Assembly: GCA_006503475.1 (NCBI GenBank) | Contig: RSEH01000146.1 | Span: 57,085-121,084, forward strand | DNA: 64,000 nt | Source of the DNA: Stentor roeselii | Lineage: Eukaryota > Ciliophora > Heterotrichea > Heterotrichida > Stentoridae | Direction of reading: 5' to 3' | Shown: in pieces, positions 1 to 64,000 of the stretch | Layout: each line of letters starts with the position of its first letter | Position numbering within the stretch: the first letter of the stretch is position 1 | The notes under the pieces: generated by a model | What the model saw: the letters and a program-made list of their open reading frames with translations, nothing else | What the model was told of the DNA's origin: nothing | Databases searched by the model: none | Position numbers and translations under genes: made by a program

Positions 1-3000
1 AATGCTAAGTCGATGCAACATGAGAAGTGCGGATTTCGACTCAACTTTAGCCCACATCGAGCATTTCGCAGTTTGCGGCTTTCGTACTTTATTACTCGCT
101 AAAAAAGAACTGACCCCTGCAAAGGCTGAAGAATTTAGCAAAAAGTTCATGACTGCTAAAAATGCACTTTACGATAAAAATAAAAGACTTGAAGAAATCG
201 CTGAAGAAATCGAACAGGACTTGCAAATTGTTGGAGTCACTGCTATTGAAGATAAGGTTCATGAAGGTGTTAGTGAGACTATTGGGAATTTAATGAGATC
301 TGGCATAAAAGTTTGTATTTTGACTGGGGATAAATGTGAAACTGCTTTGAATATCGCGTTTTCGACGAAGTTGTTCAATCCTAATATCGCTTTGGTTAAT
401 GTGAAAGGGAAAAATTCGACGGAAGTTGAGAATTCTTTGGTTGCTGGACTTACCAAGCATTTGTTTTACTCGTCAAAAGCAAGCAATTTTAATAATCGCG
501 AAGATTTTAATAGAATTCAACCGGTTAGCTCTTTTGATCGCATTTTAAGTGTTTCTGTTGTTAAGCAGAAAAAGGAAAAAATTGTTATTAAACCTTTACC
601 GAGAAGAAGGGTCAAGTATTTGAATCTTGGACTTGTTGTTGATGGAGAAGCTTTTGCTGTTGTTGCTGCGAGTAAACAGTTGACTAGCTACTTGATGATG
701 CTTATTAGTGTTAGTCAGTCAGCTATTTTTGGAAGAGTCTCCGCACAGCAGAAGTCTCAGATTGTTAAACTGGTAAAGACCGGATTTGTATTCACCCCAT
801 GCACACTAGCAATAGGAGACGGTGCAAACGATTTATCAATGCTCCAAGAAGCAGACATAGGAGTAGGAATCCTAGGAAAAGAAGGAAGTCAAGCAGCAAA
901 CAGTAGCGATTTCGCAATAGGAAAATTTCAACTTCTAGACAAATTAATGCTTTTCCAAGGCCGTTGGAATTACCACCGAACAAGTAAGGTGATTTTTTAC
1001 TCATTTTACAAGAACTTCGTATTCAGCCTTCCGTTATTTTACTATTCTTTTTACTCTGGCTACTCAGCGACAGGTCTTTACGAGTCGATTTTAACAGCGG
1101 TTTACAACATTATCTTTACAAGTCTGCCCATCCTTATCTTAGGCTGCTTCGACAAAGACATGCCCCGGGCGAGAGTAGTTAAATACCCGCCGAGTTATCT
1201 TTCAGGAGTCTACAATCGTAGCTTTGACTATGTTCAAAGTGCTTTATGGGCAACAAAGGCTCTTGTCAATAGTCTCATCGTGTTCTTTTTTGCGATTACG
1301 GCTAGTTACTCAGTCACTTCCAAGGGCCGCACAGAGGATTTGTTTATTTTAGGGACAACTGTTTATATCTCTATTGTTGTCACTGTTAACCTGATTTTAC
1401 TTTTTGAAGCACATGAGTGGTCGGTATTGTTTTTTTTAAGTATTTTTTTTAGCTTTGGAGTCCTTTTTCCGTTTCTTTTGATTTATCAGAAGAGTAACTT
1501 AGTGAGTTCTGCTTACAACATGCATAAAATCATGGATATTCTTAACAATTTTTACACTTTTATCATTTCAACGATTTTAGGAATCATTCTCTGTGTTTGT
1601 CTAAATTTACTTGCCACAGCTATTTTCAACAAGGTGAATAAAAAGCATAACAAGGAGAATTTTCACACCTTGTATGAAGACTCAGAGACTAACAAGTTAA
1701 TGGTAAAGCGGGCAGTTCATTATCGCAAAGACCTTCCTAGTATTTCCAGATCAGAAACTAAAAAAACTGACTCAAATGGTGAGGAGATTGATTCTTATAA
1801 GTTTTATAAATATTCTCTGAAGTTCATCTTGCCATATATTGAAAGAAGCTACTTGTTGGTTAATACAGAGAGAAATGTTTTGTATATGAAAAGACTTTTT
1901 CGGTTCAGTGTTATAGTTTATGTGTTTTGGACTGTTCTTGAACTTTCACTTATCGATCAGATCAGGGAAGGTCTTATCTTCCGAGTAATGATTTTTGTTT
2001 ATTTTTTGGCCGGAGCAGTCCTGACGATGTTCAAGGTCTTTCAAAAACACTATAAAACTTTTATCGTTATCTTCAATGCGATGCTTCTTGCTTTAAAATT
2101 AGTTTATGAGTCCAGCTTTTCAAGTGATGGCAGTTTGAGCTATGCCCTGTTGATGCCGTTATTATTTTTCTATCTTTACAATTGCACTTATGGTCTTTTT
2201 TTCCCTTGTATCATTTATTTGTTGGCTCATTTTATCAAGCAGGCCTCTCTTTCAACATCTTCGAGTTTTTGGCTGCTTATTCATGAAATTTCAATTCTTT
2301 TTCCTTTATTCATTATGTGTGTATTTATTGGATACACATTGGAAAAGTGCAGTCGGCAGGATTTTATTTTAAATAAAAGACTTGATTATAAGTTTCAGAA
2401 AGGTCATGATATTTTAGGGAATTTGTTACCTGGGTTTGTGAAGGAAAGGGTGAAACAAGGTGTTAGATATATTGCTGATTATCAGTCTTGTGTCACTGTA
2501 CTTTTTTGTGATATATGTGATTTTGATAAGATTTGTGCTAGTCATTTACCTAATGAACTTCTTGAATTACTTGATAGGTTTTTTGGAATTCTTGACCAGT
2601 TGTGTGATAAACATGGAGTCACTAAAATTGAAACTGTTAACAAGACGTATATGGTCTGTGGTGGTTTAAAAGACAGTGAAGAGCAGATTCCTCTAGCAAT
2701 CCTTTCAACCCACCACGCTGTTCGATGTCTAGACCTCGGCCTTGAAATAATCGAGCGAGTTCAGCAAGTTTATCTAAAAACAGGTGAAAAGCTGCAAGTA
2801 AAAATCGGGATCACAACAGGTCCAGTGATTGCAGGAGTAGTCGGTGAGCATAAGCCTCAGTTCTCTCTTGTAGGTGATACAGTTAACACCGCAAGTCGAA
2901 TGTGCACAACACTGGAATCTCCAGATTGCATACAAATATCAGAGTCAACTCATAAATTTGTTTATAAATCGAAATACAGAATGACTGAAAATATGGTTTT

Positions 3001-4513
3001 TGTGAAAGGGAAAGGAAATACCAGAACTTTTATTGTTAGCTCTGTAGGGAAAAGAACCAGAAATAGAAGAATGGCAACAATTGAAAAGTTTAATGATGAA
3101 AATATTTATGATAGGACAAGTCTTGAGATCCAAGCCAGTGAAGTTGAAGATCTAGTCGAAGTTGAAAAATTTCCTCAATCTGCCAAGCTAAAACTCGACG
3201 ACTTCAAAGGAAACGACGAAGATATAGACATGGACTTAATAGGTCCTGTTCAATGGATAGTTTGCAGTTTATATGAAAGTGCGGCTCAGAATCAATTCAG
3301 AGTGGGAATGATCGAAATGCCAGGCAGACATCTGAAGTTAGGTATAAAGATTTTTACTTACTGTTACCTGCTGATAAATTCCTTATTTATCATTTATTTC
3401 CTCATCCATTCTCAAACCTTCACTGAAATGTTAGTAGTATTTCGACTGCTGTTTATGGCAATGATCGTAACTTGTTTATTATTTTTTGAAAAAATCTACA
3501 AAAATAACTTATACCCCTGGCTTGTAGTAAGCATTTTTCTTTTAGGAAATTTCATTGTGACCTGTTCAATCCAGTTAAAATCTGACGAAGACTTAGCCTC
3601 TATAGTACTAGAAAAAATGTATCTTTTTACTTTATTCTGCCATTTTCACGGCCTAGTCTTTGGCTTTACCCTCACTACTGGCCTTCTCGATTTAGGAACT
3701 TTTTACATGGTGGTAGGTTCGAGTCCTCATTCATTAACCGTCAAACTTTACAGCGTCTTCACCTTAAGTCTCTATTACATCATCGACTTGATATGTTGTT
3801 TATCAATAGAAATGCAAGAACGAAAAGTATTCAACATCAACAAATTCGCATTAAAAGAAATAAAAAATACTGAAAAACTGTTGAATCAAATGATACCCAC
3901 TCAAGTTTTAAGGAACTTACATAAAGATATCACGACAACTGACAGATATTTCGATGTTACAATAATTTACGCAGATATTTGCGGGTTTACCAGTTGGAGT
4001 TCAACGAAAGAGCCTATTGAAGTAGTAAGTATGCTCAGTAAGTTATTCTCTAATTTCGATCACTTGTGCGTGAGACACAACGTCTATAAAGTGCATACTA
4101 TTGGAGACTGCTACGTGATACTCAGCTTCACCGACGGTGAACAAAGAGACATCGCTAAAGAATGCATCAATATGGTCGAAATCGCTCTGGACATGATCAA
4201 AACCATTCAAAAAGTCAACAAAAGACAGAAAACTGAACTTAACATGAGGATCGGAATGCATACAGGGGAAGTAATCGCTGGAATCACAGGAACGAATATT
4301 GTTAGATATGACATCTACGGCTCTGATGTCGAAATCGCAAATAAAACTGAAAGCAGTGGACTACCGGGAAAGATAAACGTCAGTGAAGTCACTCAGAACT
4401 TGCTGGAAATCTACCAGCCTGATCGTTTTGAATTCACTTTCAATAAAGAAATCTGTCACAAGCCCACTGGTCGACAGTTAAATTGTTATTTTTTATCTCA
4501 AAGTTCTTCTTAA
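1..4513 (+). CDS. P4-ATPase/guanylyl cyclase fusion protein (3' part; 5' end outside window)
   Basis: The frame is open from the window edge, so the true start lies upstream; about 1,503 residues are visible. They begin inside a P-type ATPase P domain, with a TGDK motif near residue 108, a GDGAND motif near 272, then ATPase transmembrane helices. A further membrane block leads to cyclase domain 1 (about 820-1000), a second membrane block, and cyclase domain 2 (about 1310-1480). This is the ciliate/apicomplexan topology in which a phospholipid-flippase-like ATPase is fused to a guanylyl cyclase. Domain 1 has the guanine-type Glu (KIET) and the Asn/Arg pair (NTASRM), but Lys replaces the second metal Asp. 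Domain 2 keeps both metal Asp residues (ADICGF, TIGDCY) but lacks the Asn/Arg pair. They therefore make one composite site, in the inverted order known for Paramecium and Tetrahymena cyclases. It likely makes cGMP at a membrane. The stop is a double TAA, 15 nt before WRAP73. Confidence 0.93.
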   Translation, partial: MLSRCNMRSADFDSTLAHIEHFAVCGFRTLLLAKKELTPAKAEEFSKKFMTAKNALYDKNKRLEEIAEEIEQDLQIVGVTAIEDKVHEGVSETIGNLMRSGIKVCILTGDKCETALNIAFSTKLFNPNIALVNVKGKNSTEVENSLVAGLTKHLFYSSKASNFNNREDFNRIQPVSSFDRILSVSVVKQKKEKIVIKPLPRRRVKYLNLGLVVDGEAFAVVAASKQLTSYLMMLISVSQSAIFGRVSAQQKSQIVKLVKTGFVFTPCTLAIGDGANDLSMLQEADIGVGILGKEGSQAANSSDFAIGKFQLLDKLMLFQGRWNYHRTSKVIFYSFYKNFVFSLPLFYYSFYSGYSATGLYESILTAVYNIIFTSLPILILGCFDKDMPRARVVKYPPSYLSGVYNRSFDYVQSALWATKALVNSLIVFFFAITASYSVTSKGRTEDLFILGTTVYISIVVTVNLILLFEAHEWSVLFFLSIFFSFGVLFPFLLIYQKSNLVSSAYNMHKIMDILNNFYTFIISTILGIILCVCLNLLATAIFNKVNKKHNKENFHTLYEDSETNKLMVKRAVHYRKDLPSISRSETKKTDSNGEEIDSYKFYKYSLKFILPYIERSYLLVNTERNVLYMKRLFRFSVIVYVFWTVLELSLIDQIREGLIFRVMIFVYFLAGAVLTMFKVFQKHYKTFIVIFNAMLLALKLVYESSFSSDGSLSYALLMPLLFFYLYNCTYGLFFPCIIYLLAHFIKQASLSTSSSFWLLIHEISILFPLFIMCVFIGYTLEKCSRQDFILNKRLDYKFQKGHDILGNLLPGFVKERVKQGVRYIADYQSCVTVLFCDICDFDKICASHLPNELLELLDRFFGILDQLCDKHGVTKIETVNKTYMVCGGLKDSEEQIPLAILSTHHAVRCLDLGLEIIERVQQVYLKTGEKLQVKIGITTGPVIAGVVGEHKPQFSLVGDTVNTASRMCTTLESPDCIQISESTHKFVYKSKYRMTENMVFVKGKGNTRTFIVSSVGKRTRNRRMATIEKFNDENIYDRTSLEIQASEVEDLVEVEKFPQSAKLKLDDFKGNDEDIDMDLIGPVQWIVCSLYESAAQNQFRVGMIEMPGRHLKLGIKIFTYCYLLINSLFIIYFLIHSQTFTEMLVVFRLLFMAMIVTCLLFFEKIYKNNLYPWLVVSIFLLGNFIVTCSIQLKSDEDLASIVLEKMYLFTLFCHFHGLVFGFTLTTGLLDLGTFYMVVGSSPHSLTVKLYSVFTLSLYYIIDLICCLSIEMQERKVFNINKFALKEIKNTEKLLNQMIPTQVLRNLHKDITTTDRYFDVTIIYADICGFTSWSSTKEPIEVVSMLSKLFSNFDHLCVRHNVYKVHTIGDCYVILSFTDGEQRDIAKECINMVEIALDMIKTIQKVNKRQKTELNMRIGMHTGEVIAGITGTNIVRYDIYGSDVEIANKTESSGLPGKINVSEVTQNLLEIYQPDRFEFTFNKEICHKPTGRQLNCYFLSQSSS

Positions 4514-4528
4514 TAATCAGTCTTATAA

Positions 4529-5812
4529 ATGAACTTCTCTGATATCATCTCTTTTTCAGATAAAGCGAAATTTTCAAATAACTCACAGTTCTTGGCGATT
4601 GTTAAAGGAATGAGATTGTCTGTTTATGAAAGTAGTAGAATGGCACTTGTTACTTCTTGGACTATTCTTGATCATGTGTCAGACTTGGAATGGTCACTTG
4701 ATAGCACTTTGTTGATCTGTGCACAAGCTAAACGGGGACTTGTGCAAGTTTTGAATATCAAGGACTTGAAATGGGAATGCAAAGTTTCGATGGGGCCGAG
4801 TGGACTGTCTGGAGCATGGCTTAGTCCAGATGGCCGGCATATAATAACAGTCTGCAAGTACAAAATCCGGCTAAACATCTGGTCACTACTTCAAAAAGAA
4901 GTGTTCTCTATTCAATCTCCAAAATACAGCCGAAAAGGTGTGATTTTTTCAAAATGCGGGCAATTCACAGGTGTCTTACTTTACATATCAGGCCAAGACT
5001 GGCTGCAAATATTCAATAAGTCCTTCAAAATAGTCTCAAACTTCCAACTAAAAACTGAAAACACATCAGAAATTATCTGGTCCAATGACAATTTTTACAT
5101 CTTCGCTCATGACCCAGAACATTTTTTAGTGTACGACCCAAGCGGTAACCTGCTACACGAATTAAGCCCATCACCAAAGATATTCACAGGATTCTTCTCA
5201 GGGAACATTGGAAGTAACCTAGTCCTGAGTATCTCGAACAACAAACTTTGGGTGATCCACAGCACGACATGGATCCAATATCTCGAAATCAAGCCCTCTG
5301 CGGAGCTTCGTTCGAAAGACGTGATGATTTACAAAGAAGAAGAAGTTCTTAAAGACGGAGTCGTGAGTTGTAGCTATGAAATCACTGAAGAGTTTAAAGT
5401 AAATCCTTTGAATGACGAGAGAAGTGTGACTTTCGTTAAATGGAGCCATGATGAAAAGTACCTCGCGGTAAGATTTGGTATTTTTTAATTAGACTCAATG
5501 CCGCAGGTGGTTTTTATTTGGGATACTGTTTTAATGACTTTGAAGTCAGTCCTTGTTCATATGAAAAGTGTTAAAACTGTTGAGTGGTGTCCTGTTAGAA
5601 ATATTTGCTTGATTGGAACTGCCTCTGGAAGGGTTTATATTTGGAGTGAAGATGGAGCTCTTTTGTGTGATTTGCCTTTTGGTAATGGATATTTAGAGAA
5701 AATGTTTAAAGTTGAAAGTGTTGAGTGGAGTCTTGATGGGCAGTATTTTTTGGCCAAGGATAGGCTGGAGCTGGTTGTTGCTTATCCTAATTTAGATGAG
5801 ATTTGTCAGTAG
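4529..5812 (+). CDS. WRAP73: WRAP73 (WDR8) WD-repeat centrosome/basal-body protein
   Basis: Two open segments join across a 15-nt intron (5478-5492), giving about 422 residues. The order of landmarks matches WRAP73: MNFS start, the WS.DS and KRGLVQV blocks, SPDGRHI near residue 105, a VYKE block before a linker, then after the intron junction an LA.R.D..P..V..WD block like the one in animal WRAP73. Homology across the junction confirms the splice. WRAP73 is a beta-propeller protein of centrosomes and spindle poles, and a basal-body role fits a heavily ciliated cell (inference). The start lies 15 nt after the upstream stop and is directly preceded by TATAA. Without the splice the frame ends at TAA 5486-5488. 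Confidence 0.9.
5478..5492 (+). other. 15-nt intron in WRAP73
   Basis: GTATTTTTTAATTAG. It contains an in-frame TAA; removal restores an aligned WD-repeat block (LAVRF then DSMPQVVFIWD). A is at position 10. Confidence 0.93.
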
Positions 5813-6357
5813 ATGGATTATTAGTAGTTAAGGTAAAGATTAAGTGATAGAAGATTTAGCATGAACTATGTTAAATCATTTAAATACTGCAAATTCACAT
5901 AGAAATGAAATCTTTATTAATAATCAATTAATATGAGCCTAAAGGAAAAATCCCCAATGCTTTATTAATCAATAAGCGAAAGTTTTATTTTTTTCTCAAT
6001 AAAAACCTTAAACTTTAAGATAAATCCTTAAAAATCTATAATAATCTTCAATTCTCATGAATCAATATAATCCCCAAGGAAAAATCCCTAATACTTTAAT
6101 CACAAACCAAAAATTCTATTTTTTCTCAATAAATACTTTTAACTCTAAAAAAAATCTAAACTTTCTACCTAAATCATTTCTGATTCATTTCTGTTAAAAA
6201 CCTCCCTATTTCCCCCCCTCGCGTTTTTTCCATTTTCCAAAAAACCAAAAAAATCAAAAAGACCCATGGTAAACTTTTCCATCTTAAAAAAAAATCAAGG
6301 GGTTATCCAAAAAATCAACACCTTGATAAAATTTCCATTTTTCCATCAAAATTAAAA
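5813..6357. repeat. AT-rich intergenic spacer with an imperfect direct duplication
   Basis: There is no gene between WRAP73 and the tubulin gene. Two diverged copies of about 100 nt, near 5933-6035 and 6066-6160, share the order AAGGAAAAATCCC, AATnCTTTA, TTTTTTCTCAATAAA and a CTTTAA/TTTTAACT run. The rest is homopolymer-rich and probably holds the tubulin promoter (inference). Confidence 0.5.
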
Positions 6358-7680
6358 ATGAGAGAAATCATTTCTATTCACATCGGACAAGCCGGCGTTC
6401 AAATCGGAAATTCATGTTGGGAGCTTTTTTGCCAAGAGCATAAAATCAGTGCAGACGGAAAACTGTCAGCGACTCCAGAGTCAGATTCAACAAGCAGCAC
6501 ATTTTTCATGGAAACAAGTTCAGGAGTCCACGTTCCTCGTTCCTTGATGATAGACCTTGAGCCTTCAGTGATAGACGAGGTGAGAACAGGTCGTTTTTCA
6601 CGTCTTTTTAACTCAAACTACCTGATTTCCGGAAAAGAAGACGCGAGTAACAACTTTGCAAGAGGCCGATACACAGTAGGCCGTGAGTATTCAGAAGAAT
6701 GTTTAGAGACTATCCGTAAAATGACTGAAAACTGTGAAAGTCTTCAAGGTTTCCTTCTTTTTAACTCAATAGGAGGAGGTACCGGGTCAGGTCATACTTC
6801 CTCTATAATCGAGTCACTTTCAAGAGACTACTGCAAACGTCCAAAGCTAGGTTTTCAAATCTTCCCTTCAAAAAACATCTCAACGTCAGTAGTAGAGCCT
6901 TACAACGCAGTGCTTGCAAGTCAGTATTTAATAGACCACAGTGATATTTCAGTGATTCTTGATAACCAGTCACTTTACTCAATTTCATCTAACAAGTTGA
7001 ACATAGAACGTCCTGGTTACCCCAACATTAACAGTTTAATCGCCCAGACCATCTCTTCTTTAACAGTTTCTCTTCGATTTGAAGGCATGCTCAACACAGA
7101 CATTTCAGAATTTCAGACAAATCTTGTACCTTACCCGAAATTACATTTCATGACCTCTGCTCTTGCCCCACTTGTGTCAATTGAGAAGGTTTTTCATGAA
7201 AGTCTTAGTGTTTCTCAGATCACTTCTGATGTCTTTGAACCTGCATCGCTCATGGCTTCTTGTGATATGAGACTAGGGAAGTATATTGCTTGTTCTTTGA
7301 TGTATCGAGGAGATGTGGTGCCTAAAGAAGTTAATAATGCTGTGCTTTGTGTTAAAAAGAAGAAAACTGTGCAGTTTGTTGACTGGTGTCCAACTGGATT
7401 TAAATGTGGAATCAACTTTCAACCACCAGGGGTTGTTGAAGGAAGTGACTTGCCGAAAGTTTCGAGGTCTGTCAGCTTGATTTGCAATAATACGGAAGTT
7501 AAAGAAGTCTTTAGAAATATTTGTAGGGGATTTGATCTAATGTATGCCAAGAGAGCTTTTGTGCATTGGTTTGTTGGGGAAGGGATGGAGGAGAGTGAGT
7601 TGAATATAGCCCGAGAAGAATTGGCTGCTTTGGAAAAGGATTACGAAGAGGTGGTGTTTGACTCAGCAGAGACACAATAA
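6358..7680 (+). CDS. Divergent alpha-tubulin
   Basis: 440 residues that align end to end with alpha-tubulin: MRE start, [12 protein letters not shown], the T-loop GGGTGSG at 139-145, the catalytic Glu (alpha E254 equivalent) at 251 in SEFQTN, the VDWCPTGFK block, and [11 protein letters not shown] near the C-terminus. It is probably able to bind and hydrolyse GTP. Differences from canonical alpha-tubulin are clear. The 37-46 loop is about three residues shorter and has no Lys at the acetylation site (Pro at 40). The tail after DYEEV is only FDSAETQ, without the acidic stretch or terminal Tyr. Acetylation, polyglutamylation and detyrosination of the usual kind are therefore unlikely. It is a minor alpha isotype, not the main axonemal tubulin (inference). 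Confidence 0.93.
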
Positions 7681-7707
7681 TAATTATAAATTATTTTCTA
7701 TTATAAA

Positions 7708-9009
7708 CTAAACTTCTGGTTTATTCTGGACAGGTTCTTCCATAGCTCGATTAAGTTCATCAGCCCACTTAAAGAAGTCGCATTTATCATCAGTGATCTT
7801 TCTACAACAATAGTACCACTTTCCCGAGTTCTTGCCCTCACTCTTAACCTTCTTCAAAATACTAATCTTATCATGAAAGCATTTCACCTTGATATCCTCA
7901 TCAGCCCATTTAAAGAACTGGCATCGAGCCTGAGCATCTTTAAAGTGTCCCGGTGGTCTTCTACAAGTAAAAAAAGGTCTTCCAAGGTTTTTTCCAGGTT
8001 TTTTCGTTTCTCTGAGTACTGCAGGTTCTTTATGCACACAAACGACTGTATCAGGAAGGATTTCAAAGTCTTCCCTACGAGAGTTGTTGATTTGCTTTTT
8101 TATTGAAAGTGGTGCAGGTACGTCTGGGAAGTACTTGTTCAACGACGGCAGTTTTTCTTGAAATTTTACTGCAGACTCTTCGGGAAGGTCAGAAGGAACA
8201 AAGCTTTGAAAATTTGAAAGTTTTAGCTTCACTGGCGCGTGACCGAAACCTGAAATGCTCATCACTTTGCAGTCCTGGACGTTAGATTGAGCGAAAACCT
8301 TATTCGCCACGAAGTAGTCAAGTCGAAGTCCACAGTTGGAGTCTTTTAGGATCTGGTTTTTCCAGTATGTGAAACATTTTTCTTCTGGGTAGAGAAATCT
8401 GAATAGGTCTACGAATCGCTCGCTGTCTAATAGGCTGCTGAACCACATCCTGCCTCGGTGCTCTTCGAAAGTTTTGAGTCCCATCGCCTTCAAAAATCCT
8501 TCAGGAGCATAGTGATCGATATGCCGATGACTGAAACTCAAGTCACATGCAAGTAAAACATTTCGACCTTCCTTAACAAGTTTTTCAAGCTGTTCTTGAA
8601 TGACATAAAAAAACCACATTTTGAACACAATCCTATCCTTTCCCCCATTAGTCGGAAAATAAACATTGAACAAGACAAAGTCTTGATGATCAGTCACCAA
8701 GCACCTTCCCTCCATATCAAGTCCGGAGTAATCCTCACTATAAAATCCGAGTTTCACTTGAACTGGTGTGCTTGACGACTTCTTACAAAACGTTGCAACT
8801 CCTCCATTCGTGATTTTCGACTCTGCAAAGTTATAAAAAGCGTGATAATTCATCAAAGTCGTCATTTTCAACTGCAGCTTGTCTCTCGCCAGTTTCGTCT
8901 TCTGAAAGCAAATAATGTCAGATTTGAACTCATCTAGCATCGAGTCAAAACTGGAAAATTTCGAAGAGTAACTCTGAAGCCCAGAGACATTGAATGTAAC
9001 GATGTTCAT
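7708..9009 (-). CDS. APE2-like exonuclease/endonuclease fold with two GRF zinc fingers; catalytic residues altered
   Basis: 433 residues. The N-terminal 265 follow the AP-endonuclease (exonuclease-phosphatase) fold, closest to APE2: the TFNVSGL start, an FQ.TKL block, a NVYFP block, CDL..SHR.IDH near 155-166 and LRLDYF near 229. Two GRF-type zinc fingers follow (about 323-368 and 376-417, each ending FFKWADE), as APE2 proteins carry for single-strand DNA binding. Several catalytic positions are changed: the metal-binding Glu after FQ is Lys37, the Asn of the D-L-N motif is Ser158, and the Asp of the terminal S-D-H is Gly256. It may therefore be a DNA-binding protein without nuclease activity (inference). 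The start is ATG at 9009; the 3' end is tail-to-tail with the tubulin gene (27 nt). Confidence 0.85.
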   Translation of the reverse strand: MNIVTFNVSGLQSYSSKFSSFDSMLDEFKSDIICFQKTKLARDKLQLKMTTLMNYHAFYNFAESKITNGGVATFCKKSSSTPVQVKLGFYSEDYSGLDMEGRCLVTDHQDFVLFNVYFPTNGGKDRIVFKMWFFYVIQEQLEKLVKEGRNVLLACDLSFSHRHIDHYAPEGFLKAMGLKTFEEHRGRMWFSSLLDSERFVDLFRFLYPEEKCFTYWKNQILKDSNCGLRLDYFVANKVFAQSNVQDCKVMSISGFGHAPVKLKLSNFQSFVPSDLPEESAVKFQEKLPSLNKYFPDVPAPLSIKKQINNSRREDFEILPDTVVCVHKEPAVLRETKKPGKNLGRPFFTCRRPPGHFKDAQARCQFFKWADEDIKVKCFHDKISILKKVKSEGKNSGKWYYCCRKITDDKCDFFKWADELNRAMEEPVQNKPEV

Positions 9010-9190
9010 ATAAGCCCCCCATTTTGAAAGTTTATAAGTTGCATGAAGATGAATGCAACTTCTCTAATTTCAATTTTTTCAATTGACTTTCAAGAATTTT
9101 TAAAGATTTTCATTGAACCCTAAACCGCCTTTCTCAAATTTTTTAATAGGGTCGATGCTCATGTTTCCAATCATCTGATAATTATTCAAA

Positions 9191-10192
9191 ATGGGCCAAA
9201 GAAAATCGAAACAACCCCATACGCCTGAAATTCAAGTAATTTACTCTGGCAGGGTGTTAAATCTTTACACAGTGCCGAAAACTTTTGAAGAACTCGAGGC
9301 CATCGCCTATGATTTTTTCTATTCAAGCGTATCTGACCTCCGTCCTTACGAGTACCTGATATTGACTTGCAGCACTCGAGGATTTAATAAACAAACTCTG
9401 ACGATTTCAAATAAATCCAGCTATAAAAGTGCAATGAAGGTGATAACTAAAGGCACTTTGCAAATAGAAATCAAAAGAAAAGAGTAAGTTTTACTTAGAA
9501 ATGAACGACTTTTCACCTTTAAGCTAAAAAAGATTGAAGATGAACAGATCAGAAGTCAATCAGCAAAGCTTCAAAACGAGATTCAAGATAGTCGCGAATG
9601 TTTTGTGGAGGTTTTCACCAGTTATTCGAAACTTTTAAAGATTTCCCATCATTTTTCGCAGTTTATCCCGGCACATGAGACTAAGAGTAGTTTATTTGCT
9701 TTGTTTTCAGTGATTTTATCAGATCCTTTTAAGAGTAGCTTTAATGAAAGGTTTAATGTGCTCGATGCATGGCCTTATATTTCGTTTAATGCGGAGTTAT
9801 TATCAGAAAACTCGTCGAATACTTTAAGGGTTTGGAATGATTTCGTGTTTTACCTGGAAAAATGCATTGTTTTGACAGGGAAGTATATTAAAGAATTTGA
9901 AAATATCGCTGGTTTGATTAAAGGATTGATTGAAAGATATGAACAACAGGATAGATATCGAACATCTTATAAGAAAATCTTGAAATATATTAATACTTTT
10001 CAAGTCATTCATAGAAGACTGGATGGAATGCATGAGACAATTAAAGATTTTTCAATAAATCTTAGAAAAGAACAAACTCTTGCTTTTATGGAAGTCGTTT
10101 CGAATATCATTTCAAGTTGTGGGGCTTATGGAAACGAGAACTTGATGAGTCTTTTTGGAATTACTCCTATTAATAAGTTCTATTCGAATTAG
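9191..10192 (+). CDS. PB1-like domain protein with helical C-terminal half, possibly N-myristoylated
   Basis: Two open segments join across a 15-nt intron (9484-9498) to give 328 residues. The start MGQRKSKQ puts Gly at position 2 before a basic run, a good N-myristoylation context. Residues 13-98 look like a PB1/ubiquitin-like fold (alternating strands, EIQVIYSGR then a final LQIEIKRKE), by pattern only. The remainder is predicted alpha-helical, including a charged helix just after the intron and a LKGLIERY-type segment. No enzyme motif is seen. It could be a membrane-tethered scaffold or coat-like adaptor; the function is unknown. It is divergent from the APE2-like gene with 181 nt between starts. 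Confidence 0.6.
9484..9498 (+). other. 15-nt intron in PB1-like gene
   Basis: GTAAGTTTTACTTAG. It carries an in-frame TAA; splicing joins the two frames in phase. A is at position 10. Confidence 0.9.
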
Positions 10193-10232
10193 TTGATAGT
10201 TGAATGGCTTCATAATTTCAATAATTTATTAT

Positions 10233-10560
10233 TTTAGTGATTCAATCAAATCTATCATTTTAATTTGGGGGCTTATTGAATAGATGGCTTTAGTGATTCA
10301 ATCACATCTATGGCTTTAGTGATTAAGTCACATGTATCATTTTTTATTTAGAACTTATTGAATATATGGCTTTAGTGATTCAATCAAATCTATCATTTCA
10401 TTTGGGGCTTATTGAATAGATCGCTTTAGTGATTCAATAATCTATCATTTTTTATTCAGAACTTATTGAATATATGGCTTTAGTGATTCAATCAAATCTA
10501 TCATTTTCATTTGGGGCTTATTGAATAAATGGCTATAGTGATTCAATAATCTATTATTTA
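10233..10560. repeat. Minisatellite, about 55-nt period, seven copies
   Basis: The core TTTAGTGATTCAATCAAATC recurs with TAGTGATT starting at 10235, 10291, 10317, 10373, 10427, 10481 and 10536. Spacings are 56, 26 (one shortened unit), 56, 54, 54 and 55 nt. The units alternate between a form with TTTGGGGCTTATTGAATA and a form with AGAACTTATTGAATATATGG, so there is a higher-order two-unit pattern. It fills the gap between two convergent genes (10193-10642). Confidence 0.9.
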
Positions 10561-10642
10561 TTTTACCCTTCTCAAATAACAGCTATAAATTATTCATCAC
10601 TAAAACATCATCAATTTTCCATACTAAATAATCTTAACTAAA

Positions 10643-11485
10643 CTAAATATTATTCGTCGGTTCAAACCACCTCTCAGTATGCAAGGTGTTGATCCTGAAG
10701 TTGCTAGTATCAACTTCGAACCCTCTTAAAACCGCAGACAAGATCTCCGGGTGATGAACTTTAGCATTTTGTTTAAGTGTAAGTATGCAATCTTGTATAT
10801 TCCTTCCAATATCAACAAAATTCTCAACCTGAATAAAAGTATCATGCGCCAGTTTTCCATCATCTCCAACAATTTTATACTCAGCTCCTTTCTCAGGAAG
10901 TTTGATAGTCTTATCCTTACTAAGCAAGTTGATTTCATCAATATAAATCCAAGTATTCCAACGATGTCCCTGAAGCGATCCATGTTCAACCTTCAAGACA
11001 GTCCCTCCTCTCAAAAGCGACAATCTATGAACATGATATCGAAGTCCCCAGTAGTACTCGCTCATAGGAATAACAGTTAAAAAGCTTGATGCAAGAATTA
11101 AACTTTGCCAGTTCCACAGTGCTTCGAAAGGATTTTCAAGGTATAAGTAATAAGCGAATGGAACCCATAATAAGGGAAGAGCGTGCGGGTAAGAGGTGTA
11201 AATCGGGTTTACTCTGAAAGTGTCGCATTCGTAAAGAACTAGCTCGCCTACTCTGTTAAACTCGATCTGGTCTTTAGGCTTGAATACAACTTTGTCTTGA
11301 ATGAATTCTTGATGATAGGTTTTCTTGTACCAGGCTTGAAATTCATCGTAACTTGGGTTCCCTGGGTATTGGTAGTGCTCTTTGTATTCAGGCTCATTTG
11401 AGGATGAGGGGAGGGGATCAGTAGAGTTGGATGATGCATGAGATGAGGAGAACAGACGAAGTGCTCTAGGAAGACTTCTTAACAT
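10643..11485 (-). CDS. Probable mitochondrial protein, ciliate-type, unknown function
   Basis: 280 residues. The N-terminus (MLRSLPRALRLFSSSHASS) is rich in Arg, Ser and Leu without acidic residues, a typical mitochondrial targeting presequence. A conserved-looking soluble segment follows, then two hydrophobic stretches (about 107-123 and 130-143), and a C-terminal soluble half containing VHRLSLLRGG and HRWNTWIYIDEINLL. I do not recognise a family; a lineage-specific inner-membrane or respiratory-complex subunit is possible (inference). It follows the acid phosphatase gene on the same strand after 37 nt. Confidence 0.6.
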   Translation of the reverse strand: MLRSLPRALRLFSSSHASSNSTDPLPSSSNEPEYKEHYQYPGNPSYDEFQAWYKKTYHQEFIQDKVVFKPKDQIEFNRVGELVLYECDTFRVNPIYTSYPHALPLLWVPFAYYLYLENPFEALWNWQSLILASSFLTVIPMSEYYWGLRYHVHRLSLLRGGTVLKVEHGSLQGHRWNTWIYIDEINLLSKDKTIKLPEKGAEYKIVGDDGKLAHDTFIQVENFVDIGRNIQDCILTLKQNAKVHHPEILSAVLRGFEVDTSNFRINTLHTERWFEPTNNI

Positions 11486-11522
11486 ATTTTATCCATTAAA
11501 TTCAAAGAAGTTCATTCATAAA

Positions 11523-12806
11523 CTAATGATTTAGGTCTTTTGTGATGTAAAGGTGGTCAATCAATTTATTGCTCTCAGAGCTATACTGTTTCCAAAGCAA
11601 GCAAGTCTTATTCATGACAGTCAATCTTCCGAATCCATATTCAGGACTCATAAAGACACTCCAATCATCAGGAGTTCTAGAAACCGGGTCATTCCGTTGA
11701 AGTCGATTTCCAGCATTTCCTGAAATGATATGAATGGGAGCTTTTGCATTATGATGATGATATGTTGTATCAATACCAGAAGCAACAGTTTTATTCTTAT
11801 AAATCGCAGTTTGCCTTTCATAATGATGGACATGGCCCGCCAAGACCAAGTCAACAGAATAATTATAAAACAAGTCTTCAAGGTTATGTCGAATGATGCT
11901 CGTTTGAATTTCGCAGTCTTCTCTGAAAGATTTGTCCCCAACTTGATGAGAACAGTAAAGTGGATGATGATGAAAAGTCACAATCCAAGGAACTTCATCT
12001 CTGTTCTTTTTGGCTTTTTCTAAATCATCTTTAAGCCATTTTTTCATGTTTTCTCTGACAACTTCTGCTTTTTTCTTTAGAAGAATTGTAGTGTGAAGGA
12101 ATATGTAATGAACTGGACCGATGTCAAGGGAGTAAAATAAACTTGAGTTTTTAGAGACTGGGTTTTCAGGCATAATAAAACGGTCTGAGTAATGGGTAAA
12201 GTTGTTTTTTCCTTCGTGGTTACCTGGAACTGTCATGTATGGGTAGTATGCTGCCAGTGGCTGAATCATATTCATGAACTTGTCTCCGATGTTACCCTGG
12301 TGGTCTGGTAGGTCATATCCCATATCGCCTAAATGCACGACAGCCATGATTTCCTTAGTCTGAAGAGAACTCATGATAAGGTCAAAAGTCATCTGCCCAA
12401 TCCAATAAGTCCCCATATCTCCATAAATAATTAAAGAGTACCTCGACAAATCCTGCCCATGAGTTTTCGCCTTAAACATAAACGTGTCACTTTCAAGAAG
12501 TCCATTAAACACTGAATACGAATAAGTGCATTCAGAAGTCAAGTTACTTAGAACTGCTGTATGAATGTACCCAAATCGACTAAATTGATTCCCGAAGTCA
12601 ATTCTGCGTACTTTTGAGCTTATTTTCATGGTTTTCATATAGGTATCCATGCATAGAAAAGGACGGTATTTCACTAATCCAGAGGATTTAATACGAGAAA
12701 ACCAAGTAACCCGCATCTCGCCTGGCGTTTCTGTCCAGGACAAATGTATCTGGGTTGGGTAGAATAAACCTTCTGATAAAGATGCAAAGAGAAGCCACAA
12801 AATCAT
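11523..12806 (-). CDS. Purple acid phosphatase (acid phosphatase type 7-like), secreted
   Basis: 427 residues with a cleavable-looking signal peptide (MILWLLFASLSEG). An N-terminal fibronectin-like domain precedes the metallophosphatase domain. All metal-binding motifs are present in order: YGDMG, LGDMGYDL, PGNHE, FHHHPLYC and GHVHHYER. The expected role is hydrolysis of phosphomonoesters at acid pH in a lysosome, digestive vacuole or outside the cell, using a di-iron or iron/zinc centre. Several Asn-X-Ser/Thr sites fit a secreted glycoprotein. The start at 12806 places the signal peptide at the very N-terminus. Confidence 0.93.
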   Translation of the reverse strand: MILWLLFASLSEGLFYPTQIHLSWTETPGEMRVTWFSRIKSSGLVKYRPFLCMDTYMKTMKISSKVRRIDFGNQFSRFGYIHTAVLSNLTSECTYSYSVFNGLLESDTFMFKAKTHGQDLSRYSLIIYGDMGTYWIGQMTFDLIMSSLQTKEIMAVVHLGDMGYDLPDHQGNIGDKFMNMIQPLAAYYPYMTVPGNHEGKNNFTHYSDRFIMPENPVSKNSSLFYSLDIGPVHYIFLHTTILLKKKAEVVRENMKKWLKDDLEKAKKNRDEVPWIVTFHHHPLYCSHQVGDKSFREDCEIQTSIIRHNLEDLFYNYSVDLVLAGHVHHYERQTAIYKNKTVASGIDTTYHHHNAKAPIHIISGNAGNRLQRNDPVSRTPDDWSVFMSPEYGFGRLTVMNKTCLLWKQYSSESNKLIDHLYITKDLNH

Positions 12807-12945
12807 TTTATTAATGTTGTATTTTAAGGTATTTCGTAAATTTATGAAGAATTGAAGATTTATTATTTCAATTTCAAACTAAGGTTAATAACTTGGAAAG
12901 AATAAACCTGGAAAATTGTTAAGTTTTTGAATTAATCTTCAAAGT

Positions 12946-14145
12946 CTAGTTTCTGGAAAATAGTTCAAAACTTTTCAAGGTTTTAAGCTTGATAGCTCCT
13001 GGAGATTGAGATCCTTGTTGAGTTTTGTATAAAAACTCTTCATATTCATTCACAATGTCAGGACTACTGAGAGCATCTTTTTCGACTTTCTTTATATTTT
13101 CTTCTAAGGTTAGGTAAAGTGACCTAAGTGCAAAAGCTGAACTTTTTTTATAGTCATCTTTCACCCTAATGCTAAAAGTAGAACCACGATGAACGAAATC
13201 GATTTCTTCATTTTCTTTAATTTTTTCATAAGTCATTTTCCTCTGAATCCTTCCGAAATTCTCGTTTTTCTTAAGTTTTTCATTGTCTTCTGCCTTTTCA
13301 AGCTTCAACGAAACCGGAAATTTGTTATTTTCAGACATTTTCGATTTGTCTCTTTGAATTCTGTCAGTTTTAACAGTACTCCTTCTAAAGTTGAGTTGTT
13401 TGCAAGTCCTCGAATCGAACATCATCCTTTCCTCAGAACTCAGGGTGTTAGGCGAGGCAAGAGTGGAGGTCTTTTGGTTGTCAGACTGTCCAAAAACACA
13501 AGATTTTACCGAAATAAAGTAAAACTTTCCCTCAAACTTGATAAAATCAAGCATAAGTCTCTTCAAAATCGTTTTTTTATCAAAACTTCCAGAAATCCAG
13601 TAATAAAGACTCATAGCACGTTGCTTCAAAGAAGAGGTAGAAGTCGAGAGAATCATTTTCCCACTGACAGAATGTTTCCCAAGCCGAAACCTTTCATTAT
13701 CCTCCAAGTTCGATTCAAAATGAACATTATTTTGCAAGATCTGTGCAGAAACATTGAGTCCAGCAATAAAAACTCGAATAATCTGAACCGATTCAGAAGA
13801 GCTGACAATAAATTGTCTAACCTCGAAACAATTTTTCTTCACAAGACTCTCTTCACAAAATGCAAGAGTTTCATCAAGACTCATGCAAAGTGATGTGAAA
13901 TCATCAGTTTTAAAAACAGCGAAAGGAAACTTAGGATGATTCTGCCCAAGATCAACAAGAACTTCTCGAAGATGAGTGACAGGGACTTCTTCCAAGTAGA
14001 ACTTCAAAGCGTCAGACCTGATATAAACCATTGCGACTCTATTAAAAACCAGAGTTTTCGGCATGTCAGGGACCGGATGTTTGTTACGAAAAAGAATTCT
14101 TTCTCTGTGAGCGAGTAACAAGTAGTTAAAATTTATTCTTTTCAT
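12946..14145 (-). CDS. Unknown ciliate protein overlapping the upstream gene
   Basis: 399 residues from ATG 14145; the first 20 nt overlap the 3' end of the upstream gene in another frame. A later ATG (residue 28, at 14064) would remove the overlap. The N-terminal half looks folded, with alternating strands such as FAVFKTDDF and ESVQIIRVFIAGLNVSAQ. A middle Ser/Lys-rich low-complexity part and a C-terminal charged helical part follow. I recognise no family. The proximity to the gene at 14126-18169 and the joint strand suggest linked expression (inference). Confidence 0.65.
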   Translation of the reverse strand: MKRINFNYLLLAHRERILFRNKHPVPDMPKTLVFNRVAMVYIRSDALKFYLEEVPVTHLREVLVDLGQNHPKFPFAVFKTDDFTSLCMSLDETLAFCEESLVKKNCFEVRQFIVSSSESVQIIRVFIAGLNVSAQILQNNVHFESNLEDNERFRLGKHSVSGKMILSTSTSSLKQRAMSLYYWISGSFDKKTILKRLMLDFIKFEGKFYFISVKSCVFGQSDNQKTSTLASPNTLSSEERMMFDSRTCKQLNFRRSTVKTDRIQRDKSKMSENNKFPVSLKLEKAEDNEKLKKNENFGRIQRKMTYEKIKENEEIDFVHRGSTFSIRVKDDYKKSSAFALRSLYLTLEENIKKVEKDALSSPDIVNEYEEFLYKTQQGSQSPGAIKLKTLKSFELFSRN

Positions 14146-17100
14146 TATTAAGATGAAAGCCGGTAACTGAATGAGTTAAATAAGACATGGCGTCTTTGAC
14201 CAGCTTGCGAAATCTTTGATGGGTCATCCATTTGGTAGTCTTCACCAAGATAGAGTCAAATCTGTAGGCGGTCTTCGGAACTGGCCGAAGGTTCTGCTTT
14301 TTCGGAGATATCGGGTTGAACCAGGTCTTCTGCACCTCGGAAAGGCCTCCTTTGATGTACTGTTCAACTGCCGGGTTGATGACTGGGAATTTATTTTTAA
14401 TGAGATGGTTCGGGTACCGCGGGTCTTTCAAGTCAGGTTGGTACTCTTTCATCATGTAATGCAAGAAATAACGTTGCCTGTCAATTTTAAACATCTCATC
14501 TTCTCCAGCTTTTGATTTAAAGGATAAGTCGATGTCAGCCATTTCTCTTAACTGCACAGCCAAATGACGCGCTATTCTTTCTTCTTTTCTTCGAAGGTTG
14601 TTAAGAATGTTTGAAGATTCAGGACCTGAAAGCTCCACATCGCCCATTGAGTTCTGAATCTCGACTAGTTTTATGTAAAGGTCAAATGCTGAGGACAGGG
14701 AAAATAAAAAGTATTCTATTTGAAGTAATGAAAGACCCTGAACCCCTGCATCGCCTTCGTAGTTTCGAAGGAAGCCTTGTTTTAGAGACTCTAGAAAAAT
14801 TTGGTAGTCTTGTCTTGTTGTTTCTAGCTCTTGGTCTTTAGGGTCGAAGTACTTGAGGTAAACACTTAATAACCAGAGTATATTCGCTGCAAGATGTCGT
14901 TTGTGGTACTTCGCGGGGAAGGTGTCGACTAATGCGAAGTCGTGGGTGTTCATCTCGGGTATCGTTTTTCCGTAAAGCTCGTTCATTGCTGCTAGTTTTT
15001 TGTCGATGTAGTGGATTTCTTGCATTTGAGGCTTTTCTTTGTAGCTGAATACTCGAAGATTGAAAAATTCTACGAGTTCTGGAACTAAACCCATGTTTTC
15101 GGACTTTCGACTCTCGGAAAAGGCTTTGCTTTGAATCACGGTTCGGAACTTTTTTAGGATTTCGGATATTGTTTCGATTTCGGCGTATTCTTCCCAACCT
15201 GATTTGAGCTGTTCGAGGTACATTTGGTATTTTTTAGTGTCGAATGAGAAGTAGTCACCTGTGTAGTAGCCTAGGTACTGTCCGCGACCATTCCAATAAA
15301 CTGGTCCAAAGTCCTGAACCTCTGAGGAATCAACAATTTCAATTCTTTCAACCAGCAATGCAAGTTTTCTTCCCCACATGAAAGTAATAACCGAGCCTCT
15401 TTCTTTACTTTTAATGACTTCTCGAGCCCTGTGTTCCTGCATCATTTTCCAGATAGGCTTTAAGAAGACGTGTCCTTTGAACTCAGAGCAAGTAAAAACT
15501 CGAGTCACTTGCTGACTTTTATCTGCAGGTTCGATTTTGAAGTAGTAAAACTCGGGCACAATTCTCGGAAAGCACTTGGAAATTTGTTGGTAGTACCAAG
15601 AAATCACTGAATATTCGTCGAAAAGCTCTAAGCTCTCGATCAGCGGGTCTTCTTCGGATCTGAATTGAAGTTTACGGACTCTTAGCTCTTTGAATGTGTT
15701 TTGAATTGTTTTTACTTTTATAGCGAAATGGATTAATTCTGGATAATGGTAAACCCATTCGATGTCTCTGTTGTCTAGATCCTCAAAACTTGTTACTAGT
15801 AGCATGTAACGGAGGACTTCTTCGAAAAGTTCTTTGGGAGCGTTGAGAAGATCAATCATTGAAAGGCTTTTTAACTGAGGGAAGATCAAGTCCAGGTCTC
15901 TTTCGAAATCACTTGGATATGCCTTCAGGTCGAATAGTGTTGGAAGGTTGTGCGGAAGGAGGATTGAAACAACTGGTGAATGGTATTCGAAAAGGCCTAA
16001 AAATTCTTCACGACCTGCAGCTTTTGCAATGAGGTAATAATTCCGTCCTTCATAAGTAACGCCACTAAAAACTTTGCACTTCATAAACTTCATCAAATTC
16101 AAAAAATCCTGTTCAAGTGTAATAGCATCCTGTTTCATAACAAGTATAACATCGGAGAAAAGTGCCAAATGAGGAAAAAACCACATGATTTCCTTTTCAG
16201 AGCTTTCCAAATCACGACTAGTATGCAGTGCAATATTAAAATGTCTTGAAAAAAACCTAAGCCTATTGATTTGCTGCTGTTTTATTTGAAAATTTGGTAA
16301 ATCCAATTGATGTCTAGAGCTTTGAATTTGTTTATCAACAATACTATCAAGGTCAAGTGCTTCAATTACACTATTGAAAGGACTCAAAGCGAACAACGAG
16401 GCTTCTTCAAGGTTGTGAGTGACTCGAACCTGCTCAGTGATGGTCGAAGTGTCTTGCTTTTCAAGTCCGTAGTCCGATTCCAGCTTCAGGTTGAAAGGGT
16501 TTCTTTCTTTAGGATGCGCGATTGTGAACTCTCTCGCTTGGAGAAGTCTTTTTTCTGATCTTCTTCGGCCGAACTGGCAACCGTCGGATAAAATTCGAGC
16601 TTCTTCGAAGCCTCCTAGTTTGGAAACTGCGATTATGTGACTTTCGCCTTCTGTCATTAGATCGTATAAATCGTTTATATCGATTTGAGATGATTTTTGA
16701 ATCAGTTCAACGTCTTGAAGGGTTAGCTTACGGAACTCTTCAGATAGGATTATGAAATAGTTCTTACGGAATACGTTTAGGAAGACTTTGTTTAGACCTG
16801 ACCTTACCGCTACTGGCCTGAAGATTAGAAGGGACCTTGAGGAACTGACCATATTCGGGCAAAAATACGAGTAAAGATGAAAAATTTCCTTTTCATTCCC
16901 AAAAGTAAAAGAATCCATCGACTGGCCAGGCAAGGTGATCAACATCGGAACCCCAACTTTTCCCGCAGCAATAACATTAACCTGAAAATCCGGAGCATTA
17001 GCCAAAATAAACTTGCTTAAATACTCAGCCCTATTAACAGTCATAAACTTTTCAAGTACTTCTTGCAACTCTTTAAAATTTTCAACTTTTTTCCCTGTAT

Positions 17101-18169
17101 TAAAAAACACAGAAAATCCATTATAATTGAACTGATCCATAATTTTCCCAATTCTCTGAAGATTAACATCTTTATCATCATCAACAATTTTCCCCTTGAG
17201 TCTCAAACTTTGAGTTTTAAAAAAAGACATAATCGGATCGACTTCTCCAGGCAGCTTAACTTGCGTTTCAGTCGGAATCAACACACAAAACTTTTTCACA
17301 GTAAAAACTTCTGGAAAGAAAATCGAAGAATCAGTAAATCCCTGCGTTGAATTCACACTACAATAAACCCACTTGAAACTACCAGGAATATACCTGGAAG
17401 CCGCTTTCATAAATTTACAGAATTGTGCCTGAGAATTTTCATAATTCGATGAAAGGCAAAGAATAAGCTGAGGTTCTTCTTGATTTCCCATACTTATAGT
17501 TACTCGACTTTTGTTGAAATTTGTGGAAGTCTTCGGATTTGCCATCTGAGCCACTGCAGAAAAGAAGTCAGTTGGAAGATGGGTCCTCATTTGAAGGTTT
17601 TGCTTTTCTTCTGCATTTAAAACTTTCATACTACGACAAATGACTGAAAACCCGCCATGTTTCAATAAATCGTAAAGGTTGTCTTCTTGTTCTTTTAAAT
17701 TCCCTCCAAGTCTGTCAACTTCAGAGAAAATGATGGAAAAAACTGCGACGGTTCCTGAAAAATTTAAATAGTCTTCTTTTAGGATCGTGTTTCGAAGACC
17801 TTCTTTTAGGTCTTTTGGAATTCGCAGTTCTTTTGATACTGGGATGTGAAAATAAGCTGGACATTTGCAGTTTCGGCAGAGGGTTGGAATGAAAGAGTTG
17901 GAATAGGACTGCTCGTTTAGTTCTAGAAGGAAGACTTCGAATGGCTCGTAACATTCACAGCTTTTTATGCAGATTGAACAGGATGCTCGGGTCACTCCCA
18001 TTATGTCTGGAGTCGCTTTTCGTTTGTGAGAATAGGCTTCGAGGAGGTCTTCTTGTTCTCGTACGTATGATTTTATTGCTTCTGGGTTTGTTATTGACTT
18101 TAAGTCCTGCTCTTCGAGGGTCAATTTCATAGACTGCGCGAATTTGACTCTTTTTTCTTCGATTGACAT
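14126..18169 (-). CDS. Large protein with N-terminal Cys cluster and distant NDK-like segments
   Basis: 1,347 residues without a membrane segment. Near the N-terminus a cysteine cluster (CSIC, CEC, then CRNCKCPAYFH, about 61-107) suggests a zinc site. Several later stretches resemble the nucleoside diphosphate kinase fold in degraded form, the clearest around 470-600 (NYFIILSEEFRKLTLQDVE, then GESHIIAVSKLGGFEEARIL); none shows an active-site NDK histidine motif. The C-terminal 100 residues contain an ordered Pro/Tyr-rich segment. Degenerate multi-NDK proteins occur in axonemes, so a ciliary structural role is possible, but this is inference and the family is not identified with certainty. It starts 11 nt after the MTHFS stop. 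Confidence 0.6.
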   Translation of the reverse strand: MSIEEKRVKFAQSMKLTLEEQDLKSITNPEAIKSYVREQEDLLEAYSHKRKATPDIMGVTRASCSICIKSCECYEPFEVFLLELNEQSYSNSFIPTLCRNCKCPAYFHIPVSKELRIPKDLKEGLRNTILKEDYLNFSGTVAVFSIIFSEVDRLGGNLKEQEDNLYDLLKHGGFSVICRSMKVLNAEEKQNLQMRTHLPTDFFSAVAQMANPKTSTNFNKSRVTISMGNQEEPQLILCLSSNYENSQAQFCKFMKAASRYIPGSFKWVYCSVNSTQGFTDSSIFFPEVFTVKKFCVLIPTETQVKLPGEVDPIMSFFKTQSLRLKGKIVDDDKDVNLQRIGKIMDQFNYNGFSVFFNTGKKVENFKELQEVLEKFMTVNRAEYLSKFILANAPDFQVNVIAAGKVGVPMLITLPGQSMDSFTFGNEKEIFHLYSYFCPNMVSSSRSLLIFRPVAVRSGLNKVFLNVFRKNYFIILSEEFRKLTLQDVELIQKSSQIDINDLYDLMTEGESHIIAVSKLGGFEEARILSDGCQFGRRRSEKRLLQAREFTIAHPKERNPFNLKLESDYGLEKQDTSTITEQVRVTHNLEEASLFALSPFNSVIEALDLDSIVDKQIQSSRHQLDLPNFQIKQQQINRLRFFSRHFNIALHTSRDLESSEKEIMWFFPHLALFSDVILVMKQDAITLEQDFLNLMKFMKCKVFSGVTYEGRNYYLIAKAAGREEFLGLFEYHSPVVSILLPHNLPTLFDLKAYPSDFERDLDLIFPQLKSLSMIDLLNAPKELFEEVLRYMLLVTSFEDLDNRDIEWVYHYPELIHFAIKVKTIQNTFKELRVRKLQFRSEEDPLIESLELFDEYSVISWYYQQISKCFPRIVPEFYYFKIEPADKSQQVTRVFTCSEFKGHVFLKPIWKMMQEHRAREVIKSKERGSVITFMWGRKLALLVERIEIVDSSEVQDFGPVYWNGRGQYLGYYTGDYFSFDTKKYQMYLEQLKSGWEEYAEIETISEILKKFRTVIQSKAFSESRKSENMGLVPELVEFFNLRVFSYKEKPQMQEIHYIDKKLAAMNELYGKTIPEMNTHDFALVDTFPAKYHKRHLAANILWLLSVYLKYFDPKDQELETTRQDYQIFLESLKQGFLRNYEGDAGVQGLSLLQIEYFLFSLSSAFDLYIKLVEIQNSMGDVELSGPESSNILNNLRRKEERIARHLAVQLREMADIDLSFKSKAGEDEMFKIDRQRYFLHYMMKEYQPDLKDPRYPNHLIKNKFPVINPAVEQYIKGGLSEVQKTWFNPISPKKQNLRPVPKTAYRFDSILVKTTKWMTHQRFRKLVKDAMSYLTHSVTGFHLNNEKNKF

Positions 18170-18180
18170 AATTTATTACA

Positions 18181-18741
18181 TTAAAGAAAGAACTGACCTG
18201 CCTCAGTTATAATATAATCAAGTCTTTGATCATGAGGTTCTACAGGTAAATCAGGATAAAATTGACTTAAAAACGATAAACCTATCGCTTGAATAGAAGG
18301 ATAAGCATTTTTTGTACTGTCGTAATAACCTCCTCCGTAGCCTATCCGATGAAGGTCTGAATTAAAACCGAGCATAGGAACAATCATTGATTCAGGGATT
18401 ATTTCAGGACTTTCAATGGAAGGAACTGGAATTTTAAATTTTCCTGGAGATAAAGAAGACTCTAAACAGTCCCATACTCTGAATTTCAGGATTCTAGTAG
18501 AGTCCGTTACAGGTAAACAAACAGTGAATCCTTTTGAGTTAAGATATTTCAAGATAGTAACACAATCAAATTCAGAACCCACATTAAAATACCCAGCCAC
18601 AACCTTTCTTCCCTTCAACACCTCAACAAAACAATTCAAAACATTCAAAAAAACCAAATCCCTATATTCTCCAATTTCCCTATTCCTAACATCCCTTCTC
18701 TTCGAAAGTAAATCCCTGACGTATTTCTTCGAGCCGATCAT
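18181..18741 (-). CDS. MTHFS: 5-formyltetrahydrofolate cyclo-ligase
   Basis: 186 residues, the usual size for the family. The diagnostic phosphate-binding/active-site block RIGYGGGYYD lies near residues 133-142, with VPMLGF just before it and an N-terminal Lys/Arg-rich helix (KKYVRDLLSKRR) that binds ATP phosphates in the family. The enzyme converts 5-formyl-THF to 5,10-methenyl-THF using ATP. The start ATG at 18741 is only 12 nt from the divergent start at 18754, and its stop is 11 nt from the next same-strand gene. Confidence 0.9.
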   Translation of the reverse strand: MIGSKKYVRDLLSKRRDVRNREIGEYRDLVFLNVLNCFVEVLKGRKVVAGYFNVGSEFDCVTILKYLNSKGFTVCLPVTDSTRILKFRVWDCLESSLSPGKFKIPVPSIESPEIIPESMIVPMLGFNSDLHRIGYGGGYYDSTKNAYPSIQAIGLSFLSQFYPDLPVEPHDQRLDYIITEAGQFFL

Positions 18742-18753
18742 CAGTTATAATAA

Positions 18754-19149
18754 ATGGCTCATCCAAGACAACAAATCAACAACTCGATGATAGAAGAAGG
18801 TTACCAATACCTTTACAGACATCAAATCCTCGAACTCTTCGAAGACCTCTGCACTCAAATCGTCTTCGAAAGGCCCCCAGACGTGAAATCATTCCTCATT
18901 CAAAAGCTGACAGAAAGAAAAAAACAAGGCCCAGCAGGACAACAAGTTTTTTCAGATTCCGAAATAAAAAACATTTTCTATCTATTTGACCTGCAACAAA
19001 ACAAGTCCCTAAGCCGCGAACAATGCAAAGAAGCGTTGCGGGCTTTGGCGAATTCCGCTTTTCAATATGACCATGTCGAAAAAGTAGAGATTCCTGACTC
19101 GGTTGACATGGTTTTATTCAGAAAGCTGGCAACGGCGGTTTTAGGATAG
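18754..19149 (+). CDS. EFCAB10-like protein (RIIa-type dimerisation domain plus EF-hand-like region)
   Basis: 131 residues. Residues about 16-52 (YQYLYRHQILELFEDLCTQI and a following RPPDVKSFL) match the RIIa/DPY30 dimerisation-docking fold, as in EFCAB10. Residues 70-110 form an EF-hand-like helix-loop-helix (FYLFDLQQNKSLSREQ), although its loop lacks several acidic calcium ligands. Such proteins dock on AKAP-type helices in cilia, including radial spokes (family knowledge). It is head-to-head with MTHFS. ATG 18754 gives a short polar leader; the next ATG (residue 12) would also keep the domain. Confidence 0.8.
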   Translation: MAHPRQQINNSMIEEGYQYLYRHQILELFEDLCTQIVFERPPDVKSFLIQKLTERKKQGPAGQQVFSDSEIKNIFYLFDLQQNKSLSREQCKEALRALANSAFQYDHVEKVEIPDSVDMVLFRKLATAVLG

Positions 19150-19171
19150 TTTAAGGCTTAAGATATAAATC

Positions 19172-19630
19172 ATGGAAAATAGCTTCTCAAAAAGGTTTAA
19201 GTCTAGCATGAAAATTTCGAAAAATCATTCAATTTTTGATAACTTGGTACCTATCGATAAAAGTATTAAATTGAACCAAGTTCATAATGATGAAAGTTTC
19301 AATAGTTTGAATGAAAAAAATTATGGAAAAAAAGTACAGCTTGATTATGGGATTTTTTTACCTCCTATTGCTACTCCCGAAAATGTTAGGTCTCGAAAAA
19401 GAATTACTAGGAGAAGTAGGAAAAGTCCTTTTTATGATAGTTTTGAAAGGAAAGATTTAGTGCTTGAAGTCGCGAGTAAGAGTAAGAGTAATTCTCCTGT
19501 TAGTATTAGGGATAAAATTGAAAGTGATATTAGGAGGATTTTGAAAAGTGTTGAAAGGGCTGATGAACTGCTTGGAAGGGAATTAAATAATGCGGCAGGT
19601 AGGATCACTAGGAAGAAAAAGTGCAACTAG
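19172..19630 (+). CDS. Small basic unknown protein
   Basis: 152 residues, rich in Lys, Arg, Ser and Asn, with a basic patch RSRKRITRRSRKS near 92-105 and a C-terminal helix (IESDIRRILKSVERADELLGRELN). No membrane segment or known motif is seen. It begins 22 nt after the EFCAB10-like stop on the same strand, with TATAA close to the ATG. The coding call rests on an uninterrupted frame and a structured C-terminus; function unknown. Confidence 0.6.
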   Translation: MENSFSKRFKSSMKISKNHSIFDNLVPIDKSIKLNQVHNDESFNSLNEKNYGKKVQLDYGIFLPPIATPENVRSRKRITRRSRKSPFYDSFERKDLVLEVASKSKSNSPVSIRDKIESDIRRILKSVERADELLGRELNNAAGRITRKKKCN

Positions 19631-19809
19631 ATAATTTAGAGTGTTGTATATTTTAAGATTTTGATGTTTATTATTATAAGTTTATTTAGCTTTGAACTTT
19701 TATTTATGGCTTAGTTGTTATTTCCTTTGAACTAAATTATAGCATTTACATTAAAATCGAATAAAATCACTAAATCTGTTTCTTTAACCACCTTCAAATA
19801 ACCTAAAAA

Positions 19810-20820
19810 ATGATGCAAAATGTCCTAGGATTCATCTTGTTAGGTCTAGTAGTCATTCTCTGGGTAGGCAGTTCAACCTTAATCCAAACCATCTTCTTAG
19901 AGATCGATTTCAAAAAGCCTTTTTTCCTGACCTACTTTTCAACAAGTAACTTTTCTCTCTACTTCCTAGACGTATACCGTCGTAGACTAGACATAAAATC
20001 AGGTGTTCTTCCAGACCTAAAATCAACATTCAAAATAGCAGCTCAGTTCTGCCCACTGTGGTTCCTTGCGAATTACTTTTACAACCTATCTCTAACCCTA
20101 ACATCAATAGCGTCCTCAACGATTCTAAGTTCGACTTCAGGAGTCTTTACATTATTTTTATCAGTTTTTATCCTAAAGTCAAAGCCAGATATCTTCAAGT
20201 TCGTCGCAGTCCTCATCTCATTTGGAGGAGTCTCAATGATTGCCTTGGCAGACACTCAAGGTCAAGAAGATTCCATTGAAGGAGACTTTATTGCTTTGTT
20301 TGGGGCTTTCATGTATGCGCTTTATTGTATTTTTATTTCAGTCAAAAGTGAGCAGGTTTATCTTGTGCATATGTTTGCTTGTGTTGGAGTCTTGAACTTT
20401 GTGTTTTTGATGCCGATGTTTTTGGTACTTAATTATTCTGGAGTTGAAAAATTTGAGTTTCCACCTGGAGAAGTTCTTGGGTTTTTGTTTTTGAATGCTT
20501 TGTTTGGAACGGTATTGTCAGATGTTATTTGGGCTTTTAGTGTTAAGTATTTGAACCCTGCGCTGAGCACCTTGGGAATTACTTTAACGATTCCGTTGTC
20601 TATGGTGGTTGATAGTGTTTTGCATGGTTTTGTTTATTCTGGTCTCTATATCTCAGGAGCGATTCTAGTAGTTCTAGGTTTTGTGATAATGTCAATGTTC
20701 GAGCATCCGAAATACGGAAAAATGCTCACAAACGAAGGACTAAAACAAAAAATCTGCAAAAAAAATCATCCCCCAGAAACAAACGACGAGTTGCATCACT
20801 TAAATACAGAAAATAATTAA
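19810..20820 (+). CDS. SLC35F-type drug/metabolite transporter
   Basis: 336 residues with about ten hydrophobic helices, the DMT superfamily layout. Features of the SLC35F5 branch are visible: an N-terminal helix with VILWVGSSTLIQ, a long loop, then LWFLANYFYNLSLTLTSIASSTILSSTSGVFTL, and a DSVLHG motif near the C-terminal helices. It ends in a hydrophilic tail. Family members sit in endomembranes and transport small metabolites; the substrate is not predictable here. Its 3' end is 10 nt from the convergent pseudokinase gene. Confidence 0.88.
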   Translation: MMQNVLGFILLGLVVILWVGSSTLIQTIFLEIDFKKPFFLTYFSTSNFSLYFLDVYRRRLDIKSGVLPDLKSTFKIAAQFCPLWFLANYFYNLSLTLTSIASSTILSSTSGVFTLFLSVFILKSKPDIFKFVAVLISFGGVSMIALADTQGQEDSIEGDFIALFGAFMYALYCIFISVKSEQVYLVHMFACVGVLNFVFLMPMFLVLNYSGVEKFEFPPGEVLGFLFLNALFGTVLSDVIWAFSVKYLNPALSTLGITLTIPLSMVVDSVLHGFVYSGLYISGAILVVLGFVIMSMFEHPKYGKMLTNEGLKQKICKKNHPPETNDELHHLNTENN

Positions 20821-20830
20821 ATTAAGTATA

Positions 20831-23356
20831 TCAAAAAAACCTATCCCAATTGATCTGTTTTTTCTGATTAACAATAACAGCATATGACGACTTTATATTA
20901 GGCGAATAAGTCTCATGAAGATATCTTGTAAGCGAGACATCATCTTTCGGTTTCAGAGTCTTCATCGTTAAATTCGAGGTACTCAAAGGAGATTCAAATG
21001 AATTCGTGCTGATTCTTTGCCAGTCAACAGCATCAAGCCACCTAGAATGTTTAACTTCATCAAGCCCAGCACGTTTTTCCGCATCAGCATCTAAAAGTCT
21101 AGCAATAAGTTCATTAGCCCTGAAAAACTTGCTATTTTGAGGAAATTCCAAATTTGCTTTAATTATTTTTTGATAACAATCAAAAGGATTTTCACTTTTA
21201 TCAACATCGAAAGGTAGCTGACCATATAAAAACTGGTAAATCATGACACCTAAAGACCAAAAATTAACTGATTTGTTGTATCTCTTTCCAATGATCTGCT
21301 CAGGTGCACAGTACTCCAAGTTGCCCAGGGCAGTCTTCGTCCATTCTTTTACCATCTTGGCTGATCGGAAGGTAGAAATGAACGGGTAACCTTTTTTCGT
21401 CAGTGACAAGCTGATAGGGTCGAATTCTCTGTAAATAACAAGTTTTTCATGAAGATACTCTAAAATATCCACCAATGCTGCAGTTAAAAACTTTGACTGG
21501 TCCTCAGTAAGAGGTTTATCTAAAATACTGATTAGAGAAATCACGGTGAAATTCTCGTAAACCATGTAAATAAACCGAGAATCTGAAAAAGTCTTCATCA
21601 TTCGCATTATCAAAGGATGGTCGATTTGAATAGCAATTTTTTTCTCATGAAGTAGTTTTTCAAAGCTGTGACTTGAAATCACTGAGTCCTTGTCAAGCAC
21701 TTCCACATAATAAAAAGTATCAGTTTTTAAAACAAATGTCAAGAAACAGTGACGTTGGTCATCTTTTTTGATGAACTTGGAAATGACCAGTTCGTTTAAA
21801 TGAAATAAGGATAAAGATGAACGGCTTCGAAGCATGAAACTTTCACGGTGGTTGTTGATGATCTCTTTGAAATCTTCTCCGCTGATTAAGAGGCACTTGC
21901 AATGGCTGAGTGATTTTGCGTTGGTCGATCTTGTTTTTTCTAACAGGCAGTTATCGCCGAAGATGTCGTATTTTCCTAAAACTCTCAGAGTTTTGCGGTT
22001 TTGATAAATTTTCACACTTCCTGACTTGATGATATAAAATCCTTTCGCCTCATCGTTGAACTTGTAAATCAATTCTTTATTCTCAAACTTTACTTTAACA
22101 GTTGAATCAGCGATAAACCTCAGTTTTCTTTGACTGATTCCATTGAAAAATTCAAGTTTTTTCAAGGTTTTCATGATTTTCAGGCGATTTTTCAGGGTGT
22201 TAAAAGGCATTTTCATGATTTCCTCGATAGTGTTGATAGAAATCGACCCGATGACGACTTCATTTTCTACTTTGAGCTGACCTTTAAGTAACTTTTTTTT
22301 TTCATCGATGAAGCCGATGATTTGATATTGATTGAAGAAGACTTCTTCACAAGAAAGAGTGCCGTAGGCCAAAACATAGATAATCGAGTTTTCAATAGGG
22401 TTCAACAAAGGCTCGCTTCCGACCTGGACGATTTTCCATTCAAGTTTTTCAACCATCATATCAACATTCTCCCGAGACATGAACTTGAAGTACTTGTTTG
22501 ACAAAATCGAGTTTTTCGCTTGATTCTTGTGAAGTAGAGTTTTGAAGTCTTCCCCGAGGATCTTTTCAATGCTTTTGATTGATAAAGATAGGACTACCAG
22601 CTTTCCAACACTGTAAACTGAAAACTGGTTTATTCGGTTTAGACCTAAAACAGCAGATTCTCCGAACATCTCGCCTGAAATGAGACGAAACATCTCAGAA
22701 CCGTGAAGTTTCACGATGGCTTCTCCGGTTTTTATTATGTGAAGTAAGATTCCTTCGTCTCCTTCGCAGATCACTCGGGTACTGTCTGGGAACTCTTGTT
22801 GAATTAAGACTTGAGATAGCTTTTCTAGTTGGTTGTCGGGAAGGTTGTTGAAGAGTTTCAACTCGGATATGAATTTTTTGTTCTCTGATGATTTTCGCCC
22901 GTTTAAGATTTGGACTACTTGGAGGAATGAACTTCGTTCTATTCCCCATAAAGAACTTTCTTCTATGGTTTTTATTGTGGCTCGTCGGGGATAGTCTGTT
23001 AAAATTGCCATGTCGCCGAAATTGTCTCCTCGTTGGAGAATGGTTTTTTTTACGCCATTCCTAATGACAGCAAGTTTCCCATTTTCAACAATATAAAACA
23101 AATTTCCCTGATCTCCCTGCTCAAAAACAATTTGATCAGCGGTATATACATAAAAGTTGACTTCCCTCAAAAGTATAAAAAAGTCATCATTAGTCACATT
23201 AGCCAAAATATTATGTTTCAAAAGTGAAGCCCTGATCATTTGTTGAGATTTTCTAGAAGGGTACTTCTTCGATATTTTCGAAAAATCAGAAAAAGCTACA
23301 GAAGTATTCGGAAACGATTTCCGTTCGAGTTTTTTGTTCATCGCGCATTGTCCCAT
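20831..23356 (-). CDS. PKG-like protein: cyclic-nucleotide-binding repeats plus pseudokinase domain, MGQC N-terminus
   Basis: The chosen ATG at 23356 gives 841 residues beginning MGQCAMNKK, a classic myristoylation plus palmitoylation start; the longer frame begins with TTG, so I reject it. Cyclic-nucleotide-binding folds follow: A (about 50-150) with a near-canonical FGDMAILTDYPRRAT, B (168-270) with FGESAVLG but no Pro-Arg-Ala, a poorly conserved third fold, and another (398-500) with FGDNCLLEKTRS. The C-terminal kinase domain (about 515-770) lacks a glycine loop. The beta-3 Lys position is Glu (YYVEVL), the catalytic loop is YREFDPISL (His, Asp, Lys and Asn changed), and DFG is TFR. APE and the C-terminal NWDRFF remain. 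It is probably a membrane-bound cGMP sensor without phosphotransfer activity (inference). It ends in TGA. Confidence 0.88.
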   Translation of the reverse strand: MGQCAMNKKLERKSFPNTSVAFSDFSKISKKYPSRKSQQMIRASLLKHNILANVTNDDFFILLREVNFYVYTADQIVFEQGDQGNLFYIVENGKLAVIRNGVKKTILQRGDNFGDMAILTDYPRRATIKTIEESSLWGIERSSFLQVVQILNGRKSSENKKFISELKLFNNLPDNQLEKLSQVLIQQEFPDSTRVICEGDEGILLHIIKTGEAIVKLHGSEMFRLISGEMFGESAVLGLNRINQFSVYSVGKLVVLSLSIKSIEKILGEDFKTLLHKNQAKNSILSNKYFKFMSRENVDMMVEKLEWKIVQVGSEPLLNPIENSIIYVLAYGTLSCEEVFFNQYQIIGFIDEKKKLLKGQLKVENEVVIGSISINTIEEIMKMPFNTLKNRLKIMKTLKKLEFFNGISQRKLRFIADSTVKVKFENKELIYKFNDEAKGFYIIKSGSVKIYQNRKTLRVLGKYDIFGDNCLLEKTRSTNAKSLSHCKCLLISGEDFKEIINNHRESFMLRSRSSLSLFHLNELVISKFIKKDDQRHCFLTFVLKTDTFYYVEVLDKDSVISSHSFEKLLHEKKIAIQIDHPLIMRMMKTFSDSRFIYMVYENFTVISLISILDKPLTEDQSKFLTAALVDILEYLHEKLVIYREFDPISLSLTKKGYPFISTFRSAKMVKEWTKTALGNLEYCAPEQIIGKRYNKSVNFWSLGVMIYQFLYGQLPFDVDKSENPFDCYQKIIKANLEFPQNSKFFRANELIARLLDADAEKRAGLDEVKHSRWLDAVDWQRISTNSFESPLSTSNLTMKTLKPKDDVSLTRYLHETYSPNIKSSYAVIVNQKKQINWDRFF

Positions 23357-23439
23357 GAAATGTAAAAGATTATAAGTCCAATATGTCAATAATTGACAAC
23401 CTATTCTAGAGCTTCATTCTAATAAATTTCCAACAATAA

Positions 23440-24480
23440 ATGTGGCAAAAGCTGCTCAGAACACACGGAGGCCGATATCGGCCAATATTCATTTTACTTC
23501 ACATTTCCTTATCAGCTCTGACAGTCTTTCTCTGCAAGTCTCTTCAATCCCCAAGCCACACTTCAATCGTTCAATGGTAAACTCAAGCTAGGTCCATTTT
23601 CACCATTTCCAACGTTTTTTACATCCTAGTAGCCTACTCAAGTCCAGGTTACATTCACCAGAAGACCTTTTCCAAGCAAGTCACCTCATCAACAGTAAAA
23701 GTATCCTCTCCACGAGTAGATCATTCAGAAGATCGAGTAGAAGCTTTAGAAAGTGGAAATAGTGACTTTCAAGACGAGCGATTTCGAAACATTTCAGAAG
23801 TTTCTAACAATTCACAACCAGTTTATTTAGAAGAAGCGATTTGCAAAGAGTCTTTTAACAGTGATCGAGGAAAGTCAAGGAACAGTGACGGGATTCGAGT
23901 CACTTCAAGCCTCAGCCCGAAGAAAAGGACTGACTTGAAGATTGAAAGGATCAGCATGCCCAAGCCACAACTGGATGATGAAGAGGCAAAAGACTTCGAG
24001 TTTTCTTCGAGGTTCTGCCTTGTCTGCAACGTGGACCAACCTGTGAGAGCCAGGCACTGCCATAGTTGTAAGAAATGCGTTTATCGCTGGGATCATCATT
24101 GCACCTGGCTTGGAAATTGCATCGGAGAAAAAAATCATTTGGCTTACTTTTTTTATTTACTTGCTCAAGCTGTTGAGTTGGTCTCTGCTGTTTTTTTCTT
24201 GATTAGGGAAATTGGAGAAGGCGTTTGTTTTGGATTCGCCGTTGTTTTATTGATTTTGCTTTTTCCTCTGGGAATTTTTTGTATTTTTTTAGGATTTTTT
24301 CATTGTTACTTGGCTGGGAGGAATTTAACTACTGTTGAATGTGTCGCTTGGAAGAAGACTTTTTATTTGGTTGGAAAGAGTCGCTCGCCATTTGATCAAG
24401 GGTGTCTGAAAAATTTTAAGATTTTTTGCTCTTTTCCAAGAGTTAGGGACTGGAACAGATACCTAGTTAATGTAAAATAA
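23440..24480 (+). CDS. DHHC-type palmitoyltransferase
   Basis: Two exons around a 15-nt intron (23577-23591) give 341 residues. The first ATG opens with a short cytosolic tail, helix 1 (IFILLHISLSALTVFLC), helix 2 after the splice (SIFTISNVFYILVAY) and the SPGY motif that stands for the family's DPG. A long Ser-rich loop precedes the zinc-binding Cys-rich domain (CLVCNVDQPVRARHCHSC, then DHHC, about residue 210). Helices 3 and 4 and a TTVE motif follow. The enzyme S-acylates cysteines of membrane-associated proteins using palmitoyl-CoA. Its nearest neighbour, the divergent MGQC protein 83 nt away, has an N-terminus that would be a suitable substrate type (inference only). Confidence 0.9.
23577..23591 (+). 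other. 15-nt intron in DHHC gene
   Basis: GTAAACTCAAGCTAG, phase 2. It contains an in-frame stop when read from the ATG; splicing joins the first helix exon to the DHHC frame. A is at position 10. Confidence 0.9.
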
Positions 24481-24557
24481 TGAACATTTGTTCTTGATTA
24501 TAGGAAATTGAAAAAATTTCTATTATTTTAAAGAATTTAAAAGCCATTGTGGATAAA

Positions 24558-25316
24558 ATGAATGAACTTCTACAGTCTTTCATCGCCGGAGGCCTTTCAG
24601 GGTGCATGGTTGACTTGATACTTTTTCCTTTAGATTCAATAAAAACTAGAATCCAGATGAAAAAGTCTTTAGTTTTAAGTTTTCATGAACTTTACAAAGG
24701 AATCTACTGGTCCTTAGCAAGTTCCTTTCCTTGTGCTGCTGTTTTTTGGACGGGCTTCACAATGATGAAAACCTTTTTAAACTCAGTTTACCCTGACTCA
24801 TATTTGACAGATTTTTTCAGTGCTCTATTTGGAAGCTTTTGCTCAAGTCTCGTGAGATGTCCTTTTGAGCTTCTAAAGACTCTGACCATTTCCGGAAAAT
24901 GTGAAAATTTCTTCGATGCTCCTGTGAAAATAATTGGAAAAGAAGGAATTTCTGGACTTTACGTTGGTTTAGAGGCTTTGTTATACCGAGAGCTGCCTTT
25001 TGACTCAATGCAGATGATTTTTTACGCGTTTTTTTCTAGTTTCTGGGTGTTCAACCAACGACTAGGGCCCTTTAGTGTCAGTGGAGCACTTGCTGGAGCT
25101 TGTACTGGATTTCTGACAACACCTATCGATGTTGTAAAGACGAAAATCATGGCTGACCACCGAAAATCTCAGAGCTTTTATAAGTCTGCTGCGATTATTT
25201 ATAACTCTGAAGGAATTTCAGGGTTGTGGAGGGGTTGGAAGCCTAGAGTGATGTTTATTACAGTTGGAGGGTGGATTTTCTTTGGAAGTTTCGAACTGTT
25301 CAAGGCATACTTATAG
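24558..25316 (+). CDS. Mitochondrial carrier, S-adenosylmethionine carrier-like (SLC25A26 type)
   Basis: 252 residues from ATG 24558 (an upstream GTG in frame is not a likely start). Three repeats of about 85 residues each carry the carrier signature: FPLDSIKTRIQ near 25, CPFELLKT near 105, and TPIDVVKTKIM near 190. The first repeat's VDLILFPLDSIKTR and the short total length match the SAM carrier branch. It would import SAM into mitochondria in exchange for S-adenosylhomocysteine. The subfamily call rests on pattern only; a related carrier is possible. Confidence 0.85.
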   Translation: MNELLQSFIAGGLSGCMVDLILFPLDSIKTRIQMKKSLVLSFHELYKGIYWSLASSFPCAAVFWTGFTMMKTFLNSVYPDSYLTDFFSALFGSFCSSLVRCPFELLKTLTISGKCENFFDAPVKIIGKEGISGLYVGLEALLYRELPFDSMQMIFYAFFSSFWVFNQRLGPFSVSGALAGACTGFLTTPIDVVKTKIMADHRKSQSFYKSAAIIYNSEGISGLWRGWKPRVMFITVGGWIFFGSFELFKAYL

Positions 25317-25588
25317 ATTAGATTGAAAAGAGATAAATATGCGGATTTCTGAGGAGATCTAAGTTGAAACGTGAGACTTGAAGACTACCTGGTCTTTAAA
25401 CTTCAGTGATTAAAATCTTCAGTAAAGCGAAAAATCAAGTTTTCATCAAAACCTTCACCTCCAGAAACTCTTCCAAATAAAGCTTTAAAGTATTTTTCTT
25501 AGAAAAGTCGAAAAACCCAAGTAAACCTAAAGCTCTAAAAGTGAATAGTTTAATCTAAATAACCCAATGGTGGATATAATATTTACCA

Positions 25589-25831
25589 ATGGTAAGACTT
25601 ACTTAGCCGAAGGAGATGAAAGACGTTCGCATGTTTATTCAAAAATGCAGGAATGACAACAATTCCCAGAAGGCAGTGGCGAAGCAAGTAGTCATCAAGA
25701 AAATTGGTAAAGTGACGAAGTTTAAGCTTCGGTGTCCCAAGTACCTATACACGATGGTTGTCGAGGATCAAGAAAAGGCTGAAAAAATCAAGAAGTCTTT
25801 ACCTCCTAGTCTCAACAAGAAGGAAATATAA
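25589..25831 (+). CDS. RPL38: Ribosomal protein eL38, with an intron directly after the start codon
   Basis: 75 residues. After the intron (25592-25606) the protein reads MPKEMKDVRMFIQKCRN and continues KVTKFKLRCPKYLYTMVV and EKAEKIKKSLPP, matching eL38 (MPRK..E.K.F, FK.RC..YLYT, KAEKLKQSLPPG) over its full length. It is a 60S subunit protein. The first exon contains only the ATG; the second codon CCG starts right after the AG. The open frame starting at the internal Met (25616) misses the conserved MPKE start, which is why the split start is preferred. Confidence 0.95.
25592..25606 (+). other. 15-nt intron immediately after the eL38 start codon
   Basis: GTAAGACTTACTTAG, phase 0, between ATG and CCG. 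Homology of the joined N-terminus to eL38 supports it. A is at position 10. Confidence 0.93.
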
Positions 25832-26040
25832 GTAAGTAGCTAGTTTCCACCCTTAGTATCCACAGATCTCTTAAACTCTAAAATTTCAATGTTTTTCAAG
25901 AAATTCACTAAAAATCAAGATTTCTTCAAAATCTTCACTTTTTCCTTCTCAAGTCAAAAGTTTTAACTGAGGAAAAATCACGTTTTTCAGAATTTCCTTG
26001 AATTTTCAAATTTCTTATTCTTAAATATAAAAAGTGCTAA

Positions 26041-27519
26041 ATGAAAATCCGCCCAGTTACCTCTTCGATCACTCGTCGTCGTTCAGTAGAAGCGACGACT
26101 CCGACTTACAAGGCAAAGCGAGATTACAAGTTGTTGCTTTCTTCAGCTGAGACTATCCAGCAAGTAGATGAAAAGCTTTACAAGTTGACTTCAACGTCGC
26201 CAGTCATGAAAGACGAAATCATCTCATCTGAGGCGAATCGTCAGTTGAAACTGATAAAACAGTCAAATAATTCCAATCAGTTCTTCAAGTTAACAATGAA
26301 CTCAAAAATAAGACATCTTTCAATTGAACTTAATGAAGTGTCTAAAGCTAGCAGAACAGGAAAAATCACTTTGTTGACAATTGATCAGAAAATAGAAAAT
26401 CTTAAAAATGCTATTCAAGGGGTTCAAAAAGTGCAAAATGATGAACTTGCTAATCAGGAGATTTATTTTCATATTCAAGAACGAATGCTTGCCACTGGGA
26501 TTTTTTTAGATATTAAGAAAAATGAGTTGAATGAACAACTTAAACAAAAAAGTCTTCTTTTACAGGATGTTATTCGAAATAAAGCTGAAACTTTAGAAAA
26601 ACTTTCAAGGAACTCGAAACAATTCAGAGATCTTAACAAAACTTTCACGGGGTTCAACGCAAGACGAAAAAATATCAGTCAAAAACTTGAAGATGATAAA
26701 GAAGACTTGGATTTTATCGACTTGGAAAGAGAAAATCGCTTTTTCAGGCAACAGGAAATCAAAGAAAAAGTCGGAATCAGTGAAAAAAACCGAAATGAGA
26801 AAAATATCAGGGAAAGTCTTTTGTTGCATAAACTTTGGTATAAAAAACTCAATTTTATGCTTCAAAGATTTACTCAAAAGTTCTTAAAGGTGGACATGGC
26901 CTTTAGGAAGATAAAAAGTGTCACTGGACTTGAAACTATCTCTGAAATTGTTGAGAAATTTTTAACGAAAGAAGAAAATTTGAATGAATTGACGAGAATT
27001 ATTAGGAAAAATAAAGAGTTTGTTGAAGAGTTCGCTAAAAGGAACTCGGAATTGCAACAAAGGATTAAAATTATTGAAGTTTCTGATAAACACTCGATTA
27101 CTAGTGACACTATTCGAGAGATGAACTTGAAAATTGTTGAATTGAGTAGCAGGAATGCTGGAATTAGGTCTAAACATTTGGAAATTGTTTCGCTTGTGAA
27201 GACTGTATCTGAATGGATAGTGAGGATGATTCAACAGTTTGATCCTTCATTTTTACCAGCTGATCAAAAATTGACAGTGCTTGTAAAAACCCTTCACAAA
27301 CTGATCCACGAAAACATCCGACCAGTCGAAAAGTTCTCAACCCAAGAGTCCACTTTTTTCGTGACATCAAATCCATTCAACCTGCGAAAGTCCACAAATT
27401 TTTCGCTTTACGAAAAAGTCGAGTTACACGAGTTGAACCACATAAACACTGAAAGCAGTAAAAGTAGTTGGTATTCATACGAGAAGCACCATAAGAGAAT
27501 GTCAATAAGTAAGAATTAA
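26041..27519 (+). CDS. Coiled-coil protein similar to outer dynein arm docking complex subunits
   Basis: 492 residues, almost wholly alpha-helical with heptad-like charge patterns from about 60 to 400. The segment near 285-350 (FRKIKSVTGLETISEIVEKFLTKEENLNELTR) matches the conserved block of the CCDC63/ODAD1/ODAD3 family. Such proteins form the docking complex that positions outer dynein arms on axonemal doublets. Which docking subunit it is cannot be settled by eye. The gene is tail-to-tail with the next one, with 3 nt between the two stop codons. Confidence 0.7.
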   Translation: MKIRPVTSSITRRRSVEATTPTYKAKRDYKLLLSSAETIQQVDEKLYKLTSTSPVMKDEIISSEANRQLKLIKQSNNSNQFFKLTMNSKIRHLSIELNEVSKASRTGKITLLTIDQKIENLKNAIQGVQKVQNDELANQEIYFHIQERMLATGIFLDIKKNELNEQLKQKSLLLQDVIRNKAETLEKLSRNSKQFRDLNKTFTGFNARRKNISQKLEDDKEDLDFIDLERENRFFRQQEIKEKVGISEKNRNEKNIRESLLLHKLWYKKLNFMLQRFTQKFLKVDMAFRKIKSVTGLETISEIVEKFLTKEENLNELTRIIRKNKEFVEEFAKRNSELQQRIKIIEVSDKHSITSDTIREMNLKIVELSSRNAGIRSKHLEIVSLVKTVSEWIVRMIQQFDPSFLPADQKLTVLVKTLHKLIHENIRPVEKFSTQESTFFVTSNPFNLRKSTNFSLYEKVELHELNHINTESSKSSWYSYEKHHKRMSISKN

Positions 27520-27522
27520 ATA

Positions 27523-28398
27523 TTACTGTCTTTCTTCACTTTCATGAAGCCAATAAGAACTTCCCTTAACCTTCTCAAAGCTTTCTGAAAGTCTCGATGC
27601 ACATCTAGTACAAAGCGACTTGAAAATATTCTCAAACAAAATCGAGTTTTTCAAAGAATTATTAATCAACTCGATTTCCGTTGTCATTTCACTTGTTTTC
27701 TTCTTTAACATCGCAGACTTCTCCTCAAGATTCCTGATTTCATTTTCTCCTTTTTCACATTTAAGAGCCATTTCATCCTGACTCTCCTTCGCCTCATTCA
27801 AAGCTTTTCTCATTCCACTCATCAACCCTCTAGTTTTTTCCGATCCTGAAGTGAACTTACGCAACTCTTCTCTAAGTTCTTGCATAGTTTTATTATGAGT
27901 TGCTTCAGAAGCCGCTAGTCTATTTTCAGCGTCGTTTAAAATTGAAGTCTTTTCGAAGTACTCACGATTTAATCTTTCAATCGCATTTCTGGTATTTGAA
28001 GCATTTTCCTCGAGTTTTGATAGTTCTGAATGGATTTCTTCTGTGATGTCTTCTTTTGCTTTTTCTTGCTCGCATAAGTCGCAGATTCTTTGAGGTTCTG
28101 ATGAGCCGGGTTTGTTTCGAGTTTTGGATGAGTGGTCTGAACAGACTGCATTGTTGCAGAACTTGCAGAGATGCTTTTTTTTTAGAAGAAGGTTGAAACT
28201 TTTTAGACAGACACAACACTTGTTGGTTACGGATACGTCTGGTGATGAGAAACTCTCGAAGGAACCTTTTATTGAAGGGTTTTGAGTTTTCCGAACGTCG
28301 GCTTGACTTGAAATTACGCTTGGACCCCCGCTGAAGGTGGATTCCGTGTTGTGGATTGAACTTTTTAGGATGCTGCTGACTCCTGTATTCGAGATCAT
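27523..28398 (-). CDS. FYVE-like zinc-finger plus coiled-coil protein
   Basis: 291 residues. A Ser-rich leader (1-55) precedes a double zinc-finger with eight metal ligands: CCVC, then KKHLCKFC, CSDHS and ICDLC (about 61-110). It resembles the FYVE or RIM/rabphilin fold but lacks the R(R/K)HHCR phosphoinositide motif, so lipid binding is doubtful. A long coiled coil fills the C-terminal half. It could be a vesicle-linked effector; this is inference. Confidence 0.72.
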   Translation of the reverse strand: MISNTGVSSILKSSIHNTESTFSGGPSVISSQADVRKTQNPSIKGSFESFSSPDVSVTNKCCVCLKSFNLLLKKKHLCKFCNNAVCSDHSSKTRNKPGSSEPQRICDLCEQEKAKEDITEEIHSELSKLEENASNTRNAIERLNREYFEKTSILNDAENRLAASEATHNKTMQELREELRKFTSGSEKTRGLMSGMRKALNEAKESQDEMALKCEKGENEIRNLEEKSAMLKKKTSEMTTEIELINNSLKNSILFENIFKSLCTRCASRLSESFEKVKGSSYWLHESEERQ

Positions 28399-28494
28399 TT
28401 AGAATTATTACCGATGGTTAGATATTTTCTAAAAGTACAAAACTGAATGGTATGTCACTGAAGAATGATTGAAAGCGTTATCTATAGTTAAAAA

Positions 28495-28671
28495 TTAGTA
28501 TAATGCACTTTCCGATGAAATATTAATCAAATCGCTATGAATCTCATTATTCCTAGTCCCACATTCATCAAAGTCTTGAATCGAGCTTATTTCAATTTTA
28601 ATTAAATCAGTCATATCATCTTCCACACGACTTTCCTGCAAGTCACTTCCAAGGCAGCACAAATTTCCCAT
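28495..28671 (-). CDS. Small 58-residue protein with MGNLCC N-terminus
   Basis: An ATG-to-TAA frame of 59 codons. The protein starts MGNLCCLGSD: Gly2 for myristoylation and two adjacent Cys for palmitoylation, a strong membrane anchor signature. The remaining 48 residues are acidic (ESRVEDDM, IQDFDECG) and soluble. The ATG is preceded by TTATA, as at several other genes here. A chance MGxxCC start in a frame of this size is unlikely, but no homologue is recognised. It lies between the zinc-finger gene and importin-5, which would otherwise be separated by about 450 nt. Confidence 0.55.
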   Translation of the reverse strand: MGNLCCLGSDLQESRVEDDMTDLIKIEISSIQDFDECGTRNNEIHSDLINISSESALY

Positions 28672-28850
28672 TATAACAATGATTAGAACATCAACTAACC
28701 TTTAAAAACAACAAGTCTTCCCCAAAAAACCCTTTATCCTTCTCCAGACCTTTTCCCCCTTCTCAACAATCTCAAAGTGCCCTTTCCTTCCATGATCCAC
28801 CCTAACTATCAAAGCCACCCCTTCAATCAAAAGAATGGCTCAAATAAAAA

Positions 28851-31800
28851 ATGGAGAGCGTGACAGAGCAACAAGTCCAAGGAGTTCTCGCCATGCTCTC
28901 AGCAGTCTTAGCCCCAGACAACCAAGTGCGTAAACAACAGGAGTCCTTACTTCTCGCGCTGCGGAAGGACCACCCGAACGAGTTCGTAGTAACCCTTCTG
29001 AAGATCATGTTTCAGTCACAAGAAGAGTCTTTAAAGGTCTTGTCAGCGATTTTGCTGCGTCAGATTTTCTCATCGCTTCATCCGAGTCTTCAGACCTGGA
29101 CACTTCTTACTCCTGAGACTCAATCTTTAGTCACTAGTTCTTTGCTCTCATTGCTGGAAAAGGAGACCTCTTGGGTCATGGCGAAAAGACTTGGAGAAAC
29201 TATTTCGGAACTTGCTGTGCTTTTGCTGGCTGGAGATTCGCCTTCTGGATGGCCTGGACTTTTAACGTTCTTGGTTAACTCTTTTAATGGAAGTCCGAAA
29301 CAGGCTGCTGCTTCCATGCATATCATGGGAGGACTTTGTACGTTCTTTCATCAGGAGCTACTTCAACAGCAAGATGCTTTGGCAAAGGTTTGTATTTCTG
29401 GACTTGAGTCAAGTGAACTTACTTTAAAGGTGTCGACTATTGAGTTTTTAACAAACTTTTTAGGGATTTTGGAAAAAAGTGAAATGAAAGCATTTCTAGA
29501 CGTTCTACCTTCATACCTAAGAGCAGTAGTGTCAATAATCGGTCAATCCGAGAAAGACGGAGAAGAAGCATTAAAGAACTTAAGAGACCTCGCAGAAACA
29601 GAAGAATTTTACTTCAAAGGCAGACTGAACTTATCCTGGGAGCTAGTCGAATACGTTTGTGGACTGAGCAACGATAACCTAGGCATAAAAAACCTTGCAC
29701 TTGACTTCATCGTCAGTTTAGCCGGAAAGCTCGACGACGAGTTCAAGAAAAATGTTCCTTTATGCGAAGCGCTTTGCGCTCAGATCTTCAAAGTAATGGT
29801 CAGCATTGAACAAGACGTTGAAAGCTCCTGGGCCACTCCTCCTGATGGGTTCGAAGACAACGAAGACGAAACCATTGAAATCGACTACGCGAAACTCGGA
29901 AGGAAACAAATTTCAAGACTTGTTGAAGGACTTGGAGATGATTTCATTTTACCGACTGTCTTGGCAAATATTCATTCTGCTCTTACTGTGCAGAGTGAAG
30001 ATTGGAGGATCAGGTATGCCGCGCTGATGGCTATTTCGGAACTTGGACAGTTTATTGAAGAAACTAATAAAATCGCTGAACTTGTACCAATTTTAGTTAC
30101 TCATGCTGCCTCGGCACATCCGAAGATCAGATATGCTGCTCTTCATTGTATTGGACAGCTAAGTGAAGACTACGAGGAAAAGTTCACCGAAGCCCACCAC
30201 TCCACCCTAATCCCAATCCTCTTATCCGGTCTAGCCGACCCAATATCTCGAGTACGAGCCGAGTCCGCAAACTCCCTAAGCCTCTTCAGCGAGAACTGCG
30301 GTTCAACAGTAGCAATCTCCTTCCTTCCAAGCGTGATGCCCTCTCTAGTCTCCTGCCTTTCCTCCGGTGGTTGTTCCTTAGTGCTAGAAAACGTATTAGA
30401 CTGTCTAACATCAATATCCGAAGTATCAAAAGAGTCATTCGGTTCATACTACACACAACTAATGCCTTACTTTCTAAACCTCATCAACTCAAGTACCTCA
30501 GAAGCTCACAAAAAGCTTCGAGGCAAGGCAATAGAAGCAATGAGCACTATTTGCACATGTGTCGGACAACAAGTCTTCTCCCAGCACTGCGAACAAATAG
30601 TGTCAGTCCTTCAGCACATCCAGAACACCCAACTGACCGACAACGACTCGCTCCGGGCCTACGTCTTAAGCGCCTGGCAACGACTTGCAGCGAGTCTCGG
30701 TGCAAGTTTCGCTCAATACGTCGGCGGAATCCTTCCAGGGTTACTTCAAGCGATCACTTCTGAAGTCAGTGTCTCAATCAGCTCGAAACCTGAAGAAGTT
30801 CTTGACTTGGCAGCGATGATGAACGAGTCTTCTAATAAAGTCTCTATTACAACTGCAGATCTTGAAGAAAAAGACGTTGCACTTCAAGCACTTTTAACTA
30901 TTATTGATGTTTTGAAAGGTGGATATGCACCTTTTGTAGAAAAAACTGCTGAAATCGTTTTGCCGTTAATTGGATATACTGCTAATCCTGGGATTCGAGA
31001 GGTTTCAGCGACGATTTTGTCGTCTTTAGTTGTTTCTGTTAAGGATGCAGGACTTAATGCTGTGCATTTTGCTAGACAGTTCTTGGGAAGTCTTTGGACT
31101 ACCACTTTAAATGAACTTGATCGTGATGGGCAGACTGCGAAGTTGGAATCGATTAAGACTATCATTGATACTGTGCATGAACCTTTCATGTCACCTGAGG
31201 AAGTCAATCAGTCTGGGGAAAATTTGATTAAAATACTGGAAAACTCACTCGCGCATCGAAAAAGGATGGAAGAGGCAAAGGCTCTTGGAGAGGACTCGGA
31301 AAGTGAAGATGAACTTATTACTGAGATTAATAAGAAGGAAGAGGATACTCTTCATACAGCTATTTCTGAGGTTCTTGGAGCACTTTTTAAAACTCATAAG
31401 GAACATTCTTTGACTATTGTCAACTTTTTGTATTCTAATGTTCTTAGCAAGTTCTTGACTCCTTCGAGTAGTGCTGAAGATCATAAGTTTGCGATTTTTG
31501 TTATTGATGATGTTATTGAGTTCTTAGGAGAAGCTATGGCCGGTGACAAATGGAATGCTCTAGCAGAGGCTCTATTCGTCTACTCAACCGACCAAGACGA
31601 CGCAGTGCGTCAAGCAGCAGTATACGGAGTGGGAGTTCTAGCAACTCACACATCAGTCGAGAAGTTCAATCCATGGGCGAGTAAAGTTCTTCAGATCCTA
31701 GACCAATCAATGCACATTCCAGTCCAAAAGTCTAAAAAGTCTCACGCTCACGCAAGAGACAACGCGATATCCTCGCTAGGCAAAGTAATAAAATACCAGT

Positions 31801-32138
31801 CCTCAAACTTAGACTTATCAGTTGTGATCCCCGCGTTCGTAGGAGTGCTTCCATTAAGACACGACAAGGTAGAAGCTCGAATGATGCACGACCTTCTTGC
31901 AGACCTGTCACTTTCTCATTCATCTCTCGTGTTCGGAGGGAACTATGAACGCCTTTCGCAGGTGGTCAACGTTTTCTCTAATGTGCTTGAGACAAAGCTC
32001 TGTGATGCGGGGACTGTGCCGAAGATCAAGCAGATCATTGTCAGTCTTCAAGGAGCGAACGTTCCTGGCCTCAATGAAGTCATCGCTGGCCTGACTGACT
32101 TGCAGAAGACCAAACTTAACAATGTGCTAAGCGCTTAA
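28851..32138 (+). CDS. IPO5: Importin-5 (karyopherin beta-3)
   Basis: 1,095 residues, matching the family's roughly 1,100. HEAT repeats run through the protein. Recognisable blocks include the N-terminal LRKDHPNEFVVTLLKIMF, the LLRQIFSSLHPSLQ block, an acidic stretch (DNEDETIEIDYAKLGRKQI near 340) that is conserved in IPO5, the IRYAALHCIGQLSEDY repeat near 425, and NAISSLGKVIKYQ near 965. It imports ribosomal proteins and histones into the nucleus, with the Ran GTPase. The start chosen is the first in-frame ATG. Confidence 0.94.
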   Translation: MESVTEQQVQGVLAMLSAVLAPDNQVRKQQESLLLALRKDHPNEFVVTLLKIMFQSQEESLKVLSAILLRQIFSSLHPSLQTWTLLTPETQSLVTSSLLSLLEKETSWVMAKRLGETISELAVLLLAGDSPSGWPGLLTFLVNSFNGSPKQAAASMHIMGGLCTFFHQELLQQQDALAKVCISGLESSELTLKVSTIEFLTNFLGILEKSEMKAFLDVLPSYLRAVVSIIGQSEKDGEEALKNLRDLAETEEFYFKGRLNLSWELVEYVCGLSNDNLGIKNLALDFIVSLAGKLDDEFKKNVPLCEALCAQIFKVMVSIEQDVESSWATPPDGFEDNEDETIEIDYAKLGRKQISRLVEGLGDDFILPTVLANIHSALTVQSEDWRIRYAALMAISELGQFIEETNKIAELVPILVTHAASAHPKIRYAALHCIGQLSEDYEEKFTEAHHSTLIPILLSGLADPISRVRAESANSLSLFSENCGSTVAISFLPSVMPSLVSCLSSGGCSLVLENVLDCLTSISEVSKESFGSYYTQLMPYFLNLINSSTSEAHKKLRGKAIEAMSTICTCVGQQVFSQHCEQIVSVLQHIQNTQLTDNDSLRAYVLSAWQRLAASLGASFAQYVGGILPGLLQAITSEVSVSISSKPEEVLDLAAMMNESSNKVSITTADLEEKDVALQALLTIIDVLKGGYAPFVEKTAEIVLPLIGYTANPGIREVSATILSSLVVSVKDAGLNAVHFARQFLGSLWTTTLNELDRDGQTAKLESIKTIIDTVHEPFMSPEEVNQSGENLIKILENSLAHRKRMEEAKALGEDSESEDELITEINKKEEDTLHTAISEVLGALFKTHKEHSLTIVNFLYSNVLSKFLTPSSSAEDHKFAIFVIDDVIEFLGEAMAGDKWNALAEALFVYSTDQDDAVRQAAVYGVGVLATHTSVEKFNPWASKVLQILDQSMHIPVQKSKKSHAHARDNAISSLGKVIKYQSSNLDLSVVIPAFVGVLPLRHDKVEARMMHDLLADLSLSHSSLVFGGNYERLSQVVNVFSNVLETKLCDAGTVPKIKQIIVSLQGANVPGLNEVIAGLTDLQKTKLNNVLSA

Positions 32139-32151
32139 TAGTTAGATATAA

Positions 32152-32925
32152 ATGAAGCTTGGATCTCTTCAGACTTCAATGATCATGGAAACTGGAAGAG
32201 TTTCTGTTAGGAATAGTGCTGGATATACTGCTTTTCTTTTGTTGTAAGATTTAAATAGAAAATTATCATCTCTTGCAGGTTGTACTGGTTGTGATAGTGA
32301 ACTCAGGGCAAGTCTTGATAATGTTGAAAGATTTGTTCAAAGGTTTTTTAATAGGTCGGTTTTAGAGATTTTTTTTAGTTTGGGGAAGGGGAAGATTGGA
32401 CGTTTTTTTACTTTTGATGGAAATAACGAGTTTCCTGTTATTAGGAATCAAGATTTGGACTTGTTTTTTGGAATTAAAGACTTTTTTGGGAGATTTGGAG
32501 AGGTTAATGATGTGGTTGTTGTTCAGGTTAGTCGAGAGATATTTGAAAGTAATACGAAAACTTTTCTTGAGTTTTGTGACTCGGAAGTGGAAATTTATGG
32601 CAAAGAGTATCAGTTGTGTGGAATTGTTTGTAAGAAAGAGTATAATTTTAATGTTATTGTTGAAGGGACTGCTGGAGTGGTTTATTATAAAATGCACTCG
32701 AATGGAAAGTTTGATAATTGGGGAGATGCACTTTTTCATGCTTTTGAAGGAGACTTTTTACCGCATTTGATGGTTTTCGTTAAATGTCCGAGGGTGAGGA
32801 AAATTGTTGTCCCGTTTATGACTGAGGAGTCGATGGAAGCTATTGAGAATTATTTAATGGTGCAGAAAACAGTTATCAAGTCAGTTAAAAAGATTAACTT
32901 CTGTAAATCCTATTGGGTTGCATAA
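32152..32925 (+). CDS. USP-like protein, possibly catalytically inactive
   Basis: 252 residues after removal of a 15-nt intron (32244-32258). The C-terminal part (YQLCGIVCKKEYNFNVIVEGTAGVVYYK, then WGDALFHAF) resembles the strand order of the ubiquitin-specific protease C-terminal half, but the catalytic His region is not clear. The N-terminal RNSAGYTAFLLLKLSSLAGC could stand for the Cys-box helix, with no obvious active-site Cys in the expected place. It is a low-confidence family call; it could be another fold. It begins 13 nt after importin-5, with TATAA directly before ATG. Confidence 0.45.
32244..32258 (+). other. 15-nt intron in USP-like gene
   Basis: GTAAGATTTAAATAG. It contains an in-frame TAA; splicing opens the frame from ATG 32152 to 32925. 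A is at position 10. Confidence 0.88.
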
Positions 32926-33388
32926 TTATTAAGACTAGGTTAGAATGAAAGTTTTAAAAGTTGGGATGTTAAATTATTTTATGATTAGTTTACTGTTTCT
33001 ATAAAGGTTAATATTATCATGTCAATAATCCACTATCTAACTAAATCTGATGTCATGTGTAAAAAATATATCTTCTCTTTCCTTCAAGGTGTTTATCCGA
33101 CTGATATATTTTCCAAATTTTTTATGAACATTGACAATTATCTAAAAATGCATCATCATGTGATTTTTATAAATTATTTTGAAATCTAATTAAATGCAAT
33201 TTTTTATTACTAGATAACTTTTCATCATAAACACCTTAATAATAATAAATAATAAATAGTAACTTCAATTGAAGTTCCCCAAATCACATGACTTAAATCT
33301 ATTTTATAATAAGAGAAAAAAAACAAAAAATTATGACAATCCTCGAAATTCCTATAAAAAATCTCCATTTCTCTCCTATTATTATGAA
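32926..33388. other. AT-rich intergenic spacer
   Basis: The gap lies between two convergent genes. It has a short TAATAATAAATAATAAATAG run near 33239-33258 and no open frame with coding character on either strand. Confidence 0.6.
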
Positions 33389-34306
33389 TTACTTAGGAAT
33401 AACCTTCAAATTGACCCATCTTTCAGGATGATCAAATTCTTCACGAATACTTTCTTCCCACTTCTCAAGTGGTGTATTTCCTTTAACGATTTTATTATAC
33501 AGCTCGGGGATTTGGATGTACTGAGCAGGATGTCTCGATGAATAACTAAGTTTAACACTAAGACACTTCGAATAAAAATACTTCTTCAGGTCCTCCATGG
33601 ACTTTTCACTCGCAATAACCTTCTGTTGTTCAATCATATTATCCAAATCTCCTAACTCCGCATCAATATTCGTCTTAAGCAAAGGAGACGTAAAATTACT
33701 GTTAGTAGTCTTGATCGACTCAACCTGTGACTGTATCTCATCAATACTTTCACATTTTTTCAATAATTTCTGTAATTTCAAAGACTTTTTATTGTAATCA
33801 AGAAGCTTATTCTTCATTTCAGTCAATTCGCGGGATTTTTTCGTGATAAAAGTTTGAACAATTCCTGAGTCTTTGTGGACTTGCAGGTATTCTAAGAAGT
33901 AGTAAGTCTTGTCTAGTGCCAGGTTTCGGAGTCTTTCTGCGTAAACTAAAAGAGATGGTGAAATGTTTTCTGAGATTTTTCGTAACTTGCAGCTTATCTC
34001 TGTGCAGAGGTCTATTGAATCAGAAGCTGGTTCTATCAAGGCTACCAACTGGTTCGCTGATGTTATGATTGATGAAATTGAAGTACTTTGCTCGTAGGTC
34101 AGGCAGGAATGGTTGTAAAAAGCAAGGGATTCGATTGAGGCTTTCAGTTTGTTGATTTTGTATTGGATTTGGTAGTGGTAGTTACTTTTGCTCATTTTAA
34201 CAACTTGGCTTGTTGGTTTTAGACAGACTTCGGAATGGATTTCGACTTTTTCGAAACTTATCATGTCTTCACAGTTGATGCACAGAACGTCAGGTATGTC
34301 AACCAT
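33389..34306 (-). CDS. C2HC zinc-finger plus helical protein, unknown function
   Basis: 305 residues. The N-terminus carries one C-x2-C-x11-H-x3-C finger (residues 9-28), followed by helical bundles with little low complexity. The same finger spacing occurs at the N-terminus of the WD40-like protein at 60453. The C-terminus ends with an ordered Trp-containing segment (EEFDHPERWVNLKVIPK). Its start lies 3 nt after the stop of the upstream gene, in the same frame. A decayed copy of this gene lies at about 49.64-50.2 kb. Function unknown. Confidence 0.75.
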   Translation of the reverse strand: MVDIPDVLCINCEDMISFEKVEIHSEVCLKPTSQVVKMSKSNYHYQIQYKINKLKASIESLAFYNHSCLTYEQSTSISSIITSANQLVALIEPASDSIDLCTEISCKLRKISENISPSLLVYAERLRNLALDKTYYFLEYLQVHKDSGIVQTFITKKSRELTEMKNKLLDYNKKSLKLQKLLKKCESIDEIQSQVESIKTTNSNFTSPLLKTNIDAELGDLDNMIEQQKVIASEKSMEDLKKYFYSKCLSVKLSYSSRHPAQYIQIPELYNKIVKGNTPLEKWEESIREEFDHPERWVNLKVIPK

Positions 34307-34309
34307 AAG

Positions 34310-35062
34310 CTAATCTTTATTATCTAAAACCTGTTTAAGTGTTTCTTCAATTTGAATTCTTTTCAGTTTCTCCTGTCTAAGCATTCCTTCAAGTTCCAAA
34401 ATATACCTTCTCTGAGAAGAAGTAGTAACTCCAGTGATATGCGAGAGTCCATCTTCCACTTTTTCCGGCAAGTCCTTCACAGCATCAAGTTCTTCCTCAT
34501 CATCTTTCTTCTGAGTCTCTAAATTTTCCGGTTTTTCTTCAAAGTCATCTGGTTTTTCATCGACTTGTTTTCTAATCTTTTCAGGCAAGGTCTGCTCATC
34601 TCTTCTTGAATGGCTACTTGAAGATCTGTACTTAAAAATCCTTGGCCGAATAGGGGAAGACTCAGGTTCTTCATGTTTTTTCACTGAAGAGCTTCCTGGC
34701 CGTTGTCCTGAAGAACTTCTGGGCTTTAGACTGCCGGCCGTTGACGGCCGGCCTAACAAGTTGTTGTCTTTTGGAGCTAGGATGTCATATTGGCCAGCTT
34801 TCTGCATTAGAGGAGGAGGACGCGCGTATTTTCCTCGGACTTCTGCGTATACTCCTGACATTTTGCTGTCAGTTGTATTGTAAAATTGCTTCGCTGTCTG
34901 GGAATTGGGAGTTATTGAGACTTTAGCTCCGGATTTAGGAGTTGATTTTACTACGGGTTGGTATTGACTGAATGGAGATTACCTGAGGAATCTGGAGGCC
35001 GCTGTGACTTCCTTTGAAACTCTTTGTTGCCAGGCAAGGTGTTGATCATAATAAAAAGCCAT
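34310..35062 (-). CDS. Unknown low-complexity protein with C-terminal helix
   Basis: Two exons around a 15-nt intron (34968-34982) give 245 residues starting MAFYYDQHLAWQQRVSKEV. The frame upstream of the obvious Met (34861) is coding-like, which led to the upstream exon. Ser/Arg/Pro-rich repeats and a strongly acidic stretch (KKDDEEELDAVKDL) precede a C-terminal helix. No family is recognised; a cytoskeletal or ciliary role is possible. Its ATG is 2 nt after the stop of the 59-residue gene, and its stop is 3 nt from the next ATG. Confidence 0.7.
34968..34982 (-). other. 15-nt intron
   Basis: On the minus strand GTAATCTCCATTCAG. It joins an AG-ending exon to T, giving Ser, and opens the frame to ATG 35062. 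A is at position 10. Confidence 0.82.
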
Positions 35063-35064
35063 TA

Positions 35065-35244
35065 TTAGTTATCCCTATCATTCTCAGACCTAACTGCCTG
35101 ATCCTTAACTTCATTTTCCAGCCGTTTAAACCTAACATAAGCCTTCCCAATCTTTTCACTACAAGGATAATAATACTCTTCCTTCACAAAAGCGCCAGCC
35201 ACCAACCCAACCATAAAAAGTCCAGCATATTTCACAACTTCCAT
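35065..35244 (-). CDS. Small 59-residue single-pass membrane protein
   Basis: A 60-codon frame starting MEVVKYAGLFMVGLVAGAFV: a hydrophobic helix (about 5-20) at the N-terminus followed by a charged soluble tail (KEEYYYPCSEKIGKAY then KRLENEVKDQAV). The layout is common in small mitochondrial inner-membrane subunits; no family is recognised. The ATG is 5 nt from the divergent PKA regulatory start, with TATAA between, and its stop is 2 nt from the next same-strand ATG. Confidence 0.6.
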   Translation of the reverse strand: MEVVKYAGLFMVGLVAGAFVKEEYYYPCSEKIGKAYVRFKRLENEVKDQAVRSENDRDN

Positions 35245-35249
35245 TATAA

Positions 35250-36422
35250 ATGATCAAAGACTACTCCACCTCGAAACTCAACCCATTCCTGACAGAAATC
35301 GTTTCGCTAGTCCTTTCACAAAAGCCAGAAAAGCCTCTGAACTTTTTAAAGACCTGGCTCGAAGGAAAACTAGGAAAAACAGGCCAGTTATCCGAAAAAG
35401 AAGAACTTTTGAAACTAAGACAAGAAGTAGCGAGATTAAAACATGAAGGTTCCCAAGGCTCAGAAGATGAAAGCAGTGACTCTGCAGATGAACAAGACGA
35501 TCAAATTGATGACCTTCCCCAATCGACTCAGCCTGCTGTCCGTCATCGGTCTGGAGTTTCTGCTGAAGCTTATGGAAACTGGAATAAAAAGGAAAGCTTT
35601 CATCCTCGAGTTGTTCAGAAGACTCAAGAAGCTGAGGAGAGAATTTCGGAAAGAATGGAAACTTGTGTTATTTTCAAAAATGTGCAGGGACCTGAAAAGT
35701 CTATTATTATCCACTCGATGGAAGAAAAGATTGTGAAAAGTGGACAGGTTGTCATTCAGGAAGGGGATGATGGGAATGAGTTGTACTTGGTTGACTCGGG
35801 AAAATTTGATTGCTTTAAAAAAATTGGAGAGGAAAATAAAAAAATCAAGGAGTATCATTCCGGAGAGGTCTTCGGCGAGTTGGCCCTTTTATACAACGCT
35901 CCAAGAGCAGCGACGATAGTCGCTGTTCAAGACTCAGTTCTTTGGAGTCTCGACCGTGAGTGTTTCAATCACATAGTAAAAGAAGCTGCGATAAGACGAA
36001 GAGAAAAATACGTAAAATTCTTATCCCAGGTGAAAATATTATCAAACATGGACCCCTACGAAAGGTCTCAACTTGCAGACGTGTTAAAAACATTAAAATT
36101 CTCTCCTGGAGAAGTAATCATAAAGCAAGGAGACAACGGTGACGATTTTTTCATTGTAGAAGAAGGAAACGCTGTTGCAACTAAAGTGATTCATCAAGGA
36201 CAACACCCTGAGGAAGTCATGAAGTATGGACCTGGAGATTATTTTGGAGAACTTGCACTTATTAAAGGAGAACCGAGAGCTGCTAATGTTCAGGCTGTTT
36301 CTCATGTTCAGTGCCTTTGTTTGGATAGACATTCTTTTAAGAGACTTTTAGGAAATTTAGAAGATATTTTGAAGAGGAATGCAAGACTTTATGAGGAGGT
36401 TGTTGCAAAACTGATGAATTAA
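35250..36422 (+). CDS. PKAR: cAMP-dependent protein kinase regulatory subunit
   Basis: 390 residues. An N-terminal helical part (residues 1-45, KPEKPLNFLKTWLE) resembles the RIIa dimerisation-docking domain. An acidic linker leads to the inhibitor segment VRHRSGVSAEAYGNW near 95-110, equivalent to the RRxA/S-V-SAE site of RI subunits. Two cyclic-nucleotide domains follow, each with an intact phosphate-binding cassette: FGELALLYNAPRAAT and FGELALIKGEPRAAN. It binds and inhibits the PKA catalytic subunit until cAMP binds. It is head-to-head with the 59-residue membrane gene. Confidence 0.94.
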   Translation: MIKDYSTSKLNPFLTEIVSLVLSQKPEKPLNFLKTWLEGKLGKTGQLSEKEELLKLRQEVARLKHEGSQGSEDESSDSADEQDDQIDDLPQSTQPAVRHRSGVSAEAYGNWNKKESFHPRVVQKTQEAEERISERMETCVIFKNVQGPEKSIIIHSMEEKIVKSGQVVIQEGDDGNELYLVDSGKFDCFKKIGEENKKIKEYHSGEVFGELALLYNAPRAATIVAVQDSVLWSLDRECFNHIVKEAAIRRREKYVKFLSQVKILSNMDPYERSQLADVLKTLKFSPGEVIIKQGDNGDDFFIVEEGNAVATKVIHQGQHPEEVMKYGPGDYFGELALIKGEPRAANVQAVSHVQCLCLDRHSFKRLLGNLEDILKRNARLYEEVVAKLMN

Positions 36423-36450
36423 GTAGATAAGGGATTTGATATGGGTTTGG

Positions 36451-38796
36451 TTAGTTGTTGTAGGATTGGCGAATTTTTAAGAGGTCTTGCATTCTTTTTG
36501 CCTCCATGTCCATTGATTTTTTTAGTTCTCGTACCATAAATGCTGATTCCTTCCAGCAAATAAGTAATTCTTGATTATCCCTCAGAAGTTTTTCATTTTC
36601 TTTGATATGCTCCGAAAGTTGCAGTTTAATCCTTCGATTCTCATCATTTCCAGCAACAAAAGGATCCTTAATAATCAAAGTATTCCTGAGTTCCCTAATA
36701 GAGCTTTTCCTAACAAATTGCAATTTAGCCTGAATCTGTTCCTTATCATTCTGTATTTTCGTGATAGCTTTTTCAGTATCCCTGATCATCTGTTCACTTC
36801 TAAAAATATTCTCATGATTCAATTTATTCAAGGTCTCTTCATGACTTTTCTTGATAAGTTGAATAGTTTCATCTTTTTCTTCAATAATCATTTTCTTCTC
36901 TTTTTCCAGTTTCGAGTTCATAAGTTGCAATTTGATAAGTTCTTCTTTCAACGCATCCATTTTTTCATTTAATTCAAAATTCGGTGTTTTTCCTTCTAAG
37001 ATAATTTCTTTTTTATATAAATTATTCTGATCTTCCATCATTTTCACCTTTTCTTGTAAAACTTTCAATTCAATATTCAACTGATTTAAAAGTATCTCCT
37101 TTTCACTAACCTTCGACCGAGCTTCCATCAAAAGGTCTTTAGTTTCAATGCACCTGATAAAAACCTCATCTTTCTCCGAGTGACTTTTTTTAATCCCTTC
37201 TAAAAGTTCTTCATTTTTTTGTTTATAATTTTCAATCTCCATTTTAATAATCTGCATATTTTGCGACAAGACTTGATTTTCCAATTTTTCTTCTGAAAAA
37301 TCTTCTACTTTTCTAACAAGGACTTCATTATTTTTTCTAAGTTGAATAATTTGATAGTCACTTAAGAACTGTCGAGTAAGAAGTTCCTCATAAATCATTT
37401 GAACGTTTTCCTTTTTCGCTTGTTTTTTCTTATGAGCGAAGTCAAGCATGACATGAAGCCTGTTGTTTTCTTTCATCAAGTTTTCAGCACAATCAAGCCT
37501 AGAGTTAGGTCTTTCTGAATACATATGAATCAATCTTTTTCGAGCGTTTTCAAGGTCGTTTTCATGATTTGAATGTTTTGAATCAATAGAAGAAGAGTCA
37601 CTTGATTGATTTTTCAGTTCTTCACAATAGTTTTCAAGAAAAATGATTTTTTCTTTAAGTTCTGTAATCAAATTTTGAAGTTGTCGATTTTGTTTTTCTT
37701 TACAGTCAACGGAAATGCTGAGAAGTTCGACTGAGTTCTTTTCTTTTGAAAGTTCTTGTTTGAGTTGTCGGATTTTTACCTTTGCTCGTAAGTTGTAGTC
37801 TGAATCATGTTGATGCTTTTTGATGAGTTGTTGCATTTGCTCGTTGCTTTTCTTTAGTTCTTGGTTTTTTTTCTTTAGAGATGAAAGAGACTCGATTTTT
37901 TTCTTGTATTTTTCGAGGACTGACTCGTAGTAACCTACTTTGTGGCTGTTGGATAAAGCGATGTCGAGCTCGTCTTTTAAACGAGAATTTTCTTGTTCGA
38001 GTTCTCTTCTTGTACTTTCCATTATTTGCTTTGAGAGCTCTAACATGTGGGTCTTTTCGTTTAGTTTCTTTTCTAGCTTTGAGAAAATTTCGGTTGATGT
38101 GTTTGAGACTTTTGATGACAGGGAATCTATTTCGTTTTGAAGCTGAGCATTCGCTAACTTCAGTTCCTCATTTTCCTTCTGAAAACCATCTCTTAACTGA
38201 TTCGAATGTCCAACTTCCTTCTGAAGCTCTGAAATTTGTTTCATAAGATTATTCTTCGCACTTTTAAGAATTTCAATTTCTTTATTATTGATTTCCTCTT
38301 CCTGTGCCCAGTCATCTTCATGATTGAGTATTTTTTTAATAAAAAGCATCATAGAAAATTGATGTTTTTCATCAAGTTGCATGATTTTCCTAATAAACTT
38401 TTCCTTAAGGTCACATTTGAGAATGACTAAAAAAACAATCTCAAGAAGTTTAATCACATCAGCAGGGTCTCCTTTCCTCGCAATATTTCCAAGCAAAACA
38501 TCATTAATCCTCTCATAAGGCACTTTTAACGTATAAGTCAAATAATTTTGAACAGCTTGTTTAAGTCTTTTCAAATTTCCCAATTTTAAAGCCCAATTGT
38601 TCTGCACGTCTAAGTTGATTAAAGTCAAGTCAAAACTTTCACTCGATCTACTTTTTCATTACATTGAGCCCAGAAGTTCAAACAAAAGAATTCCATCAGA
38701 CAAGTCTGTCAAATTTTCACATTTCCTGGAAAGGTTGTTTTCATTTAACTGTCTAAAAAATACCCACTGGACCAGGGCAATATCAAGGTTTTCCAT
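36451..38796 (-). CDS. Hook-family dynein/cargo adaptor
   Basis: About 771 residues after removal of two 15-nt introns (38648-38662 and 38749-38763). The first 150 residues form the Hook domain: W followed 15 residues later by DL.DG, then NNWALKLGNLKRLKQAVQNYL, the block equivalent to NWRLK.SNLKK. A long coiled coil (about 180-750) follows. Hook proteins link cargo and dynein-dynactin on microtubules. The second intron carries no stop codon; its removal aligns both the Trp-to-Asp spacing and a Cys with animal Hook, so it was accepted. The start is 5 nt after the stop of the kelch gene on the same strand. Confidence 0.88.
38648..38662 (-). other. 15-nt intron in Hook gene
   Basis: GTAATGAAAAAGTAG on the minus strand. 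It has an in-frame TAA without splicing; the joined protein reads GSISSESFDLTLINLD, continuing the Hook domain. A is at position 10. Confidence 0.9.
38749..38763 (-). other. Stop-free in-frame 15-nt intron in Hook gene
   Basis: GTATTTTTTAGACAG on the minus strand. Read through, it adds VFFRQ after VQW. Spliced, WLNENNLSRKCENLTDL matches animal Hook spacing exactly. A is at position 10. Confidence 0.75.
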
Positions 38797-38801
38797 TTAT
38801 T

Positions 38802-41800
38802 TTAACTATCGCTTGTGAAGTCTGTAGATTTTTCTTTGCGTACTTCAGAAAGTTCATAACTGTTGAAATTTTTCTTTTTGAAATGATGAATAGTAGATGG
38901 TCTCACTTTTCCACGTCTTGAAAATGAAAATTTTCCGTAAATCACCTCGAAACATGAGAGAAAAGCTCCAAAAGTCCCCATAAGTCCGAAAACTGAGGCT
39001 AATAAATTTTCAGTGAAGTTTAAAGGGTTGTTATCAAGATTTCTTTTAGTGACCAGAGCTGTGGTGCTTAGTTTTAAGTTCAAAACAATAGAAATGGAAG
39101 CTTCTGACCTGAAACTAAGTAAAAATTACGTTTCTTGAGTGAGGGTTGAACCGATTTGATGGTTTTTTAGGTCTAGAATGTGATAACCTGAGGAATTTTT
39201 AGGAAAGTGGCTTGATTCTGACTTGAAGACCTGTTTATCTGGTACTGAAGGGATGAACTCGAAATTGAAGGAAGAGGATTTAAGACCTTTGAAGACTTCT
39301 TCTTCTTTTAATGGGTATAAAGGCACAAAAACCTTGCTTTTGTCTTCCGGGATTGAAGAAGAGACGCTGAGATTCGCTGATATGAATCCGCAATAAGTCG
39401 TTGATTTCCCTGTCAAAAGCTTGATTTGATGATCTCCGTTTAACTGAAAGTCTGTAAACTTCAAGCTTATCACACAATCGCCTTCAACATCTTCACAAGT
39501 GTAACTTGGCTCTTCTTGGATACTTGAAGAGTAGAAAAAGTTTGAAATACAATTTGTCTTTTTAACGGAAGGGTCAGAACAGAACTCAGAATAAGAATGG
39601 AAAATGATTTTCATGTCTAAACTTTTGGCATTAACTTCTTCATTTAGAGTCACAAGAGGAACCAATGTTTTAATCTCAGTGATGTTATCGTTGGTGTAGG
39701 TAAAAAAAGCAATTATTATACTTGAAGCTGCGAATATGTAAAAAGAAACTGAAAAAAAACCTCCAGGTAGAGTTTTTTTTAAAATAATAGGTTTTTCTAG
39801 CTTTTGCTCATGACTTGAAGTGAAAATATCGAGTTTTGTTAGAATTTTTCGCATTCCTGTGAAGCATAAACAGAAAACTATTATTAATCCGATGATTCCA
39901 AGAGAAGTGAAAAAGAAATTCAGAGCTAAACTATTTGTACTTGCAATTTTTTTGTTGTAGTTTTTAGGTTGCTCGCTTTTTGATTGTAGTTTGGCCTTTA
40001 TGACTTTAGGCGCAGAACTTCCTATTGGGCAACTGGATAAACTAGGACATTGTTTACAGTATGTTGCTCCTGGTTTTTCATTGAATTCTCCGAATTTGCA
40101 AGGTAAACATTGGGAGTTTATGATGGCTCCAACCTTTTGGAAATATAGACCTGGATCGCATTTGGTGCAATTTTTGTTGTTTAGATAAGTTCCTGCTGGG
40201 CAGGGCTCACAAATATTAAGTTGATTGAATACGCCATCAAAGCAAGGTAATGAATAAGAATCACTTTCCTCCAAGTTCACTTTCAACAAAGAATTATTTG
40301 GTACATCACTCACATCATACCCTAAACTTGAAGCGACTCCTCCAAAGACATATAAAGAATTTCCAATCCAATTCATGGAATGACTATGAACCCAGAGTTC
40401 AGATGGAAGTTGAATAGATGTTAAAGAATGTTCTTTTATATTGAAAATCATCAATTTTTTACTAATTTCTCCTCCAAATATAATCCCTCCAAGTATCAAA
40501 ATCGAATTTTCCACCAGAATAGAAGATGACTTGTATATATTCAGTTCTGAAAAATCATAAGTGTTATTCAACTCGTAGTAAGTGTTTTGAATATCATTTG
40601 TATCGAATTTTACGATAATTTTAAAGATTTTCGAATAAGGATTATAGTTTGAGTCTGTTGCTCCTACAATATAAATATATGTATTGTTTTCTTCACGACT
40701 AATAAAACATTGATGGTTTACAAGCTCCTTTGGTAAGGGTTTGTTACTTTGGATTTCTATGTATCTTGCCAGAGGGTAATGGTACATGATGATTTTGTCT
40801 CCGAAGGCTTTGGTTGAATCTTTGCCTCCAATAACAATAATGTAAAAACCATATTCAACTATGCACATTGAATGACGAGGGGGTAAAGAACCTGAACTTA
40901 CAGAGTTTATATACCAGGTTGAATAATCAAATGAGTAAAAGTGGTTTTCATTCAGTGCTTGTCCTTCACATGTTCCTCCCATGCACACAAATCCGTATCC
41001 TTTCAAATCTAAACAAGCCATCAGTTCTCTACTTTTCGGTATATTTCCATTTGATTGGGCTTTAGACCAACTTTCTTTTATTAGATCGAACTTCCAAATA
41101 TCATTTAAACATCCCTTGTTTTCATCAGAACCGCCATATATATATAAAGAGTGTTCATAAGCAAAACTCATGTGATTTTTTCTGGGTATTGGTCTAGACA
41201 CAAAGTTATTAAAATCATTCATCAAGTTTGTATCCATATCAAAAGTAGTGACCCAATTACTATTGCTTCCACTAACTCCAAGTAAAAAATAGATGAGATT
41301 ATTAAGCACTAAATAAGTAAATCCATTCAATTCCAATGAAAAATTTTTAACAAGTATCCATTCAAATCCCTTAAAAGAGTATTTATAAATGTTCTGATTT
41401 CGATGAGTTGAATTGTGTCCAAATGAAACATAAAGAAAGTCTCGATAAACTACCGCTGAATGAGATTCAATTAAAAATTCTAAAGTTTCAGACATTTCAG
41501 TCCAGGTTTCACTTTGGAGATCAAGTTTATAAAAAAGATGCCCTTGTTCATAAGTTCCTCCAAGTAAGTAAAGACAATCTTCATAAAAAGTTAAAGATGC
41601 GAAAGCTCTGGCACTTGGAATATTTCCTGAGGCTTTTAATTGTTTTACTGTCAAAGTTTCTGTATTGATCCTGAATAAAACTTACAAATAGAGGATGTTT
41701 GATAGTCCTGAATTTGTGATTCCACCAAAAACTCCCAAATAATTAATTCCTTTGTAAATGAATCGGCAACTGGCACTTCCCATTGATGCTTGCATTTTTT

Positions 41801-42185
41801 CACCTGATAAACTCACTTGTTCCCATATCATCTTGGTTAGATTAAATGAATAGATCTTGTCTGAAATGCCTTTCGATGTTTTGCCAAACATCACATAAAG
41901 CTTTTCTGATTGACTTAAAAATAACAGGGTATGGGATAATTCTGAAGGTTTTTCATTTGAAGATTCAAGGTATTGTCCCCAATTCAATGAATTTATATCG
42001 AAATAGTAAAGACTTGATGAGTATATTGAACGATCTCTTGTTTGTCCACCAAATATGATTATGCGATTTAATGCAGAGTGATATTCTGAAGAACTATGGA
42101 TCAGTTGAGGAGGATTTAGACCTGAATGTGCTAAACGCTCAACAGAGACTGATGCACAAATGCTTAGAAGAAGCAGAACAAACAT
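38802..42185 (-). CDS. Kelch-repeat, Cys-rich, multi-pass membrane protein
   Basis: Three exons (introns 41671-41685 and 39115-39129) give 1,117 residues. A signal peptide (MFVLLLLSICASVSV) is followed by kelch repeats forming one or two beta-propellers (recurrent LYVFGG, IYGGSDE, MGGT, VIGGKD). Then a Cys-rich block near 650-710 (CEPCPAGTYL, CDPGLYF, CLPCKFGEF) resembles the ephrin-receptor/GCC2-GCC3 repeat. Hydrophobic helices lie near 760, 815 and 1065, with a Ser-rich lumenal segment between and a short basic C-tail. It looks like a ciliate surface receptor or adhesion protein. No ligand is suggested by sequence. Confidence 0.85.
39115..39129 (-). other. 15-nt intron in kelch gene (3' intron)
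   Basis: GTAATTTTTACTTAG on the minus strand. It joins LTQET to FRSEASISIVLNLK and so adds the last 98 residues with a membrane helix. A is at position 10. Confidence 0.88.
41671..41685 (-). other. 15-nt intron in kelch gene (5' intron)
   Basis: GTAAGTTTTATTCAG on the minus strand. It joins SNILYL to INTETLTVKQL across two kelch-repeat frames. A is at position 10. Confidence 0.9.
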
Positions 42186-44208
42186 ATTATAATACTTCTC
42201 TATATTGATTTTTACTAAAATTTTATAGCTAATTACATGAATTACACATCATCGAAAGAATGAATATTTATTGTAGTACTATTGTTGAAATTTTATAATA
42301 TGCTACCAAAATATTATTATTTATCTTGAGAGATATTTAAAGCTTTAAAAATTTATCACTTTTTTTTATTCTCGAGCTTCACTTATCCTGCATTTAATTT
42401 AAACATTTCATAAATAAACACTTCTGAATTAGTCAAGACCAGAAAATTTCTAACCTCGAAAAAATTTAAATTCGAATAATCATCAAAGCTCCAACATTAT
42501 GAACTAATTTAGAATCAACCCAGTCTCTAAGGTCAAAGTGCAAAAATAAAGCAAAATGCTAAATTTTCAAGTATTTTTAATTTATATCTATTGTCTTAGA
42601 ACAGATCAATCGTGATTAAAATAATAATTGAAATTGTATTATCTTAACAATTAATTTTTTTGGATTAAAGAACTATTTTTTGAATATTGATCCGATTTTC
42701 TCAAAGTTGCAGAATGCTTGGTTCAGCCTTTGAAGATTTTCTTTTATATAATGCAGAAATACTCAGCTTTGGCACATAAAATGACTAAAAGTTACTCAAA
42801 GAAACTGAGATATTATTTATATATTCTCATATAAATTCATGTAATTATATTTTCGTTTGATTAAAATTAAACTAAAGTCCAAAGTCACTTCGAAAGAGTT
42901 CAAAGTAATCAAACCTTTAATCATTTTTAGTCATTTCAGTACTCTAGATAATAGTGATCACTTCAAATCAAGAGGAAAAGATTTTGATTCAACCTTTACC
43001 AAACTTTCTTATTAGAAGTTGTAAGAAGGTTAAATTATATTTTATAACTTTATCAAGTGTATATTAAAAAAATTTTAATGCAGATGTCAATAAAACTTCA
43101 AGAAATATCTCTGAAAAGGAAATTTTTGTATTAGCTGGAATAGAAATCTAATGATATACAAAGAAAAGCAAATTTCATTTTATCAACGATTTTATTTGAG
43201 AAGATAAAGACTATGCTCAAACTGGTTTTGCATTTTTCTGCTTCTGAAGAGTGATGGAAGTTCTTATTTGTTGTCTTTAGACAGGAGCTTGATTAAAATA
43301 TCAAAGATTTCCATATATTTCTATCAAATAATATCACAAACTGTACCAAGACTTTCTCCATATACTTTATTTTAATATCTAAGAATTTAAGTCCATATTA
43401 AGATTATAACCTTATCTCATATAAGTAAATTTTAATTCTTGTAATATAAACAAATTCAGAATATAAACAATCACTAACACCAACTTAACAATGAGAAAGG
43501 AAATAATTTATGATTACCATACCTCTGCTTCCTTCAATTTTTAAATATCCCAAATTTTAAAATCAGTCAAATTGGTTGACTTTCTAACCCTTCTTTAATC
43601 CTCATGAGCGAGTCTATTTCTGGATTGATGATAAAGAAGAGAATAACAGTGGAATGATGAAAAACTACTTTTCTAAGTTTTAAATAAAGGATTGATTCTA
43701 AAGGAAGTTGATGAAGGTAGAAGAGAGAGAATGTGATATAAATTGACTAGATTATTAGACAAGACTGAAAATTTAAGGAGATTTGGATTGATTACTCTAG
43801 AATCTCAATCCATGAACTGGAATGGAAATATTGTCTGCTATTAGATGTTTAGGTATAAAGAAGGAAAACAACTTTTGATTATTTGATTTAGGTGGAAAGC
43901 ATTGATTATATAAGCCTAGAAGTCCTAAAATTTATTTGGGTGCATGGTGATTACCTTATATATATTTTGTTTAATATAGAATTATTAGTCATTTAGGTAG
44001 AGTGGTTGACTTCCTTTTTCTTTCATTATATAAAAAGATAGGTTGTTAGAAACTCATATAAAACATCAAAATCCGATTGATTCATATTCCTCTAACTAAC
44101 CTTAATTATCCTCTAATTCAATCTTCTAAAAACTTAAATGTACCTCTCTATTGAAATTTAAATGAATATCTTCAATATCAAGAGCTCTAGTGATATCGAT
44201 TAAACAAA
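42186..44208. other. Two-kilobase AT-rich gene-free stretch
   Basis: No frame with coding character on either strand. It marks the change from the dense left part to the sparse right part of the window. I see no clear tandem repeat and no RNA-gene signature. Confidence 0.55.
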
Positions 44209-44289
44209 TTGCATCAAAAACTAAAATACAAATGGATAAATTTAAGGGTAAAATATAGACATTTATGTATTATTCTTTCTGAATATAAA

Positions 44290-45888
44290 ATGATTGATGA
44301 TGCTATTTATCTAGCTAAGGATATAATTGATGAGAATGCAGATGAACGATTCAATCATTTGAAAGTGTATGCCTCAAAGATAGTTATGCTCTCTTTTATG
44401 GAATTCGAAGAATATGAAGGAGATTTAGATTTCGGGAATATTTTCGATGCTTTAAAAGACATATTAAATAACATTCTGATGAGACTCAGAGAGAAAAATG
44501 TATCTGAAGAAGAAATTGATGAATTTATCAACACTGGAGAAAGGCATTTCTATAAAGTTTTTCTTTTCAAGCTAAAGTTCCAAGATCAACTGCTAGAAGA
44601 AATTATAAATGAACCTTCAATTACTAGAAATATTAGAATGAAAAACATCATCAAAAACTCTATAGAACATTACTTGAAAAAAGATCAGTTGATATTTACA
44701 AATGTCTGCATAAATATATCAGAATTTCTAAATTGCTTTAATTTCAAGCCTAGTATTTATACAGAAATGTATATATTGAAATTATTGAGCTTTTCAGTAT
44801 CCTCTGATGACCTTTCTAGAATATTAATAGAAAAATTAGGACATAGAGATCAATTCGTAACATGTTTTAATGACCCTAATAGTGAATCAAATGACGATAT
44901 TTGGGATATAGAGAGGATTCTATCAGTCCTTTTCCCCATTTTACTTGAACTTGAGCCTGAAAATCAGCCTTTAATGACTATCAAGCAAATTTTAGAAGAG
45001 ATCAACCCTATGATCAACAATATAGAATCTGTAGCAAATATAATCGCTTTCAAATTTTTTTCAGAGCCAAATGTTTTTATCGATACTCATCGTATCAATT
45101 CCATGGTTAGCTATTTTGGAAATAATAAAGATCTTTGTAGTGCTTCTCTTTGTAATTCCTTATTGAAAATCAGTATAACTAAACAAGGAAGCAAAAATTA
45201 CCTTTATCCAAAAGATTTGATTCATATAATCTACCCATTCGGTTATAAAGACTCTTCAAGATTTTCATTCGACAGGCTAATACTGATAGGACGTCTCAAC
45301 AATGATTATACTCAAAGTGATATTTTTCTTGATGAAAGATTTTCTAATCAAGAGTTAATTATCATCAGTGATGAAAAAGGCTATTACATTTCTGACTATT
45401 CAATTCAAGGCTTAACTTCGAGACTTTTAAATGATAATGAAGATTTCGAAGTTAAAGCAGGGACAATATTTAGACTTGAAAAGGTTTTTATCGTTGTGCT
45501 TAATGTTTTTGCTGATGACCAGGTGAGAAATATAGAAATGAATGTATTTCAAGGTGGGAAATATCCTAATCAAATTATTTGGGGGAAGCTTAATGGAGAA
45601 GGTGATATTATTGGAGTAGGAAATTTCACTCATGTTAAAATCGATGAAGAGCCGACTATGATAAAAGGTCAACCTTCTTTCTTGGTAAGTAGAGAACATT
45701 GCCACTTTGTCTTGAAAAATGGTAAAGTTTATCTGAAAAGCATCCCTGGTAAAAAAACATGGGTCAACTTAAAAGAACGAAAAGAATTAGAATCGACACA
45801 TCCATCTAAATTCTGGAGAATTTCCAATGGGGATACAATTAGGACTAAGGATGTTATGATGAAATTTGATCTATTTATAACTAGTTAG
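44290..45888 (+). CDS. FHA-domain protein with helical N-terminal part
   Basis: 532 residues from the first in-frame ATG, with the open frame reaching back to an in-frame TGA at 44191 (about 44209 with a non-ATG codon). The C-terminal 110 residues are an FHA domain: a GVGNFTHVKI strand, VSREHCHF (the Ser-x-x-His phosphothreonine-binding motif), then KTWVNL and an ISNGD turn. FHA domains bind phosphothreonine peptides. The first 380 residues are helical and acidic, without a known motif. An upstream exon cannot be excluded. It is isolated, with gene-free DNA on both sides. Confidence 0.75.
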   Translation: MIDDAIYLAKDIIDENADERFNHLKVYASKIVMLSFMEFEEYEGDLDFGNIFDALKDILNNILMRLREKNVSEEEIDEFINTGERHFYKVFLFKLKFQDQLLEEIINEPSITRNIRMKNIIKNSIEHYLKKDQLIFTNVCINISEFLNCFNFKPSIYTEMYILKLLSFSVSSDDLSRILIEKLGHRDQFVTCFNDPNSESNDDIWDIERILSVLFPILLELEPENQPLMTIKQILEEINPMINNIESVANIIAFKFFSEPNVFIDTHRINSMVSYFGNNKDLCSASLCNSLLKISITKQGSKNYLYPKDLIHIIYPFGYKDSSRFSFDRLILIGRLNNDYTQSDIFLDERFSNQELIIISDEKGYYISDYSIQGLTSRLLNDNEDFEVKAGTIFRLEKVFIVVLNVFADDQVRNIEMNVFQGGKYPNQIIWGKLNGEGDIIGVGNFTHVKIDEEPTMIKGQPSFLVSREHCHFVLKNGKVYLKSIPGKKTWVNLKERKELESTHPSKFWRISNGDTIRTKDVMMKFDLFITS

Positions 45889-47135
45889 ATAACAGAAAAG
45901 GTTTTAAAATTGTGATGTTTTTGATTTTTATGTTGTAGGTGGTAATTTTTAAAGGATTACTTGAGTATGAAGGTTAAATTAAGGTTTATAAGATCCTTAC
46001 CATGATTTAAATTCTTGCATTTAAGCTGTGCAATAAGAATTTATTTGAGAGATAAAAAGAGGATTAAACAAGAAATATTGATGCTTGTATTTAGTCAAGT
46101 TTTGCTTGAGTTTGAGATAATTTTGCAATACTTTCATCTTAAAGTTGAGATAATTATTAAAATCATCTAATAGAGGAACTATCTACTGATTTATTTCTGG
46201 CGAATTTTCGAAATAGATTAATCCTAATCGCCGAGATAATCTAAAATTAAATATAAATTGAAATAATGTTAATTTGATCCTGGATTATCAATGATCTAAA
46301 AAATACTTTAAAATTCAAACAGTTTAAATAATGAAATAAGTAATTCTCAACAAAACCATTTTTGGAGGAGTCCCTTTTAAATCATTTGAGTTGAGATTTT
46401 TCAAGTATCTCGCTTTTGATTGAAAAAATAATATTGTTATCTCTAACGCCGAAACTAGCATCAAATTTCAATAAATTTTTAAATTTCAAAGGAACAATAA
46501 ATAAACTAACAGGTAATCCAAGATTCTTTTAGATGTTCCAACGAATTAAAGCCTGCCCAATAAACCAATGAGTTGAAATAAGAAAAAACAGTAAAGCTTT
46601 CCAATAATTTTCTGGAAGAATAACTTTTTTCGTAGATTTTATTTAAAATTGTAGAGTAGACTACTTTCTAATTCTTAAAATACTGTGAAAAGTTCAATAT
46701 AAAAAGATATGAGGAATTAAAAGAATAAAATTAATGCTGGAATCTTGATGATGCTCTTTCTTAATTCTGAGATCAAAGAATGAACCTGCCAGATGCAATT
46801 TGAAAGGAATATAAGTATCGATATTGATAGGATACTTGATATTAGATCCATTTATATAAGCGTAAATTATGCTACTTTATTTATTAGTTCATGAAGATTA
46901 AGGGAATATTATATCATCAAACTTTCTTTTCTTTTCAAAAACGCTTAAAAATATAAAATCAAATTGTTTGTTTTTAGATGCATCTAATTTTCAATTGAAA
47001 ACTAATGACTGAACAACATTTATATAAAAATCAACAAATTAATTAATAAACTAAATTAGGCTTATTGAAATAAGAAATATTTATTCTAAAAGTTTAAAAT
47101 ACCCAAAACCTAAAGTAACTAAATGTAATAATCCT
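45889..47135. other. AT-rich gene-free stretch
   Basis: Stops are frequent in all six frames and no homology to neighbours is seen by eye. Confidence 0.5.
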
Positions 47136-48002
47136 ATGTGCGACAAATCAGCTATACTAAAGTCAATCAACACAATGACCATAGTCTGCTCTTCTCTTTC
47201 AGGTCTATTTTCACTAATCTTGATCATTCTCTACCTAAAAGTCGGAAGACAAGGTGGTTTATCCTTCCACATCCTCCTCTACATGTCAATAACCGATCTA
47301 ATCCGAAGTACATCCTTTATCTTAGTATCACAATTCATGAATCAACAACTATTTTGCCTATCAACAGCAGTTCTAATAAACAGTTCAATGTTAACCCATT
47401 CAATTTGGTCAGTTTACATAATCTTCATCATTTATCGAATTTACATCAAGTTCCCTACAGAGTCAGAATTTTACCTTAAAACTTGGACAATCAGTGGTTT
47501 TTTCATTCCTCCTTTATTTCATCTGCTTCCTCTCATAACGAACAGCTACGGAGAGAACGAAGGAGGCTGTACTTATAAAAAAGACGTAAATGGGATTATT
47601 TGGAGAGGTGTTCAAGAATTTTTTATGTTTGGAATTGTTTTTATAGGGATTTTTACTTATTTTAAAGTGATTAGAAAGATGCAGAAGGTTAAAATGATTG
47701 GGATTAAAGAGATATTGTTTGAAAAAGGAATGATTTATACTATCATTTTCTTTTTTACTTTGATATTTGTTATTTTGTTTCGGTTTCTGGACTTTTTTGT
47801 TGGATTTTGTAGAATTTATCCTTTTGCTTTTATTTCTTATGGACTTACTTCTTGTCATGGGGTGTTTAATTTTTTGGCTTTCATGGGAAATCGAGGGTTT
47901 TGGAAAGAGTTGACGAGGATAAACGATTCACTTATGGACCAGTCAGAGTCTTATGATATAGTCGCTAGAATCATTTGTGATAATGAGATGAATAATGCTT
48001 GA
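47136..48002 (+). CDS. Seven-helix receptor, cAMP-receptor-like (paralogue A)
   Basis: 288 residues with seven hydrophobic helices and an N-terminus too short for a large ligand domain (MCDKSAILKS). Helix 3 ends IIYRIYIKFP, the second extracellular loop carries the conserved Cys in GGCTYK followed by IIWRGVQE, and helix 7 reads SCHGVFNFLAFMGNRGFW. This pattern fits the cAMP-receptor-like (class E/GPR157-type) GPCR group found in slime moulds and ciliates. The C-tail keeps SYDIVARII, shared with the two other copies. It ends with TGA. It is tail-to-tail with paralogue B. Confidence 0.8.
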   Translation: MCDKSAILKSINTMTIVCSSLSGLFSLILIILYLKVGRQGGLSFHILLYMSITDLIRSTSFILVSQFMNQQLFCLSTAVLINSSMLTHSIWSVYIIFIIYRIYIKFPTESEFYLKTWTISGFFIPPLFHLLPLITNSYGENEGGCTYKKDVNGIIWRGVQEFFMFGIVFIGIFTYFKVIRKMQKVKMIGIKEILFEKGMIYTIIFFFTLIFVILFRFLDFFVGFCRIYPFAFISYGLTSCHGVFNFLAFMGNRGFWKELTRINDSLMDQSESYDIVARIICDNEMNNA

Positions 48003-48218
48003 AGAAAATTGAAATAATTTCGCAATTATTATAAATTTTTAGAAGTAGTTTTAATTATAAAAATTTTTGAATGTTTGAGCAAAAGACATTTCAGATATTT
48101 TATGAGAAATTCTCTAGTATTTTATTTAGATCTTTATTCATTCGGCTCAGATATTTAAAATGAGAGTTTATATTAGAAAGGAAAAGTTACTTAATTAATC
48201 TACAATCCTAAACTTTAA

Positions 48219-49085
48219 TTAACTCCCGAACATCTCTTTATCACTAATAATACTCTGAACTATATCAAAAGATTCAGATTTATCCATCTTCAAATCCTTA
48301 ATCCTAACCAACTCTCTCCAAAAGCTTCGATTTCCCATAAAAGCCAAGAAATTCAAAGTTCCATGAGAGGCTACCAAGCTATAAGCCAAGAAAGCAAAAG
48401 GATAAATGCTACAAAATCCAAAAAAATAATCCAAAAACCGAAACAAAATAACAAAAATCAAAGTAAAAAAAAAAATGATAGAGTAAATCATTCCTTTTTC
48501 AAACAAAACTTCTCGAATACTAATAATTTTAGTCCTTTTCATCTTTCTAACAACTCTAACATAAGCTAAAATTCCGACAAGAACAATAAAAAACATTCCA
48601 AACTCTTGAAACCCTCTCCAAATCATTCCATGAAAATCAGCTTTAAAGGTACAAATTCCTTCGTTCTTTCCATAGCTGTCAGTTGAAAGAGGAAGTAAAT
48701 GAAAGAGTAGAGGAATAAAAAATCCTGTAATTGTCCAAGTCTTTAGGTAAAATTCTGATTCTGAAGGAAAGTTGATGTAGATGCGGTAAAGAATGAAGAT
48801 TATGTAAATTGACCAGATTGAGTGGATTAAAAGAGAACTGTTTATGAGAATCGCTGTTGAGAGGCAAAGCCATCTTAGGTTTATTAACTCGGATACAAGG
48901 ATTAAGCATGTACTTCGGATTAGGTCTGTTATTGACATGTAGAGAAGGATGTGGAAGGATAAACCACCTTGTCTTCCTAGCTTTAGGTAGAGAAGCATTA
49001 AGATTATGGAGCATAGGCCTGAAAGTGCTGAGCATGAGATGGTTACTATGCTCATGGACTTTAAAATATCTTCTTTGTTGCACAT
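48219..49085 (-). CDS. Seven-helix receptor, cAMP-receptor-like (paralogue B)
   Basis: 288 residues, same length and register as paralogue A: MCNKEDILKS start, GRQGGLSFHILLYMSITDLIRST, GICTFKADFHGMIWRG, and FLAFMGNRSFW. Most differences are conservative, so the copies arose by inverted duplication not long ago, and selection has kept both frames. Ligand and G-protein partner are unknown. Confidence 0.8.
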   Translation of the reverse strand: MCNKEDILKSMSIVTISCSALSGLCSIILMLLYLKLGRQGGLSFHILLYMSITDLIRSTCLILVSELINLRWLCLSTAILINSSLLIHSIWSIYIIFILYRIYINFPSESEFYLKTWTITGFFIPLLFHLLPLSTDSYGKNEGICTFKADFHGMIWRGFQEFGMFFIVLVGILAYVRVVRKMKRTKIISIREVLFEKGMIYSIIFFFTLIFVILFRFLDYFFGFCSIYPFAFLAYSLVASHGTLNFLAFMGNRSFWRELVRIKDLKMDKSESFDIVQSIISDKEMFGS

Positions 49086-49639
49086 TTTTTATTAAAGATT
49101 TACTCTTAATCGGGTTTAGTTATTTTTAAGCTTTAGTTTAGATTTTTAGTGAGGATTTATAAATAGAGTAACAATAATTAGCTCAATATAAGTTCAGAAT
49201 TTTCTCTTCTCATATTCTTTGGTGATTCTAAACATTAGCATATTGTAATAAACTCTGATTTAAGTTCTTTAGGTCCATCACATCTTATAGAAATAAAACA
49301 ATGTTATTGTAATCATATCAATTTTCTGATTATTTACATGAATATATTATATAAGAAAAGCTGTACGGAAGATGGAGATTTAATATCACAGGAGTTTAGA
49401 AATATTGATATGGTAGACATCTTGTCTTGTTTTATAGTTAAGAAAATGAAGATTCCCAAGAGAATCCATATGAAAAAGATTATGAATTTACGGTGTACTA
49501 ATTTTCCCATAAATATATATATTTATAGGAATATTCAAGCAAAGTAGTTAAAATAAGCAAAGCTTCTTACAATATATAATAAAAAAAATCAATAAACTAA
49601 AGTTTCAATAAAATTCCTATAATTCTTCAATAATTCGCC

Positions 49640-50200
49640 TCCGACCTACAAACACTTTAATTTCATTGATCATAACATTAGCGAACCAGTTAATATCTTT
49701 GATTGAACCAGCATCAGATTCGAATGACCTCTACACAGAAAAAAGCTGCAGTTTTAAAAAATATCAGAAAGAATTTCACCAGCTCTTCTTTTTATGCAGA
49801 AAAACTGATAAACCTTGCACTATACAAACTTCCCACTTCTTAGAAAACCTGAAAGCCCTCAAGGCTCAGAAATCGTTAAAATGTTTATCACGAAATAAAT
49901 GAATGAAGAAGGAGTTCTTTTACTACGACAACAGTCACTGAACTCCAATAACTACTGAAAAAATGTAAAATTATTTAAAAGCTGTAGTCACGGGTCGAGT
50001 CAATCAAAACAACAAACAGCAACTTAACGTCTTCCTTACTGAAGATAAACATTGACAGGAATTGGAAGATCTGGACAAATAATTGAGCATAAGAAAGTGA
50101 TTTCGAGTGAAAAATCATGGAGAACACAAAGTATTTCATATAAGTGTAAAGCTGAGTTACTCCTAATTACATCCTGCTCAGTTCATACAGATCTCCAGCT
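49640..50200 (+). pseudogene. Decayed copy of the C2HC zinc-finger gene at 33389-34306
   Basis: The segment 49666-49760 reads ANQLISLIEPASDSNDLYTEKSC, closely matching ANQLVALIEPASDSIDLCTEISC of the intact gene. Further along the same strand, ELEDLDK near 50065 and VKLSYS-stop-LHPAQFIQI near 50150-50195 match AELGDLDN and VKLSYSSRHPAQYIQI of the same protein in the right order. Stops and frameshifts interrupt all segments. A possible N-terminal start (MVDI near 49411) is only weakly supported. Confidence 0.85.
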
Positions 50201-50294
50201 CTAAAGACAATATTTAAAGCTAAATAATCTTTAAAGATTCCACCGTACTCAACGACAGCCAATTTAAAGGTTTTTAAAGTAATCCATAATAAAT

Positions 50295-50669
50295 ATGAGA
50301 AGAAAACAGAAAAGAGGAGTTTATTCTAATAAGACTATCAAGGTTTGCCCTACATGTGTCGTTTGGTGCTCTGTTTGTAAAGGAATCTGCAAAGTCTCTC
50401 ATGGGTTTCAACTTGATCACCCCTCTGTTGCTAGCTGGCATAATGGCTTTGATGAAAATAGAAACCTTATGCGAAAGGAATATAAATTGCATAAACTTGG
50501 ATTTGGAAGTTTGGAGGATGGGAACAGGTTTTTGTGTTATTCTCAGAAAAGTCATAAAATTAAAAGAAAATCTGGAAAAGACATCAGCAAGATGGACACT
50601 CTGAAGAAAAGGGAAATGAAAGAAATTTTAACAGATGACATCAGATTAAGTCGAATAGGGATTTGCTGA
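50295..50669 (+). CDS. Hypothetical 124-residue ORF
   Basis: ATG-to-TGA frame with four Cys at the N-terminal side (KVCPTCVVWCSVCKGIC) and many Lys near the end. A second frame over the same bases is also open for 82 codons with hydrophobic content, so this may be a damaged gene read in either frame. It follows the decayed gene copy immediately. No family recognised. Confidence 0.3.
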   Translation: MRRKQKRGVYSNKTIKVCPTCVVWCSVCKGICKVSHGFQLDHPSVASWHNGFDENRNLMRKEYKLHKLGFGSLEDGNRFLCYSQKSHKIKRKSGKDISKMDTLKKREMKEILTDDIRLSRIGIC

Positions 50670-51801
50670 AATATGATGATATTAACCTTCATAAAATTAG
50701 TTAACTAAACATTAAATCATCTAACTTCTCTTTAATTTAACTAATGATTTAGAATTATTAAACCTGTAGGATTAATAGAATTTAATATCATGATTAACGA
50801 TTCGGACCTTTAAATGATTTCAATAAATTTATTTGACTACTCAGGCATAAATGCTATAATAATTTTGCTCACATTTAGTATTTTAAGAACACCATAAATG
50901 CTGTATCTACTTCAAAAGTATGAAAATTGCATCTCCCCATTATCAAACTACCCAATGAATTAAATTTTATAAAACCACCAGCAGTATCTTCAATAATAGC
51001 ATTAAAATTGCACTCTTTAAACAATAGCACACAATTTAAACTCTTTCCATTAATTTCGACTTTTAATTAAGTTTGTCTACTAATACTAGATTCACAACAA
51101 AGAAAGCTGATTTTTATACTGAAGATATAGAGTAAGGCTAGGTCTGCTGGGGATAATTACCTTGTTTTGCATAAATTAGAGTAACCGACTTAAACATCTA
51201 TAATTTGAATGAAATTCAAGATTGAATTTAATAAAAAATTTTTTAGTTAAGAAAAAAAAATTTACTCTCATAAATGATATGTCAAAAGAAGAGGAAATGT
51301 TTGATAGTAAAGATCATACCTTTCAAAACTTTAACCTATGAATACTTTTCCGTTTTTATTCTGGAAGAAAAAAGATAGCTTAAGTTTCATTGATCTTCGA
51401 GCCAAAAATATTATATCTCTGGTATATGACTCAAATAACCTTAAAAAATGCAAGAATTACTATTATCAAATAAATTCATAAACTTAAGCTTGAATCAACA
51501 GAAAAACAATAATCCTGAAATCAATAGCCTCGCTCCTAATCTTAAATCTCATCAACTAATAACAATAAATAAATCTCTAAATAAAAACTCCCACATAATA
51601 AAATCATTAATTATCATAAGAAAATCAATGAAATTTTATAAACTAAGAAGCCGATATATTTCTTTTCACCAAAAACGATTATTTATAATAACCAATAAAT
51701 ATATATTAAAAAATCTGTTTAATCTGATCATTTCTAAAACCTTAATAAAATATAAACCATTATTCATCTCTAAAAAAATATATGTAAACATCATAAATTT
51801 A
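50670..51801. other. AT-rich gene-free stretch
   Basis: The part from 51448 is open in the tubulin frame but reads as Asn/Lys/Ile/Ser-rich sequence without similarity to tubulin; it is more likely the 5' flank. Confidence 0.55.
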
Positions 51802-53106
51802 ATGAGCGAAATAATCAGTCTTCACATCGGCAGTCCCGGAGTCCAAATCGGAAACAAACTCTGGAATTTATTTTCAACGGAGCACAGTCTCAACCACCCA
51901 AGCTATTTAAAATCAACCCAAATGCAAATTCCATCAAATCTATCAACTTTCTACTCAGTCCATCCTTCTTCCCAATACTATCCCCGAGCCTTATTCATCG
52001 ACAACGAAATCTCTCTTTCCTCATCCTTAACCTTCCCAAACATTTCTTCTCTTCCTTCAGACCACCTGATCCTTGCAGAGGATTCCGAAGGAAACTATTC
52101 CAAAAGTCACTCATCATTAGTCTCTAACGAAATTCAAGAAAAAATCCGAAGACTTGTCGAGAACTGCTCAAGTCTTCAAGGCTTTTTGATTTACAGCTCT
52201 ACTGCTGGAGGACTTTCAGGCCTGGCTTCAAAAATTCTTGAAAATCTTTCGGATGACCTGCCAAAAAATACAAAATTAGGAATTACTTTGTTTCCTTCTA
52301 GGGAATCAAATGATTTAAGTGTTTTTAACTTTTTAGCTTCTTTTGGAAACTTTTTGAATCGACTTGATTCTTGTATTTATTTGGAAAATGAAAGTGTTGA
52401 GAGGATTTATAAGAAGATTTTATCTGTGGAAAATTTTGGATTTATGGAAATTAATGATTTAATTGCAGAGCTTGTATCGAATCTGACGTTTTTTTTAAGA
52501 TTTGATGAGAATCAGGAGTTTAGGTTAAGAAATTTCGTTTCTGATTTCATTCCTTATCCTTCTGCTAAGTACTTGATTACTTCTATAGCACCTTTGATGA
52601 AAAAAGACGAGAACTTGCCTGACCCTTATCCAGGTGATTTATGCAATTTTGCCTTTTCTAATGATTATCTCTTTTCTAATACTTTTATTGAAAGGGGTAA
52701 GTTTTTAGGGGCTTCTGTTAGTTTTAGAGGGAATATCGTGAATAAATATATCAGCTCTTGTGTTGCATCGATTAAAGCTTCGAGAAGACTTAGGTTCGTT
52801 GATTGGACACCTAATTGCCTTAAATGTTGGATTAATAAGAAAGTCTTACCTGGACTACCTGAAAGTCTTTTTACTAGGAGACAGAAAAGTGTCTGCATGG
52901 TAGCAAATTCAACTGCTATTAAAGAAAACTTCTTCAGATTTAAAAAGAATTTTGATAAGATAGAGAATCAACAGCGAATAAGGTTAAAGTTTTATGAAAA
53001 TGGATTTGAAGATGCATGCTTTCGAGAATGGAGTGAAGAGTTGGGGAATATTTGTGAAGATTATTTGGAAATGGAGAAAGATTTTGGGGAAGAGGAGGTG
53101 GAATAA
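51802..53106 (+). CDS. Highly divergent tubulin with degraded GTPase site
   Basis: 434 residues from ATG 51802 (MSEIISLHIGSPGVQIGN). Tubulin landmarks persist: GVQIGN, NCSSLQGFLIYSS, VDWTPNCLKCWI, and the H11-H12 end EWSEELGNICEDYLEMEKDF. Nucleotide-site residues are altered: the T-loop GGGTGSG is AGGLSG (one residue deleted), the first-loop GQAG is GSPG, and the catalytic Glu of alpha-tubulin is Asn244. The acidic tail is EEEVE. The best relation is to alpha-tubulins, and the same C-terminal block occurs in the gene fragment at 63873. It may be a non-hydrolysing or non-polymerising variant (inference). The intact frame argues against a pseudogene. Confidence 0.85.
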   Translation: MSEIISLHIGSPGVQIGNKLWNLFSTEHSLNHPSYLKSTQMQIPSNLSTFYSVHPSSQYYPRALFIDNEISLSSSLTFPNISSLPSDHLILAEDSEGNYSKSHSSLVSNEIQEKIRRLVENCSSLQGFLIYSSTAGGLSGLASKILENLSDDLPKNTKLGITLFPSRESNDLSVFNFLASFGNFLNRLDSCIYLENESVERIYKKILSVENFGFMEINDLIAELVSNLTFFLRFDENQEFRLRNFVSDFIPYPSAKYLITSIAPLMKKDENLPDPYPGDLCNFAFSNDYLFSNTFIERGKFLGASVSFRGNIVNKYISSCVASIKASRRLRFVDWTPNCLKCWINKKVLPGLPESLFTRRQKSVCMVANSTAIKENFFRFKKNFDKIENQQRIRLKFYENGFEDACFREWSEELGNICEDYLEMEKDFGEEEVE

Positions 53107-53780
53107 GATAGATAATATTTTTTTTAGTTTTTATTGAAGGTTATATGAATTTTTTATTTATTTTTACATAGTTTTTATTATTTGTTTTAGTCAGGTTTGT
53201 TTCTTGAACTGAAAGCTAAGTTTGTTTTATAGGAATGTGCATACTTTGAAAATTTAAGTTATCATCTTCATGAAATTAAATTTCAAAGCTTTAGTGATTA
53301 TAATAAAAGGCAAAGTTTTAGAGCTTACTGATAAGTTGGATTATTTTCAGAGATTTCAGAATTCGATTAGATATTTAGTTGATAATTTGAATGGGATATT
53401 AAAGTCAAGCAGTATTATAACTTTTCAATTCTTATAATTATGGTACTAATATCAGAATATTATGCTTTTGAAGCTTAAATCACATCAAACCTATAATTTT
53501 GTATCTTGCATTTAGAACACTAAATTATTTTTATGATGGATTTCTCAACTAACCCTTAGAGCTTTTCCTTTTAAATTTTTACTTTATGTCCTATGCATGC
53601 GTAAAGGTTGGGTATTATGTAAAATATTATAATATATAAAATTACATCTTAGATCAGTTTTACTGTAAACTTATAAAAAAAAGCAACTAAAAGTTATACC
53701 CAATAATAATTGATTATTCCCACAAAAGCCAAACTCCATATCTCCAATATTACTTCTCAAAAAACACTAAATTATTCTAC
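53107..53780. other. AT-rich gene-free stretch
   Basis: It includes a 55-codon frame near 53270 with a MKLNFKALVIIIKGK start that I do not regard as a gene. Confidence 0.45.
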
Positions 53781-53799
53781 TTGCAAAATCAAAGACCAG

Positions 53800-55207
53800 G
53801 CATGATTCCTTTCCACCAAGCACTATCTCTACAACTCATTAAAATTCACCTTAATTCCCAAAAGTCTAAACAATCTCTTACCCCTTCATAAAACTTTCTA
53901 AACCTAAAGCTTTCACGATCACTCAAAAGCCTCATCTTGCTAGAAAATACCATAAAAAGACTTTCTACAATATCATCATAATCATCCACCAAAAACCAAC
54001 CTAAAAAATAACCTTCTTCCCCTGACTAACCCATTCCGCCCTTAGCCCTTCTGAAGTCTAACAGTCCTAAAACATTTTTCACTCCTTAAACATTAAAATT
54101 AACAGCGCGATTAATTTCCTCATAAGTAAAAAAAGCGATTCTGAATCCGATATCATTTTTCCCATTCTTCAAAGATTTGAAGACATTACAAGGACAGTAC
54201 TCAGGAGGTACCCTGGGACTGAGTCTTTATTAGAAATTTTATGTATAAACAAGATGACTCTATCATTTTGGCTTTCCTGAGAGTCCTGGTCTTGCAAGCC
54301 GTAAGGAGCCCTTGATAAAAACTCGAGACTTTCGTGGAGGTCTTTTTTTTTATTAGTTGATTCGTGTTGTGCATTAGAACATCGTCGCTGAATTTTAACC
54401 TTTTATAAGTGAAGACTTCTCAACATTATCATCGCTGGAAGACAGTGCTCTTGCCCACCGTTCTCGCTTTTGTACCACTCCCAGCCACTAATAAATACAT
54501 CTCTAAAATAACTAAAAATTAAATCCTCTGTAATCACTTAAAATCTATTCAGCGAGATTTACTCAAGACTTCAGACTACCCAGCCAATTCCTTCGCTGCA
54601 CCAAAACTTTCCAAAAAGATGATCAACATTGGGTTTCCTGCCAATTAACCGAAAAATAATCCTAAAAAAATTCAGTCTGAAACGAAGTGACCCATCCTTC
54701 ATCCCTCATAATCTTCGACAAGCTCTTATCATAAATCAAGTCCTCATCCTTCTAAACATGAAGCGCCTTCTTCATCTCATTTCGATAATTTTCTCCAAAG
54801 CAGGTAAAGGTTCGAAAGAGTATTATCCCAAGGACTGAATGAATTTTAAAATCGTAAAATCTAAACTCAGACCTGTTCAAGCCATTTAAAAACTCAACAG
54901 TTTTCTCAAGACATCGAAAACGAGTTTCTTAAAATCCAGTCTAAAAAAATGAATGATTGTCAAAGGCTGGGTTTTGTTTGACTTGAAAGTCGCTTGTTTT
55001 TGTCTAATTTGGAAAAAATGCGATTTCTGACGAATGGCTTTCCAGTGAAGTGAAGGACTGCTTTTTTAATGTGAGACTTGCAACTCCTAACACCCAGTCG
55101 CTTGAGATGTTAACTGGAAAGGAGTATTTTTGTTTTTTTCCTGAAAAGATTGATTTTCTCACTGCTTCATCGCGGGTTCCTTGGTAGTAGAAACCTTTGC
55201 AGGACAT
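53800..55207 (-). pseudogene. Relic of an unidentified gene
   Basis: Base composition is less AT-rich than the flanks, and the minus strand shows protein-like stretches broken by stops and frameshifts. The best are MSCKGFYYQGTRDEAV at 55207 (67 codons, 55004-55207) with KKQKYSFPVNISSDWVLGVASLTL, HESLEFLSRAPYGLQ near 54320, and KNDIGFRIAFFTYEEINRA near 54120. They read in the same direction, so one decayed gene is likely. I do not recognise the family. Confidence 0.45.
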
Positions 55208-55803
55208 GAACGGGTTTGTTCTGAATTTAGATTATTTGGAAAATGTTTCGTTATTTATACTGCAGGAGTTGAATTATCTTGTGGAAACACTCGGAAATGC
55301 TCGGATTCGAAGTAACTGAATGTTGGAAATATGCATTTTCAGGGTATTCGATTGGAGTAGATCTTCGATTGAGTCTATTCTTAGAGAGTTGGAAAGGTGA
55401 ATTGAGCAGAAGCGATTTAAGGATGATGGGCTTAGAGATATTGATTCGACTGGATATTGTGAAAAACTGTTGAAAGAGAAATTTTTTAGCAGTCAGATTT
55501 AAGGAAATTTTTGATTTCTAGGTAGAAAAGGAAAGTGGCTAGTGAACTTACTATGAAAATTTTGATTATGTGAATTATAATCGTTTTTGAATTGAAAGCT
55601 TGAGTAAATAGAAGATGAGTTTAAGTCAGTATTTCCGAAATATTCAACTTAAGGATTAAAATTGATTAATCTTTCGTTGCTCATTTGTTTAACTAGATCA
55701 AATAATACCCATTCTAAAATTATCTAAAACAATAATCACTAATCTAAAAATTTTCAAGAAAAAAGTCCTTATCTAAAACTAATACCTTTTCACATCTTTT
55801 CCC

Positions 55804-56676
55804 TTAAATAGTAGAATTTTTCGAATCCGAGCTCTGCAGCATTCTCTTCACAATATCAACAGACTCCGTTCTACTTTTCTGCTTACAAACCAAATACCTG
55901 ATTTCTTTCCTAAAGCTCTTATTAGAAACCAGTGCTAAAAAATTAAAAAATCCATGCAAAGCCGAGCAAGAAAAAGCAACAAATCCAATTCCAAAAATAT
56001 CACAAAACTCAAAAAACATCTCCAAATACCTATAAACAACAACAACCATCATAGTCATTAAAAAAACAAAAGCATAAACCAGTCCTTTCTCAAAAACCAC
56101 TTCTTTCACTCCAACAATAGAAAAAATCCTTTTCTTAACAAGAAACACAAAACAAGCGAGAACCGCCGTGAAAACAATGATAAAAGTCGAGATCTCTTGA
56201 CTAGTCCTCCAAATAATTCCATTTAAATCGTCTTTATAAGTGCAAGAGCCTTGATTGAAGCCGTAGCTTTGAGTGGTGAAAGGAAAAAGCTGAAAAAGTG
56301 GAATCACGAAGAAGCCAATGACTGTCCAGGTCTTTACGTAAAAGTCATTTTCAAGAGGAAAGTTTGAGTAAATCCGAAAAAGCATGAAAATTATGAAAAG
56401 AGACCAAATCGCAATCATTTGAAATGTGCAGTTCGTTATGTATCCCAGGAATTCACATAATGTTTCGTCGGAATTCAGTTGGGAGTCTATTGAAAAAGCT
56501 ATGCTGCGAATTAGGTCTGATATTGCCATGTAAAATAATACTCGGAAGGATAAAGTGTTTAGACGGTCGATGTATAGGAAGAAACTGATTATTGATATTG
56601 ATGAAAGACCTGAGAGGAGAGAACAGATGAAGAGAATTTTTCGGTATAAGGATATGATTTGAACTTCGTTGCACAT
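55804..56676 (-). CDS. Seven-helix receptor, cAMP-receptor-like (paralogue C)
   Basis: 290 residues from ATG 56676 (MCNEVQIISL); a longer reading from 56739 adds 21 unrelated residues, while MCNE lines up with the MCDK and MCNK starts of the paralogues. Shared positions include YMAISDLIRS, FRIYSNFP, GSCTYKDDLNGIIWR and HGFFNFLALVSNKSF. It is more diverged than A and B are from each other. The C-tail keeps SVDIVKRML. Confidence 0.8.
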   Translation of the reverse strand: MCNEVQIISLYRKILFICSLLSGLSSISIISFFLYIDRLNTLSFRVLFYMAISDLIRSIAFSIDSQLNSDETLCEFLGYITNCTFQMIAIWSLFIIFMLFRIYSNFPLENDFYVKTWTVIGFFVIPLFQLFPFTTQSYGFNQGSCTYKDDLNGIIWRTSQEISTFIIVFTAVLACFVFLVKKRIFSIVGVKEVVFEKGLVYAFVFLMTMMVVVVYRYLEMFFEFCDIFGIGFVAFSCSALHGFFNFLALVSNKSFRKEIRYLVCKQKSRTESVDIVKRMLQSSDSKNSTI

Positions 56677-57500
56677 TTTTTTTAGAGGGTTTATTGGAGA
56701 AGTTGATTTTTTGGAATTTTTTGTGTGAGGTAGGATCAATGATTTTAGTGATATTGTTTAATTTAAATTTCTGTATTTTTTTAGATTTTTTGTCTTTAGT
56801 GGTTTAATTAACGTATTAATCGAACAGATTCATATTTATATTATTTTTTTTATCTGAAGCTGCTATGAGAAAATGATAAGTGACGATAATGTTCATATTA
56901 ACCTAGTATTCGATCTTTATTCAGTTAAAATTTAGTTATTTACTCAAGGATCTAATTTTATAAATAGTTTAATTAAAATGTATGTTAAATGTTTAATATA
57001 TTCAATATAAAATTTATATAAGGAGTTACAAATAATCCTACAATTTTTACTATAAGGAATCAATAGTTTTTTTAGTAATCATTGAAATAAATCTTTACTT
57101 TTCGCAGATAAAGAAAAGCTGAAAATAATAAACCTTGAAAGTCTTTCAGTATCATTTCAATAAAATCATAATATCAGTTCAACACCGCCAAAGATTATCA
57201 ATTTTTATGTAACAATTCAAATTTAACCCTAAACCTTGAAGCATTTACCATCGAAGATTCAGATTTAAATGCTTAACTGTTGATTCATTCTTCCTTAAAA
57301 ATTTTGTAAAAAATCAACAAATTCAACAAAAATAACTTTCAGGAAACATTAGAAAAAATCATAGTAAAAAAGGATAATTAAAGATGAACAATATCAAGAA
57401 CTTCTCATTCTTAGCAAAGAAAATTTACATATAGTTTACTGAAACTTAAAGTAAAAAATTGATTTTCATGGAAAACTTTAAAGCCTGAAAACATTTTAAA
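56677..57500. other. AT-rich gene-free stretch
   Basis: No coding frame; the 5' part of the following relic may extend into it but I could not align it. Confidence 0.45.
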
Positions 57501-57509
57501 TAGGAAGAT

Positions 57510-59022
57510 CTAAATAGAGGGCAGTTTAGGTATTTTAATAATGATTATTTGGTCTTTTGCGATGGATGTTTGCATCAGTTCTGGAATTTGGATGAACAGA
57601 GGGTTGATAGGGTTTTACTGAAGATAAGAAGTTATAGTAAAGTTTGTAGGTTCGGCTTTAGTTCAGGAAATAAATTGGTGGTATTCCCGAATAAAGACTC
57701 TAGGCTCACTAGGGTTTATAATATTATAACTTTTTTAGTAAATTAGTTGTGATCATTCCCCTATGATAGTAAATAACGAAGATTTTATGGTTTCTTTCAA
57801 ATGAATAAATTTTCTATTTTTCATTCTCGCTTTAATTAAACAAAAAATAAGAATTTCTTTAGAGATGAGTCAGAGTGTTTTGATTGAATATTCGTTTAAG
57901 CTCTTAATATATCTGCCTTACTTATTAAAAAAATCAATACTATCGATATTAAAACTCGAGAAAAGCTATTAAAACAAAAAATAAATCTAATCGATTCAAT
58001 CAAAGACCTTAAAATCCAGTCATTAAGCAAATATCTATATAAACAACATCTCTTTAATTTTCTCCCAACTGTCCTCGTGCCCCAGTTGCATATATTAGAA
58101 ATCGGTAAATAAACTCACTAAAAACACTAAGACACATATAATCCTCAAATACTCTAATCCTTAGCTACATCCAAAAATTTCTGACAGTTCAAAAGCCCGA
58201 AGTCAATTCTTCTACAATCTTTTAACCCACACAATTTTTCAAAGCTTTGACCTTTCCTCTAAAGCCGTATCCCTAATCCAATACGATTTCTTAATATTCA
58301 CACAAGGCTCATCCCTTTCAATAATCCCTTGTCAATAATTCACTCATTCCTTATTAAACCCTTAAAAATACCTCAGCAAAAATTCAAATTTCATCAATTT
58401 TTTTGATGAAAAAGGTTAAAATTTGATAATTTTGGAGAACTTTTCAATTCATTTCGAGTTTCCAGGTCACATCGTCAACGAACTTGAAATTTCAATGATT
58501 GGAATATTTTGTACCTGCTTCAAGAGAAAAGACTTTCAATATTTAACCGAGGAATTAAAAAGAACTATTCACTGCTGTTGATGAGAAAGTTTTAGTTGTT
58601 TTTAACAGATTTGAAGAATTCAGAATGATCGGTATGGGAAGCAGGCTTGAAGAATTCACTTTTGAAATGAATAAAAAGCTCTTGAGTGACTTGATCTTTG
58701 AAATCATTGGGAATTAAATGCTTTATGCAAAGGATTTTTATGGTTTTTTTGATTTGAATAGAAAATTTGTTTTTTCTTGCATCGGGATTGAGCTGGAATG
58801 ATGGTCAAGATTTCAAGGGTTTTGTTCTTAGAGACAATAGAAAAGGGTCAGGGATTTAATCTTGGTAGTGGAAAGGTTCTCAGAGTTGGTGTTAAGGCAA
58901 AGGAGGTTGTTGTTTGTATGAGCGAAGATAAGATTTTAGTTGTTTTTGATCATCAGACAAGGACTGAAAATGTAAAAAAATTAGATTTTCACACTGCGAA
59001 CGAGATGATAGGTTTTATTTAG
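57510..59022 (+). pseudogene. Collinear relic of the zinc-finger/WD40-like gene at 60453
   Basis: At 57530-57746 the frame reads RYFNNDYLVFCDGCLHQFWNL, matching RYYNNDYLVPCNNGHYQFWNI of the intact protein (about residue 507). At 58560-58715 AVDEKVLVVFN and EEFTFEMNKKL match AVIDQILVVYN and KEFSFEMMKI (about 870). At 58798-59000 LFLETIEKGQGFNLGSGKV and DKILVVFDHQTRTENVKKLDF match its last 80 residues. Distances between matches (about 1,030 nt versus 1,090) show a collinear tandem copy. Stops and frameshifts prevent translation, and the first 500 residues are not recognisable. Confidence 0.88.
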
Positions 59023-60452
59023 TTTTGCTTATTCTTATTGAATTACTTTAGATTACCCGATTAGGTCTGTATAGATTTATCCTATTCAAAAACTTTTGAT
59101 ACATTGTTAAATTTATTTGAAAAGGGCCTTAGCTTTGAAGAGGTGAACTTTTTGATACAGAAAATAAAGAAGATTTAAGGTATAATATCATTCGAAGTAA
59201 AGATCCTATCATAATCAAGATTAGAGATCCTTTTCTTATCTGGGATAACTTTCAAATAGACCAGATTAATAAAAATGGTTTGTTTATATACTATTAACTT
59301 TGAACATAATTAGATATAAACAAGCTTTATTCCAATATCTTCAATATTTAAAAAATTCTTTGATTCGTGAAAGAAAAGATCTTTTTTATATCTAAAAAAA
59401 AATTTTACTTAAAAAAATACTCCACTTCTTTAACCTAGATTTGGTCAATTATAATTCTGATTTAATTCATATTTATGCATATGCTAACCAAATCACGATA
59501 ACTCTCGACTGGATTTAACATTCATTTTTATTTTACACAAGAAAGGCTTACTGATCTAGTCTGTTATGCTGTTTGACTAATATCTACAACTTAATTTCCT
59601 ACTTAATCAAATAAAAACATATTTAAAAGGAAAATCTTAAACTTTAGTTTTATTTAACCTATAAATTCTAAATATCTGAAAACAATTAATCCTATTTAAA
59701 AAAATTTCGATATATTGAATATCCTTTCAGTCAATTTTATATAATTTTTTAGTGCCGAGATACCTTAGGGAAGCAAAAAAGTCTAAATTAAATAAAAATG
59801 AAGCTTAAAAATATGTAAAAATCCAGGGGCTGCTAGTTTCCAATATGGATAAAAGTTTCATGTACCACAATTACAAAACCAGTTTTGGTACTAATTAGTA
59901 GAAAGAAGCTTATATTTAAGTTAAAATATGCTTCGAAATTCTGAGCATTCATTATATATAGAAATTGAGTAATTCATTTGAAAATTATTAAAGAAACAAG
60001 TAATCCGAATATAAACTATCTCTTAAGTACTTAAAAAAATGTACCAGAAATCAGATTTTGTTAAGCTATAAGCAAAAACAAATATAAATCGATTTAGGTA
60101 TTCACTTACTCAAATATTTTGCGACTTAATTTAAAGGCAGGTTGATTAATATACTTTGATCGGTAAAAGTGAATACCTTAAAAAAGTTCTAAGAAAGTGT
60201 CTATTCTAATTTATTAATAAAAAATTGCTTTGCAAACTTGAAGCATTTGCTAAATTTAAAGGTTTTCTTACATTCCCAATTTCCAGACAACTAATTTTTA
60301 TAAATTTTAAAAATATCAGAGCACTGCTATTTGACCAGCTAAACCAAAAATCTATTGCTGAAATAGCTTAATTTTAAAGGATTAATCAATCTTTATCAAA
60401 ATTATAGGAAAAAGTCTTCAAATTTCCTGCTTAATTTTCATCCATTAATAAA
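59023..60452. other. Very AT-rich gene-free stretch
   Basis: No coding frame or repeat seen. It should contain the 5' control region of the next gene. Confidence 0.5.
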
Positions 60453-63400
60453 ATGGAAGACCCGACCAAGACTCTTGCAAGATTTTTTGCTTCTTCCTTA
60501 AAATGTGAAGAATGTCAAAGAAAAATCTCGTATTCCAAGCGAGACTTTCATTATCAATACTGTGACGCTTCACAATACTTCAGTACTCCTAAATATTCCA
60601 TGCTGAATTTCACCGACAAGATAAATTTCGAAAAACTTCAAGTTTTCTTCAATAAATTAACTTTATCTTATCACTTTTACAAGAAAATCAATCAAAAAGA
60701 GCCAATCCTGAGTTTTCCAGGCGGCCAAGAAATAGTTTCTCGAACCATAGAAAAAATTTTTAATGATGTGAAGAAGATAGTATCAAGAAAAACGTTTAAA
60801 TCTCATCAACTAAAGACTCTTCAGTCACTAATAATCTTCGATATTTTTCAGGAACTCAATAAGGATCTTTATTCAATTTATTCTACATTTAAGCGATTTG
60901 GGAAAAAATTTTTTGACATTCAGAAACTGTCTCCAAATGCTGAGGCTTTAGAGTACTGTTTGGGTAGTTGCTTGGATATGAAACTGGACTTAAAAACTTG
61001 CCATTTGACTGAAGATGGATCATTTTTAGTGCTTTCAGATAAGAATAAAATAATTGTTTATAACATGAAAAGTGATAAATTCATTTGTAGGATCAATGAC
61101 CCGAAAGTACCTTTTGTAGGACTTGCCAGTTATCATCCTTACCTCATTTACCAAAACATTAAAAACCAATTAATCGTCTTTAATCTTCGAAATAAACAAA
61201 AAGAGTCAAAGGTAATGATCGCTAATCAAGACACAGTAAAGTACTTCAAAGTATCTCCTGATAGCAAATGTCTAGCTGTTAAGTTTGAGAGCCACAAGCT
61301 ATTCCTGGCAAAACTGGAAGGAAACCAAATCCATTTTTTTAATACAAATCGATTTAATGAAAATGTTATCTTTGAAGCCCGACTTCCTTCAATGTACATC
61401 TTTGATAAAGGCATCGATTTGTACAGCTTTGAATCTTTTCAAAAGGAAAAAAAGATTCACAGGAATAACTTGAAAATTGAGTTTTTGGTTCTTGTTGATT
61501 CCAGACGTTCAATCATTTTTTCAGATAAAGATAAACTGAAAATTATTGATCTTGATAGTTTAAATGTCATTCGGCAGCTCTTGGGGAAATCTGACATGTT
61601 TTATATCTCGAAGGACTACAAGTTTCTTTGTGATATTTCAGGGTTTGGATTCAAAATTAGAACTGTTGATGAAAATGTTGTTAGCTTTAGAAATCTGAGG
61701 GAGAAGGATAGGTTCGAATGTTTGAATCACTCTGCTTTCAATATTTTCCTTGAAAAAAAGTTAAAATTGAAGAAAAATAGCCCTGAAGGATTTTTACAGA
61801 GGGTAGTTGATGAGAAGAAATTTATTCAAGATGAAAAATATTCAGAGTTACTTGTTTTAAATGAAGGTGTTTTAAATAAAATTTATTGGAAGAAGAAGAA
61901 GAAAGTGATATTCTCTTGGCTTGTTTCTGATCCTGCCCAGTTCTGTAAAAACGAAATAAATCTCTTAGGTAACTTCAGATACTACAACAACGATTATCTA
62001 GTTCCCTGCAATAACGGGCATTACCAGTTCTGGAACATCAAATCCAAGAAAGTTGAGCATATTTATATCGAAAACGATGAAATATCCGACCCAGAACGGG
62101 AACTGAGTAGATTTCACTTAAGTTCAAACAAGAAATGGCTTGTTTTACCTAATTTTAACTTTCAAAGTGCAAGGGTGTTCAAGTTCAGTGACTTGATCAA
62201 AATACTTCCAGCTGAATTCGCCCCAGTAGTTTCTCAAAATGAACAATTCTTTGTTATTGTTAAGGATGAAGATTTGAAAGTGATTGGGCTTAATGAAGAT
62301 CAGGTAGATTCAAAGTTTCGCATTAAAAGTTGTAAAAGCATTTTCATCGGCTCTATTCTTGTAGCCTCGAGATATGTGGTCTTGATCTATAAGAAAAAAT
62401 TCAAAGTCTTCGATTTAAAAAGTGGCAAAATAGTCTTCATCCAAAAAATCGATGTAATCCAATCCAAAGAAGACCTAGAAATCTACGACTTTGAAGATTC
62501 AATTCTCTACAAAAGCAAAAATTCCGTGAAAATAACAAATTTTTCAAACAATTTCAACTCAGAAATTCTATTAATCAGTAAAGTAGAAAAGATAACCAAT
62601 CTATCATACCTAAAAGACCTAAAAACGTTAATCCTGAGCTACATCGAGATTCCTTCAATCCGATCCCCACCTGCCAATTCAAATCTTCTCATTTACGACG
62701 TTTCCACCAAGACAATCATTCAAACCCTTTCACCGACCGATTTCCTCCTGATGAAAAACACTTTAATTCTCCTCGAATCTTCATCATTATCCTTTTTTTC
62801 ATTACCAAGCCAAACCCAGATCTTTTCCCTTCCCTTCTCAAAACCTCCAAAGCTTTCAAATCAATGCGACTTCATCAAAGTACTCGAAGAAACTAGTTTC
62901 ACTTTAATCAACTCTCAAAATCCATCAAAATCATTAAAATTCTCAGGTTTTCAGAACTTTCAAGCAGTTTTCTGTAAAATCAGCAAACTTTGGTATGTCT
63001 TACAAGATGGAAAAATTTCAAGATTCGATCAAAACTTGGAAAAACAAGAGTTTTTTCGAGAAATTGATAAAAAATTTCAGTACCTTGCTGTGATTGACCA
63101 GATTCTTGTCGTTTACAACAAGAAGATGGAGTTCTTTGTGATGAGTCTTGATGAAAATTTGAAAGAGTTCAGTTTTGAGATGATGAAAATAGAGTTTGAA
63201 GAGTTTTCATTTGAAATTTTAGGAAAGAATAGAGTTTTGATGATTTTAGGGCAAAAGTTTTACTGTTTTGTTGATTTTAGATTGAAAAGTATCACGATGA
63301 TTATTAAGGTTGAGTTTAGGATGTTGCTTGAAGAGAAAAGGATTTTTGTTTGTAAGGAAATTCATGGATGGGTTTTGGTTCTTGATCTGGAAACTGGGAA

Positions 63401-63545
63401 ATTCAACAGATTTCTTTGGAGGGATGCGAAATGTGTTAGTCTTGTTGGAAGGAACACTTTATTGATTTTCAATGAACTTGGAAAAGTAGTTTATATGAAA
63501 AAAATGAACCTTGATCTTGGAGATTTTATTTTTAGCAGATATTAG
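60453..63545 (+). CDS. C2HC zinc-finger plus WD40-like beta-propeller protein
   Basis: 1,030 residues. The N-terminus has a C-x2-C-x11-H-x3-C finger (18-37) followed by a helical segment to about 165. Then at least ten diverged WD40-like repeats run to the C-terminus (typical beta patterns such as DLKTCHLTEDGSFLVLSDKNKIIVYNM, and YLVPCNNGHYQFWNI), probably two propellers. The finger has the same spacing as the gene at 33389. The role is likely protein binding or scaffolding. Its decayed tandem copy lies just upstream. Confidence 0.78.
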   Translation: MEDPTKTLARFFASSLKCEECQRKISYSKRDFHYQYCDASQYFSTPKYSMLNFTDKINFEKLQVFFNKLTLSYHFYKKINQKEPILSFPGGQEIVSRTIEKIFNDVKKIVSRKTFKSHQLKTLQSLIIFDIFQELNKDLYSIYSTFKRFGKKFFDIQKLSPNAEALEYCLGSCLDMKLDLKTCHLTEDGSFLVLSDKNKIIVYNMKSDKFICRINDPKVPFVGLASYHPYLIYQNIKNQLIVFNLRNKQKESKVMIANQDTVKYFKVSPDSKCLAVKFESHKLFLAKLEGNQIHFFNTNRFNENVIFEARLPSMYIFDKGIDLYSFESFQKEKKIHRNNLKIEFLVLVDSRRSIIFSDKDKLKIIDLDSLNVIRQLLGKSDMFYISKDYKFLCDISGFGFKIRTVDENVVSFRNLREKDRFECLNHSAFNIFLEKKLKLKKNSPEGFLQRVVDEKKFIQDEKYSELLVLNEGVLNKIYWKKKKKVIFSWLVSDPAQFCKNEINLLGNFRYYNNDYLVPCNNGHYQFWNIKSKKVEHIYIENDEISDPERELSRFHLSSNKKWLVLPNFNFQSARVFKFSDLIKILPAEFAPVVSQNEQFFVIVKDEDLKVIGLNEDQVDSKFRIKSCKSIFIGSILVASRYVVLIYKKKFKVFDLKSGKIVFIQKIDVIQSKEDLEIYDFEDSILYKSKNSVKITNFSNNFNSEILLISKVEKITNLSYLKDLKTLILSYIEIPSIRSPPANSNLLIYDVSTKTIIQTLSPTDFLLMKNTLILLESSSLSFFSLPSQTQIFSLPFSKPPKLSNQCDFIKVLEETSFTLINSQNPSKSLKFSGFQNFQAVFCKISKLWYVLQDGKISRFDQNLEKQEFFREIDKKFQYLAVIDQILVVYNKKMEFFVMSLDENLKEFSFEMMKIEFEEFSFEILGKNRVLMILGQKFYCFVDFRLKSITMIIKVEFRMLLEEKRIFVCKEIHGWVLVLDLETGKFNRFLWRDAKCVSLVGRNTLLIFNELGKVVYMKKMNLDLGDFIFSRY

Positions 63546-63872
63546 TTAGTCATTAAAATTAGAAGTATTTTATTTGGAAAAACTTTTAAAATGTTTACTT
63601 TGGATGAAATGAAAGGGTTTAGAATCTCAACGAAATTCTAACTTTGAGAAAGTAACGAAATCACACATTTTCACTCAACTTTTTCAATTAGATAATTATA
63701 AGCAAGGCAAATTCTAATAATTCACAAAAATCTGTAAATTATTTCTATTATTTACAGCTTGTAAACTTAGTTTGATAAGCATAAGTTACAAAAGTCTTCT
63801 TTAATAATTAAGCAAAAAATTATTCGATAATCCAAATCAACTATAAACATGATAAAAAAATATATTAATTAA
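63546..63872. other. AT-rich intergenic spacer between convergent genes
   Basis: 327 nt with no coding frame. Confidence 0.55.
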
Positions 63873-64000
63873 CTACCCTTCTTTATCATCATCCACTTCA
63901 TCAACCTCAATTTCTTTCTCCGATTCCAAGTAATCTTCACAAAGATTCCCTAATTCTTCTCTCCATTCATTAAAAGATCCTTCTTCAGCTCCATATTCAT
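63873..64000 (-). CDS. C-terminal end of a third divergent tubulin (5' part outside window)
   Basis: The minus strand, read from the window edge, gives 41 residues to a TAG: EYGAEEGSFNEWREELGNL, CEDYLESEKEIEVDEV and an acidic tail DDDKEG. It aligns to the end of the tubulin at 51802 (ENGFEDACFREWSEELGNI, CEDYLEMEKDFGEEEVE) and more remotely to alpha-tubulin [25 protein letters not shown]. The block EELGN-CEDYLE is shared only by these two, showing they form one subfamily. Nothing can be said of the GTP site. Confidence 0.8.
   Translation of the reverse strand, partial: EYGAEEGSFNEWREELGNLCEDYLESEKEIEVDEVDDDKEG

Follow-up and report, generated by a model that had tools for sequence, protein, structure and literature searches.

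In Giardia intestinalis an AT-rich initiator holds the transcription start and leaders are very short; in its histone genes, 1-27 nt separate the transcription start site (TSS) from the start codon downstream of it (PMC1872034). In Encephalitozoon cuniculi the 5'UTRs are shorter than 7 nt, transcripts overlap and a motif directly precedes the coding sequence; a palindromic AAATTT has been proposed for a head-to-head gene pair 35 bp apart (PMC2803860). The nanochromosomes of Halteria grandinella carry a TATA-like motif near the start, and in one group the short 5'UTR averages about 18 bp. The mean distance of 17 bp from the motif down to the TSS corresponds to a TATA-box-like role (PMC7858049). 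The genome of Blepharisma stoltei is gene-dense: its introns measure mainly 15 or 16 bp, little sequence lies between genes and the untranslated regions are tiny (PMC9942806), and about 95% of heterotrich introns are 15 bp long (PMC11441545). A paper on splicing in Stentor (PMC9505925) yielded no passage on leaders.

Four tightly packed genes

The locus described here lies in a 64,000-nt stretch of DNA (the window). Three genes, A (35065-35244), B (34310-35062) and C (33389-34306), follow each other on the minus strand; a gene for a PKA regulatory subunit (PKA-R, 35250-36422) stands head-to-head with A on the plus strand. The original prediction of this arrangement, with gaps of 2, 3 and 5 nt, holds for all stops, starts and spacers in the sequence read-out. 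The A/B junction reads TAA-TA-ATG (2-nt gap) and the B/C junction TAG-CTT-ATG (3-nt gap, 34307-34309, minus strand). A and PKA-R are separated by a 5-nt divergent gap, CAT-TATAA-ATG; this spacer (35245-35249), TATAA or TTATA on the other strand, is our proposed shared start element, and exactly the same spacer occurs at L035 6917-6921. A and B are in different frames, while B and C share one frame, as predicted. The starts of all four genes are backed by paralogues. Judged by sequence, A, B, C and PKA-R are real genes.

PKA-R encodes 390 aa with two tandem cyclic-nucleotide-binding domains (Pfam cNMP_binding, E 6e-44, in two stretches). It matches PKA regulatory subunits in the PDB with E values of up to 1.2e-74 and has six full-length relatives in the genome (46-57%); the sequence common to the family starts a few codons after the ATG. 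By eye, LNPFLTEIVSLVL.. is a candidate for the N-terminal dimerisation/docking helix and RHRSGVSAE a candidate for the inhibitor site.

Gene A encodes 59 aa, ends with TAA and contains, by eye, one hydrophobic stretch. It was not called by the HMM gene finder under any of four settings. Searches of the PDB with the single sequence and with the A family as profile gave no convincing homologue, and Pfam gave no match. Two further rows in the genome match A (E 0.002 and E 0.63). The first of these, L005 1447-1626 on the minus strand, is a complete ATG-to-stop frame of 59 aa; it is identical to A in 18 of 61 columns, and EEY..P.SEKI is common to both. The coding score of A is positive in its own frame and negative in the other five. 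Of the 60-codon windows taken from predicted genes, 94% exceed this score, which is 6.0 for A, and six of 68 other uncalled frames of 40-90 codons, the paralogue among them, score at least as high. The coding score alone would be insufficient; we reject A as a chance frame on the strength of its paralogue of the same length.

B belongs to a family with an N-terminal DxHxAWQQR motif. It ends with TAG and encodes 245 aa after removal of a 15-nt intron (34968-34982, minus strand; GTA..CAG, GTAATCTCCATTCAG), which contains an in-frame TAA. Thirteen further rows match B at E<=1, ten of them below 1e-4 (nine places, with C2 counted twice); eight of the 13 contain a single internal TAA, like B at its own intron. 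C encodes 305 aa, ends with TAA and has an N-terminal C2HC-type zinc-finger pattern, CINC-x11-H-x3-C, with cysteines and histidine invariant in six of six aligned members. It has 18 further rows at E<=1, seven of which are nearly full-length and on other contigs (E<1e-13). The paralogues of both genes are dispersed in the genome. Neither B, as a single sequence or as a family profile, nor the C family profile found a convincing homologue in the PDB; the Pfam matches of both genes were below cut-off only.

Gene spacing and start context in the genome

The predicted genes contain 35 introns, each of them 15 nt long (the finder could choose only between 15 and 16 nt), and a finder-independent count of stop-containing GTA..AG joins of 10-30 nt also peaks at 15 (8, vs 0-2 for each of the other lengths). 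TGA is apparently not read as sense, with no internal TGA in A, B, C, PKA-R and the six PKA-R relatives. With its 44 Mb, 15-nt introns and TGA not used as sense, the genome looks like a heterotrich ciliate macronuclear genome.

Gene and start calls were made with our own HMM; gap counts cover only pairs in which both genes have at least 80 codons, and start counts cover complete genes of at least 100 codons. A sample of 306 kb holds 83 tandem pairs; their gaps are <=20 nt in 20 cases and <=5 nt in seven, with B/C itself and one 20-nt overlap counted in. Divergent gaps of <=24 nt were found in 8/44 pairs, and the median convergent gap is 27 nt. Outside the window the values are 14/69 and 4/69 for tandem pairs and 7/36 for divergent pairs. 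The gap results were stable under four penalty settings (window and L031-L046). Because A is not called by the HMM, A/B and A/PKA-R are absent from these counts, in which B stands as 187 nt divergent from PKA-R. The window contains other tight spacers: a divergent one of 12 nt (18742-18753, CAGTTATAATAA) between 18181-18741 on the minus strand and 18754-19149 on the plus strand, and a tandem one of 5 nt (38797-38801) between 38802-42185 and 36451-38796, all on the minus strand. The gaps at the locus are tight but unexceptional for this genome; they are the tight tail of a general habit.

The original prediction stated that gaps of 2, 3 and 5 nt leave no room for a separate promoter or a conventional leader, and this stands. 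It follows that the start signals must either be located at the start codon or share sequence with the coding region of a neighbour. Positions -5..-1 are A/T-only in 94 of 150 starts, while the number at -15..-11 is 27 of 150, and internal ATGs reach 100 of 1306. This context is found at A, at PKA-R and at B, for B with TAATA (35063-35067, minus strand), which consists of the stop codon of A and 2 nt. C starts after AGCTT; it is outside the A/T rule and has no start-proximal A/T element. The context is present in 7/10 tight tandem starts (gap <=10, one being the 20-nt overlap) vs 55/87 isolated ones.

ATGs upstream of the start that cannot be the true start were counted in 76 isolated genes. 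At -10..-4 none occurs (532 positions; a single in-frame ATG with an open frame was set aside), compared with 9/760, 5/760 and 10/760 in the next three tens upstream and 16/1520 at -100..-81; upstream ATGs thus return to background beyond -10. The number missing at -10..-4 is small in expectation because G is rare there; at -10..-1 two ATGs were seen, where composition predicts about six.

TATAA between head-to-head genes

The word CATTATAAATG (CAT-TATAA-ATG) has 154 matches in the genome, vs 80 for CATTTTAAATG (TTTAA) and 36 for CATATTAAATG (ATTAA), two control words of the same composition. ATTAA is an unfair control for the question of translational context, and TTTAA was added for that point. 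TTTAA is a slightly closer match to the two-strand start context than TATAA is; per 5-mer between CAT and ATG in the sample, TATAA is nonetheless 4.4 times as frequent, and we reject TATAA as mere translational context. A comparison with the same words read backwards gave 154 to 51 for TATAA, 36 to 15 for ATTAA and 80 to 123 for TTTAA, so that TATAA and ATTAA differ little by that yardstick; the six-base spacer TTATAA (CATTTATAAATG) gave 35 vs 12.

Open frames with a positive coding score on both sides were found at seven of 20 TATAA sites (20 checked of 100 listed, of 154), while the other 13 lacked two open frames. Of the ATTAA sites, 0/20 were open on both sides (20 checked of 36; C204:363 and C206:188591 were passed over, and those after C279 were outside the check). 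Simple scaling (154 x 7/20) gives about 50 TATAA-paired loci, with a wide error. By the open-frame check the TATAA spacer is more than chance, and TATAA-spaced divergent pairs are a recurrent class, which we consider the notable result.

TATAA lies within 25 nt of the start at 12/14 starts of divergent pairs with gaps <=25 (eight pairs, hence starts that are not independent) vs 2.1 after shuffling, and at 9/23 starts of tandem pairs with gaps <=25 vs 3.8. The values are 3/10 vs 1.8 for tandem gaps <=10, 2/18 and thus below the shuffled 3.1 for gaps of 26-60, and 20/87 in isolated genes, little above 14.7; isolated genes favour TAATAAA-like words. Translational context may therefore account for some of the signal. 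In the PKA-R family, five of seven genes have TATAA in the last 15 nt.

We rejected the reading of TATAA as a canonical TATA box placed 25-30 bp ahead of its TSS, since it abuts the ATG. The likeness within the PKA-R family begins a few codons after the ATG, and a TSS 25-30 nt downstream would thus remove the PKA-R start codon. The recurrence of CAT-TATAA-ATG between open frames is consistent with a bidirectional core promoter. We suggest only tentatively, and with more doubt than confidence, that at some tens of loci the 5 bp of TATAA alone might initiate transcription of two leaderless genes in opposite directions. TATA would then work at the very start site rather than from 25-30 bp ahead of it, and the spacer would be, to our knowledge, the smallest divergent promoter spacer in a eukaryote.

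Transcription of the locus and comparison with known systems

We favour, with a probability of about 70%, a reading of the locus as four separate genes of heterotrich macronuclear type with near-leaderless mRNAs and an A/T element at each ATG, packed as closely as such mRNAs permit. The genes are probably so close because each transcription signal sits at its start codon. Guided by this A/T element, RNA polymerase II would start each mRNA within about 10 nt of the ATG. A and PKA-R would share one 5-bp element that works in both directions; for B the element would be TAATA, from the end of A, and for C it would be poor or lie inside the end of B. Each mRNA would terminate slightly inside the next gene, giving a small overlap between neighbouring transcripts, and translation would start only from the first ATG of each mRNA.

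The fact that there is no spacer available can also be explained by promoters and leaders inside neighbouring coding sequence, with each mRNA starting tens of nt upstream as in the microsporidian type of overlap. C, with no A/T element close to its start, agrees with this. The rarity of upstream ATGs in tight pairs would fit such longer leaders as well: ATGs occur at 8/690 positions at -60..-31 of tight tandem pairs vs 74/3060 in control gene ends, and at 7/980 positions at -100..-31 of tight divergent pairs vs 60/3150 in control antisense starts. This depletion is weak because several regions were compared. The background level of ATGs beyond -10 in isolated genes and the closeness of TATAA to the starts of tight divergent pairs speak against leaders inside the neighbours, an arrangement we consider unlikely. 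A single polycistronic mRNA for A-B-C, with B and C translated by reinitiation or leaky scanning, is less probable still. The original prediction read the locus as polycistronic or nested transcription, or as promoters inside neighbouring coding sequence; its special reading, a polycistronic or nested three-gene unit, is not supported. The 2- and 3-nt gaps on one strand would suit it, as would the finding that 16/31 short tandem gaps (0-40 nt) are in one frame, a slight excess over expectation. Such spacing is, however, common in the sample. The order of A, B, C and PKA-R is kept at none of 21 paralogue loci (1 A, 7 B, 7 C, 6 PKA-R, taken from the stronger matches; flanks mostly 1.5 kb), and relatives of B and of C are found apart from each other. 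Stop-start overlaps of -4 or -1 are absent from all 83 tandem pairs, and tight tandem starts, C itself excepted, share the A/T context of isolated genes. Among the papers listed by a literature search, no title reports ciliate polycistrons.

B and C could also be one protein, made by read-through of the TAG or by a longer intron. The frame is open throughout B-TAG-CTT-ATG-C save for the TAG, and nine GT..AG stretches of 10-300 nt would give an in-frame join; chance alone, however, puts one in three pairs in frame. Inspection of the GT..AG candidates bore out the earlier statement that no 15-nt intron joins the two genes. Only one of the nine candidates is <=40 nt, a 21-nt GTT..TAG, which is also the sole one of that size with a donor <=150 nt before the B stop; the GTA-type candidates are 150-222 nt long, compared with 15 nt for every intron in predicted genes. 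Five B relatives that were checked each terminate separately with TAA, and seven C relatives that were fetched start without B in front. The candidate introns and these separate relatives led us to reject the fusion as extremely improbable.

If the four-gene reading holds, the signal for transcription start coincides with the start codon in a ciliate that has a large gene set, and opposite genes share it, as in reduced parasites but without reduction of the genome. The locus would then offer a sharp and cheap test of how RNA polymerase II and ribosomes cope with practically no leader. It would also supply a practical rule by which start codons and small genes (the 59-residue A is one) could be called in heterotrich genomes.

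The start-proximal AT-rich element resembles that of Giardia intestinalis, although here its position is read from DNA and the TSS would follow from it; unlike Giardia, the organism appears to be a ciliate with 15-nt introns, and one 5-bp TATAA lies between two head-to-head genes. Encephalitozoon cuniculi is similar in having a motif right before the coding start, but there the motif is CCC/GGG-like rather than A/T, the divergent spacer is 35 nt instead of 5 nt, and the species is a reduced parasite, whereas the ciliate-like genome here has 44 Mb. Blepharisma shares the gene density and the 15-nt introns but reads TGA as Trp, in contrast to the genes and relatives analysed here, which are free of it. 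Halteria grandinella also has a TATA-like motif close to the start, but mostly one gene per chromosome; at the present locus the motif directly adjoins the ATG, and spacers are shared between genes.

The four genes and their surroundings

The cluster comprises gene A (35065-35244, minus strand, 59 aa), gene B (34310-35062, minus strand, 245 aa), the zinc-finger gene C (33389-34306, minus strand, 305 aa) and, head-to-head with A, the gene for the PKA regulatory subunit (PKA-R; 35250-36422, plus strand, 390 aa). The ends of all four genes and the gaps of 2 nt (A/B), 3 nt (B/C) and 5 nt (A/PKA-R), as read from the sequence, agree exactly with the original prediction. PKA-R has two cyclic-nucleotide-binding domains (Pfam), matches solved PKA regulatory subunits (PDB), and the genome encodes six full-length relatives of it. 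B and C are each a member of a dispersed family. An N-terminal DxHxAWQQR block in B and the CINC...H...C zinc-finger pattern of C, which lies eight residues past the Met, are each invariant in 6/6 aligned members; this conservation fixes where B and C start, and hence the gaps. The coding score of A is low (under 94% of windows from predicted genes), among 68 further short frames left uncalled 6 score as high, and the HMM gene finder did not call it. One good relative of A was found, a frame of 59 aa that is complete and carries EEY..P.SEKI; because of it we take A to be a genuine small gene.

The genome assembly contains 44.4 Mb in 522 contigs, and the window reaches the end of one of them (C55); no telomere-like repeat was seen by eye in its last 500 bases, which are the contig end. 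The standard code keeps long frames open (51 frames reach 300 codons or more, totalling 94 kb, with 9.5 TGG per 1000 codons), and every one of the 35 introns in genes predicted in the sample described below is 15 nt long. Blepharisma is described as translating TGA as Trp in the cited part of PMC9942806, whereas TGA is absent from the coding sequence of A, B, C, PKA-R and the six PKA-R relatives. Together these features suggest a heterotrich ciliate; because of its reading of TGA, Blepharisma is an unlikely source.

From 42000 to 64000 the GC content is 0.27-0.35 versus 0.33-0.44 before, and called genes are sparser. This part holds a decayed member of the C family (49540-50202, plus strand), 15 kb away from C in the same contig, with a 36% identical piece and 4 TGA and 5 TAA in frame. 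Gene calls also gave three genes whose products, of 288-290 aa, resemble one another at the N-terminus (47136-48002, plus strand; 48219-49085 and 55804-56676, minus strand), two of which form an inverted pair; none has a Pfam match at E≤0.01. A tubulin-family gene (51802-53106, plus strand; Pfam Tubulin, E 2.4e-30) appears by eye divergent beside the tubulin-like frame at 6358-7680.

Gene spacing and start context

A purpose-written gene finder was run on 305,894 bases, namely the window, one locus with a B paralogue, 15 10-kb loci at round coordinates (L031-L046) and 22 paralogue loci. Gaps were counted only between genes of at least 80 codons each. Tandem gaps (n=83) have a median of 77 nt, with 20 at ≤20 nt and 7 at ≤5 nt; the latter include one 20-nt overlap and B/C itself. 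The median is 155 nt for divergent gaps (n=44, 8 of them ≤24 nt) and 27 nt for convergent gaps (n=37). This picture was unchanged across four penalty settings in the window and L031-L046. Since the sample and the window, with further tandem gaps of 5, 11, 13 and 15 nt and a divergent gap of 12 nt, hold other tight pairs, the spacing of the four genes is the tight end of the ordinary distribution in this genome. In the same sample, 5 of the 8 divergent gaps of ≤24 nt cluster at 21-24 nt, and 11 of the 37 convergent gaps do so at 13-21 nt. Of the 31 tandem gaps of 0-40 nt, 16 are divisible by three, above one third; this excess could reflect chance, split genes or read-through.

The five bases before the start codon (-5 to -1) are A/T only at 94 of 150 starts, compared with 27/150 ten bases farther upstream and 100/1306 ahead of internal ATGs; the AGCTT before C is an exception. 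In 76 isolated genes, no ATG unable to serve as the true start lies between -10 and -4 (0/532 positions, one in-frame open ATG having been excluded). Over -10 to -1, 2 ATGs were observed against about 6 expected. Taken alone, this absence is weak evidence, as G is scarce there. The return to background beyond -10 (9, 5 and 10 per 760 in the next three tens; 16/1520 at -100 to -81) weighs more, because a longer leader should be kept free of ATGs over a longer distance. We infer from this pattern that the mRNAs are probably nearly leaderless. The background level past -10 in isolated genes speaks against longer leaders lying within neighbouring genes, but the tight pairs leave room for them: there, ATGs farther upstream are scarcer (8/690 vs 74/3060 and 7/980 vs 60/3150), as such leaders would predict.

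Upstream of starts with gaps >100 in the sample, G is scarce (0.07-0.10) and C more frequent (0.16-0.25) on the coding-strand side between about -11 and -150. The bias fades past -150, is nearly absent past -200 and may mark the promoter region.

The TATAA spacer

The spacer between A and PKA-R is exactly TATAA. An identical 5-nt spacer separates a second pair, at 6916/6922 of the round-coordinate locus L035. In the eight divergent pairs with gaps of ≤25 nt, TATAA lies within 25 nt of 12/14 starts, against 2.1 after shuffling; the corresponding values are 20/87 vs 14.7 for isolated genes and 2/18 vs 3.1 at gaps of 26-60 nt. Of the seven PKA-R family genes, five have it no more than 15 nt from the start, and four of these five belong to tight divergent pairs.

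Genome-wide, TATAA between CAT and ATG (CATTATAAATG) occurs 154 times versus 51 for the word read backward (ratio 3.0). The counts are 80 vs 123 (0.65) for the TTTAA form CATTTTAAATG, 36 vs 15 (2.4) for the ATTAA form CATATTAAATG and 35 vs 12 for the six-base TTATAA spacer CATTTATAAATG. By this control TATAA is slightly above ATTAA and far above TTTAA. After correction for the abundance of each 5-mer in the sample, TATAA exceeds TTTAA 4.4-fold and ATTAA 5.5-fold. TTTAA, the fairest control and compared by counts alone, fits the two-strand start context slightly better than TATAA (1.0 vs 0.8). The sample holds four CATTATAAATG sites: two at 5-nt head-to-head pairs, one ahead of a PKA-R relative and one without a called gene.

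Flanking frames, called open if they had at least 60 codons or reached the edge of the fetched stretch, were checked at 20 of 100 listed TATAA sites (154 in total) and at 20 of the 36 ATTAA sites. Both sides were open at 7/20 TATAA versus 0/20 ATTAA sites, one side at 8/20 versus 5/20 and neither at 5/20 versus 15/20; at all seven doubly open TATAA sites the coding score was positive on both sides. The value of 7/20 is conservative, because A itself, with 59 codons, would fail the cut.

Probable separate genes and known parallels

The original prediction had proposed polycistronic or nested transcription, or promoters within neighbouring coding sequence. The data argue against a polycistronic unit A-B-C: at 21 loci with paralogues of these genes (1 A, 7 B, 7 C, 6 PKA-R) the arrangement never recurs within the stretch examined, mostly 1.5 kb on each side, and a stop-start overlap of -4 or -1 occurs in none of the 83 tandem pairs. 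The 776 nt upstream of the nearest B relative are predicted to be gene-free; upstream gaps range from 1 to 973 nt for C relatives and from 21 to 174 nt for PKA-R relatives (three divergent, three tandem). B and C share one frame across the TAG. The earlier statement that no 15-nt intron could fuse them was confirmed, and all five B relatives checked have their own independent end.

On the best reading these are probably four separate genes whose mRNAs have almost no leader and whose start signals lie at the start codon. The 5 bp shared by A and PKA-R is one case of divergent pairs with a TATAA spacer, a class that recurs in this genome. Unlike the gaps and counts, the transcription start sites and a bidirectional function of the spacer are what we infer from them.

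Among the titles in our literature search none dealt with heterotrich start sites or such spacers, which is no claim of absence. The closest printed parallels, in the parts of the sources cited, are the histone genes of Giardia, where transcription starts 1-27 nt ahead of the start codon (PMC1872034); Encephalitozoon cuniculi, with 5'UTRs under 7 nt, a motif at the start and a palindrome within a 35-bp divergent spacer (PMC2803860); and Halteria, with a TATA-like motif and a leader of about 18 bp (PMC7858049).
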